Part shown: one piece after another, positions 1 to 42,731 of the stretch
How positions within the stretch are numbered: the first letter of the stretch is position 1
Layout of the letters: every line of letters starts with the position of its first letter
DNA from: Gammaproteobacteria bacterium
Lineage (GTDB): Bacteria > Pseudomonadota > Gammaproteobacteria > Pseudomonadales > Pseudohongiellaceae
DNA length: 42,731 bases
Direction: 5' to 3'
NCBI GenBank assembly: GCA_018698975.1
Contig: JABIPQ010000060.1
Coordinates: forward strand, 1-42,731
Made by a program: the position numbers and the translations under genes
Notes under the pieces: model-generated
Databases searched by the model: none
What the model was told of the DNA's origin: nothing
What the model saw: only the letters and a program-made list of their open reading frames with translations

Positions 1-22
1 AGGGACTTCAGTCCCGAATGAA
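1..22. repeat. REP remnant (partial unit)
   Basis: The window opens with a short hairpin, GGGACT-TC-AGTCCC, followed by CGAATGAA. This matches one half of the REPIN-like units at 42579-42720, where the same hairpin is followed by CGAAGAA. The left part of the unit would lie outside the window, so it cannot be said whether a full element is present. Confidence 0.55.
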
Positions 23-110
23 AAGAGCATTGAACGTGAAGTAACTTTTTAAAAGAAATAATAACAATACTAGTTAGCCTAACTCCAAACAAAAGTCTGA
101 TTGAGCATTA

Positions 111-1193
111 ATGAATCCATCGATTATTACCAAACTTGAAACCCTGAACGAACGTTATGAAGAGCTGGAAGGCTTGCTCAGTGATGCGGAAATTATCATG
201 GATCAGGATAAATTCAGAAATTTTTCCAAGGAATATGCAGAACTGGAACCTGTTGTGCAGTGTTTTGCTTCATATCTGAAAGCCCAGCGAGATCTGGAAG
301 AAGCAAAAGCCTTACAAAAAGACAGCGACCCTGATGTTCGGGAAATGGCGGAAGAAGAAATTACCTCATCTCAGCAGCAGCTGGATAAACTGGATCTGGA
401 ATTACAAAAGCTCCTGTTACCAAAAGATCCTAAAGATGATTGTAATGTCTTTCTGGAAATTCGCGCTGGCACCGGGGGTGATGAAGCCGCTATTTTTTCC
501 GGTGATTTGTTTCGTATGTATTCTCGCTATGCAGAAAGCCAGGGCTGGAAAACCGAGATTGTCAGCGAGCGTGCAGGCGAACATGGTGGCTACAAGGAAA
601 TTATTTTGCGCGTGGAAGGCAAAGGTGTGTTTGGTCAGCTCAAATTTGAATCCGGAGCACACCGGGTTCAACGCGTACCGGAAACAGAAACCCAGGGCCG
701 GGTGCACACTTCAGCTTGCACGGTAGCCGCCATGCCAGAAGTCGACGATGTTGAGGAAATTGAAATTAATAAAGGTGATCTGCGCGTAGATACATTTCGT
801 GCCAGTGGCGCTGGTGGACAGCATGTCAACAAAACCGATTCAGCTATTCGTCTGACTCACATCCCAAGTGGTATCGTGGTGGAATGTCAGGATGAGCGCT
901 CTCAGCATAAGAATAAGGCTCGCGCCATGTCTCTCTTGCAAGCCAAGTTGCAGACTGTTGCCGAAGATCAGCAGCATCAGGAACAGTCAGATGCGCGGCG
1001 TAACCTGGTAGGCAGTGGAGACCGTTCTGAAAAAATCAGAACCTATAATTATCCCGATGGCCGAATTACCGATCACAGAATCAATCTTAAACTGAATCGA
1101 CTGGCAGATGTAATGGCAGGCGATATCGGCGAGATTATTCAGACTTTGATTACAGAACATCAGGCAGACCAGTTGGCTGAAATGTCAGGCTGA
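111..1193 (+). CDS. prfA: Peptide chain release factor 1
   Basis: RF1 recognises UAA and UAG stop codons in the ribosomal A site and triggers peptidyl-tRNA hydrolysis. The 360-residue length matches the family. The GGQ hydrolysis motif is visible at residues 235-237 inside [10 protein letters not shown]. The stop-codon reading tripeptide appears as PET in [14 protein letters not shown], the variant also known from Bacillus RF1 (E. coli has PAT), and it distinguishes RF1 from RF2. The next gene, prmC, encodes the methylase that modifies the GGQ glutamine, so the pair is functionally linked. hemA, usually upstream, is not in the window. The ATG at 111 has no strong Shine-Dalgarno sequence, but the N-terminus matches the family. 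Confidence 0.97.
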
Positions 1194-1226
1194 TTTCTCA
1201 CTTTAATTTTCTCAGTGGCCAGAAAC

Positions 1227-2096
1227 ATGGCAACAATTAAACAACTCATTGTTGATGGTGAAGCAGCACTGGCTGAAAATGCCGATGACTCCTCAAGTGC
1301 AAGGCTTGATGCTGAAATACTGCTTGGTTTTGCGGTAAAGCAAACAAGGACCTGGCTTTATACCTGGCCCGAACATATTCCCTCCTTGCCGCAGCAACAT
1401 CTCTACCTTGAACTGATCAGCCGACGCGAGAATGGTGAGCCCATCGCATATCTCATTGGCAGAAGGGAATTCTGGGGACTGGAGTTAATAATTAATGAGA
1501 ATGTGCTCATCCCAAGGCCAGAAACCGAGCTGCTAGTAGAAACTTGCCTGGCTAAACTGGCAGGGCTTGAATCGGCAAGAGTGGCAGATCTAGGCACGGG
1601 CTCTGGTGCTATCGCACTGGCTCTGGGTTATGAAAAACCCATGTGGGAAATCACCGCCACTGACAAATCAAATGATGCTCTTGCCCTGGCAAGTAAAAAT
1701 GCAGAAGCATTAGGCATTGCGAATGTCAGATTCTTAAACGGCGACTGGACCACGCCTGTTTCAAAGTTGCAGGAGAAAAATGCCTGCCATGCCATTTTGG
1801 GCAACCCTCCTTATATAGACGAAAATGACCCTCATCTGCAGCAGGGTGATGTTCGCTTTGAACCAGAACTTGCGTTAACCTCCGCTGAAAATGGCCTGGC
1901 TGATATCAGGGTTATTATTCATGATTGTGTTTCTCTTCTGGAAACCGGTGGCTGGCTGATGCTTGAACATGGTTATCAACAAGGTGAACAAGTCCGACAG
2001 ATTTTTACTACGAAAGATTATGGTGAAGTGGAAACGCTGAAGGATTTGTCGGGCAATGACCGGGTGACTATAGGTAGGATAAAGAATAAAGAATAA
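1227..2096 (+). CDS. prmC: Release factor glutamine N5-methyltransferase
   Basis: PrmC (HemK) methylates the GGQ glutamine of RF1 and RF2 using S-adenosylmethionine. The Rossmann SAM-binding signature VADLGTGSGAIALAL and the catalytic NPPY motif (GNPPYIDENDP) are present. The N-terminal helical domain contains the conserved RLDAEILL. The gene lies 33 bp after prfA, as in most gammaproteobacteria. I chose the ATG at 1227, giving 289 aa, because MATIKQL fits the family start; a GTG at 1215 is an in-frame alternative. Neither has a good ribosome site. The last codons (RIKNKE) and the stop are written by the GATAAAG-type repeat that begins here, so the repeat has supplied the C-terminus. Confidence 0.95.
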   Translation: MATIKQLIVDGEAALAENADDSSSARLDAEILLGFAVKQTRTWLYTWPEHIPSLPQQHLYLELISRRENGEPIAYLIGRREFWGLELIINENVLIPRPETELLVETCLAKLAGLESARVADLGTGSGAIALALGYEKPMWEITATDKSNDALALASKNAEALGIANVRFLNGDWTTPVSKLQEKNACHAILGNPPYIDENDPHLQQGDVRFEPELALTSAENGLADIRVIIHDCVSLLETGGWLMLEHGYQQGEQVRQIFTTKDYGEVETLKDLSGNDRVTIGRIKNKE

Positions 2097-2237
2097 AGGA
2101 TAAAGGAAAAAAGATAAAAGTGAGCTGCGGGAAGCATTCTGCTCACGAGTATCTATTTTTGCATTACATTAATAGTAGAATTACTCATCAAGCTATAATT
2201 CGTAACTCACCTTTATCTTTTTTCCTTTATCCTTTAT
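2093..2237. repeat. Inverted-repeat element with GATAAAGG arms
   Basis: Two 32-bp arms, 2093-2124 and 2206-2237, are inverted copies of each other with a single mismatch (A in one, G in the other after GATAAA). They enclose about 81 bp with no coding potential. The arms consist of the tracts ATAAAGG and GATAAA. The left arm overlaps the prmC stop codon, so a transcript would fold into a long hairpin at the end of prmC. Similar arms occur at 11417-11510, and a single arm-like tract lies at 27561-27600. It may be a miniature mobile element or a transcript-end hairpin. No transposase is present. Confidence 0.8.
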
Positions 2238-2269
2238 CTCACTCCTTTATATAGGCAAATTCGAATTAA

Positions 2270-3010
2270 ATGAACGACGATCAATTACTACGCTACAGCC
2301 GCCAGATCATGTTGCCGCAAATGGATATCAAGGGGCAGCAGGCTCTGCTGGATGCCTCTGTGCTGATTATTGGTCTCGGTGGTCTGGGGTGCCCGGCTGC
2401 TATGTATCTGGCGAGCAGTGGCGTGGGTCATCTTATACTTGCAGATGACGATGAGGTGGATCTGACCAATCTGCAGCGACAGATAGCTCATACCACTGAC
2501 AATGTCGGCATGAACAAGGTTACTTCTGCCGGCCAGGCACTTGCCAAGCTTAACGATGGTGTAAAAGTGACGACACTGAAACAGCGTCTGGAAGGTGAAG
2601 CCCTGGAAGAAGCGGTAAAAAATGCAGATGTGGTGCTGGATTGTACAGATAATTTTTCCAGCCGCTTCGCTATTAATGCCGCTACAGTTAAGTATCGTGT
2701 GCCATTAGTGTCTGGTGCTGCGATCAGAATGGAAGGGCAGGTAAGCGTTTTCGATAAACGTCAGGATGATAGCCCCTGTTACCAGTGCTTGCACCCGGAT
2801 GGGGATGATCTGAATCTGAGTTGTTCAGAAAACGGCGTGCTGGCACCAGTGGTCGGGATTATTGGTACCCTGCAGGCGCTGGAGGCGATCAAGTTGATAA
2901 CAGGTGTTGGTACCACTCTGACAGGTCGCCTTCTCTTTCTTGACGCTCAAACCATGCAGTTTCGTGAAATGAAACTGAATAAAAATTCTACCTGCCCCTG
3001 TTGCGGTTGA
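2270..3010 (+). CDS. moeB: Molybdopterin-synthase adenylyltransferase
   Basis: MoeB adenylates the C-terminal glycine of MoaD during molybdopterin synthesis; close relatives (ThiF, HesA) activate ThiS-like carriers. The 246-residue protein has the nucleotide-binding GLGGLGCPAA, then DLTNLQRQ, DCTDNFSSR, ENGVLAPVVGIIG, and two CxxC zinc pairs (CYQC and the terminal CPCC). The prfA-prmC-moeB order matches Pseudomonas and supports MoeB over ThiF; the murI gene that often follows is absent. The ATG at 2270 has no clear ribosome site, and the upstream GATAAAGG element has separated it from prmC. Confidence 0.9.
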   Translation: MNDDQLLRYSRQIMLPQMDIKGQQALLDASVLIIGLGGLGCPAAMYLASSGVGHLILADDDEVDLTNLQRQIAHTTDNVGMNKVTSAGQALAKLNDGVKVTTLKQRLEGEALEEAVKNADVVLDCTDNFSSRFAINAATVKYRVPLVSGAAIRMEGQVSVFDKRQDDSPCYQCLHPDGDDLNLSCSENGVLAPVVGIIGTLQALEAIKLITGVGTTLTGRLLFLDAQTMQFREMKLNKNSTCPCCG

Positions 3011-3065
3011 ATAAATTTGACGGTTGCAGAGTTATTTGAGTGATGATCGTTTGACCTGATGAGTA

Positions 3066-3087
3066 GGGACTGTAAGAATTACAGCCC
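3066..3087 (+). terminator. Hairpin downstream of moeB
   Basis: GGGACTGTAA and TTACAGCCC pair around a GAA loop with one bulged A. No T-run follows, so it may be a weak terminator or a degenerate REP-type hairpin (it resembles the GGGACTTCAGTCCC unit at the window ends). Confidence 0.35.
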
Positions 3088-3165
3088 GTATCAATTCCAT
3101 GTTCTACCTCTGTGAGAGAAGAATTAACAAGAAGTCCCAGGAAAACTATAAATTTAGGAGCATTA

Positions 3166-3786
3166 ATGAGAAGTTTGTCTAACAAAGTAATTAACTCAAT
3201 CCAGATTCTTGGCATGGTCAGTCTCCTGGTTTTTGTCCCTTTAAGTACTCAGGCAGCGTCGGATGATTCAGCAGGGACTCAGTCCTATACCCTGACCCGA
3301 CAATACGGCAGCGTACTGTTTCGTGTTATGCAGCAGCAATATTTGAATTTGGTAGGGCGCTTTGATCAGTATTCCGCCACTCTGGATATGGACTTTAATG
3401 ATCTGTCCAATTCACGTCTCAATGCGACCGTGCAGATGGGCAGTCTCAGCATGACAGATAGTGATGTGGTGGAAACACTGGTTAATAGCAGTGTTTGGTT
3501 CAATGCCCCCTTATACCCCGAGGCGACATTCACAACGACCAGTGTTGATGTCACCGGTGAAGACGAAGCTGATTTTCACGGTGAGTTGAAGTTCGTCGGT
3601 GTGACCAAACCCTGGACCTTGCATGTGAAATTTTATGGTGGCACGGATGGCGAGCTTAGTGGCAGTAGTATAGGCATGTTGGCTACCGGCAGTTTCGACA
3701 GAACTGATTTTGGTCTTGATCAATACTTGAACATGGCAGAAGAGCTGGTGAGTATTGAAGTTAACGTCAAATTCAACCGCGACTAG
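3166..3786 (+). CDS. YceI-family periplasmic lipid-binding-like protein
   Basis: This is a YceI-like protein of 206 aa. The family forms a lipocalin-like barrel that binds polyisoprenoid chains, usually in the periplasm. A signal peptide occupies residues 1-30 and ends at STQAAS. The mature part shows the family pattern: a SVLFRV strand, GRFDQYSATLDMD, a run of alternating polar strands, LKFVGVTKPWTL and a GSFDRTDFGLD segment. The reading frame extends upstream to 3112, but the ATG at 3166 has an AGGAG 5 nt upstream and is followed directly by the signal peptide, so I use it. The gene stands alone between moeB and a small lipoprotein. The bound ligand is not evident. Confidence 0.85.
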   Translation: MRSLSNKVINSIQILGMVSLLVFVPLSTQAASDDSAGTQSYTLTRQYGSVLFRVMQQQYLNLVGRFDQYSATLDMDFNDLSNSRLNATVQMGSLSMTDSDVVETLVNSSVWFNAPLYPEATFTTTSVDVTGEDEADFHGELKFVGVTKPWTLHVKFYGGTDGELSGSSIGMLATGSFDRTDFGLDQYLNMAEELVSIEVNVKFNRD

Positions 3787-3826
3787 TTTTTAGAGTTACG
3801 GACATTTATAGATTCTTGAGGCAGGG

Positions 3827-4144
3827 ATGATGAAAATATTTAAAGCAGTTGTATTAAGCGCCAGTGTTGTGATGATTTCTTCCTGTACATGGGTAAAACT
3901 GACTTCTGAGGGTGAAAATGTCGCAATTCTCACTACGGATGAAGTGCAAAATTGCACTCGAACTGGCACTACTACAGTCGAGGTCCTTGACCGTGCTGTG
4001 ATCGACAGGAATGAAGACAAGGTCGCCAGGGAATTAAGAACCATGGCGCGCAACCGGGCTGCGGACAGAGGGGATGCGATTGTGCCTTCAACTCAAGTAG
4101 TGGACGGTGCGCAAACCTTTGTGATTTATCGTTGCCGGGGTTAA
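3827..4144 (+). CDS. DUF4156 (YjeI-like) lipoprotein
   Basis: This small predicted lipoprotein has 105 residues. The signal sequence ends in a lipobox (MISSC), placing the acylated Cys at residue 20. The mature part (TSEGENVAIL, NCTRTGTTTVEVL, ARELRTMARNRAADRGD, FVIYRC) matches the DUF4156 family, which includes E. coli YjeI. Cysteines in NCTRTG and YRC could form a disulfide. Function is unknown. Tandem ATGs at 3827 and 3830 follow a purine-rich AGGCAGGG. It lies in the same direction as the YceI gene with a 40-bp gap and could be cotranscribed with it. Confidence 0.8.
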   Translation: MMKIFKAVVLSASVVMISSCTWVKLTSEGENVAILTTDEVQNCTRTGTTTVEVLDRAVIDRNEDKVARELRTMARNRAADRGDAIVPSTQVVDGAQTFVIYRCRG

Positions 4145-4348
4145 TCCCTGTTGGATTTAATCCTGCAGGACTGTAATGCGGCTGGAAATCCATAGAAAGA
4201 TAGCGAAATCATTTAGATCTTTACTGCGCCGCATCACTGACATTTTTCACCTATCTCAAATTTACATACCATGCCCATCGGGTTTTGGTTATGATGTGCA
4301 CCAAATATAATGATCGATTAATAAAAAGAGCTGTGCGGTAGTTCATTT

Positions 4349-5659
4349 GTGACAATAGAAAACATCGAACCAAGTCCTGCCACTGTCGAACCAGACAGTG
4401 AGCCAAAAGTTAAGTTTCAAGACTTCGACCTCCCGGAAGTGCTGCTCAAAGCAGTAGATGACCTGGGATTTGAATTCTGCACGCCTATCCAGGCACAAAG
4501 TCTGAAAGTAACTTTGGAAGGCCATGACGTTACAGGAAAAGCGCAAACCGGCACGGGCAAAACGGCTGCTTTTCTGTCTACTATAATTAATGATCTGGTC
4601 AAAAACCCCATAGAAGAAGAGCGTTTTGTGGGTGAACCGCGTGCTCTGATCATTGCCCCTACCAGAGAGTTGGTAATGCAAATTGCCAAGGATGCCGTTG
4701 CTCTGACTAAATATGCCAACCTGAATGTCACCACTTTGGTGGGCGGCATTGACTACCAGAAACAGCAGAGGGAACTCGATAACGATCTGGTAGATATTGT
4801 TGTGGCGACACCCGGGCGGTTACTGGATTTTGTGCGCAATAGAAATATCGACCTTAGCATGGTGGAAATTCTGGTACTGGATGAAGCCGATCGTATGTTG
4901 GATATGGGCTTTATCCCCCAGGTACGTCAGGTAGTTTCTGCCACACCAAAAAAAGAATTTCGCCAGACCATGTTGTTTAGTGCCACTTTTACAGACGACA
5001 TAATGGAGCTTGCCAATCGTTGGGCTGTTGATCCGGTGAAGATTGAGGTGGAATCGCCCCGGCTCACTACAGACAATGTGAACCAACTGGTTTATCTGGT
5101 GACCACTGATCAGAAATATAATTTATTGTATAACCTGATCCAGAGCGAAGAAGGGGAAAGAGTTATTGTCTTTACCAACCGCCGGGATCAGGCCAGACGA
5201 CTGGCAGATAATTTACATCGCAATCAGGTGAGCGTGGGTTTGTTATCAGGGGAAGTCAGTCAGCCGAAACGTGTCAGGACTCTGGAAGAATTCAAGAACG
5301 ATACCATTCAGGTGTTGGTGGCAACTGATGTAGCAGGTCGCGGCCTGCATATTGATGAGATATCCCATGTGGTAAATTTCAATTTACCGGAAGAAGCTGA
5401 AGACTACGTACACCGCATTGGTCGAACTGGCAGAGCGGGCTTACTTGGTACTTCTATCAGTTTTGCTGATGAAGATGAATCCTTTCTGTTACCTGGTATT
5501 GAAGAGACCATCGGCATGAAGCTGCCCTGCGAATATCCGTCGGAAGAATTGCTGGTAAAACCGCCGGCGTTTTCCAGGCCGTCAATCTTTAAACCAGAAG
5601 GTAAGAAACCGGCTGGCAGAGGCGGTAACAAAGGTGGCGGCAGACCGCGTCGTCATTAA
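4349..5659 (+). CDS. rhlB: DEAD-box ATP-dependent RNA helicase RhlB
   Basis: This 436-residue RNA helicase shows the DEAD-box motifs in order: CTPIQAQ (Q motif), AQTGTGKT (motif I), APTRELVMQ (Ia), TPGRLLDF (Ib), DEADRM (II), SATF (III), [11 protein letters not shown] (V) and [10 protein letters not shown] (VI). The RhlB-like RMLDMGFI segment and the C-terminal [19 protein letters not shown] region resemble E. coli RhlB, the RNA degradosome helicase. The tail is basic and Gly/Arg-rich, suited to RNA binding. The start is GTG at 4349; no ATG lies upstream of motif I and no strong ribosome site is visible, so the exact N-terminus is uncertain. Assignment to RhlB rather than RhlE is by similarity of the C-terminal part. 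Confidence 0.88.
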
Positions 5660-5786
5660 TTCTCAAGCCTTTTTCTTTTTGCTGCTTACTTTAATCCCGA
5701 CCATTAAATTCCAAAGTATTTTTTAACCTGGTAAAACCTCATTCCTGTTCTATAGTGATGCTGTATCATTGTGCTTAATATTAGCT

Positions 5787-5823
5787 ATCGATAAATATAT
5801 CGTATTACGATATTTGTATCGAT
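5787..5823. promoter_or_regulatory. Dyad operator of the vapBC remnant
   Basis: A 37-bp dyad is centred at 5805. ATCGAT lies at both ends, and ATATCG/CGATAT form inner arms around TATTA. It ends just before the ribosome site of the antitoxin remnant. AbrB-type antitoxins bind such inverted repeats to repress their own operon, so this is the probable autoregulatory operator. It is intact although the genes are not. Confidence 0.7.
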
Positions 5824-5834
5824 GGAGAGCTCAA

Positions 5835-5989
5835 GTGTCAACAGTTACTGTGTCGCCAAAATTCCAGGTGGTCATTCCCAAAGAGATTCGCGAACCCATG
5901 GGCATTCATTCCGGTCAAAAAATGCAGATGATCCAGTATCAAAACCGGATCGAGCTTATTCCTATCAAACCCATAAAGCAGCTGCGTGG
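5835..5989 (+). pseudogene. vapB: VapB-like antitoxin remnant (C-terminally truncated)
   Basis: From a GTG at 5835, preceded by GGAG seven nt upstream, the frame reads VSTVTVSPKFQVVIPKEIRE and continues to KPIKQLRG. This is the AbrB/SpoVT swapped-hairpin DNA-binding domain of VapB antitoxins. The usual C-terminal tail that inhibits the toxin (about 20 residues after LRG) is missing: the sequence runs straight into toxin-coding DNA read in the wrong frame, and the open frame ends at 6041 in unrelated residues. The antitoxin appears to have lost its toxin-binding end through a deletion that also removed the toxin start. It might still bind its operator. Confidence 0.75.
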
Positions 5990-6340
5990 TTGTCTTATTT
6001 TGCTGATGACGGCAATGCGAAGCATTTTGCCAAATCTATAGAATCACTTGATGAACTTTTAGTGCCCAGCATTACTCTCACTGAGGTGTTCAAGGCAATT
6101 GTTCGCCAGTGCGATGAAGAAGTGGCTTTTGAAGCTATTGCTCACATGCAACAGGGGCAGGTAATTGATCTTGATAGTGCAATCGTTATTGGGGCAGCCA
6201 GTTGTGGTATTGAATTTAATCTGCCTTTGGTAGACAGTATTATTTACGCAATAGCACGTAAGTGTGATGCGGCTATCTGGACTCAGGATGCTGATTTCAA
6301 AGGCTTGAAAGGCGTAAGGTTTTTCCCGAAATCCAAATGA
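5981..6340 (+). pseudogene. vapC: VapC-like PIN-domain toxin remnant (N-terminally truncated)
   Basis: The frame from AAWLSYFADDG onward matches VapC PIN-domain ribonucleases that begin M..VDSS.WLEYFAD. Later acidic residues remain: E in LTEVFK, D in LVDSII and D in TQDADF. The start codon and first seven or so residues, including the first catalytic Asp, are absent. Upstream in this frame lies out-of-frame antitoxin DNA with no suitable start; the only ATG, at 5822, would translate the operator/antitoxin region as nonsense. The toxin frame is shifted by -1 relative to the antitoxin. I conclude that one deletion joined the two genes and inactivated the toxin, unless a frameshift product exists. 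Confidence 0.75.
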
Positions 6341-6345
6341 AAATT

Positions 6346-6373
6346 ATAAAACGAATCGAAAGATTTGTTTTAT
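6346..6373. terminator. Hairpin between converging genes
   Basis: A 12-bp stem (ATAAAACGAATC with GATTTGTTTTAT, one G-T pair) is closed by a GAAA tetraloop, starting 6 bp after the vapC remnant and ending 18 bp from the opposing gene at 6391. Position and shape suggest a bidirectional terminator. The stem is AT-rich and has no long T-run. Confidence 0.55.
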
Positions 6374-6390
6374 ATCCGATATATCCTCAC

Positions 6391-6717
6391 TTATTTAGCC
6401 CCGGCATCCTGCAGGATCTTTACATACTCCCCGGAATTTCTGTGCTCAGAGGCAAGCTTTAAAATAGTTTCGCCAGCCATATTGGGCTCATTCAGATTAC
6501 GCCCGTCCTCTACAAAAAATCCAATGAAGCGTGCAAAGGCATCGGGCACCATGCCGCGGTAGGCTTTCTGCAGGATATGAAAATCCGGTGCTTCGTCCTG
6601 TGAAGTATCCAGTTCCAGGAAGGATTTAACCCGCTCATCGCTCCACCATTCATCACGGACTGCAGGTTGTGTTCTGGCGGCGCCGGTTTTTTTCTCAGTT
6701 TTTTTCACGTCATTCAT
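6391..6717 (-). CDS. PA4642-family protein
   Basis: This small soluble protein of 108 residues has no signal peptide or membrane segment. A charged N-terminus (about residues 1-20) leads into WWSDERVKSFLELD, FHILQKAYRGMVPDAFARFI and GETILKLASEHRNSGEYV, which resemble the uncharacterised PA4642 family of Pseudomonas. The C-terminal half looks helical, and NEPNMAGETILKLASEH recalls an ankyrin-like helix pair. It lies 27 bp downstream of gatB in the same direction, so it is probably the last gene of the gat operon. Function is unknown. The family name is from memory of the sequence pattern. Confidence 0.65.
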   Translation of the reverse strand: MNDVKKTEKKTGAARTQPAVRDEWWSDERVKSFLELDTSQDEAPDFHILQKAYRGMVPDAFARFIGFFVEDGRNLNEPNMAGETILKLASEHRNSGEYVKILQDAGAK

Positions 6718-6744
6718 AATTATCTGACTATTCCTAAAAATATA

Positions 6745-8178
6745 TTATTTGCTGAGTTTTTCTTTCAGCATTTTATTTACCTGTCCGGGGTTGGCTTTGC
6801 CCTGTGAGGCCTTCATGATCTGACCTACAAAGAAACCAATAACCTGTTCCTTGCCTTCCTTGAACTGCTGCACTTGATCAGGGTTCGCGGTAATTACGTC
6901 ATCCACCATTTTTTCAATGGCACCGGTATCGGTAACCTGTTTCAGGCCTTTGCTTTCGATAATACTATCGGCATCTCCTTCGCCGGCAAGCATGGCTTCG
7001 AACACAGTTTTGGCAATCTTTGAGGAAATTGTATTGTCCGTGATGCGCTTGATCAGTCCGCCCAGAACTTTCGCCGATACAATACTGTTCACGATGGAAA
7101 TTTCTTCCTTGTTCAGGTAAGCCTGCAGGTCGCCCATTACCCAGTTGGCTGATAATTTGGCATCGTCGCAGGTGTCTACCACTGCTTCGAAATAATTGGC
7201 GGATGCCAGATCGCTGGACAGCACCATGGCGTCATACTCACTAAGGCCATACTGATCCTGGAAGCGTTGTTTTTTTACATCCGGTAATTCCGGCAAGGTG
7301 GCGCGGACAGTTTCGATATAGGCATCATCAATAACTATTGGCAGAAGATCCGGTTCTGGGAAATAGCGGTAATCGTTAGCGACTTCCTTGCTGCGCATGG
7401 AGCGAGTTTCATTTTTGTCAGCATCATAGAGGCGGGTTTCCTGTTCGATTTTTCCGCCATCTTCAATGATATCTATTTGGCGTTCTACTTCGATGTTGAT
7501 AGCTTTCTCCACGAAGCGGAAAGAGTTGATGTTCTTTATTTCAGTGCGGTTTCCCAATTTAGTAGTGCCTTTCGGGCGCACCGAGACATTGGCGTCACAA
7601 CGCATGGAGCCCTGAGACATCTCGCCATCTGAAATGCCTAGATAAAGAATAATGGAATGCAGTTTTTTCAGATAAGCTACTGCTTCCTTGGCATTTCTCA
7701 TGTCCGGTTCTGAAACGATTTCCAGTAAAGGCGTTCCGGCACGATTCAGGTCGATGCCGGATTTACCATGAAAGTCTTCATGCAATGATTTGCCGGCATC
7801 TTCTTCCATATGCGCGCGTGTAACGCCAATAGTTCTTTGAGAGCCGTCTTCCATATTAATCACCAACTCACCCTTGCCCACGGTAGGGTAGTCCAGCTGT
7901 GATGTTTGATAGCCTTTTGGTAAGTCTGGATAGAAATAGTTTTTGCGGTCAAAGACAGATTTTTTGCCGATTTCAGCACCGATGGACAGACCAAATTTTA
8001 CCGCCATGCGCAGTGCTTCCGTATTTAATACGGGTAGAGTGCCAGGCATCGCAAGATCGTAAATGCTTGCCTGAGTATTGGGCTGCGCACCATACTCGGT
8101 GCTGGTGCCGGAAAATAACTTGGAGGCCGTGGACAGTTGCACATGCACTTCCAGACCAATAACTGTTTCCCATTCCAT
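6745..8178 (-). CDS. gatB: Asp-tRNA(Asn)/Glu-tRNA(Gln) amidotransferase subunit B
   Basis: GatB is the kinase/transferase subunit of the GatCAB complex. It phosphorylates the side chain of mischarged Glu-tRNA(Gln) or Asp-tRNA(Asn) and receives ammonia from GatA to produce the correct aminoacyl-tRNA. The 477-residue protein has the family start [14 protein letters not shown], then [48 protein letters not shown] and a helical tail with [18 protein letters not shown]. All are standard GatB blocks, in order. It lies 63 bp downstream of gatA. Presence of the operon suggests that Asn- or Gln-tRNA is made indirectly; which one cannot be told from the window. Confidence 0.97.
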
Positions 8179-8241
8179 CTTAATTCTCTTTAACCTTTAA
8201 TAATTCACTTGGTTGCTAAAACTACTGTTAGATCTTCTGTA

Positions 8242-9687
8242 TTAGACCGGTGATTTTTCATGCCAGTCAGTAGCTTGCTGAAATTTGTGTGCCACATTTA
8301 ATAATTGTGATTCGGCGAAATCCTTGCCAACGATTTGCAGACCAATGGGCAAGCCATTTAATAGTCCAGCTGGTATTGAAATGCCGGGTAAGCCTGCAAG
8401 GTTGACAGCAATGGTGTAGATATCTTCAAGATACATGGTTACCGGATCATCATTTTTGGAGCCGATGGCAAACGCTGTATGCGGGGAGGTGGGACCCATA
8501 ATGACATCGACTTCCTGAAACGCTTTTTCAAAATCATTTTTGATCAAACGGCGTATTTTTTGTGCCTTGATGTAATAGGCGTCGTAATAGCCGGCAGAAA
8601 GAGCGTAAGTACCTACCATGATGCGGCGTTTCACTTCGGTGCCAAAACCTTCGCTGCGCGTACGTTTATACATGTCTTCGAGGTTTACCGGATTTTCACA
8701 GCGGTAACCGTAACGCACGCCATCGTAACGGGATAAATTTGCAGATGCTTCAGCCGGCGCGATGACGTAGTAAGCAGAGACCGACAAGTGGCTGTTTGGC
8801 AGGCTGATTTCTTTTACTGTTGCGCCGAGTTTTTCAAATTCTGCAACGGCGTCTCTTATGCATTGCTCTACAGTGGCATCCAGGCCTTCAGAAAAATGCT
8901 GAACCGGGAGACCAATTTTCAGACCGGTAAGCGGTTTGTCGATATCAGCGGTGTAATCTTCAGCAGGTCTGTCGCTACTGGTGGAATCTTTTGGATCAAC
9001 TCCAGCCATTACATTCAACATCATGGCAGCGTCTTCGGCAGTTTGTGTCATGGTGCCTGCCTGATCAAGGCTTGAGGCAAAAGCTACCATTCCCCAGCGT
9101 GAGACGCGCCCATAGGTTGGTTTTAAACCGGTTATTCCGGTAAAAGAGGCGGGTTGGCGAATTGATCCGCCGGTGTCTGTGGCTGTTGCGCCTGCGCATA
9201 ACCTTCCGGAAACCGCTGCTGCAGAACCGCCTGAAGAACCACCGGGAACCAGGTCGCGATTCCAGGGATTTTTTACTGGTCCGTAAAAGCTGGTTTCGTT
9301 GGATGAGCCCATGGCAAATTCATCCATATTGGTTTTACCCAGGGTGACAGTGCCGGCGTTAATAAAATTTTCCACGACAGTGGCGTTATAGGGAGCAATG
9401 AAATTATCCAGCATTTTAGAGCCGCACGAAGTACGGATGCCCTGTGTACAGAACAAATCTTTATGGGCAATTGGGATGCCTGTCATTGGACCGGCATTTC
9501 CCTGACTTCTGGCTTCATCTGCCGCTTGTGCTTGCGACAGTGCTAATTCATCGCACACTGTTATGTAGGCGTTAAGGTCGCTATTTTGTTTGGCGATTTC
9601 TTGCAAATATTTCTGTGTCAGTTCAACACTGGAAAATTCGCCGGAGCCTAGTGCCCTGGATATTTGTGCCAGGCCTAAATTAATCAT
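8242..9687 (-). CDS. gatA: Asp-tRNA(Asn)/Glu-tRNA(Gln) amidotransferase subunit A
   Basis: GatA is the amidase subunit of GatCAB; it releases ammonia from glutamine and channels it to GatB. The amidase signature is complete, with the Ser-cisSer-Lys triad at K76 (IPIAHKDLF), S151 (PGGSSGG) and S175 ([10 protein letters not shown]). The spacing of 75 and 99 residues from the Lys equals that of characterised GatA proteins. The length of 481 aa is typical. The ATG at 9687 has an AGGA about 10 nt upstream. A 110-bp gap without a gene separates it from gatC. Confidence 0.97.
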
Positions 9688-9797
9688 TTTTACAGATCCT
9701 GATGCAAAGTCTGTTCATGCAGTAATTTGTGAACAGCTGTTTTTTTAGTTAAGCGGGTTTTAAAATATTGGTGTTTGATTGATTCTGGTAGCGGAAA

Positions 9798-10085
9798 TCA
9801 TTCAATGACTTTGGGTACCAGATACAAACCTTCCTCGGTTTCCGGTGCAATTTTTTGCAGTTCATCCCGTTGATTACTTTCCGTTACCACGTCTTCTCTC
9901 AGGCGTTGGACAGCATCAAAGGCATGCGCCAGTGGCTCGACATTATCAGTGTCGACAGATTGCATCTGATCGATAAGGGCCAAAATATTCGAAATGCTGC
10001 CTGCGGCTTCCTGCTTTTCCTCATTGCTAAGATGAAGGCGGGCCAGGTGGGCAATATTTTCCACATCGCCTAGTTCAATTGACAT
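9798..10085 (-). CDS. gatC: Asp-tRNA(Asn)/Glu-tRNA(Gln) amidotransferase subunit C
   Basis: GatC is the 95-residue clamp that wraps around GatA and GatB and stabilises the complex. The N-terminal [17 protein letters not shown] and the later [18 protein letters not shown] are the two conserved blocks of the family. The frame is open to a TTG at 10097, but the ATG at 10085 has a GGAG seven nt upstream and gives the standard start, so I use it. It is the first gene of the gatC-gatA-gatB-PA4642-like operon and lies back to back with mreB, the arrangement also found in Pseudomonas. Confidence 0.95.
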
Positions 10086-10135
10086 GTCAGACTCCAAAAT
10101 TTAATTGGGGCAAAATCCGGGTAAAAAAGTGACCT

Positions 10136-10155
10136 AAATCTGACAAATCAGATTT
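10136..10155. promoter_or_regulatory. Inverted repeat in the gatC-mreB divergent region
   Basis: AAATCTGA and TCAGATTT form a perfect 8-bp dyad around CAAA. It lies about 50 bp upstream of the gatC start and about 35 bp from the proposed mreB promoter. It could be an operator or a leader hairpin of the gat transcript. Nothing else supports a regulator. Confidence 0.35.
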
Positions 10156-10188
10156 AATTCTTGCTCTAAGTAGTTGTGATTGCTAGAG

Positions 10189-10217
10189 TTGCCCGAGCTG
10201 AATCCGGTGATTATACT
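10189..10217 (+). promoter_or_regulatory. Sigma70-type promoter for mreB
   Basis: TTGCCC and TATACT are separated by exactly 17 bp and point toward mreB, about 109 bp upstream of its ATG. The match is 4/6 at the -35 box and 5/6 at the -10 box. It is the best candidate found in this divergent region. Confidence 0.5.
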
Positions 10218-10310
10218 GGAATAATAACTAATAGAGCCAATCCCTCCACACAATTATTTAATTGCTGAATTAAGCGCATAACTAATTGAAAAATAATAGA
10301 AAATAAATAG

Positions 10311-11363
<1,053 letters not shown>

Positions 11364-11416
11364 AATAATTAAACAGTATTAGACTGGGGGTCGAACTGCG
11401 ATCTTCGCTTGAGTCG

Positions 11417-11510
11417 GATAAAAGATAAAGGAAGAAATATAAAGGCGGTATTGTTCCGGCTCAACTGCACTTTATTACTATCCTTTACTCTTTATCCTTT
11501 ATCTTTCATC
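11417..11510. repeat. Inverted-repeat element between mreB and mreC
   Basis: Arms at 11417-11445 and 11482-11510 are inverted copies (23 of 29 positions match) made of GATAAAAGATAAAGG-type tracts, with a 36-bp spacer. They belong to the same family as the 2093-2237 element. In the mre transcript they would form a long stem between mreB and mreC. It is not a typical terminator because no clean T-run follows. Confidence 0.7.
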
Positions 11511-11534
11511 TGTTGGTAAGTAGAGGTTCGATAA

Positions 11535-12353
11535 ATTAAATCTCTATTCGTTCAAAGCACTTCCCAGGGTTACCGATTACTCGGCCTTGCTCTGCTGTCC
11601 ATGATAATGATGCTTGCGGACAGCCGCTTCAGTTATCTCTCCAAAGTGCGTTTTTATGCCTCCTATATTGTTACGCCATTACATTTTCTGGCGGATACCC
11701 CGCGTTCCATTTCAGATTCAGTTAATAACAACTTTCAAAGTCGTAGTTACCTGATTTCGGAAAACCAGCGCTTTAAGGAGCAGCTGTTGATGCAGCAGTT
11801 CCAGTTGCAGAAACTTGAGCATCTAAAAGCGGAGAATATGCGCCTGAACGAACTGCTCAATGCCTCAAGTATAGTCGACGAACGGGTGGTTCAGGCTCAG
11901 CTCACCGGTGAATCCCCTGACCCCTTTACCAAACGGGTTCTCATCAACAAGGGGAGCGTAGAAGACGTATATATTGGCCAGCCTGTAATCGATGCTTTTG
12001 GTTTGATGGGGCAGATAGTGGATGTGGAGCCTTATGACAGTTGGGTGTTGTTAATCACTGATCCCCAGCATTCAACACCTGTTCAGATAAACCGTAATGG
12101 AAACCGGGCTATTGCAACGGGTACCCAGGACTCTCTGCAACGCCTGGAGTTAAATAATATTTCCGACACGTTTGACGTGATAGTAGGCGATGTCCTTGTA
12201 ACTTCGGGGTTTGGTGGCCGTTTTCCGGCAGGCTATCCTGTAGGCGTGGTGAGCAGTGTCTTGCATGATCCTGGTGCTCCTTTTGCCACAGTAACCGTTG
12301 AGCCTACCGCGCAGCTCGATCGTAGTCGTAACGTATTGTTATTATTCAAATAA
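11535..12353 (+). CDS. mreC: Rod shape-determining protein MreC, probable AUU start
   Basis: MreC is a bitopic inner-membrane protein whose periplasmic part links MreB/MreD to cell-wall enzymes. The periplasmic portion is clear: coiled coil about residues 70-105 (RFKEQLLMQQF, KAENMRLNELL), then DPFTKRVLINKGS, VIDAFGLMGQIVDV and TSGFGGRFPAGYPVGVV. The first ATG, at 11601, would remove the membrane anchor. In the same frame upstream, after a TAA at 11532, the codons from an ATT at 11535 read IKSLFVQSTSQGYRLLGLAL, the normal MreC N-terminus and transmembrane helix. A GAGG (11523-11526) sits 8 nt before the ATT. I therefore place the start at AUU, giving 272 aa. If not, translation would begin at 11601 without the full anchor. 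Confidence 0.85.
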   Translation: MKSLFVQSTSQGYRLLGLALLSMIMMLADSRFSYLSKVRFYASYIVTPLHFLADTPRSISDSVNNNFQSRSYLISENQRFKEQLLMQQFQLQKLEHLKAENMRLNELLNASSIVDERVVQAQLTGESPDPFTKRVLINKGSVEDVYIGQPVIDAFGLMGQIVDVEPYDSWVLLITDPQHSTPVQINRNGNRAIATGTQDSLQRLELNNISDTFDVIVGDVLVTSGFGGRFPAGYPVGVVSSVLHDPGAPFATVTVEPTAQLDRSRNVLLLFK

Positions 12354-12389
12354 ATGCTCAACTCTGAGTATAAATCAAGGCATTAGAGC

Positions 12390-12887
12390 ATGGCACAAAA
12401 ATTCAACAAGCATCATGGCGGCTGGGTAATTACAGTAAGCTTTGTGCTGGCTGCCTTGTTTACTGTGCTTCCTTTGCCAGAATGGCTGGAGGCCTATCGC
12501 CCCGAATGGGTGGCACTGGTAGTTATTTACTGGGTGATTGCATTACCTGACAGAATAGGCCTGCTCACTGCCTGGATTGTAGGCTTTTTTGTTGATGTTC
12601 TGGAAGGCTCATTACTGGGACTCAATGCGCTGGCCCTGGCTCTGGTTGCCTATCTGGCTTTGAGCCTCTATCAGCGAATGCGCATGTTCACTGCAATCCA
12701 GCAAAGCAGCACCATTTTGATTCTGGTGGGAATACACCAGTTAATGTCTTTCTGGGTACTTACAGCCAATAGCCAGAACACAGCACCGAACCTCATATTC
12801 ATGATTTCGGCATTATCCAGTGCCATTATCTGGCCATTTATTTTCTTCGGCCTGCGCTATATCAGACGAACATTTAATGTGGTCTGA
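12390..12887 (+). CDS. mreD: Rod shape-determining membrane protein MreD
   Basis: MreD is an integral membrane partner of MreC in the elongation complex. The 165-residue protein is strongly hydrophobic with about five or six membrane helices (WVITVSFVLAALFTVL, WVALVVIYWVIAL, LLTAWIVGFFVDVLEGS, ALALALVAYLAL and two near the C-terminus). The WVALVVIYW segment and GFFVDVLEGSLLGLNAL are typical MreD signatures. The ATG at 12390 is preceded by AAGG about 9 nt away. It closes the mre operon, 36 bp after mreC. maf and rng, which often follow in Pseudomonas relatives, are not here. Confidence 0.95.
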   Translation: MAQKFNKHHGGWVITVSFVLAALFTVLPLPEWLEAYRPEWVALVVIYWVIALPDRIGLLTAWIVGFFVDVLEGSLLGLNALALALVAYLALSLYQRMRMFTAIQQSSTILILVGIHQLMSFWVLTANSQNTAPNLIFMISALSSAIIWPFIFFGLRYIRRTFNVV

Positions 12888-12905
12888 ATTCAGACAAGCT
12901 TGATC

Positions 12906-12935
12906 TGGCAAAAAGCGCCCAGACCTCTATATAAT
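12906..12935 (+). promoter_or_regulatory. Possible promoter of the PQQ dehydrogenase gene
   Basis: A perfect TATAAT box (12930-12935) lies about 49 bp upstream of the start codon at 12984. The best -35 candidate at 18 bp spacing, TGGCAA, is poor. The site marks the change from the mre operon to the accessory block. Confidence 0.4.
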
Positions 12936-12983
12936 CCCCTGATAAATATTTAATACGACGGCAAAGTCATTAGGGGATGTAAA

Positions 12984-15137
12984 ATGTTCAAGACAATACA
13001 ATTCAAGGCTGCGTGTGTTTTTCTACTGGCAGGATTCCTTGCGGCTTGCGGCAATGATGATGCTGCAAGTCCGGAAAATTCTGTGACAAATGCAGGTAAT
13101 GCCTCTTCTGCAGTGAATAGTCCAGCGCTACAAACAAATCCTGTTAATTCCGACCCCCTTAATACCGATCCTATGGCTTTGCCGCCAAGCGGTGAATGGC
13201 CCACCAATGGTGGATCTTTTTATAATCAGCGCTGGTCGCCGCTGGATCAAATTAACCGGGACAACATCAGTCAGCTAAAAGCTGAATGGCGGGTGCATTT
13301 AAATGGTTCAGGTATGGAGACCAAGTATTCAGCAGAGGGCACTCCACTTTATAAGGATGGTGTTTTATATATGACCACAGGCGACTCTGATGTTTTTGCT
13401 GTTAGCCTGGAAAGTGGAGAGATAATTTGGGATTACGACTCGGTGTTTCCAGAAGCTATGGGGCAGCAAGTGTGCTGCGGCTGGGATAATCGCGGTGTTG
13501 CTTTGGGTGATGGCAAGGTTTTTGTTGGCCAGCTGGATGCCAGGCTGGTAGCCCTTGATGAAACCAGCGGAGAAGTAAGTTGGGAAACCCAGAGTGTGCG
13601 TTGGGAAGATGGTTACAGTATCACCGGTGCGCCTCTATATTACGACGGCATGGTGATCACCGGTTATTCGGGTGCTGAAAAAGGGGTGCGCGGCCTTGTG
13701 GAAGCCTTTGATTCTCAAACAGGCGAAAAGCTCTGGACCTTTTATACTGTTCCGGGGCCTGGAGAATTCGGCCATGACACCTGGCCTTCAGACAATAATG
13801 TCTGGGAATTCGGCGGTGGTACTGTTTGGCAGACCCCGGCCGTGGATCCCGAGCTTGACCTGATTTACTTTTCCACGGGCAATCCCGGTCCGGATATGAA
13901 CGGCAAAATCAGGGAGGGTGATAATTTGTTCACTGCATCCATTGTCGCCGTTGATGCTCATACTGGAGAATACCGCTGGCACTTCCAGCAAGTACACCAT
14001 GATCTTTGGGATTATGATGCGCCAAATCCTGTCATTCTGTTTGATATGGAATTCGAAGGAGAGACACGTAAAGCCATTGCAGAGGCAGGTAAAACCGGTT
14101 GGGTATATATCCTGGACAGGATCACCGGAGAACCGATTGTTGGTGTCGAGGAAAAGCCGGTGCCGCAACTTTCAGAACAATTCACCTCTCCGACACAACC
14201 TTACCCTGTAGGGGATGCTTTTATTCCGCAGTTTGTTGATGTGGCCCCCGAGGGTACGGTACTGGTTAATCAGGGCAGGATATTTACTCCCTTCCTTTAT
14301 GAACCAGTTCTGGTGCAACCGGGACTGGCTGGTGGTGCCAACTGGGCGCCCAGTGCTTATGATCCAACGCGCCAGACCATGTATATCTGCGCCTCTGAAT
14401 CTTCGATTGTGCTATACATGGAAGACACTGACGTCCCTGAAGAGCACAGTGGAGAAACATGGACCGGCGGTAATTTTGGTGGTTCAAAAAGACCCACAGT
14501 AGGTATTGTTGCGGCTGTGGATATGACTACCAATAAACTGGTATGGCAGTATCGCTGGCAGGATCCCTGCTATAGCGGATTTTTGTCCACCGCTGGAGAT
14601 TTACTCTTTGTTGGCCGAAATGACGGCAGGTTGACAGCTCTGGATACCGACACTGGCATGGAGGTTTGGGATTTCCAGACCGGCGCCGGCGCGAATGCAC
14701 CAGCCATTACCTTTGAGGACAATGGGAAACAATACATCGCTGCATACTCTGGCGGCAACCTGTTCCAGGGATCTGCTCATGGCGATAGCTTGTGGCTGTT
14801 TTCTCTGGAAGGGCAAATGGAAGAAACAACACCGGGTGACACCTTGCCAGTATTAAGCAATGCCACAGGAGGTCCGGCCCAGGTAGTGTTTGCAGAGGGG
14901 GAGGCAGATATTGCTGCAGGACAAGTGCTTTATCAGCAGACCTGCCTGCCATGTCATGGCGATGACGGTATGGGAGGGCATAATAATGCCTTGCCGCTTA
15001 ATAACCTGACTGATATTCGCGATGCTATAACTGTGGTGTCCTCTGGCAGAAATAATATGCCTAATTTCACCGGCGCATTGACGCCTGAACAAATCAGGGA
15101 TGTTAGTGGCTTTGTTGTAAATGGTTTATTTCAATAA
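12984..15137 (+). CDS. PQQ-dependent quinohemoprotein alcohol dehydrogenase (lipoprotein)
   Basis: This methanol/ethanol-type quinoprotein has 717 residues. It begins with a lipoprotein signal (lipobox LAAC, Cys22) and a Ser/Asn-rich linker, followed by an eight-bladed propeller with W-motifs such as GEIIWDYDS, GEVSWETQS and GEKLWTFYT. Adjacent cysteines C164-C165 (QVCCGW) match the disulfide above PQQ. GAEKGVRG, STGNPGP and EGDNLF are cofactor/metal blocks, and HHDLWDYD (residues 338-345) holds the catalytic-region Asp as D343-x-D345. A C-terminal cytochrome c domain carries CLPCH (654-658). It should oxidise an alcohol or sugar in the periplasm and pass electrons through the heme to the respiratory chain. 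The substrate is not evident, and no pqq synthesis or xoxG gene is nearby. AGGGGA precedes the ATG. Confidence 0.9.
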   Translation: MFKTIQFKAACVFLLAGFLAACGNDDAASPENSVTNAGNASSAVNSPALQTNPVNSDPLNTDPMALPPSGEWPTNGGSFYNQRWSPLDQINRDNISQLKAEWRVHLNGSGMETKYSAEGTPLYKDGVLYMTTGDSDVFAVSLESGEIIWDYDSVFPEAMGQQVCCGWDNRGVALGDGKVFVGQLDARLVALDETSGEVSWETQSVRWEDGYSITGAPLYYDGMVITGYSGAEKGVRGLVEAFDSQTGEKLWTFYTVPGPGEFGHDTWPSDNNVWEFGGGTVWQTPAVDPELDLIYFSTGNPGPDMNGKIREGDNLFTASIVAVDAHTGEYRWHFQQVHHDLWDYDAPNPVILFDMEFEGETRKAIAEAGKTGWVYILDRITGEPIVGVEEKPVPQLSEQFTSPTQPYPVGDAFIPQFVDVAPEGTVLVNQGRIFTPFLYEPVLVQPGLAGGANWAPSAYDPTRQTMYICASESSIVLYMEDTDVPEEHSGETWTGGNFGGSKRPTVGIVAAVDMTTNKLVWQYRWQDPCYSGFLSTAGDLLFVGRNDGRLTALDTDTGMEVWDFQTGAGANAPAITFEDNGKQYIAAYSGGNLFQGSAHGDSLWLFSLEGQMEETTPGDTLPVLSNATGGPAQVVFAEGEADIAAGQVLYQQTCLPCHGDDGMGGHNNALPLNNLTDIRDAITVVSSGRNNMPNFTGALTPEQIRDVSGFVVNGLFQ

Positions 15138-15151
15138 ATTCAGGTTGTCGT

Positions 15152-15679
15152 ATGAATTCCCGAACCAGCATAATTCTTGTTTTTTTTATTGCTGTTTCAG
15201 GCTGCGTCACTGATTTTGAAATTCTGGAATGGCCTGAAGAGGGCTACCCCAGAAATTATTTTAAGACGGCTTTTCAGGAAGATGATCTGGCACAGCAATA
15301 TCAATCTGAAGATGATTATCTGTTATGGGTTACACGTTTTTATAATGGTTACAGTTTGGCCCCGGGCTGGCTTAGTTTAACGGAGCAGGTAAAAGACAGG
15401 CTGGATGAGCCTTATCGTTCAGAAGTCGCTGCGAAACTTTATATCCTGGGAGGCCGGATTGGTAGCGAATGGGCCAAGGACAATGCGGTAAGAGTACTTG
15501 ATACACGAAATGCCGCAGTCTGGCGTGATGCGCTGGTAGAGGCACTCAGCCAGAATGATCTTGATAACTATATTATCCGTGTCGAAGAAGATATTGGAAA
15601 TTTGTTTACAGGAGACCTGAAAAAGGAAGATATTATCTTCGAAAGATACTTTATTAGTGTAGATGATTTTGAATTCTGA
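15152..15679 (+). CDS. Uncharacterised lipoprotein downstream of PQQ dehydrogenase
   Basis: A predicted lipoprotein of 175 residues: a short signal peptide with lipobox VSGC (Cys18) and an acidic mature part (EDDLAQQYQSEDDYLLWVTRF, YNGYSLAPGWLSLTEQV, DNYIIRVEEDIGNLF). I do not recognise the family. It starts 14 bp after the quinohemoprotein gene, so it is very probably cotranscribed with it and may be an envelope partner or chaperone; that is an inference from position alone. Its last 55 bp are duplicated downstream at 15707-15761. Confidence 0.75.
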   Translation: MNSRTSIILVFFIAVSGCVTDFEILEWPEEGYPRNYFKTAFQEDDLAQQYQSEDDYLLWVTRFYNGYSLAPGWLSLTEQVKDRLDEPYRSEVAAKLYILGGRIGSEWAKDNAVRVLDTRNAAVWRDALVEALSQNDLDNYIIRVEEDIGNLFTGDLKKEDIIFERYFISVDDFEF

Positions 15680-15706
15680 TTATTCGTAATAGTACCCGGA
15701 AGAGAT

Positions 15707-15761
15707 GGAAGATATTACCTTCGAAAGATAATTTATAGGTGAAGAAGATTTTGAGTTTTAA
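15707..15761 (+). pseudogene. Duplicated tail of the upstream lipoprotein gene
   Basis: This 55-bp stretch repeats the end of the preceding gene (15625-15679) with 46 of 55 identical bases. It would read EDITFER, then a stop, then FIGEEDFEF and a stop. It looks like the last piece of a tandem paralogue whose remainder was deleted, or a short local duplication. Confidence 0.6.
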
Positions 15762-15807
15762 GCTGACTTAAATCAACTGTTCCAATAAATCAGGAAAAGA
15801 AGCTGTG

Positions 15808-17226
15808 ATGATGGGAAACTGGACCGAGGACACAGCAGCAATTTTTCTTGGCTTTCTGATTATTGTATTGGCTTTACTAGCCTTTCTTGTTGCCCCTTAC
15901 TCGCAAGTTAATGAAGCACTGATCAGGGTACAATCTGAAGCAGGGTTTAATCTTGAAACCTGGTCAGGCGATAATGAAAGTGGTTCCGCCGTGACAGCTT
16001 TTATGAGTGATACAGTCAATAGTGCCAGGCCTGCTCGCTGGACTATAAACCCCTTGTCTGCATTTTCCCTGGATTTTCTAATCTCTGCCATTGTGTTTTT
16101 TGTTTTCCTGGCCCTTTTGTTTGGAGTGGGCATCCTGTTGATGAATCAGCGGCCCGCTGATTTCCTGAAAGGCTTCGTTTTTATTTTTGTGCTTGGTACT
16201 TTGGCCTATCTTCTGGCCAACCAGTCAGATTTCCGCAGTATGGGTTTGGGCTATGCCTTATGGGCAATCATATTGGGTTTGGTGGTAAGTAATGTTTTCG
16301 GTATCCCGGATTTTCTTCGCCCGGCATTGCGGCCAGAGCTCTATATTAAAACAGGACTGGTACTGCTTGGTGCGGAAGTTCTGTTTGGAAAAATACTGGC
16401 AATAGGGCTGCCCGGAATTTTTGTTGCGTGGATAGTGACGCCAGTGGTGTTGATTTCAACGTTTTGGTTTGGACAAAGAGTTCTGAAGATAGGGTCCAAG
16501 ACATTAAATATTACCATCAGTGCTGATATGTCTGTTTGTGGAGTCTCTGCTGCCATTGCAACTGCGGCCGCATGCAAAGCCTCGAAAGAAGAACTGACCA
16601 CAGCTGTGGGTCTATCCATGATTTTTACATCTATCATGATGGTGGCGCTACCAGCGTTTATTAATGCTGTAGGGATGCCGGAGGTTCTGGGAGGAGCCTG
16701 GATTGGTGGCACAATTGATGCCACAGGAGCGGTTGTGGCTGCGGGCGCATTTCTGGGTGATACGGCTTTAAATGTCGCCGCCACGATTAAAATGATCCAG
16801 AATATTCTGATTGGCGTTCTTGCCTTTGGCGTGGCCTTTTACTGGGCAACAAAAGTAGAAAAAAATGCAGGGCAGAGTGTGGGTGCCTCTGAAATCTGGA
16901 TTCGTTTTCCCAAGTTTGTGCTGGGCTTTATTGGCGCCAGTATACTATTTTCCCTGCTTTATGAATCCTTGAGCCCCAATACAGCAATCGTTTTGGTGGA
17001 AAATGGTGTATTGGATTTTACGTCTGATATGCGCGGCTGGTTGTTCTGCCTGGCTTTTGCCAGTATTGGCTTGTCGGCAAATTTTCGGGAATTAAAATCC
17101 CAGTTCTCTGGTGGAAAACCACTTATTTTATATGCCTGCGGTCAAACCCTTAATCTATGCCTGACCCTGTTGATGGCCTGGATTATGTTTTACAAAGTAT
17201 TTCCTGAAATCACCAATAGCCTGTAA
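15808..17226 (+). CDS. YeiH-family putative sulfate exporter / membrane transporter
   Basis: This polytopic inner-membrane protein of about 472 residues belongs to the YeiH (UPF0324, PSE) family. About ten or eleven hydrophobic helices are visible. The conserved core [20 protein letters not shown] with [16 protein letters not shown], then [19 protein letters not shown] and [16 protein letters not shown], is the family signature, seen in proteins proposed to export sulfate or related anions. The N-terminal 100 residues, with one extra helix and a soluble loop ([16 protein letters not shown]), extend beyond the E. coli form. The frame opens at GTG 15805; ATG 15808 and 15811 follow an AGGAAAAG. 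Transport substrate here is unknown. Confidence 0.85.
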
Positions 17227-17447
17227 TGATGATGAAGTTAAAAATAATTAAGTGTTTTTTCTTTCTGGCAGGATTGATACTGCTACAGCAGGCAATTGCT
17301 TTTGGCAGTGATCATTCAGCGCAGTTAAATAAGCAAACTCAAATCATTCAGAACCAGAATATAGATCCGTCAGCGCTTTTTTATATGGAAAGTAAGCTGG
17401 CATTGAATGCTGAAAAAATAGTGCGAAAAAAAATTAATGACAGATAA
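17226..17447 (+). CDS. Small exported protein overlapping the YeiH gene
   Basis: This 73-residue protein has a signal peptide (LIKCF-like hydrophobic stretch FFFLAGLILLQQAIAFG, cleavage likely after IAFG) and a polar mature part of about 45 residues rich in Gln, Asn and Lys. Its ATG overlaps the YeiH stop codon (TAATG), a sign of translational coupling. I do not recognise a family. It could be a periplasmic accessory of the transporter, but only the overlap supports that. Confidence 0.6.
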   Translation: MMMKLKIIKCFFFLAGLILLQQAIAFGSDHSAQLNKQTQIIQNQNIDPSALFYMESKLALNAEKIVRKKINDR

Positions 17448-17471
17448 TTCCTGCTTTCTAAAGAGTAAAAA

Positions 17472-18353
17472 GTGAATCGCTGGCAACGCTGGGTAAAAGC
17501 GCCCCACACCACATTGTTACATCGCGCCCTGTTTCAGGTGCATCTGTGGCTGGGCATTGGCTTGGGGCTGTATATCCTGGTGATTAGTGTCAGTGGTTCC
17601 GCTGTCGTATTAAGGCCTCAGTTCGTGCGCTGGTTTGTGGTCAGTGAGGTGGCATCCGATGAAGGTGAAGCTTTGGCAGGTGCTGCACTTGAGAATAAGG
17701 TTGCTGAAACCTACAGAGAGTTCAGCGTGATCAATATTGTTCCTCCCACACGCCCCCGGCGTGCAAGCTATGTGGCTCTTGAAAAAGATGGTGTTGAAAC
17801 ATCACGTTATTTTGATCACTTTGCCGGTGTTGATCTTGGCAATACCTATCCCTGGCAGGTGCGCACCGTAGAATGGCTGACGCGCCTGCACGACGATTTA
17901 TTGCTGGATCGCGTCACTGGACGAAAAATAAATGCTTTCGGCGGTGTTCTGTTTTTGTTGATGGTAATCACCGGGATTATTATCTGGTGGCAGGGCAGGC
18001 GACGCTGGCTGGATGGGCTTGTTATCAAACGTAATAGTTCTCACAGTTTTATGTGGCAGTTGCACAGCTTCCTGGGTTTCTGGTCCCTGCTACTGCTTTT
18101 TGTGTGGGGAATAACTGCGGTATATTTTGCATTCCCGCAACCCTTTGATTTTATTATTGATGCTCTGGATAAGGATCTGGAAGATTTTGAACGTCCAGAC
18201 AAGTGGCTGTTGTTTGTGATCGACCTGCATTTCGGTCGTTTTCGTGGCTCCTGGCTGGCTTACGTCTGGGTGGTGCTGGGTTTGCTGCCGGCGATAATGT
18301 TTATTTCAGGATTTATACTTTGGTACAGGAAGACTTTGAAAAAATATTTGTAG
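17472..18353 (+). CDS. PepSY-associated transmembrane protein (short form)
   Basis: This 293-residue inner-membrane protein has the PepSY-TM layout: an N-terminal helix (HLWLGIGLGLYILVISVSGS), a periplasmic PepSY-like loop of about 100 residues, then three further helices (FGGVLFLLMVITGIIIWW, FWSLLLLFVWGITAVYF, WVVLGLLPAIMFISGFILW). Histidines at membrane edges (LHRALFQVHLW, LTRLHDDLL, MWQLHSFLG, DLHFGRF) are typical and have been suggested to bind heme or metal in relatives. The start is GTG at 17472. It is followed by a longer PepSY protein, and the two may act together, perhaps in electron transfer or iron reduction; this is an inference. Confidence 0.8.
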   Translation: MNRWQRWVKAPHTTLLHRALFQVHLWLGIGLGLYILVISVSGSAVVLRPQFVRWFVVSEVASDEGEALAGAALENKVAETYREFSVINIVPPTRPRRASYVALEKDGVETSRYFDHFAGVDLGNTYPWQVRTVEWLTRLHDDLLLDRVTGRKINAFGGVLFLLMVITGIIIWWQGRRRWLDGLVIKRNSSHSFMWQLHSFLGFWSLLLLFVWGITAVYFAFPQPFDFIIDALDKDLEDFERPDKWLLFVIDLHFGRFRGSWLAYVWVVLGLLPAIMFISGFILWYRKTLKKYL

Positions 18354-18386
18354 GTGCAAGTCACAAGTTTCAAGGTACAAGGACGG
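18352..18386 (+). repeat. Degenerate 7-bp tandem array
   Basis: Five heptamers run in register: AGGTGCA, AGTCACA, AGTTTCA, AGGTACA, AGGACGG. They begin at the stop codon of the first PepSY gene. The AGGTACA unit is the same as that of the cleaner array at 42497-42538. Confidence 0.55.
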
Positions 18387-18465
18387 TTGATCAATTTATT
18401 CATTTGTATGTGTAAGTTGAATTTCGCTACACTCATTAATCATTATTGTTCCACCGAGGAAGATT

Positions 18466-20070
18466 ATGCGGGCTTTTAAAACCCTGCTTATTCTCAGTCA
18501 CCGTTATATCGGTATTCCACTCAGCTTTGTTTTTGTGGTGTGGTTCCTGTCGGCTTTTGTAATGATTTACGCGGGCGGTATGCCGCGCATTACTGATGCG
18601 ATGCGTATTGAGGGGGCCAGCTCTCTCGAGTTTGACAAGATTACAGTGAGTCCCAGGCAAGCTTTAGGCTTGCTCGGTTATACCCCCTATGAGGCACGAT
18701 TGCGTTCCGTGCTGGACAGACCTGTCTATGAATTTCCTGAGCTGCGCTATCCGAGCACTTTTATCTGGGCAGATGATGGTGAATTTCTGAATGAATTAAC
18801 CCCGGAGCAGGGTGCGCAAATCGCCAGTGATTTTCTGGACCTTCCTGTGGAGCAATTTGTCTATGAAGGCTTAATTAACCAAGCTGACCAATGGACTATT
18901 GCTATCCCCAATGAGCTGCCATTGTTCAAATATCGTGTGGATGATGAATATGCAACCCAGGCCTATGTATCGCCAGCCAATGCCCGGGTCGCCGTATACA
19001 CCACACGGCAAAGTCGACTCCTGGCATGGCTGGGCACAATTCCGCACTGGTTTTATTTTGCTGATCTGCGCGCCAACCAGCCCCTCTGGTATGACATTGT
19101 GGTGTGGAGTTCTGGAATTGGCTGTCTCCTTGCTTTATTGGGTTTGATTATGAGTTTCACACAATGGCGCAAGGTTCGGCCCTTCTCCATTAGTAAAGCA
19201 ATTCCTTATAAAGGCATGATGCGTTGGCACTATATTTTAGGAACTGTGTTCGGATTTTTCGTCCTTACCTGGGCATTTAGCGGCATGCTGTCTATGGAAC
19301 CCTTTGCCTGGTCTGATGCCCGAGGGCTGGCAGTTGATGAAGGTGTTTACCAGGAAGGTGTGCTTGATATGGCGGCCTTTCCTGCGTTTGATGCGCAACA
19401 ATGGCAAAGTCTCGTCGACACAGAAAACCCGGAAGCCTTGATAAAGGAAGTGGATTTTCGCTGGCTGGGAGGGGCACCGTTTTATCTTGCCAGTTACAGT
19501 GATAACAGTGCTCTGGACATGGATAAACGTGATCGCCTGCATCAGCCTTATAATATTATTGGCCAGCTTGAATCGAATAGTGTGCTGATTGAGGCAGAAA
19601 ATTTCCAGCCCAAGGAAGCTTTTGATATTGACGAGCTGGTATCAAAACTGGATGCCAGCATAGAAGAGGCTGATGTCGTTGATTCAGTTCTTTTGACACA
19701 ATACGATGATTATTATTATTCACGAAATAACCAGCTGTCTCTGCCGGTTCTACGCATTAAGTTTAATGATCCGGCGCAAAGCTGGATTTATGTAGATCCC
19801 CGAAAAAGCGAATTACTGAGTCTTGTTCACAAATACAGTAGAGTGGAGCGCTGGCTATACAGTGGACTTCATAGTCTGGATTTTGCCTTCTGGTATCACA
19901 AAAGACCCTTATGGGATCTGGGTGTAATATTACTTCTTACAGGAGGGCTCATGGTAAGTTTAATAGGGCTGTATTTTGGGTTAAGGCGGTTAAAGTCGGA
20001 TGTCGCCTTCTTGTTTGGAAAGATTAATCGATCAGGTAAATCACAAGGGGTATCAGGTGCTACACATTAG
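18466..20070 (+). CDS. PepSY-domain transmembrane protein (long form)
   Basis: This 534-residue membrane protein is of the PepSY-TM type. Helices are at the N-terminus (YIGIPLSFVFVVWFLSAFV), near residue 210 (WSSGIGCLLALLGLIMSF), near 250 (YILGTVFGFFVLTWAFSG) and near the C-terminus (LWDLGVILLLTGGLMVSLIG), with periplasmic loops carrying PepSY-like segments (TVSPRQALGLLGY, DIDELVSKL). Conserved His residues flank the helices (LSHRYIG, TIPHWFYF, RWHYILG, GLHSLDFAFWYHKR). The ATG at 18466 has a strong GAGGAAG. It overlaps the next gene, a PQQ sugar dehydrogenase, by 14 bp. The neighbourhood suggests a role in passing electrons from periplasmic quinoproteins, but no direct evidence is visible. 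Confidence 0.8.
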   Translation: MRAFKTLLILSHRYIGIPLSFVFVVWFLSAFVMIYAGGMPRITDAMRIEGASSLEFDKITVSPRQALGLLGYTPYEARLRSVLDRPVYEFPELRYPSTFIWADDGEFLNELTPEQGAQIASDFLDLPVEQFVYEGLINQADQWTIAIPNELPLFKYRVDDEYATQAYVSPANARVAVYTTRQSRLLAWLGTIPHWFYFADLRANQPLWYDIVVWSSGIGCLLALLGLIMSFTQWRKVRPFSISKAIPYKGMMRWHYILGTVFGFFVLTWAFSGMLSMEPFAWSDARGLAVDEGVYQEGVLDMAAFPAFDAQQWQSLVDTENPEALIKEVDFRWLGGAPFYLASYSDNSALDMDKRDRLHQPYNIIGQLESNSVLIEAENFQPKEAFDIDELVSKLDASIEEADVVDSVLLTQYDDYYYSRNNQLSLPVLRIKFNDPAQSWIYVDPRKSELLSLVHKYSRVERWLYSGLHSLDFAFWYHKRPLWDLGVILLLTGGLMVSLIGLYFGLRRLKSDVAFLFGKINRSGKSQGVSGATH

Positions 20071-21250
20071 AAATATTATTTCATTCTTATCCTTGCTTGC
20101 CGTTTCCAGTTTACTACAGGCGCAACCATTTCCGCTTGGTGAAGGCCCGTGGTATTACGATACCTATTCTCCCTCCTCAAAAATCAAGGTTTCTGTTGTG
20201 GCGCGCGGGATTGAACATGCCTGGGGTATGGCATTTCTTCCCAGTGGCAATATTCTGATTGCAGAAAAGCCAGGCCAATTCAGGTTAATCCGGGATGGAG
20301 AGCTTGATCCTCGACCATTGCCTGGATCCCCAAAAGTACAGGTTGCTTCTGGAGGTGGATTGATGGATGTGGTGATTCATCCGAATTTCGCCAGTAATCG
20401 TCTGGTCTATTTTACCTATGTGAAAAATGCACAAGCTCCTGCAGGAGCTGATTATTACGCAACCACTGTTATGGCAGCAGGACGTCTGAATGAAGCTGAA
20501 ACGGCAATTGAAGATGTTAAGGATATTTTTGTGGCGGATGCCTGGGATACAACCCCGGGTGGCCATGGTTCGCGCTTGCGTTTTGCATCGGATAACACTG
20601 TTTTTATGTCGTCACCGTTCCGCAGAAATTTTGAAAAGCCTCAGGATACGATGAGTGATATCAGTAAATTATTGCGCCTGAATGACGACGGCTCTATTCC
20701 GGCGGACAACCCGTTTGTAGGTCGGGAAGGCTATCTGCCGGAGATCTGGAGTATTGGTCACCGCGCCATGGAAGGACTGGACTTTCATCCCTTGACCGGA
20801 GAGCTCTGGGCTAGTGAACATGGGCCCCAGGGTGGTGATGAAGTCAATATCGTGCAGAAAGGAGAAAATTATGGCTGGCCTCTGGTTAGTTATGGTCGCG
20901 ACTATGATGGCTCGCGAGTCTCTTCCCAGCCATGGCTGGCTGATTTAATTCAGCCGGAAATATTTTGGGTGCCTTCCATCGCTACGTCCGGATTAATGTT
21001 TTATACCGGAGATGAATTTCCCCAGTGGCAGAATGACCTTTTCGTTGGAGCTTTAATGACAGCACGCATGCCTGGCACGGGTCACGTAGAACGTATCAAT
21101 TTCAATGAGAACGGTGAGCAAAGAAGAGAATGGCTGCTTGCAGATCTGAAACAGCGGATTCGTGATGTGCAGCAAGGCCCTGATGGATTGATTTACGTAT
21201 TGACTGAAGAAGCAGATGGGGCGCTGCTGGTGATTGAGCCAGTCGATTAG
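20057..21250 (+). CDS. PQQ-dependent aldose sugar dehydrogenase-like protein
   Basis: This soluble quinoprotein of the GSDH/sorbosone dehydrogenase family (PF07995) resembles E. coli YliI. The 397-residue protein has a signal peptide (SFLSLLAVSSLLQAQ) and six-bladed propeller blocks: HAWGMAFLPSGNILIAEKPG, GGGLMDVVIHPNF, GHGSRLRFASDN, GHRAMEGLDFHPLTGELWASE and EHGPQGGDEVNIV. The frame opens at 20000, but a GTG at 20057 lies 6 nt after AAGGGG and directly before the signal peptide, so I use it. It overlaps the PepSY gene stop by 14 bp, indicating translational coupling. It is expected to oxidise aldose sugars in the periplasm. Substrate and acceptor are not evident. Confidence 0.85.
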   Translation: MLHIRNIISFLSLLAVSSLLQAQPFPLGEGPWYYDTYSPSSKIKVSVVARGIEHAWGMAFLPSGNILIAEKPGQFRLIRDGELDPRPLPGSPKVQVASGGGLMDVVIHPNFASNRLVYFTYVKNAQAPAGADYYATTVMAAGRLNEAETAIEDVKDIFVADAWDTTPGGHGSRLRFASDNTVFMSSPFRRNFEKPQDTMSDISKLLRLNDDGSIPADNPFVGREGYLPEIWSIGHRAMEGLDFHPLTGELWASEHGPQGGDEVNIVQKGENYGWPLVSYGRDYDGSRVSSQPWLADLIQPEIFWVPSIATSGLMFYTGDEFPQWQNDLFVGALMTARMPGTGHVERINFNENGEQRREWLLADLKQRIRDVQQGPDGLIYVLTEEADGALLVIEPVD

Positions 21251-21253
21251 AGT

Positions 21254-21280
21254 ATTCACTTTCAGCAGAAGGTGAATTTT
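21254..21280. terminator. Bidirectional terminator between converging genes
   Basis: ATTCACTTTC and GAAGGTGAAT form a 10-bp stem with one G-T pair around an AGCA loop, followed by a short T-run. It lies exactly between the plus-strand gene ending at 21250 and the minus-strand gene ending at 21286. Confidence 0.6.
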
Positions 21281-21285
21281 CTGAA

Positions 21286-22254
21286 TCAGTTTGACTGGAA
21301 TGTTTCAATATCAAGGTTCAGCAGCTCGGTAATGCGGGAGATATTACCAATATAAAATGCTCCCATTATCTCTCCCTGTAACTGTTGTATATTGCCGCCA
21401 TTTTCCGGGCTAATTGAAAGCTTAAGTGTTTTTTCTCCATCAAGAAATTCGGTAAAGCTACCAAGAAAATCCTGAGCCAGGGTTTGCAATTGTTGTGGCA
21501 CAAATAGCGCAGCAGTCTGCAGTTGTACCAGTAGCTGTTGACGGTATTCTTCAGGACTGATCCCCAGTGCATCGCCCTGAATTTTCAGCATGGCATCTAC
21601 CATGCCAAGATCCTCCAGTGCCATTGATGCGTTGGGAATATCAGCATTTTGTAGCATTGTCGACATATTGGATGAGTTAGCCGAAGCGCTTGCAGGGTTT
21701 TGATTAAGTGCTTCCATGGGGACGTTTGTCATCACCAGATTTGATGTCAGGTTAAATGAGCCTGGCAGAGTTACCCTGAAGACATTTTGCAAACGCGATT
21801 CATCTTCGGGGTGATACTCATAACGATAGGATAGTTCCAGTGGTAATGTTTCCTCCACCATAATAGCGGTTAGATAGTTATTCAGCGAATTACCAGATGA
21901 GTTGCCAGAAGAGTTGGAAAATATAGGAAGGTCAGCCGGAAATCGCAAGCCCTTGGCTGTTAGGTTCAAGTGACCGGGAACAGGATTGAAGTAATCATAA
22001 TCTGAAATGCGGATGTCCAATAAAGTATATTCATTACTATTAAGGTCGGTAACGTGGAGATTGTTCATGACAATATCCCCATTTGGTTTTATTCCAACAG
22101 AAGCATATTCCAGCGCAAGGTAATCGCCGTTTTCAATCATTTCCGTAATTCTGGTATCCACCGCCGTTTTTACCTTGTAGTTGGCAAATGTATATAGAGC
22201 ACCGGCACAGAGAAGCAAGGCGCATGGAATGATTATTAACAGTTTTTTTGTCAT
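21286..22254 (-). CDS. Membrane-anchored periplasmic protein of unknown function
   Basis: This protein has 322 residues with an N-terminal signal anchor (LLIIIPCALLLCAGALYTFA) and a long exported domain. The exported part begins DTRITEMIENGDYLALEYAS and continues with GDIVMNNLHVTDLNSNEYT, an arrangement recalling AsmA- or DUF945-like proteins that carry lipids or act on the envelope. A Ser/Asn-rich linker (SNSSGNSSGNS) follows near residue 115. The later half has a helical region (DAMLKIQGDALGISPEEYRQ) and ends with GEIMGAFYIGNISRITELL. I cannot assign a family firmly. It is transcribed alone, opposite its neighbours on both sides. Confidence 0.65.
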   Translation of the reverse strand: MTKKLLIIIPCALLLCAGALYTFANYKVKTAVDTRITEMIENGDYLALEYASVGIKPNGDIVMNNLHVTDLNSNEYTLLDIRISDYDYFNPVPGHLNLTAKGLRFPADLPIFSNSSGNSSGNSLNNYLTAIMVEETLPLELSYRYEYHPEDESRLQNVFRVTLPGSFNLTSNLVMTNVPMEALNQNPASASANSSNMSTMLQNADIPNASMALEDLGMVDAMLKIQGDALGISPEEYRQQLLVQLQTAALFVPQQLQTLAQDFLGSFTEFLDGEKTLKLSISPENGGNIQQLQGEIMGAFYIGNISRITELLNLDIETFQSN

Positions 22255-22480
22255 GATTTTGAATTAGATAACAGAATTAGGCGTATTAAAGTCTTAATAC
22301 TTGTTTAAAATTAATGAAATTAAAAGTCACAGTAAGAGAGAAAGACAAGATAGGGTGCACAGGCTGGATTGTCCAAACTTATTGTAAAATAGCAGCAATA
22401 ATTTTGAGAATTTACAGGCTGGCAAGTAACCCTGGGCAGGGTGCTGAAAATCTGGAAAATTGATCGGGAATAATCTGCAT

Positions 22481-22924
22481 ATGAATATCAAATTACAGAG
22501 TATCGCCAGACGAAAAATTGATGCTGAGGCCAGGGAAGAGTTGTTTTCAGGAGAGGTTACTGTGACAGAAGGGCTGCAGGGAGACTGCAGGACCACTATT
22601 GTGGCAGGGGAAGTTAGCGTCTTGAGCAAGGAGTCCTGGGTAAAAGTGTGCCATGAAATTGGCACAGAGCTTCCCTGGCTCGCCCATGGATCAAACCTGT
22701 TGATCAAAGGCTTTGAATTTTTACCCACCGACCTGGGTAAAACAATCTGCATCGGTGAGGCGCAATTTGAAATTACCGGTGAACTGGATCCTGGCCTGGA
22801 ACTGAAAAGCCGGGAACCTGAACTCTATGAGGCATTACAGCAAGGATGGCGTGGTGGTGTCGTGTGCAAGGTACTGCGCAGTGGCAATATCCAAAGCGGG
22901 GATGATGTAGATATAAGCGGCTAG
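22481..22924 (+). CDS. MOSC-domain protein lacking the usual Cys
   Basis: This is a small MOSC (molybdenum cofactor sulfurase C-terminal) protein of 147 residues. Members handle sulfur or reduced N-hydroxyl substrates with a molybdopterin cofactor. Visible family blocks are GEVTVTEGLQGDCR, WLAHGSNLLIKGF, GKTICIGEAQFEITGELDP and WRGGVVCKVLRSGNIQSGDDV. In relatives, 'PC' follows the TGE-TDP block and supplies the conserved Cys; here it reads DPGLEL, so that Cys is absent, although a Cys remains in GGVVCKV. The open frame extends to a TTG at 22460; the ATG at 22481 is the better start. The gene converges on ispB. Confidence 0.75.
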   Translation: MNIKLQSIARRKIDAEAREELFSGEVTVTEGLQGDCRTTIVAGEVSVLSKESWVKVCHEIGTELPWLAHGSNLLIKGFEFLPTDLGKTICIGEAQFEITGELDPGLELKSREPELYEALQQGWRGGVVCKVLRSGNIQSGDDVDISG

Positions 22925-22929
22925 TGAGC

Positions 22930-22943
22930 CACTTTATAAAGTG
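22930..22943. terminator. Palindrome between converging genes
   Basis: CACTTTATAAAGTG is a perfect 14-bp palindrome, 5 bp after the MOSC stop and 39 bp from the end of ispB. Without a T-run it is a weak candidate for a shared terminator, or it may be a protein site. Confidence 0.35.
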
Positions 22944-22982
22944 CTGTCTTGTTGATATTTTTTCGGCTTCGCTTTTTCAGGT

Positions 22983-23948
22983 TCAACTTTCCCGGTTCAG
23001 CGCTGCCTCGGCGACCTGTTCCAGTCCGGTTTTGAATTCATTGTCGGGGAGGCAATCAAGGCATTTGAGCGCCTTCTCAATGGCTTTACGCGCTTTTTCC
23101 CGGGTGTAATCCAGTGCACCTGAATGCACCACCGTGGTAATGATCGCATCCAGTTGATCCTTTCCGCCTGTTTTGATGGCGTTTTCAATCAAGGTCTTGT
23201 CACTATCAGAAGAGTTTTTCATGGCATAGATAAGTGGCAGGGTAGGTTTTCCTTCAGCCAGGTCATCGCCGATATTTTTCCCCATGGTTTCACTGGATCC
23301 CGAATAATCCAGCACATCATCCACCAGCTGGAAGGCAATACCTACCTGTAGACCAAATTCATGAAGATTTTCACAAATGGTGCTGTTGGCACCCGCCAGA
23401 ATAGCGGCAGACTTGCAGGCAGCGGCAAAAAGGATGGCCGTTTTATTATGAATCACTTGCAGGTAATCTGCTTCTGTGGCTTGCGGATTATGTTGATTGA
23501 CGAGTTGCAGCACCTCACCTTCTGAAATTTTATTGGTGGTGCTGGCCATTACATCCATGATTTGCATGTCGCCGATATTCACCAGCAATTCAAATGCACG
23601 GGAATAGATGAAATCGCCAACTAGCACACTGGAAGGGTTATCCCAGCGGGTATTTGCGGTAGGTCGTCCCCTGCGCATTTCTGACATATCTACGACGTCG
23701 TCGTGCAGTAAAGTCGCGGTATGCAGGAATTCTATAACGGTGGCCAGTTGTATATGATCTTTGCCTTTATAGCCCAGATTCTGGCTGCACAGCAATACCA
23801 GTACCGGACGCATACGCTTGCCTCCGGCCTCAATAATGTAATGCCCGATGCTTTCGATAAGGGGGACTTCAGAATGAAGCTGCGCAACGACTGTCTGGTT
23901 TAGCGCGGCAAAATCTTCAGCCACGATCTGTTGAATTCGTGAAACCAT
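22983..23948 (-). CDS. ispB: Octaprenyl diphosphate synthase
   Basis: IspB condenses isopentenyl diphosphates into the long prenyl chain that becomes the side chain of ubiquinone. The 321-residue protein has the first Asp-rich motif (HDDVVDMSEMRRGRP), the second (FQLVDDVLDYSG), a GGKRMRP substrate block and the KTAILFAAACK region, all standard for trans-prenyltransferases. The frame opens at 24002, but MVSRIQQIVAEDFAALN at 23948 matches known IspB starts, so that ATG is used. It lies divergent from rplU, the conserved gammaproteobacterial arrangement. Product chain length (8 or 9 units) cannot be read from sequence here. Confidence 0.95.
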   Translation of the reverse strand: MVSRIQQIVAEDFAALNQTVVAQLHSEVPLIESIGHYIIEAGGKRMRPVLVLLCSQNLGYKGKDHIQLATVIEFLHTATLLHDDVVDMSEMRRGRPTANTRWDNPSSVLVGDFIYSRAFELLVNIGDMQIMDVMASTTNKISEGEVLQLVNQHNPQATEADYLQVIHNKTAILFAAACKSAAILAGANSTICENLHEFGLQVGIAFQLVDDVLDYSGSSETMGKNIGDDLAEGKPTLPLIYAMKNSSDSDKTLIENAIKTGGKDQLDAIITTVVHSGALDYTREKARKAIEKALKCLDCLPDNEFKTGLEQVAEAALNRES

Positions 23949-24060
23949 AGTCTGCTCTGAAAAAGAGAGTGGAATGCTAGTTTTGGTGCAGAGTAATGTC
24001 AAGGATTACGGGCTTTTCAGGAAGCCTCAGCGATACAGATCAAGCCCTGCCAGTATGTGC

Positions 24061-24095
24061 AAAAAAACCCCTGATTTTGTTGCGAAAGCAGGGTT
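24061..24095 (-). terminator. Minus-strand hairpin with T-run upstream of ispB
   Basis: Read on the minus strand, AACCCTG and CAGGGGTT pair around a 15-nt loop, followed by seven T. This lies in the 380-bp gene-free region between ispB and rplU and would stop minus-strand transcripts before ispB, either as an attenuator or as the end of a short unannotated RNA. No gene is seen on that strand upstream. The large loop makes it a weak call. Confidence 0.3.
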
Positions 24096-24190
24096 GTTCC
24101 CGTAGAATTCCGGCCCTCGTAAAGACCAGCCCTTGTCCAAGGCTCATATTAAGCACTCTTTACCGTCAGGTTGCTATCCGCAATACAGAA

Positions 24191-24217
24191 GATAGTTGCA
24201 GGATAGTTGCAGGATAG
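24191..24217 (+). repeat. Short tandem repeat in the rplU upstream region
   Basis: GATAGTTGCAG occurs twice in tandem, followed by GATAG. It lies about 110 bp upstream of rplU. No function is evident. Confidence 0.5.
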
Positions 24218-24300
24218 TATCCATTAGGAGTGAGTGTAGGCTAGTTAAAATCGGGTGTTTTAATACAACACAGGTTGGTCAGATAGAATAATAATCCTTA

Positions 24301-24318
24301 AATAGCACTTAAGCTATT
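24301..24318 (+). promoter_or_regulatory. Leader hairpin before the rplU ribosome site
   Basis: AATAGC and GCTATT form a perfect 6-bp stem around ACTTAA, immediately before the GGAG of rplU (which begins in the last bases of the stem's right side). Ribosomal protein genes are often controlled through such leaders; here only the hairpin and its position support this. Confidence 0.35.
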
Positions 24319-24328
24319 GGAGAAAGAT

Positions 24329-24772
24329 ATGTACGCGGTAATTGAAAGTGGCGGCAAGCAGCACCGGGTAAGCGAAGGTGAAGTGCTTAAACTTGAAAAA
24401 ATCGAAGCCAGCACTGGCGACAAAATTGATTTTGACAAGGTGCTCATGGTTGGTGAAGGCGCTGATGTTAAAATTGGCACTCCCTATGTCGAAGGTAATG
24501 TGACTGCTGAAGTAATCAGTCATGGCCGCGGTGACAAAGTGAAAATCATCAAATTTCACCGTCGCAAGCATCACAAAAAGCAGATGGGCCATCGTCAATG
24601 GTTCACTGAAGTGAAAATCACTGAAATTTCTACTGGCACCAAAGCAAAGGCCGCTCCTAAAAAGGAAGCTGCGCCTAAAAAGGAAGCAGCCCCTAAAAAG
24701 GAAGCTCCGGCCAAGAAGGCGGCCCCTAAAGCTAAAGCTAAAGCTAAAGTAGCTGCAAAGAAAGAAGATTAA
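24329..24772 (+). CDS. rplU: 50S ribosomal protein L21 with extended tail
   Basis: L21 binds 23S rRNA in the large subunit. Residues 1-103 form a standard L21 ([58 protein letters not shown]). After this comes an unusual C-terminal extension of about 45 residues made of repeated APKKEA units and then KAKAKAK, giving 147 aa compared with 103 in E. coli. The start is the ATG at 24329 with GGAG 6 nt upstream; a TTG at 24317 is ignored. rpmA follows after 92 bp, as usual. The basic, Ala/Pro/Lys tail is probably disordered and exposed at the ribosome surface. Confidence 0.96.
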
Positions 24773-24864
24773 GCCAGCGAACTATTGAACTATATAGAAC
24801 AGACTCTATAGTCAGAAAGCTGAATTACGCATTGAACGATAAACAGATTTAAAGGGAGTGCAGC

Positions 24865-25128
24865 ATGGCTCATAAGAAAGCAGGTGGTAGTACTAATAAC
24901 GGTAGAGATTCCAATTCCAAGCGACTTGGTGTGAAACGTTATGGTGGTGAACAGGTTCTTGCAGGTAATATAATTGTGAGACAGCGTGGTACACATTTCC
25001 ATCCCGGAACAAATGTGGGTTGTGGAAAAGATCACACGCTGTTTGCCAAAGCTGATGGTGTTGTTAAATTTCAGGTCAAAGGCCCGAAAAACCGTCGTTT
25101 TGTTAATATTGAGACGGCTACTGCCTGA
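24865..25128 (+). CDS. rpmA: 50S ribosomal protein L27
   Basis: L27 lies at the peptidyl-transferase centre, its N-terminus reaching toward the tRNA 3' ends. The 87-residue protein begins [19 protein letters not shown], the conserved start without a Firmicutes-type cleavable leader, and contains [15 protein letters not shown] and [17 protein letters not shown] lies 6 nt before the ATG. It follows rplU and is closed by a strong terminator at 25154-25186. Confidence 0.98.
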
Positions 25129-25153
25129 TTTTTACCAGGTTCAGTTTGAATGT

Positions 25154-25186
25154 GAAAAAGCCCTGTCTCTGACAGGGTTTTTTTTT
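25154..25186 (+). terminator. Rho-independent terminator of rplU-rpmA
   Basis: CCCTGTC and GACAGGG pair around TCT, with AAAAAG before and nine T after. It lies 26 bp after rpmA and upstream of obgE, so the GTPase gene probably has its own promoter or depends on read-through. Confidence 0.9.
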
Positions 25187-25193
25187 ACCGTAA

Positions 25194-26417
<1,224 letters not shown>

Positions 26418-26419
26418 AT

Positions 26420-27544
26420 GTGAGTAAGCGCGAATCACTGACAAAAGCCAGAACCTGGGTCGTGAAGATCGGTAGCTCTCTGCTCACCGATGACGGTAAG
26501 GGCCTGAACAGAGAAAGTATGGCTGCCTGGGTTCAACAGATTGCCGGCTTCCAGGAAGACGGCCTGTCCGTTGTGTTGGTGTCATCTGGTGCTGTTGCTG
26601 AAGGTGTTTTGCGTCTTGGCCTGAAAGGCAGGCCTAGCGCCATTCACGAACAGCAGGCTGCTGCCGCTGTAGGTCAGATGGGACTCATTCAGGCCTATGA
26701 GTCTGAATTCCAGAAATTTGGACTGCATACTGCGCAGGTACTGCTGACACATGACGATTTGTCCAACAGAAAGCGGTATCTGAATGCTCGCTCTACTTTA
26801 AAGACACTGCTGAACCTGGGAGTGGTGCCTGTAGTGAATGAAAATGACACGGTAGTCACCGATGAAATTTGTTTTGGCGATAACGATACTCTTGCCGGGC
26901 TTGTTGCCAACCTGATTAATGCCGATGCCATGGTAATTCTCACCGATCAGGATGGCTTATACGAAAGTGATCCGCGCAATAATCCTGATGCAAAACTGGT
27001 CAGCGAAGCCCAAAGTAACAATGATGAATTATTCGATTTCGCGGGCACCGGTCATGGCGACCTTGGCCGTGGCGGTATGCTCACCAAGGTCAAGGCGGCC
27101 CGGCTTGCTGCCCGATCAGGCACACTCACCTGCATAGTCAATGGCAGGCAGGATTCTATCCTGGAAAAACTTAGGGCAGGGGAAAATGTAGGTACCCTGC
27201 TTAAGCCTGAGAGCGAGCCTCTCGCAGCGCGCAAACAGTGGCTGGCAAGTCATTTAAAAGTGAAAGGAATTTTTGAACTGGATGCCGGTGCCGTCAGAGT
27301 ACTTAAGGAATCCGGAAAAAGCCTCTTGCCTGTCGGTATCAAAGCCAGTTCCGGAAAATTCCAGCGCGGAGATGTTGTCAGTTGTGTTGATGAGAAAGGT
27401 AATCCCATTGCCCGCGGCCTGGTGAATTATAATTCTGATGAAGCTGAAAAAATTGTTGGCCACTCCAGTGAAGAGATTTTTTCCTTACTGGGTTATGAAG
27501 GCGATCATGAAATTATTCATCGGGATAATCTGGTGTTGTTGTAG
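26420..27544 (+). CDS. proB: Glutamate 5-kinase
   Basis: ProB phosphorylates glutamate in the first step of proline synthesis and is feedback-inhibited by proline in characterised enzymes. The 374-residue protein has the amino-acid kinase domain ([71 protein letters not shown]) followed by a C-terminal PUA domain (about residues 275-370, from LDAGAVRVL). It starts at GTG 26420 with AAGGGA six nt upstream inside obgE. proA is not adjacent. The obgE-proB pairing is typical of Pseudomonas-like genomes. Confidence 0.96.
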
Positions 27545-27594
27545 TTGGTGCTGGTTTTTTATTCACTCATACTTTATCTCTTTATCTCTTTAAT

Positions 27595-27998
27595 CTTTCT
27601 GTTACCTCTTTTGCATGCCCAAAAGAAGTAACCAAGAAAAGGGCACCCGACGTGTCCTGGCCTGCGGCTTCCTTCGTCACCCTGCAACAGCATGGCTCCT
27701 CAGCAGGCCACACGTAAAGTCCATGCTGATCTGCTTTTTCCAAAATATTCTATTGTTGATACTTCAACTGGATTCAGAACAAGGCGGGCGCCCCTGAAGC
27801 CAGCCGAATGGAGCGAATTTTATTGGGGTGAAATGGCCATGGACGGCCATTTCAGGCGTCTCGTGGCAGGAAGCCACGTAAAGCCGGCCACGATAAAAGC
27901 CGTGTAATGAGGGAAGCCACAGGCCTGGCGACCGGGGAATACTTTCTTTGGTTACTTTCTTTGAAAAGAAAGTAACAAGAACCTTTTCAGCAAACAAA
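27595..27998 (+). repeat. Hairpin-rich intergenic repeat, copy 1
   Basis: A 400-bp repeat fills most of the gap between proB and the secreted operon. Its left end reads CTTTCTGTTACCTCTTTTGC followed by ATGCCCAAAAG. Inside are GAAATGGCC-ATGGAC-GGCCATTTC (27830-27853), CGTGGC-AGGAA-GCCACG (27862-27878) and a perfect 12-bp stem GTTACTTTCTTT-GA-AAAGAAAGTAAC (27951-27976). The right terminal repeat is degraded compared with copy 2. The short open frames in it belong to the repeat, not to genes. It lies in the same orientation as copy 2 at 30819-31349. A GATAAAG-like tract (27561-27600) adjoins it. Confidence 0.85.
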
Positions 27999-28093
27999 AA
28001 GCCCTGTGCAGCAGATAAGAATTAGGAAAATCGCTTTGCCAGAATAAGGTCTGAAAAAGGGAAATTTCTCCCAGGTTTAAATAGTCATAGTAT

Positions 28094-28122
28094 TTGACAG
28101 AATACCCCGCCATCGTTATGTT
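28094..28122 (+). promoter_or_regulatory. Promoter of the secreted three-gene operon
   Basis: A perfect TTGACA and a TATGTT (5 of 6) are separated by 17 bp and lie about 59 bp upstream of the first start codon at 28181. This is the strongest sigma70-type promoter seen in the window. It lies downstream of repeat copy 1, so the operon does not rely on proB transcription. Confidence 0.7.
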
Positions 28123-28180
28123 AGCTGGGTTTTAATTCGAAGTATTTACAGTCAGATTTAACATCCTTTGGGGGCAGTTC

Positions 28181-29050
28181 ATGGGCAGAATCTATTGCCG
28201 GATTTCATTATTACTTATATTTTCCATGGCCAGTTTTTCTGCTGCCGCAGAAAAAAACTTTTCTGGCGTGTGGGTAGGAAATTACAGTGAAGATTTTCCT
28301 GACCGTCTGCCTGGTCCAGAGCTTGGCGACTATGCGGGGCTTCCTATTAATGATGCTGACAGATTGCGGGCACAGAGCTGGAGCGCATCACTGATAGCCC
28401 TTCCCGAATACCAGTGTCGTGTTCATCCCTCAGATTATGCCAGCAGCTTCGCCAATATCCGGATTTGGGAAGAACGTGAGCCGATTTCTGAAGAGCTGAT
28501 CGCCATTCGAGTACAGCATTTTGCCTGGCAAACCCGGCGTACCATATGGATGGATGGCCGTGAGCATCCGCCTGAGTATGCACAACACACCTCTATGGGC
28601 TTTTCTACCGGCGAATGGGTAGGGCACCAGCTAAAAGTTAAAACAACGCATCTCAAGGAAGGCTGGCTACGACGCAACGGCGTTACTCGCAGTGATCAGG
28701 CCACAGTTACAGAATATTTTATTCGACACGACGATCTTTTGACCTGGACAGTGATTATTGATGATCCTGTCTATCTGGATGAGCCTTTCATCAGGAACCG
28801 GGATTATATTTATTCCATCGACAACCAGATTGGTAATTATCCTTGTGACCCGGTCATCGAAATGGTGAGAGAACCTGGCTATATTCCCCATCATTTGCCG
28901 GGAACCAATACTGATATGTTGATTTATTCCGAACGCCATGATATTCCGCTGGAAGGCGCCATGGGGGGAGCGAATACCATGTATCCCGAATATATGGAGC
29001 GATTGCAGGAACTACCCAGACCCAGTGAATTAGCGGGAGGTCAGGAGTAA
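28181..29050 (+). CDS. Exported protein of unknown function, first of a three-gene operon
   Basis: A 289-residue protein with a cleavable signal peptide (LLLIFSMASFSAAAE). The mature part starts NFSGVWVGNYSED and contains ELGDYAGLPINDADRLRAQSW, LPEYQCRVHPSDY, IWMDGREHPP, GFSTGEWVGHQLKVKTTHL, GWLRRNGVTRSDQATVTEYF and IIDDPVYLDEPF. This pattern recurs in uncharacterised exported proteins of proteobacteria and Acidobacteria. The C-terminal block resembles that of the third gene of this operon, so the two are distant paralogues. Two Cys (in EYQCRV and NYPCDP) could be bridged. GGGGG precedes the ATG. Function is unknown; beta-strand-rich barrel folding is plausible. Confidence 0.75.
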   Translation: MGRIYCRISLLLIFSMASFSAAAEKNFSGVWVGNYSEDFPDRLPGPELGDYAGLPINDADRLRAQSWSASLIALPEYQCRVHPSDYASSFANIRIWEEREPISEELIAIRVQHFAWQTRRTIWMDGREHPPEYAQHTSMGFSTGEWVGHQLKVKTTHLKEGWLRRNGVTRSDQATVTEYFIRHDDLLTWTVIIDDPVYLDEPFIRNRDYIYSIDNQIGNYPCDPVIEMVREPGYIPHHLPGTNTDMLIYSERHDIPLEGAMGGANTMYPEYMERLQELPRPSELAGGQE

Positions 29051-29054
29051 AGCA

Positions 29055-30005
29055 ATGAAAAATAATATGATTAAGCAATTTATAGCGCTGGTAATTTTAC
29101 TGGCAAGCCCTCTTGTAATGGCACAGCAAAATTTCGATGACATTGAAATTCAGGCCTTAAAAGTGCGGGACAATATTTATATGCTAGTGGGTTCCGGTGG
29201 CAATATCACGGTGCAGATCGGCGCGGAAGGGGTACTGGTGATTGATACCCAGTATGCCGAGTTGTCGGATAAAATCCTGGCCAAAATTCGCGAGTTGTCC
29301 GACAAACCCCTGCGCTACATTATTAATACGCATCATCATGGCGATCATGTTGGTGGTAATGAAAATATAAAGAATGCAGGATTTACCCTGAGTGGCGGAA
29401 ATGTTGGCGCAGCCTTGTCAACTGCCGGTCAAGGGGCGACCATTCTGGCCCACGAAAACGTGTTATTAAACCTGGCTTCTGATGAAAATGTGTCCACTGA
29501 ACTATGGCCAACCTTGACCTACTTCAGTGATAAAAAAGATATCTTTTTCAATGGTGAGGGGGTGCGGATTATCCATCAACCCAATGCCCATACCAATGGC
29601 GACAGTATCATCTTTTTCCGCAAATCAGATGTAATCACTACCGGTGATGCATATATCACCAGCTTTTATCCTTTCATTGATATGTCTTCTGGCGGTACCT
29701 TGCAGGGTTTTATTGATGCGTCCAATGCCATTATTGACCTGATAATTCCCGAGTATGGTCAGGATGGTGGCACCCTGGTAATCCCGGGTCACGGCAGGCT
29801 TAGTGATATTGGTGATGTTATCAACTGGCGGGAAATGCTGACCATTGTCAGGGACCGTATAAAAGATATGAAAGATCGGGGCATGAGCCTGGAGGAAGTA
29901 CTGGCAGCCAAGCCAACCCGGGACTATGACCCACGCTGGGCAGGTCAGGGAATATTCTCTACCGAGAATTTTGTCACAGCAGCCTACATGACACTGGAAG
30001 ATTAA
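29055..30005 (+). CDS. Exported metallo-beta-lactamase-fold hydrolase
   Basis: A 316-residue protein with a signal peptide (IALVILLASPLVMAQ) and an MBL-fold domain. Metal ligands are visible: HHHGDH (in NTHHHGDHVGG), the His of QPNAHTNGDS, the Asp of TTGDAY and the His of VIPGHGRL. Thus both zinc sites appear complete. The domain resembles the periplasmic SoxH/quinoprotein-relay type rather than clinical beta-lactamases. It starts 4 bp after the upstream stop, with AGGAG inside the end of that gene, so translation is coupled. Substrate unknown; the paired exported proteins may bind or deliver it. Confidence 0.85.
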   Translation: MKNNMIKQFIALVILLASPLVMAQQNFDDIEIQALKVRDNIYMLVGSGGNITVQIGAEGVLVIDTQYAELSDKILAKIRELSDKPLRYIINTHHHGDHVGGNENIKNAGFTLSGGNVGAALSTAGQGATILAHENVLLNLASDENVSTELWPTLTYFSDKKDIFFNGEGVRIIHQPNAHTNGDSIIFFRKSDVITTGDAYITSFYPFIDMSSGGTLQGFIDASNAIIDLIIPEYGQDGGTLVIPGHGRLSDIGDVINWREMLTIVRDRIKDMKDRGMSLEEVLAAKPTRDYDPRWAGQGIFSTENFVTAAYMTLED

Positions 30006-30015
30006 GGAGCGACAC

Positions 30016-30777
30016 ATGAAAACTAGTATTATCAGAACAATATTGTCGACTCTGGTGTTGCTGACGTCTATGGCCAGTACATCAACACTATTTGCACAAC
30101 CAGGTGGACAACAGCAATCTGCACAAGAGCAGTCGGCTTTTGATATAAGCGGCAACTGGGTAGCTTTGGTTACAGAGGACTGGCGTTTCAGAATGGTTGT
30201 TGCTGAACCTGGTGACTACGAAGGCATAGGATTGACAGCACATGGAAGGGAAGTAGCTGATGCCTGGGATCCTGAGGCTGATATTGCTTCAGGGAATACC
30301 TGTAAAGCCTATGGCGCTGGTGGCCTGATGCGTATCCCTACACGCTTGAATATTAGCTGGAGCGATGGCAATGTTTTGCGTATCGACACCGATGCCGGCA
30401 TGCAGACCCGTTTGCTGAAATTCGGTGATGCTCAGGACAATGTTGGCGCGGGTAGTCTTCAAGGTGTTACCCATGCCAGCTGGGATCTGGAAAGGGCAGG
30501 TGCTTTTGGTGGGCCGGTAGTTGGTGGATCAATTGCTGCAGTAACAACACAGATGGCACCCGGGTACTTACGTCGAAACGGGGTGCCCTATGGCACTAAT
30601 GCTGTTCTGACCGAGCATTATGAGTTGTTGGTAGGAGGAGATGGTACTGAATATCTGGCCGTATTTTCTGTGCTCGAGGATCCTGAACATCTAACGCAGT
30701 TGTATACTACTAGTACGAATTTCAAGAGAGAACCTGATGGTTCTAAATGGAATCCTGCGGAGTGTATGGCTAAATAA
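30016..30777 (+). CDS. Exported protein of unknown function, third gene of operon
   Basis: A 253-residue protein with a signal peptide (ILSTLVLLTSMASTSTLFAQ) and a Gln-rich linker. The domain starts FDISGNWVALVTEDW, then GDYEGIGLTAHGREVADAW, NTCKAYGAGGLMRIPTRLNI, LRIDTDAGMQTRLLKF, GYLRRNGVPYGTNAVLTEHY and VLEDPEHL. SG.W, ED, GDY.G, LRRNGV and DP.(Y/H)L are shared in order with the first gene of the operon. AAGGAG lies 6 nt before the ATG, 10 bp after the hydrolase stop. Close homologues are often found near DUF6152 genes, and one lies just beyond the next repeat. Function is unknown. Confidence 0.75.
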   Translation: MKTSIIRTILSTLVLLTSMASTSTLFAQPGGQQQSAQEQSAFDISGNWVALVTEDWRFRMVVAEPGDYEGIGLTAHGREVADAWDPEADIASGNTCKAYGAGGLMRIPTRLNISWSDGNVLRIDTDAGMQTRLLKFGDAQDNVGAGSLQGVTHASWDLERAGAFGGPVVGGSIAAVTTQMAPGYLRRNGVPYGTNAVLTEHYELLVGGDGTEYLAVFSVLEDPEHLTQLYTTSTNFKREPDGSKWNPAECMAK

Positions 30778-30818
30778 TTTTTAACTGTAGCCCTTTTTTC
30801 TTGTTCGTTATTTTCTTC

Positions 30819-31349
30819 GCCTGTGAAAACTTTCTGTTACTTCTTTTGCATGCCCAAAACAAGTAACCAAGAAAAAGGCACCCGACGTGCCCTGGCCTGC
30901 GGCTCCCTTCGTCCCCATACCATTGCGAGGGGTCGTCGAGACAAAACGTCCCTGTTTTGACTCGACTCAACTGGCCACTCATGGCCAGTTGATCCTGCAA
31001 TAGCATGGCTCCTCAGCAGGCTACACCGGAAGTCCACGTCGATCTACTTTTTCCCAAATAATGCTTTCCTGATACTTCGACTGGATTCAGAACAAGGCGG
31101 GGGCCCCTAAAGCCAGCCGAACGCAGCGGATTTTTGTGGGGTGAAAAGGCCATGGACGGCCTTTTCAGGTGTCTCGTGACAGGATGTCACCTAGTCTGCT
31201 TGGGTGCGCCGGCCCCGGAAAAAACCGCGGAGTGAAGGAAGCCGCAGGCCTGGCGACTGGGGAATGCTTTCTTTGGTTACTTTCTTTGAAAAGAAAGTGA
31301 CAAGAGGCTTTTGGGCATGCAAAAGAAGTAACAGAAAGTTTATACAGGC
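30819..31349 (+). repeat. Hairpin-rich intergenic repeat, copy 2
   Basis: This longer copy of the 27595 repeat has nearly intact terminal inverted repeats: 30830-30859 and 31309-31338 are perfectly complementary over 30 bp, with similarity extending about 11 bp outward. Internal hairpins include GAAAAGGCC-ATGGAC-GGCCTTTTC (31143-31166), GTGAC-AGGAT-GTCAC (31176-31190) and the GTTACTTTCTTT stem (31276-31301). About 85 bp absent from copy 1 hold two more hairpins: GTCGAG-A-CAAAAC with GTTTTG-A-CTCGAC (30935-30966), and CAACTGGCCA with TGGCCAGTTG (30968-30991). No open frame of interest. It may be a non-autonomous mobile element or a structured RNA. Confidence 0.87.
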
Positions 31350-31361
31350 AAAAAAAGAAAT

Positions 31362-31390
31362 AAAAAAAGGCCGCTATTGCGGCCCTTTTA
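31362..31390 (-). terminator. Terminator of the DUF6152 gene
   Basis: On the minus strand, GGCCGC and GCGGCC pair around AATA and are followed by seven T. It lies about 42 bp beyond the DUF6152 stop. An A/T tract on the other side could make it bidirectional, also stopping transcription leaving the repeat. Confidence 0.85.
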
Positions 31391-31431
31391 GTAATGCTTG
31401 TTTCATGTAGCGTATCAGCTACCAAAACACC

Positions 31432-31827
31432 TTAATCAAATGTCTGATCTTCATCAAAGCCCCAGCCAAATCCATCTGCAGGTCTGAGAATGCTCTCCAT
31501 TCTCATCCGGAAATCGCTTCTGTCTCTTGAGGGTTGCCCGGTAATGATCACTTCATCGCCAGGCTTAAAAGATGTTCTGGTTAAGCCCTGACGCATCAGC
31601 AAGGTAGCACCACCCCATTCAACACCCCAGCGCTGCATATTGCCATCTTCATCTGGTGCCATGACCATAATAGAGGCATGGGGATTACGGAAATTCATCT
31701 GTATTAATTTGCCTTTGATTTCTATCATTGAGTCCATGTCGTACGTGGCCTGGAATGAATGATGGGCAAACGCTGAAGGAATCAGGATTAAACTGGCAAA
31801 CAGACTGAATATTTTAATTAATTTCAT
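31432..31827 (-). CDS. DUF6152-family exported protein
   Basis: This 131-residue protein has a signal peptide (FSLFASLILIPSAFA) followed at once by HHSFQATYDMDSMIEIKGKL, then FRNPHASIMV, WGVEWGGATLLMRQG, FKPGDEVIITGQPSRD and MRMESILRPADG. This is the DUF6152 pattern, a small exported OB-like beta-barrel of unknown role with a His pair near the mature N-terminus that could bind a metal. AGGGGAAG precedes the ATG. It faces the three-gene secreted operon across repeat copy 2, and such genes are often found near MBL hydrolases or the other operon-type proteins. Confidence 0.8.
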   Translation of the reverse strand: MKLIKIFSLFASLILIPSAFAHHSFQATYDMDSMIEIKGKLIQMNFRNPHASIMVMAPDEDGNMQRWGVEWGGATLLMRQGLTRTSFKPGDEVIITGQPSRDRSDFRMRMESILRPADGFGWGFDEDQTFD

Positions 31828-31958
31828 ACAAACTTCCCCTAACTGTTATTACTGGTCAGGCAAACCATTGCTAAATCATAGCTAAACCAGATATCGGGAT
31901 TATAACCGAAGGTTTGCCGCCTTTGCATTTATTTAGCAGTGCTTGTTCAGCAGGCATT

Positions 31959-31984
31959 AAAAAACCGGCACGAGCCGGTTTTTT
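31959..31984 (-). terminator. Terminator of rpsT
   Basis: AACCGGC and GCCGGTT pair around a 4-nt loop, flanked by A- and T-runs on both sides. It lies 30 bp beyond the rpsT stop on the minus strand and could work in both directions. Confidence 0.9.
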
Positions 31985-32013
31985 AATAAAATCAATAAGA
32001 TACTACTTAACCA

Positions 32014-32280
32014 TCAAGCTTTAAGGGCTTTGATTGCCGTATTCATTCGACTTTTATGTCGGGAAGCTTTATTGGCATGAATAATTCCCTTGTCTGCCAA
32101 ACGATCTATGACAGGCACTGCATTATTGTATGCAGAAGTGGCCTGTTCGTAGTCTTTGCTTTCAATGGCAGCAGTCACTTTCTTGATATAAGTACGCACC
32201 ATGGAACGTGCGCTTGCGTTGTGCTTGCGTCGATTTTCTGACTGTCTTGCCCGTTTGCGAGCTTGTGGAGAATTAGCCAA
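32014..32280 (-). CDS. rpsT: 30S ribosomal protein S20
   Basis: S20 is a helical protein that binds 16S rRNA early in small-subunit assembly. The 88-residue sequence (ANSPQARKRARQSENRRKHN, SMVRTYIKKV, KGIIHANKASRHKSRMN) is typical. The start codon is TTG with AAGGAG 6 nt upstream. E. coli rpsT also starts at UUG, where the weak codon takes part in autoregulation, so the feature is probably conserved on purpose. It lies divergent from murJ. Confidence 0.97.
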   Translation of the reverse strand: MANSPQARKRARQSENRRKHNASARSMVRTYIKKVTAAIESKDYEQATSAYNNAVPVIDRLADKGIIHANKASRHKSRMNTAIKALKA

Positions 32281-32468
32281 AGGGGGCTCCTTATCTTTTA
32301 ATTCTGTTTTGCCCAGAGTTTAGTCTGGCTGGATTAATTTTGCTTACTGAAAAAAGACGCGAATCATGCAGTTTTAAAGGGTATTTGTCAACTCCCAGAC
32401 CATAGTATTGAGTAACTAATGCTGTGTTAAGATGCCGATTCAGGTGTGTATCCGGAGAATCAAACAGC

Positions 32469-34040
32469 GTGCAGGCAGCCGAAAATAGGCCGGAAGAGAC
32501 AGGAGTAGCGAAGTCCAGCCTGGTTGTCGCCATGATGACCTTTATTTCGCGAATACTCGGGCTGGCCCGAGAAATAGTCTTTGCCGCTGTTTTTGGCGAC
32601 GGACCGGCAGCAGATGCATTTTTTGTCGCCTTCAAAATCCCTAATTTTCTGCGCCGTTTATTTGCAGAAGGTGCGTTTTCACAGGCTTTTGTTCCTGTTC
32701 TTTCTGAATATAGAAAAAAACATTCCTTTGCCGAGATCAAGGCACTGGTTGACCATGTGTCTGGCCGATTATCCCTGATTCTCGTGCTGGTGGCGCTAAT
32801 AGGTATTGTTGCTGCCCCGGTGGTTGCCGGAATATTCGCCTTTGGCTATCGGGATTCGCCCGATAAATTTGCGCTGCTGGTAGATATGTTGCGCATTACA
32901 TTTCCTTATATATTACTAATTTCACTGACAGGATTTGCCGGTTCCATCCTGAATTCCTATGGTCGTTTTGCCGTTCCGGCCATGACTCCGATATTTCTGA
33001 ATATTACCCTGATCAGCTGTGCCCTGTTTTTAAGCCCTTACATGGCCGAGCCCATTCTGGCTTTGGCCTGGGGTGTCCTCATAGCAGGAATGATTCAGTT
33101 GATGTTCCAGTTGCCATTTCTGCATCACCTGAAACTCATGCCCAGCCCGAAAATCAGTCCCAGGCATGAAGGGGTAAGCAAAGTGATTTCCCTTATGATA
33201 CCTGTGATGTTCAGCGTCTCTGTGGGACAGATTAATTTGATGCTGGATACTATTCTGGCTACGGCTCTGGAAGGTGACGGCGCCGTGAGTTGGCTGTATT
33301 ACTCAGACCGCCTGATGGAGTTACCTCTGGGTATTTTTGCGATAGCCATTGCAACGGTCATCCTGCCGACACTGTCCAGAATTCATGCCGCCGCCGATAC
33401 GGAAAAATTTCAGGAAACGCTGGACTGGAGCTTGCGTACAATATTATTGCTGGGTTTGCCTGCAACATTGGCCTTGATAGTTCTGGCAGAACCCCTGATT
33501 GTCACTATTTACCAGCGTGGTGCTTTTGGTATTGCTTCAGTGGCTCCAACAGCAATGAGTCTGAAAGCTTATGCTGTGGGTTTGCTGGGTTTTATGAGTA
33601 TTAAGGTGCTGGCCACCGCCTATTTCTCCCGACATGATACCCGCACGCCGGTGCGTTATGCGGTGATTTCCATGGTGAGTAATATGGTCTTTAACCTGCT
33701 GTTAATTATTCCTCTGGCTCATGTCGGGCTGGCACTGGCCACCTCAATATCGGCTTTTGTGAATGGCGGTTTACTGCTCTATGGGCTATTGAAGGCACAG
33801 GTTTTTAGCTTCCGGGCACACTGGATTATTTATCTGTTCCAGGCGGGTGCTGCGAATCTGGTGATGGTGTTGGTGTTGAATTTCTTCCTCTCAGACAGTA
33901 GTCCTGAATTTTGGTTTGCAGCTGATAGCTGGTCTCGTGTGCTTAATTTAGGAATACTGTGTATTGCCGGAGTTTGCAGTTATTCACTGACATTATTACT
34001 GTGCGGCGTGCGACCTTCTCATTTCAGGCATAGTGCCTGA
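32469..34040 (+). CDS. murJ: Lipid II flippase MurJ
   Basis: MurJ flips the peptidoglycan precursor lipid II across the inner membrane. The protein has the MATE-like 14-helix layout and the family N-terminus: MTFISRILGLAREIVFAAVFG, AADAFFVAFKIPNFLRRLFAEGAFSQAFVPV and later YQRGAFG. The start is uncertain. The frame opens at GTG 32424, while GTG at 32469 follows GGAG by 11 nt and gives 523 aa, close to the usual length; no ATG precedes the first helix. ribF follows in the same direction after a 130-bp gap. Confidence 0.93.
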   Translation: MQAAENRPEETGVAKSSLVVAMMTFISRILGLAREIVFAAVFGDGPAADAFFVAFKIPNFLRRLFAEGAFSQAFVPVLSEYRKKHSFAEIKALVDHVSGRLSLILVLVALIGIVAAPVVAGIFAFGYRDSPDKFALLVDMLRITFPYILLISLTGFAGSILNSYGRFAVPAMTPIFLNITLISCALFLSPYMAEPILALAWGVLIAGMIQLMFQLPFLHHLKLMPSPKISPRHEGVSKVISLMIPVMFSVSVGQINLMLDTILATALEGDGAVSWLYYSDRLMELPLGIFAIAIATVILPTLSRIHAAADTEKFQETLDWSLRTILLLGLPATLALIVLAEPLIVTIYQRGAFGIASVAPTAMSLKAYAVGLLGFMSIKVLATAYFSRHDTRTPVRYAVISMVSNMVFNLLLIIPLAHVGLALATSISAFVNGGLLLYGLLKAQVFSFRAHWIIYLFQAGAANLVMVLVLNFFLSDSSPEFWFAADSWSRVLNLGILCIAGVCSYSLTLLLCGVRPSHFRHSA

Positions 34041-34060
34041 TATAGTGCCTGAATAGTGCT
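34030..34060 (+). repeat. Short tandem repeat at the murJ stop
   Basis: ATAGTGCCTGA occurs at 34030-34040 and 34042-34052, then ATAGTGCT. The first copy contains the murJ stop codon. Probably a small slippage expansion. Confidence 0.5.
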
Positions 34061-34170
34061 AAGGGTAGTTTCTGAAGAGTTCGATCTTAACTGGCGTAGT
34101 AGCAGTTGATGATGTATCCGCCACGCTCACTGACATATAATAGCCGGCTAAGCCAAAACAAGCAGATTCG

Positions 34171-35100
34171 ATGAGCGTATATTCAGATTTTCCCTCTTTC
34201 CAGGCAGTCCATAAGCGCTGTGTGGCTACAATTGGCAAGTACGATGGGCTCCATTCAGGTCACCAGCATGTGCTGGCTACTTTATGTCGCACAGCAAAAG
34301 CCAGAGGACTGCCTGCAGTAGTCATACTCAGTGAACCCCATCCAGAAGAATTTTTCTCTGGCGGCAAAGCAGCACCGCGGCTGACCCAATTTCAAGACAA
34401 AGTGGATTACTTGCTCGCCTATGGTGTCGATGCTGTTTATATGATGACTTTTGATAAGGCTCTTTGTGAACTTGGCGCGAAAGACTTTATTGTTCAGTAT
34501 CTTGTGGAAGGTTTGCGGGTTAGTGCCTTGATTGTTGGTGATGATTTCCGTTTCGGGAAGAACCGTAACGGGGATTTCCAAATGCTCAAGGAAAAAGGCA
34601 GTGAACACGGATTTGAAGTAATTCGTGAAATTCCTTTTAAACAGGAAGGGCATCGGGTGAGCAGCACACTGGTAAGGAGCTTTCTCGAACAGGGAGAATG
34701 TGAAAAAGTGCGTTCTCTGCTCGGTCGATACTACAGCATAGGTGGCATGGTTGAGGAAGGCAAAAAGCTTGGACGTGAACTTGGCACACCAACTGCCAAT
34801 ATAGCATTGAGCGTCAATAGCTTGCCTTTACATGGTATTTTCAGTGTTCTCGTGGAGTACAAAGGCCAGACTTTACCAGGCGTGGCCAGCGTAGGTTTTA
34901 ACCCTACGGTTGAAAACAGTGAAACGCCAAAGCTGGAAGTCCATATCTTTGATTTTAACGAAGATATATATGGAGAGCATCTGGTAGTTTCCTTTATTAA
35001 CAAAATTCGGGATGAGTTTACCTTTACCGATCTGAATGCCTTAAAAATACAAATGAACATAGATATAGAGCAGGCAAGGAAGACCTTGCAAAGCCTGTAA
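34171..35100 (+). CDS. ribF: Bifunctional riboflavin kinase / FAD synthetase
   Basis: RibF phosphorylates riboflavin to FMN and adenylates FMN to FAD. The 309-residue protein has the N-terminal nucleotidyltransferase part (ATIGKYDGLHSGHQHVL, a variant of the usual TIGNFDGVHLGHQ; VGDDFRFGKNRNGD; RVSSTLVR) and the C-terminal kinase part (GTPTANIAL, GVASVGFNPTV, LEVHIFDFNEDIYG). The ATG at 34171 gives the standard start. In most relatives ileS lies between ribF and lspA; here lspA follows after 7 bp and ileS is absent. Confidence 0.95.
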   Translation: MSVYSDFPSFQAVHKRCVATIGKYDGLHSGHQHVLATLCRTAKARGLPAVVILSEPHPEEFFSGGKAAPRLTQFQDKVDYLLAYGVDAVYMMTFDKALCELGAKDFIVQYLVEGLRVSALIVGDDFRFGKNRNGDFQMLKEKGSEHGFEVIREIPFKQEGHRVSSTLVRSFLEQGECEKVRSLLGRYYSIGGMVEEGKKLGRELGTPTANIALSVNSLPLHGIFSVLVEYKGQTLPGVASVGFNPTVENSETPKLEVHIFDFNEDIYGEHLVVSFINKIRDEFTFTDLNALKIQMNIDIEQARKTLQSL

Positions 35101-35107
35101 GCCAGAT

Positions 35108-35641
35108 ATGAATAAAGATAAAGAAAAAAATAGTGAGTCAGCAGGCACCTGGAGTATATACAGTCTATTCGGGATTTCAGCACTGATTGTCATTCTTGAT
35201 CGTCTGTCTAAATATCTGAGTGACACGAATCTGACCGAAGGTGTCGCAGTCAATGTTTTCCCTGGCTTTGATTTATTACTCGCATACAACAGAGGCGCAT
35301 CTTTTAGTTTTCTTGATGATGCTGGTGGTTGGCAACGCTGGCTGTTAACCGGGATCTCCCTTGGCGTAAGTGCGCTGATAACTGTCTGGCTGATCCGTTT
35401 ACCTAAAGCGCAAAAATTACAAGCTCTGGCATTGGCGCTTATTCTTGGCGGCGCATTGGGGAATCTCTACGATAGAATGATGGCGGGATATGTTATTGAT
35501 TTTATAAGTGTTTATTTTATGGATGCGCGCTTTGCTATTTTTAATATTGCTGATGCGGCGATCAGTGTTGGTGCTGGAATGATGATTCTGGATATATTTT
35601 TGGACTATAAACGCGGCACTGCTGAAAGGACAGCCTCCTGA
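35108..35641 (+). CDS. lspA: Lipoprotein signal peptidase (signal peptidase II)
   Basis: LspA removes signal peptides from prolipoproteins after lipid attachment, in the inner membrane. The 177-residue protein has four membrane helices and the catalytic Asp pair in GGALGNLYDR and FNIADAAISVG. The conserved ILDRLSKY and YNRGASFSFL blocks are present. The first 20 residues (MNKDKEKNSESAG) are a charged addition. The window encodes several predicted lipoproteins that would be its substrates. It is coupled to ribF upstream and fkpB 17 bp downstream. Confidence 0.95.
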   Translation: MNKDKEKNSESAGTWSIYSLFGISALIVILDRLSKYLSDTNLTEGVAVNVFPGFDLLLAYNRGASFSFLDDAGGWQRWLLTGISLGVSALITVWLIRLPKAQKLQALALALILGGALGNLYDRMMAGYVIDFISVYFMDARFAIFNIADAAISVGAGMMILDIFLDYKRGTAERTAS

Positions 35642-35658
35642 AACCGGGTTAACTATTT

Positions 35659-36177
35659 ATGGATAAAATTGAACTCAATGACATCACGCTTAAGCAGGCT
35701 TCCTCTCCTGAAGCTGTGACTGTCACGGACTATGCACAAGACCAGATAAGCCCTGGCAAGAAAGTGCTTTTGCATTTCGAGCTGGCTCTTGATGAAAACC
35801 AAATCATTGACAGTAATTTTTCCAAAGCGCCTGTTGAGTTTTCAGTCGGTGATGGCAATCTAATGCCTGGTTTTGAAGTGGCATTATTCGGCTTGAGAGT
35901 CGGTGAGGAAAAATCCATGACAATTCCTTCTGACCAGGCTTTTGGCAACGCGCGCGAGGAAAATATCCAGACTTTTCCCCGTTACCGGTTTCCTGCAGAC
36001 CTGGCGATGGAGAAGGGGCTGATGATAAACTTTAGCGATGCTGGTGGTAGTGAGCAGCCCGGCATAATCAAAAGTTTTGACTCAGAACGAGTAGAAATTG
36101 ATTTTAACCATCCCCTTGCTGACAGGGACATCCTGTTCAAAGTGAAAATACATTCTGTAACACCAGTATCATCCTGA
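35659..36177 (+). CDS. fkpB: FKBP-type peptidyl-prolyl isomerase FkpB
   Basis: A cytoplasmic SlyD-like PPIase and chaperone of 172 residues. It has the split FKBP core ([54 protein letters not shown]), an inserted flap region (about residues 95-145) and the returning strand [11 protein letters not shown]. The N-terminal 30 residues exceed the E. coli FkpB start. Its position between lspA and ispH is the classic order. It lacks the His-rich tail of SlyD. Confidence 0.92.
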
Positions 36178-36214
36178 ACCTAAAAGAATTTCGATAATTA
36201 AGCACAATGACAAT

Positions 36215-37189
36215 ATGAATTCACCAAATATGGCCCTGCAAATAAAATTAGCTAACCCTCGGGGATTTTGTGCTGGTGTCGATCGCGCTATAGACATTGT
36301 TAATCGAGCTCTGGATATCTATGGTCCACCAATCTATGTGCGACATGAAGTAGTTCATAACAAAACGGTGGTTGAATCCCTGCGCAAACGTGGTGCTGTT
36401 TTTGTCGATGAGCTTTCCGATGTACCGTCCAATGATGGCAAGGGAAAATCGTCAATTGTCATCTTCAGTGCTCATGGTGTTTCGCAGCAGGTAAAAGACG
36501 AGGCAGTAGAATTAGGATTGCAAGTTTTTGATGCAACCTGTCCGCTGGTTACCAAAGTTCATCTGGAAGTCATCAAGTATAGTGCTGCGGGCAGGGAATG
36601 TATTCTGATAGGGCATGCCTTTCATCCTGAAGTAGAAGGCACTATGGGCCAATACGATACCAGTAATGGCGGACGGATTTTTCTGGTGGAGTCCGAAGAT
36701 GATGTGCAAACCCTGGAGGTGCATGATGTAGATAATCTTGCCTTCGTGACACAGACGACACTTTCCATGGATGATACTGCGCGGATTATTGATGCACTGC
36801 GTAAGCGCTTTCCTAATATCCAGGGGCCCCGTAAAAAAGATATTTGCTACGCCACGCAAAATCGTCAGGATGCCGTGAAACAGCTGGCATTGGAAAATGA
36901 CCTGGTGCTTGTTGTTGGTTCTCCTAACTCATCCAATTCGAATCGTTTGAAAGAGCTGGCCGAGCGCATGGGCAGTGAAGCCTACTTGATTGATCATGCC
37001 GGGGAGATCAAGGAGAGCTGGTTCCAGGGTAAGCATTCAATAGGTCTTACTGCGGGGGCTTCAGCACCTGAAATCCTGGTACAGGAAGTGATTAAGAAAC
37101 TTGTCAGTATGGGAGCAAAAGCCTCCATTGAGATGGATGGTGTGGAGGAAAATATTGTGTTTGCCATGCCCAGAGAACTCAGGCTATAG
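36215..37189 (+). CDS. ispH: 4-hydroxy-3-methylbut-2-enyl diphosphate reductase
   Basis: IspH performs the last step of the MEP isoprenoid pathway with a [4Fe-4S] cluster. The three Cys ligands are in [11 protein letters not shown] (Cys19), [11 protein letters not shown] and [32 protein letters not shown] and [11 protein letters not shown] are family blocks. The length of 324 aa is typical. An ATG at 36230 ([12 protein letters not shown]) is an alternative start; neither has a strong ribosome site. Together with ispB in this window, it indicates MEP-derived ubiquinone side chains. The gene converges on pilR. Confidence 0.97.
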
Positions 37190-37234
37190 TCAGAGTTCTG
37201 GATTTCAGTTTTATAAATATTGCACAGTAATCAT

Positions 37235-37256
37235 GGAAACACTGCCAGTGTTTTTC
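37235..37256 (+). terminator. Terminator of ispH
   Basis: AAACACT and AGTGTTT pair around GCC and run into TTTTT on the plus strand. It lies 46 bp after ispH and 29 bp before the end of converging pilR. Confidence 0.65.
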
Positions 37257-37284
37257 AATAATAAATTGAGTGTTTGAAGCCCGC

Positions 37285-38673
37285 TCATTGATCAATATTA
37301 TCAAGTCCCAGCTTTTTCAGTCGATAACGAAAAGAACGGAAAGTCATTCCCAGTTTTTTGGCGGCTGCGGTTCTGTTCCAGCGTGTTTCTTCCAATGCCT
37401 TTTTAATCGCGGTCTTTTCAATTTCTTCCAGGTGATCCTCAAGTGAAAATCCATCTTCATATTCTACGTCATCTGATGCCTGGGTCAGGAAAGTGCCAAT
37501 ATCATCCTCACTTTCAGCCTGTGAGTGTAAATTCGGCAAATCATTAGCGGAAATGAGCTTATGATCAGCCAAAGCCAGAGAGTGATGCAGGACATTTTCC
37601 AGTTCCCGAACATTGCCCGGGAAGTTGTAATTCTGAAGTTTAAGGATTGCATCCTCACCAAGTATGACTTCCTGCAATCCATGTTCCTGGGCGAAATTCT
37701 TCACAATGTGCTCTGCTATCAGCGGGATATCATCTTTTCTTTCGCGCAAACTGGGGACTTTCAGTTCTATGACATTAATCCGGTAATACAGATCTTGCCG
37801 TAAATTACCTTTATCAATTTCATCTGAAAGGTTTTTGTGAGAGGCGCTGATTATTCTCACATCTACGGCAATTTCCTGTTCTGAGCCTACTGGTCTGATC
37901 GACTTTTCCTGTATTGCCCGTAATAATTTAACCTGCATTTGTAAGGGCAGGTCGGCTATTTCATCAAGAAAAAGGCTGCCACCATTTGCTGCCTGGAACA
38001 AACCGACTTTGTCAGCTGATGCGCCGGTAAAACTGCCTTTCCTGTGTCCAAAAAATTCACTTTCCATCAATTCGGAAGGAATGGCACCGCAGTTGATTGC
38101 CACGAATTTTTTATCCCGCCGTGAGCCATTCAAATGGATGGCACGAGCCACCAATTCCTTACCACTTCCTGATTCACCGCTGATAAACACCGGTGCCTGG
38201 CTACGTGCCAGTTTAATAATTTGTTCTTTGAGTTTTTTAATCTGGGAAGACTCGCCCACGATCTTAGTTGTAGATTCAAAATCGGCATTGGATTTAGCCG
38301 GCAATTCATGTTCCAGTTCCAGTGCACTGCTAACCATTACGCGTAATTTTTTAATATCAACTGGCTTGGATACAAAATCAAAGGCGCCTGATTTAAGCGC
38401 ATTAATTGCAGTTTCAGTACTACCATGTGCGGTGATTACTGCTACTGGAATATGTGGATATTTAACCTGGATCTCTTTTACCAGATCGATTCCATTCCCG
38501 TCCGGTAGACGCATATCGGTGAGGCAAAGATGGAAATCATTGCTACCAAGTAACTCTCGAGCTTCAGCAAGAGTACTGGCAGAAGTAGAAGCCAGCTCCA
38601 TACGACCAAGAGTAATTTCCAATAATTCCCGAATATCAGGTTCATCATCAATGATTAGTACTTTTTGCATCAT
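37285..38673 (-). CDS. pilR: NtrC-family response regulator PilR
   Basis: This 462-residue sigma54-dependent activator has a receiver domain (DD at 9-10, phosphoacceptor D53 in LTDMRLPDG, K in SKPVD), an AAA+ domain (GESGSGKE Walker A; ESEFFGHRKGSFTGA with the sigma54 loop as GSFTGA; GGSLFLDEIADLPL Walker B) and a C-terminal Fis-type helix-turn-helix (WNRTAAAKKLGMTFRSFRYRL). The sequence and its pairing with pilS suggest PilR, the pilin activator of Pseudomonas. pilA and the minor pilin genes are not in the window, and its partner pilS is frameshifted here. Confidence 0.9.
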   Translation of the reverse strand: MMQKVLIIDDEPDIRELLEITLGRMELASTSASTLAEARELLGSNDFHLCLTDMRLPDGNGIDLVKEIQVKYPHIPVAVITAHGSTETAINALKSGAFDFVSKPVDIKKLRVMVSSALELEHELPAKSNADFESTTKIVGESSQIKKLKEQIIKLARSQAPVFISGESGSGKELVARAIHLNGSRRDKKFVAINCGAIPSELMESEFFGHRKGSFTGASADKVGLFQAANGGSLFLDEIADLPLQMQVKLLRAIQEKSIRPVGSEQEIAVDVRIISASHKNLSDEIDKGNLRQDLYYRINVIELKVPSLRERKDDIPLIAEHIVKNFAQEHGLQEVILGEDAILKLQNYNFPGNVRELENVLHHSLALADHKLISANDLPNLHSQAESEDDIGTFLTQASDDVEYEDGFSLEDHLEEIEKTAIKKALEETRWNRTAAAKKLGMTFRSFRYRLKKLGLDNIDQ

Positions 38674-38689
38674 ATTTTCAAACTATTTT

Positions 38690-40317
38690 TCAAACTATGA
38701 ATTTTTCAGAAGCAGGGAAATTAATACGAAAACAGCTTTTGTTGCCATCAACACGCAGATATGACAATTGCGCCTGGTTAGACTCGCAAATTTCCTTACA
38801 AATAAACAGACCCAGCCCGGTACCACTGGTTTCAGTGGTAAAAAACGGCTCAAACATCTGTAGCAGGTGTTCTTCAGCGATTCCTTCGCCATCGTCAATT
38901 ATATCCATGATTATGTTCTTATTAACGGGGTTCAATCTTACTGAAATATTCAGATGACCCTTGCCGGTAGATTTTCTGCTGTAGCGTAATCCATTCTCAC
39001 TAAGGTTGGTTAATAGTTGTTCCAGTTGACTCTGGTTGAAGCGTATCTGGATATTATTTGCTTCTCCATCGAAATCAATGGAGACAGCCTTGGCCTGTGA
39101 ATTGGAGAATTTAATTATAAATTGCTGTACCCATTGACACAGGTTGATGATGTCAGGATGCTCATTCTTGTTTCGAGAAAGGTTTAAAATATTCTCGATG
39201 ATGTGATTAACCCGCATGGCATGTGTGTCTATGATTTCCAGAAGTCGCTTGTCACTTTTAATAATGGTATTTGATTCCCCCAGAAGTTGGCTGGCATGGC
39301 TGATTGCACCAAGAGGATTTCTTACTTCATGAGCTATACTGGCAGTTAGACGCCCAAGAGAGATGAGTTTCAATTGCTGGGCTTTACTTGTGAGAACTGT
39401 GTAATCCTCGAGAAAAATGAGGATATTTGAGTCCTTGCCGGAGGTTAGATAAGCAAATGTTGCTTGCAGTTCGGGATCAGTTCTGTGCACCTGAAACTGA
39501 TAGGTTTTCAGGAGATTATCGTGTTGCCAAGCCTGTAACTGTCTAAACAGCGTTTCTGGTATTTGTGCGGCTTCCTGTTGAGGTTTGTCTGAATTGGCTA
39601 AAAATCTTTTTGCCGAGTCATTGATATTAAGAACGATGCCTTCATGGTTTACAACCACTATGCCTGCATGCATTCGCTTGATTATTTGATCATTCATTTC
39701 CTGTAACGACTGAATATTTTTAGCTTGCTGTTGAGCAAAAAGTTCGTTTTGTCTAATTTTTCCACCAAGGTATTGCAAGGACCATGATACAGCGAAGAGG
39801 GAAAGGCCTAGTAATCCTGCCTGAACGAAATATACGATTCCTTCATCAATGATGAGGTAGAGATAGACTTCACTGTAAATGGCCAGAATAGAGCCAACTG
39901 CAGCAAAAAAGGTACTAAGTCTTGAACGAAATAATAAACTGCCCGAAGCTACTGGCACGATCAACAAATTAGCCATACCGCTGCTTACCCCGCCACAAGT
40001 GTAGCTGATGAGCACCAGGAAAAAGATATCTACCAGAATTACACTGATGAATTGTGTGGCAAGCATTGTCTTGGTTTTTGGCAGGAAAGCGCGAAAAAAA
40101 CTGCAATATTAAAAGCCAGATAAATGGCGACTACTTTCACAAATAAATCGGGGTTTATTGTTCCCAGCGTTGAAGTTAAGGATCTGAAATAAAAACTAAT
40201 CAACAGTATCAGTGACAGAACCACGCGATAGATATTATAAACATTAAAAACTTTTTGATCTTGCTGCTGAGCGAGATATTCCAGATTCGGTTTGTTGGAG
40301 TTATCTAGGGAAGACAT
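38690..40317 (-). pseudogene. pilS: Sensor kinase PilS, split by a one-base frameshift
   Basis: PilS is the membrane sensor kinase partner of PilR. The first frame (40317-40039) gives the N-terminal membrane part up to FNIAVFF. The second frame (38690 to about 40094) continues RAFLPKTKTMLATQFISVIL and carries a PAS-like segment, the phosphoacceptor His (SIAHEVRNPLG) and the ATPase boxes (LSENGLRYS, DDGEGI, GTGLGL). The two join exactly if one T is added to the run of seven T (plus-strand A7 at 40094-40100). The product would be about 542 residues, as expected. The break is a real mutation, a phase-variable or slippage site, or a sequencing error. Confidence 0.85.
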
Positions 40318-40370
40318 AACATTTTAAAATCTGAAAGGGTGGCTGTTGTATGTTAAATACGCAGGTATTT

Positions 40371-40619
40371 TTATTGATCACCCGCAAGATATTTATCTTT
40401 ATGCCTGTCACTGCAGAACCATTGCTGTTCATGCCTGACAGCATCCTGCTCAGGAACATGCACAGAGCAAAACTGGCAAAGCACCATGTTGCTTTGTGCT
40501 ATTTCACCTCTGGGGTTGTTTTGCTTGTTTTTATTGCTTTGACTGCTCTGAAAGTTCTTGACTACGCGCCACAACATCCAGATTACCAGAGCGAAAATAA
40601 TGAGTCTGATCAAGCCCAT
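40371..40619 (-). CDS. PP0621-family small zinc-ribbon-like membrane protein
   Basis: An 82-residue protein: an N-terminal membrane helix (LIRLIIFALVIWMLWRVV), a charged linker, and a C-terminal part with VLCQFCSVHVPEQDAV and WFCSDRHKDKYL. The CxxC and later Cys/His resemble a zinc-binding knuckle. The pattern matches the PP0621 family from Pseudomonas, often found upstream of pilS. It lies 53 bp upstream of pilS in the same direction. Function unknown. Confidence 0.75.
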   Translation of the reverse strand: MGLIRLIIFALVIWMLWRVVKNFQSSQSNKNKQNNPRGEIAQSNMVLCQFCSVHVPEQDAVRHEQQWFCSDRHKDKYLAGDQ

Positions 40620-40696
40620 AAAAAATCTTTATAATAAGAACACAGTATCAGACAATACCGCACCTGTATGACAATATCCATAGACTCCTTCTACTA

Positions 40697-40732
40697 TATG
40701 TTCTGGCTTATGTTCTGGGTTATGCTCAGGAA
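40697..40732 (+). repeat. Three imperfect 12-bp direct repeats upstream of nadE
   Basis: TATGTTCTGGCT, TATGTTCTGGGT and TATGCTCAGGAA lie in tandem at 40697, 40709 and 40721, about 120-150 bp before the nadE start. The 12-bp spacing could suit a regulator, but nothing confirms this. Confidence 0.4.
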
Positions 40733-40849
40733 CGTATTATGAATTTTGTAGCAGTTTTTCAGTCTCTGGGTGGGTAGTGTTAACGTCAATTTTAATGAAA
40801 ATATTCACAGGATACCCGCTTGTCAAATCCCGGTGTTAAAGAAAAAACC

Positions 40850-42490
40850 ATGACCTTGAATGTAGCAATGGCACAGGTGAATCCAGTCGTAGGTGATATT
40901 CCTGGGAATACTGCGCTGGTAATCAATACTGTTGAGGAAATACTGGCACAGCATGCGCCTGATATTGTGGTGTTTCCTGAACTGGTAATTACCGCCTATC
41001 CCCCGGAAGATCTCCTGCTCAGGGCGAGCCTTGATATCAGGGTTGAAGACGCCTTGAGCGCAATCAAGGCAAAGAATTTTGATACACATCTGATTATTGG
41101 ATATCCGGGGAGAGAACGGGAACATCTCTTTAATATGCTCTGTGTCATCTTCCGCGGCGAAGTTGTTGCGACTTACAAGAAGCAATGTCTTCCAAATTAT
41201 CAGGTATTTGATGAGAAGCGTTATTTTTCTGCAGGTGATGCCCCCTGTGTTATTGACATAAATGGCGTGCCGGTAGGATTCAGTATTTGTGAAGATCTTT
41301 GGGAGCCGGGTTCCATGAGTCAGGCAGAGTCAGCTGGTGCAAAAGTGATGATTAATATTAATGGCTCCCCTTTCCATGCTGACAAAATGAATGACCGACT
41401 TTCTGCTCTTCACACAAGGCAAAAAGAGGCCTCATTACCAATAATTTATGTCAACCAGGTGGGAGGGCAGGATGAGTTGGTATTTGATGGTTGCTCAATG
41501 GCTGTTGATGGAGATGGGACTATAAAGTCCCAGGCACCAGCCTGCGAAGAAAGTGTGGCGATGCTCAAGGTTGAATATGATGGCGCCAACGCAACTGTTA
41601 GGGAAGGAGAGTTAAGCAAGATAGAAGAAAATGAAGCATTGATTTATAAGGTACTTACATTGGGCCTGCATGATTATGTCATTAAAAATGGGTTTTCTGG
41701 CGTGGTACTGGGGCTTTCTGGTGGAATCGATTCTGCACTAACGCTGGCTATCGCCGTTGATGCACTGGGTAAAGATAAAGTTCATGCGGTAATGATGCCG
41801 TTTAAATATACCTCCAATATGAGTATTGAGGATGCCACGCAACAGGCCGAGAATTTTGGCGTCAATTACCAGGTGATTCCAATAGAAAATGTTTATGAAG
41901 GTTTCATGACAAGCCTGGCACAGGAGTTTTCCGGTACCACGGCAGATTTGACTGAACAGAATTTACAGGCAAGATGCCGTGGCGTGATACTGATGGCCAT
42001 TTCTAATAAAAAAGGTTACATGGTACTCACCACAGGAAATAAAAGTGAAATGGCTGTGGGGTATTCGACCTTATACGGAGATATGGCAGGGGGCTTTGAT
42101 GTCTTGAAAGATGTCCCTAAAATGCTGGTGTATGCACTGTCACGCTTCAGAAACACGCTTGTCAGTGACCGGGCCGCTGGAATGATCCCTTGGCGGGTAA
42201 TAGAAAGACCACCATCAGCAGAACTGGCACCGGACCAGGTTGATGAAGATAACCTGCCACCCTATGAAATACTCGACCAGATACTTGAGTTGTATATTGA
42301 GGGTGACCAGAGCGCCCATGCCATCATAGATAAAGGTTTTGATCATGATACGGTTATGCGAGTATTGCGGCTTGTAGACTTGAATGAATACAAGCGCCGG
42401 CAGGCTCCAGTTGGGGTCAGAATCAGCAAAAAAGGTTTTGGCAGGGATCGCCGTTATCCGATAACTTCGGGCTGGAAGCTTGGAGAATGA
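40850..42490 (+). CDS. nadE: Glutamine-dependent NAD+ synthase
   Basis: This 546-residue enzyme turns deamido-NAD into NAD+ with ammonia released from glutamine. The N-terminal nitrilase-type glutaminase shows its Glu-Lys-Cys triad: FPELVITAYPPEDLLL, YKKQCLPNYQVFDE and SICEDLW. The C-terminal synthetase has the P-loop-like GVVLGLSGGIDSALT, then TTGNKSEMAVGYSTLYGDMAGG. The ATG at 40850 matches the usual family start (TLNVAMAQVNP); a TTG at 40820 has an AGGA seven nt upstream and would add ten residues, so it cannot be excluded. The gene ends 7 bp before the start of a repeat region. Confidence 0.96.
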   Translation: MTLNVAMAQVNPVVGDIPGNTALVINTVEEILAQHAPDIVVFPELVITAYPPEDLLLRASLDIRVEDALSAIKAKNFDTHLIIGYPGREREHLFNMLCVIFRGEVVATYKKQCLPNYQVFDEKRYFSAGDAPCVIDINGVPVGFSICEDLWEPGSMSQAESAGAKVMININGSPFHADKMNDRLSALHTRQKEASLPIIYVNQVGGQDELVFDGCSMAVDGDGTIKSQAPACEESVAMLKVEYDGANATVREGELSKIEENEALIYKVLTLGLHDYVIKNGFSGVVLGLSGGIDSALTLAIAVDALGKDKVHAVMMPFKYTSNMSIEDATQQAENFGVNYQVIPIENVYEGFMTSLAQEFSGTTADLTEQNLQARCRGVILMAISNKKGYMVLTTGNKSEMAVGYSTLYGDMAGGFDVLKDVPKMLVYALSRFRNTLVSDRAAGMIPWRVIERPPSAELAPDQVDEDNLPPYEILDQILELYIEGDQSAHAIIDKGFDHDTVMRVLRLVDLNEYKRRQAPVGVRISKKGFGRDRRYPITSGWKLGE

Positions 42491-42496
42491 AAACAA

Positions 42497-42538
42497 ATAC
42501 GAGATACGAGGTACAAGGTACAAGGTACAAGGTACAAG
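42497..42538 (+). repeat. 7-bp tandem array (GGTACAA)
   Basis: GGTACAA occurs four times without change (42510-42537), preceded by two ATACGAG-like heptamers. Related degenerate heptamers lie at 18352-18386. The array begins 7 bp after the nadE stop. Confidence 0.8.
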
Positions 42539-42578
42539 CATGCGGCTTAAGCTGCTCTCACAGGAATCTGGAAAATTT

Positions 42579-42640
42579 GTAGGAGGGACTTCAGTCCCGA
42601 AGAAAGGGGCTTTGTTCTTCGCGGTTAAAACCGCTCCTAC
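42579..42640. repeat. REPIN-like element, copy 1
   Basis: Two REP-like half units lie in inverted orientation: GTAGGAG, hairpin GGACTTCAGTCC, CGAAGAA; a 10-bp spacer; then the inverse, TTCTTCG, hairpin CGGTTAAAACCG, CTCCTAC. The outer and inner flanks are exactly complementary, while the two hairpins differ in sequence but both pair. This is the layout of REPINs mobilised by RAYT transposases. A 71-bp stretch (42581-42651) is repeated exactly in copy 2. Confidence 0.85.
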
Positions 42641-42658
42641 AAGGGATAGCGAATTCAG

Positions 42659-42720
42659 GCAGGAGGGACTTCAGTCCCGAAGAAAGGGGCTTTGTTCTTC
42701 GCGGTTAAAACCGCTCCTAC
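42659..42720. repeat. REPIN-like element, copy 2
   Basis: This is an exact repeat of copy 1 over 71 bp (42661-42731) with an 80-bp period and a 9-bp spacer; only the first bases differ (GCAGGAG in place of GTAGGAG). The window ends precisely at the end of the repeated unit, so further tandem copies may follow. Confidence 0.85.
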
Positions 42721-42731
42721 AAGGGATAGCG

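Follow-up and report, generated by a model that had tools for sequence, protein, structure and literature searches.

Within the window, i.e. the whole stretch of 42,731 nucleotides analysed here, two hairpin-rich intergenic repeats raise the question of whether their stems are maintained for the sake of a folded RNA, as parts of a mobile DNA element or as both. The initial annotation had taken paired changes in these stems as a sign of selection for a folded form, and had offered structured RNA and trans-mobilized MITE as readings of the element, alone or combined. The two copies (approximately 27592–27999 and 30819–31349) can indeed be aligned, in three blocks with 85–87% identity, and contain the following parts:

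27592..27999, plus strand: copy 1, palindromic element (from alignment to copy 2 and site comparison with genomes of the genus)
27601..27632, plus strand: left end hairpin of copy 1, GTTAC..GTAAC
27811..27905, plus strand: RF01731 (TwoAYGGAY) match of copy 1, 39.6 bits, below the gathering score of 43
27829..27854, plus strand: core hairpin 1 of copy 1, loop ATGGAC (stem GAAATGGCC-ATGGAC-GGCCATTTC at 27830-27853)
27862..27878, plus strand: core hairpin 2 of copy 1, loop AGGAA
27951..27976, plus strand: right end hairpin of copy 1, GTTACTTTCTTTGAAAAGAAAGTAAC
30819..31349, plus strand: copy 2, palindromic element (from alignment to copy 1 and site comparison with genomes of the genus)
30827..30859, plus strand: left terminal inverted repeat of copy 2, 33 bp, perfect
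30836..30867, plus strand: left end hairpin of copy 2
30891..30910, plus strand: inner arm of copy 2, CCTGGCCTGCGGCTCCCTTC, 90% complementary to 31234-31253
30942..30959, minus strand: left-half hairpin of copy 2, minus-strand loop AGGGAC
30968..30991, minus strand: left-half hairpin of copy 2, minus-strand apex ATGAGT, no GGA
31143..31166, plus strand: core hairpin 1 of copy 2, GAAAAGGCC-ATGGAC-GGCCTTTTC
31143..31199, plus strand: weak RF01731 match of copy 2, 28.6 bits, E 0.16, below the gathering score
31176..31190, plus strand: core hairpin 2 of copy 2, GTGACA-GGA-TGTCAC
31234..31253, plus strand: inner arm of copy 2, GAAGGAAGCCGCAGGCCTGG, partner of 30891-30910
31276..31301, plus strand: right end hairpin of copy 2, GTTACTTTCTTTGAAAAGAAAGTGAC
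31309..31341, minus strand: right terminal inverted repeat of copy 2, 33 bp, perfect

The element is a palindrome of 0.4–0.5 kb made up of two half-units in inverted orientation. Each half-unit comprises an end hairpin on its outer side, a long arm and a pair of adjacent hairpins, whose loops on the outward-reading strand are mostly A-N-GGA-N or a shorter GGA loop. The perfect terminal inverted repeat of copy 2, previously given as 30 bp, measures 33 bp and sits within 59-nt arms that are 85% complementary; copy 1 has no such outer repeat but inner arms only. Neither copy contains an open reading frame of at least 100 amino acids, and the folds of both beat all 100 shuffles on both strands (z −11.6 and −12.5 for copy 2, −5.6 and −7.0 for copy 1).

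A search for further copies, as suggested by the initial annotation, brought up two more in the same genome (C91 and C141; thus four matching loci in an assembly that is 95% complete) and others in further genomes of the genus. Of the five other genus genomes, four (G001, G002, G003 and G005) lack the element at the copy-1 site, with G004 carrying element ends 3' of the kinase gene and ahead of the next gene, and all five (G001–G005) have an empty copy-2 site. The window copies are short, non-coding, repeated in the genome and polymorphic in their insertion, and dispersal, i.e. several copies per genome and occupied versus empty sites among relatives, is seen in the genus as well as elsewhere. 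At the ends of the window copies there is no target duplication (the longest shared words have 4 bp, and a single 8-bp word at copy 2 lies, by its position, away from the ends), and DNA similarity reveals no autonomous partner sharing their ends in the same assembly, a search that would miss a diverged partner. The alternatives originally proposed come close to what is seen here, a mobile palindrome with a known structured-RNA motif in it; for movement of the window copies in trans, neither a target duplication nor a same-ended partner was found. Genome G593, however, has a MITE that bears TwoAYGGAY, terminal repeats and 9-bp target duplications, with repeats of at least 8 bp at the ends of 4 of 12 copies as compared to 4 of 132 mismatched pairings (L204, which is cut by a contig end, was left out).

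Several other origins were considered. No phage match was obtained (blastn, E 1e-5, 50,697 phage records) and the arm pattern is absent from viral contigs, so a phage origin was rejected; a plasmid origin was likewise rejected, the sole partial match being an end hairpin on the Ilyobacter plasmid pILYOP01. A narrow end-hairpin pattern found nothing in 244 genomes of the order, nor in the element's own genome, whose 2-nt loop fell outside the gap range of the pattern. Locus L033 was excluded as a likely chance match in Ruminococcaceae, as judged from its sequence. The GTCCAT loop of C141 was at first sight a candidate for an inverted hairpin, which was rejected in favour of a fusion between a left-half and a right-half unit because G002 has the same left half.

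What, then, are the paired hairpins? The adjacent pair is the core of the Rfam family TwoAYGGAY (RF01731; covariance model gathering score 43 bits). Both window copies score below this value, and they lack two adjacent AYGGAY loops, since the first loop is ATGGAC and the second is AGGAA (copy 1) or GGA (copy 2); homologous copies score above it (46.7 bits for C141 of the same genome, 50.4 for G002, 46.8 and 45.4 for G004), with the match in G003 just below (41.3 bits). At E ≤ 0.001 the family occurs in 24 of 369 genomes of the class, in 16 of them over the cut-off and with up to 30 matches per genome, and in none of 14 control genomes. Among the 150 RF01731 matches listed, 25 neighbouring pairs lie less than 500 bases apart, 24 divergent and one convergent, and these come from five genomes, three of which belong to one genus. 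In 18 loci examined, no Rfam family other than TwoAYGGAY reached gathering score, and these loci thus contain no sRNA-Xcc1, HEARO or IS605 RNA. In the window itself no Rfam family reaches gathering score, and for this reason and because of the multiple copies a single-copy riboswitch or leader was rejected. In Marinobacterium (G297), hairpins with GGA apices are present, but no RF01731 match was found among 71 scored of 205 candidates.

TwoAYGGAY has been proposed to bind CsrA, according to the accessible part of PMC4333381, and the CsrA consensus, as given in the accessible part of PMC4347634, is RUACARGGAUGU with the GGA in a hairpin loop. The ANGGAY loop with its C-G closing pair fits this consensus as far as sequence can tell, and ACARGGATGT itself is present in some relatives (L035, L215) and absent from copies 1 and 2. 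The genome that harbours the window encodes csrA, and so do all 24 TwoAYGGAY genomes as compared to 313 of 369 overall (P = 0.017, a statistic that ignores kinship). When loci were chosen solely by their end hairpins, these hairpins then being excluded and the two strands counted as one, GGA apices were found in 8 of 13 hairpins from three csrA-positive genomes versus 2 of 17 from five csrA-negative ones, with a Fisher p of 0.007 that does not come from independent observations, because csrA status tracks lineage and the csrA-negative set is mainly one Thiobacillus-like group; counted by genome, the link is 2 of 3 versus 1 of 5. The rows of G302 and W01, which lack a csrA call and were therefore left out of the csrA table, contain two GGA and nine other hairpins, and G296, G299 and G304 have no hairpin that meets the rule of this count. 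Furthermore, GGA hairpins occur in G305, yet csrA was not found in that MAG, and Marinobacterium G297 has three csrA matches. The RsmY model gave nothing over its cut-off in six genus genomes, and its sub-threshold matches also turned up in 10 of 14 control genomes.

We tentatively favour, at chances that appear close to balanced, a non-autonomous, MITE-like palindrome with predicted CsrA-type RNA hairpins, the RNA of which would bind CsrA. Located in 3'-UTRs or intergenic regions, the element would be transcribed by read-through and, the half-units being inverted, either orientation would give one RNA copy of the hairpin pair. The position of copy 2 ahead of a terminator-like hairpin that G002, G003 and G004 have in common, and the second GGA hairpin pair in some copies of G313, would also suit this reading. 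This pair could dock a CsrA/RsmA dimer, such that CsrA would be titrated or the host transcript would be marked and stabilized. With paired hairpins shaped like CsrA docking sites on its RNA, the element may spread as a movable decoy.

An important question is whether the paired changes speak for such an RNA at all. All changes noticed earlier are present (GAAATGGCC/GGCCATTTC versus GAAAAGGCC/GGCCTTTTC and GTGGC/GCCAC versus GTGAC/GTCAC), with a constant ATGGAC loop in the first stem. Pairing is also kept in six genus copies (an alignment that left out the copies in G002, G003 and G004:C113), where 91.1% of the stem cells pair as compared to a shuffled mean of 79.7%, and double changes affect 11 of 28 pairs versus a shuffled mean of 5.5, neither value being reached in 500 shuffles. 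Sliding the partner by one to three columns reduces pairing to 35–51%; further pair types are not unusual (88 of 500 shuffles are as high). Some pairs are broken, with helix 2 only 81% paired and the end hairpin of C141 breaking several pairs as aligned. The refuting outcome named in the initial annotation, stem changes that break pairing as often as they keep it, was not observed.

Such data are also what a mobile palindrome acting as DNA only might generate, in which palindrome correction or exchange between arms keeps the hairpins, a transposase or replication protein reads the fixed loops while the DNA is single-stranded and the RNA has no role. This alternative, which we regard as possible although rather doubtful, gains from the strong folding on both strands, from halves that mirror each other and from the terminal repeats and target duplications of the G593 element. 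In four Thiobacillus-like copies that are orthologous to each other, two hairpins, picked after their variability had been noticed, differ at 19–50% of their stem bases as compared to 9.5–11.7% elsewhere in the element, mostly by double changes and with unchanged loops (0 of 14). Stems can thus change in paired blocks around fixed loops, and double changes alone prove no selection. Moreover, G.T does not clearly exceed A.C in strictly defined GGA hairpins (5:5 and 6:2), and near-identical copies may have raised the ratio in a looser count (50:24); the stem pattern and the missing excess are both compatible with blocks being replaced, or converted, between the arms of the palindrome. Of the proposed selection on the fold there remains that pairing is kept through double changes, which by themselves are insufficient evidence for it.

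The loops provide a different kind of evidence. ANGGAY loops make up 48 of 226 distinct perfect hairpins with 6-nt loops in the loci collected, and 47 of these 48 are closed by a C-G pair, versus 48 of 178 loops of other kinds, whereas pairs 2–6 of the ANGGAY hairpins use all four pair types. A constant loop and closing pair amid a varying stem point to function, as does the tendency of the loop type to track CsrA presence. Both this tendency and the agreement of loop and closing pair with a published RNA–protein consensus argue against a purely DNA-level palindrome, and so do the Thiobacillus-like elements, which have the same end hairpins but another fixed loop, ACAAAAC.

Alternatively, any stable fold at the 3' end might protect upstream mRNA in the manner of REP-like elements that act on stability or termination in 3'-untranslated regions, with the loop sequence being incidental. 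The strong folds of the window copies and their genomic setting would be in line with this, since genes for a GTPase and an amino-acid kinase precede copy 1 and copy 2 lies between an upstream operon and a terminator-like hairpin. The neighbouring signals are:

28094..28122, plus strand: promoter-like TTGACA-17-TATGTT before the next gene, downstream of copy 1
31364..31389, no strand assigned: terminator-like hairpin, downstream of copy 2

The TTTGACA...TATGTT site also occurs in G001, G002, G003 and G005, and G002, G003 and G004 have a similar terminator-like hairpin behind the upstream gene, in all cases without the element there; the same terminator-like sequence is absent from the corresponding intergenic stretches of G001 and G005. 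A REP-like role leaves unexplained, however, why ANGGAY loops and their C-G closing pair are fixed amid varying stems and why 4 of 20 copies read in G313 (L178, L182, L185 and L188) have a second GGA hairpin pair, and we consider it improbable. Mobility as single-stranded DNA via the end hairpins, of the IS200/IS605 or integron-cassette type, would suit the hairpins at both ends and the missing target duplication at the window copies, but is highly improbable given the perfect 33-bp terminal repeats of copy 2 (to our knowledge lacking in this class), only four matching loci in the assembly and the absence of sRNA-Xcc1, HEARO and IS605 RNAs at gathering score from the 18 loci.

Returning to the MITE-like palindrome with CsrA-type hairpins, a more far-reaching version would be a widespread superfamily of mobile palindromes that show, on RNA of either strand, hairpin pairs fitted to one of the host's RNA-binding proteins, i.e. 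GGA loops for CsrA in csrA-positive bacteria and ACAAAAC/GTTTTGT in csrA-less Thiobacillus-like hosts. Such elements would be selfish movable protein sponges, functional in both orientations owing to their inverted layout, with stems that are replaced block by block around a constant docking loop, an extension that we think unlikely in this general form.

Overall, TwoAYGGAY, an orphan RNA family, gains a genomic context as the core of a dispersed palindrome in several genomes rather than as a regulator encoded only once. Provided that these RNAs do bind CsrA, a global regulator would be tuned by how many copies of a mobile element are present and where they have inserted, and every insertion would place a host transcript under CsrA. 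The data also call for caution with covariation tests, as palindromic repeats can gain paired changes in blocks, and double changes need not mean selection on RNA.

RF01731 belongs to Rfam clan CL00106, which we take to be the CsrB/Rsm clan. The CsrB and Rsm sponge RNAs are host genes at fixed places, as are Aln1a–c of Alteromonas, whereas the element described here is a dispersed palindrome. What it shares with CsrB/CsrC, RsmX/Y/Z and Aln1a–c, the latter lying within one intergenic region, are repeated A(N)GGA motifs (PMC5864184, accessible part). With TwoAYGGAY it shares two adjacent GGA-loop hairpins on a longer stem; the accessible parts of PMC2864571 and PMC4333381 do not describe the family as a mobile palindrome that is dispersed and contains inverted pairs. 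In the literature searched, including accessible parts of PMC11701678, PMC4383904 and PMC9788540 and with subscription papers thinly covered, we found no description of CsrA hairpins on MITEs or of a mobile TwoAYGGAY. The word CsrA is also absent from the main text of the papers on the Coxiella QMITEs (PMC10969869, PMC5896051), and the window copies differ from bacterial MITEs in having no target duplication. The QMITEs resemble the element in being short, non-coding and repeated, with terminal inverted repeats (here seen in copy 2), locations in 3'-UTRs or between genes and transcripts that fold (PMC10969869 and PMC5896051, accessible parts), and some of them are reported to yield sRNAs (PMC10969869, accessible part).

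The two intergenic repeats in the window are best supported as copies of a mobile, non-autonomous palindrome bearing a CsrA-type hairpin pair, i.e. two adjacent hairpins, mostly with GGA loops, named after the global regulator protein CsrA. We document the anatomy of this element, its insertion polymorphism, its family kinship and its multi-copy palindromic layout elsewhere. The copies are:

Copy 1, about 27592-27999: non-coding repeat
Copy 2, about 30819-31349: non-coding repeat

Copy 1 follows an amino-acid kinase gene (26420-27544) that encodes a PUA domain and is read from its Pfam domains as a putative glutamate 5-kinase; it precedes the promoter-like site at 28094-28122 that belongs to the next gene. 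Copy 2 lies where three closely spaced co-directional genes end, ahead of a terminator-like hairpin (31364-31389). The two are 85-87% identical over three alignable blocks, contain no ORF of at least 100 amino acids, and on either strand each folds better than all 100 shuffles. The first gene after copy 1 (28181-29050) is a member of a large family, with 25-51 protein matches per genome in six of six genomes of the genus; a Pfam search at E 0.001 gave no match for it.

Copy 2 has perfect terminal repeats of 33 bp within imperfect 59-nt arms, inner arms pairing over 20 nt, one end hairpin per side and two adjacent hairpins per half. Since the right half displays its loops on the plus strand (ATGGAC and GGA) and the left half its apices on the minus strand (AGGGAC and ATGAGT), the element consists of two half-units, each comprising end hairpin, long arm and hairpin pair, in inverted order. 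For C141, a further locus of the same genome with a seemingly inverted hairpin loop, the best explanation is that a left half has become joined to a right half.

No Rfam 15 family matches the window at its gathering score. At a lax threshold, the right-half pairs of copies 1 and 2 match TwoAYGGAY (RF01731, gathering score 43) with 39.6 bits (E 5e-4) and 28.6 bits (E 0.16), respectively, and elsewhere in the genus this score is exceeded by C141 (46.7), G002 (50.4) and G004 (46.8 and 45.4). Judged by these scores, the copies in the window are related to TwoAYGGAY but have diverged from it and, by its own cut-off, are not members. Weinberg and colleagues give TwoAYGGAY as a probable RNA from human gut, Gammaproteobacteria and Clostridiales (PMC2864571), and another paper names CsrA as its proposed binder (PMC4333381).

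In the window genome, 636 bases separate the genes on either side of copy 1, as against about 104-223 bases, from tblastn borders, in four other genomes of the genus (G001, G002, G003 and G005), whose intergenic sequences hold no element; the copy-2 site is empty in these four and in G004. At the copy-1 junction, G004 has an element end behind the kinase gene, where its contig stops, and another, oppositely oriented, ahead of its counterpart of the next gene. Because proteins of the window genome are more similar to those of G002 and G003 than to those of G004, loss or repeated insertion is likely. We found no target duplication at either copy and, by DNA similarity, no locus with the same ends in the window genome's assembly beyond C91 and C141.

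The initial annotation had seen the stems of the two copies change on both sides around a constant ATGGAC loop, and had taken this to point to selection for a folded form, RNA or single-stranded DNA; the element itself, it suggested, may be a structured RNA, a MITE moved in trans, or both. The compensatory changes are confirmed, and not in these two copies alone. In an alignment of six genus copies (copies 1 and 2, C91, C141 and two from G004; three hairpins, 28 pairs), 91.1% of stem cells pair versus 79.7% in shuffles and 11 pairs show double changes versus 5.5, neither value being reached in any of 500 shuffles; for further pair types the count is unremarkable, 88 of 500 shuffles being as high. 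Pairing falls to 35-51% when the partner is shifted by 1-3 columns, and helix 2 is broken more often (81% paired). In four Thiobacillus-like genomes, the element occupies one shared site behind a gene read as sdhA. In two hairpins picked there because they vary, stem bases differ by 19-50% between genome pairs, as against 9.5-11.7% for the rest of the element, none of 14 loop bases differs, and both-sided changes outnumber one-sided ones in each comparison. Strict GGA hairpins show no clear excess of G.T over A.C (5 versus 5 and 6 versus 2), and a looser count gives 50 versus 24. This stem pattern and the lack of a clear G.T excess suggest that paired blocks are replaced as units; the arms of the palindrome may have exchanged sequence, a process that does not in itself need selection on RNA. 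The double changes and the maintained pairing stand, but by themselves they point to selection on the fold less strongly than the initial annotation held; it is the fixed loop and closing pair that need a functional explanation.

Across the class, TwoAYGGAY was detected at E <= 0.001 in 24 of 369 genomes, 16 of which have it above the cut-off; 14 control genomes gave no match. When 26 selected genomes were searched more closely, it was found in 15, with up to at least 30 matches per genome, these counts being lower bounds as only 71 candidates were scored in many genomes. Among the 150 matches listed, 24 of 25 neighbouring pairs less than 500 bases apart (from G390, G462, G665, G572 and G544) have the divergent arrangement, with the minus-strand match first, and the remaining pair is convergent. 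By eye, end hairpins of the same plan flank the core in nine of 15 loci (L125, L126, L127, L128, L132, L133, L139, L141 and L149) and are not visible in six (L130, L131, L136, L137, L138 and L142). In G313, four of 20 copies read have a second GGA hairpin pair. G593 carries the core on a different MITE, with flanking repeats of at least 8 bp at four of 12 copies versus four of 132 mismatched pairings, three of the four being exact 9-bp duplications; its terminal repeat (up to three mismatches) occurs 265 times versus 12 for a reversed control.

Scanning GTDB species genomes for inner arm plus end hairpin yielded 15 stretches, two of them from the Pseudomonadales MAG HM.19. One (L033) was judged unrelated; the others belong to Thiobacillus-like and other Betaproteobacteria, to Gammaproteobacteria, and to MAGs named Deltaproteobacteria, Desulfobacula, Acidobacteria, Rhizobium and Proteobacteria, and some of them may be mis-binned contigs. 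Marinobacterium sedimentorum has 15 exact end-hairpin words, with covarying paired hairpins adjoining. Seven such words occur on the 0.96-Mb fusobacterial Ilyobacter plasmid pILYOP01 (L080-L086, L011), far from Proteobacteria, and nine with one mismatch allowed, versus three for a reversed control.

The window holds other repeats. Two identical 71-base tandem units, ten bases apart, reach the contig end (42581-42731); the assembly may have broken there at a further dispersed palindromic repeat. An AT-rich 37-nt inverted repeat, 92% complementary with 71 nt between, lies at 2093-2237, and a weaker inverted match links 2086-2116 to 11479-11509. Three overlapping copies of 18-base period (24650-24719, within ORF 24317-24772) are read as encoding a lysine- and alanine-rich stretch, and of the two copies of a 51-base direct repeat (15625-15757; 86% identical, 82 bases apart) the first lies where ORF 15152-15679 ends.

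In the open-access literature, a scope outside which most subscription papers fall, we found no description of a mobile palindrome with a CsrA-type hairpin pair. Such an element would be transcribed by read-through, would present its hairpin pair whichever way it is oriented, and its RNA could bind and titrate CsrA. Of 369 class genomes, 313 have the csrA gene, among them every one of the 24 TwoAYGGAY carriers (P = 0.017 under independence, relatedness ignored). For loci selected solely by their end hairpin, when the two strands are counted as one and end hairpins are omitted, GGA (or TCC on the other strand) forms the apex of eight of 13 hairpins in three genomes with csrA versus two of 17 in five without (Fisher p 0.007). 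As few lineages are involved, this association is no more than suggestive; both GGA cases among the genomes without csrA lie in G305, a MAG. Thiobacillus-like genomes have ACAAAAC or GTTTTGT loops in place of GGA, and their binding partner may be other than CsrA. At L021, L027, L030 and L031, from these genomes, the element keeps one conserved place and these loops are fixed.

Among 226 distinct perfect hairpins with 6-nt loops from all collected loci, 48 have ANGGAY loops, a count that is partly circular because the RNA model served to select many of the loci and some families of near-identical copies are represented repeatedly. Less affected is the closing pair, which is C-G in 47 of these 48 versus 48 of 178 with other loops, whereas pairs 2 to 6 of ANGGAY hairpins use all four pair types. 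This combination of ANGGAY loop and C-G closing pair fits the CsrA consensus as stated in a passage of PMC4347634, i.e. RUACARGGAUGU with GGA within the loop.
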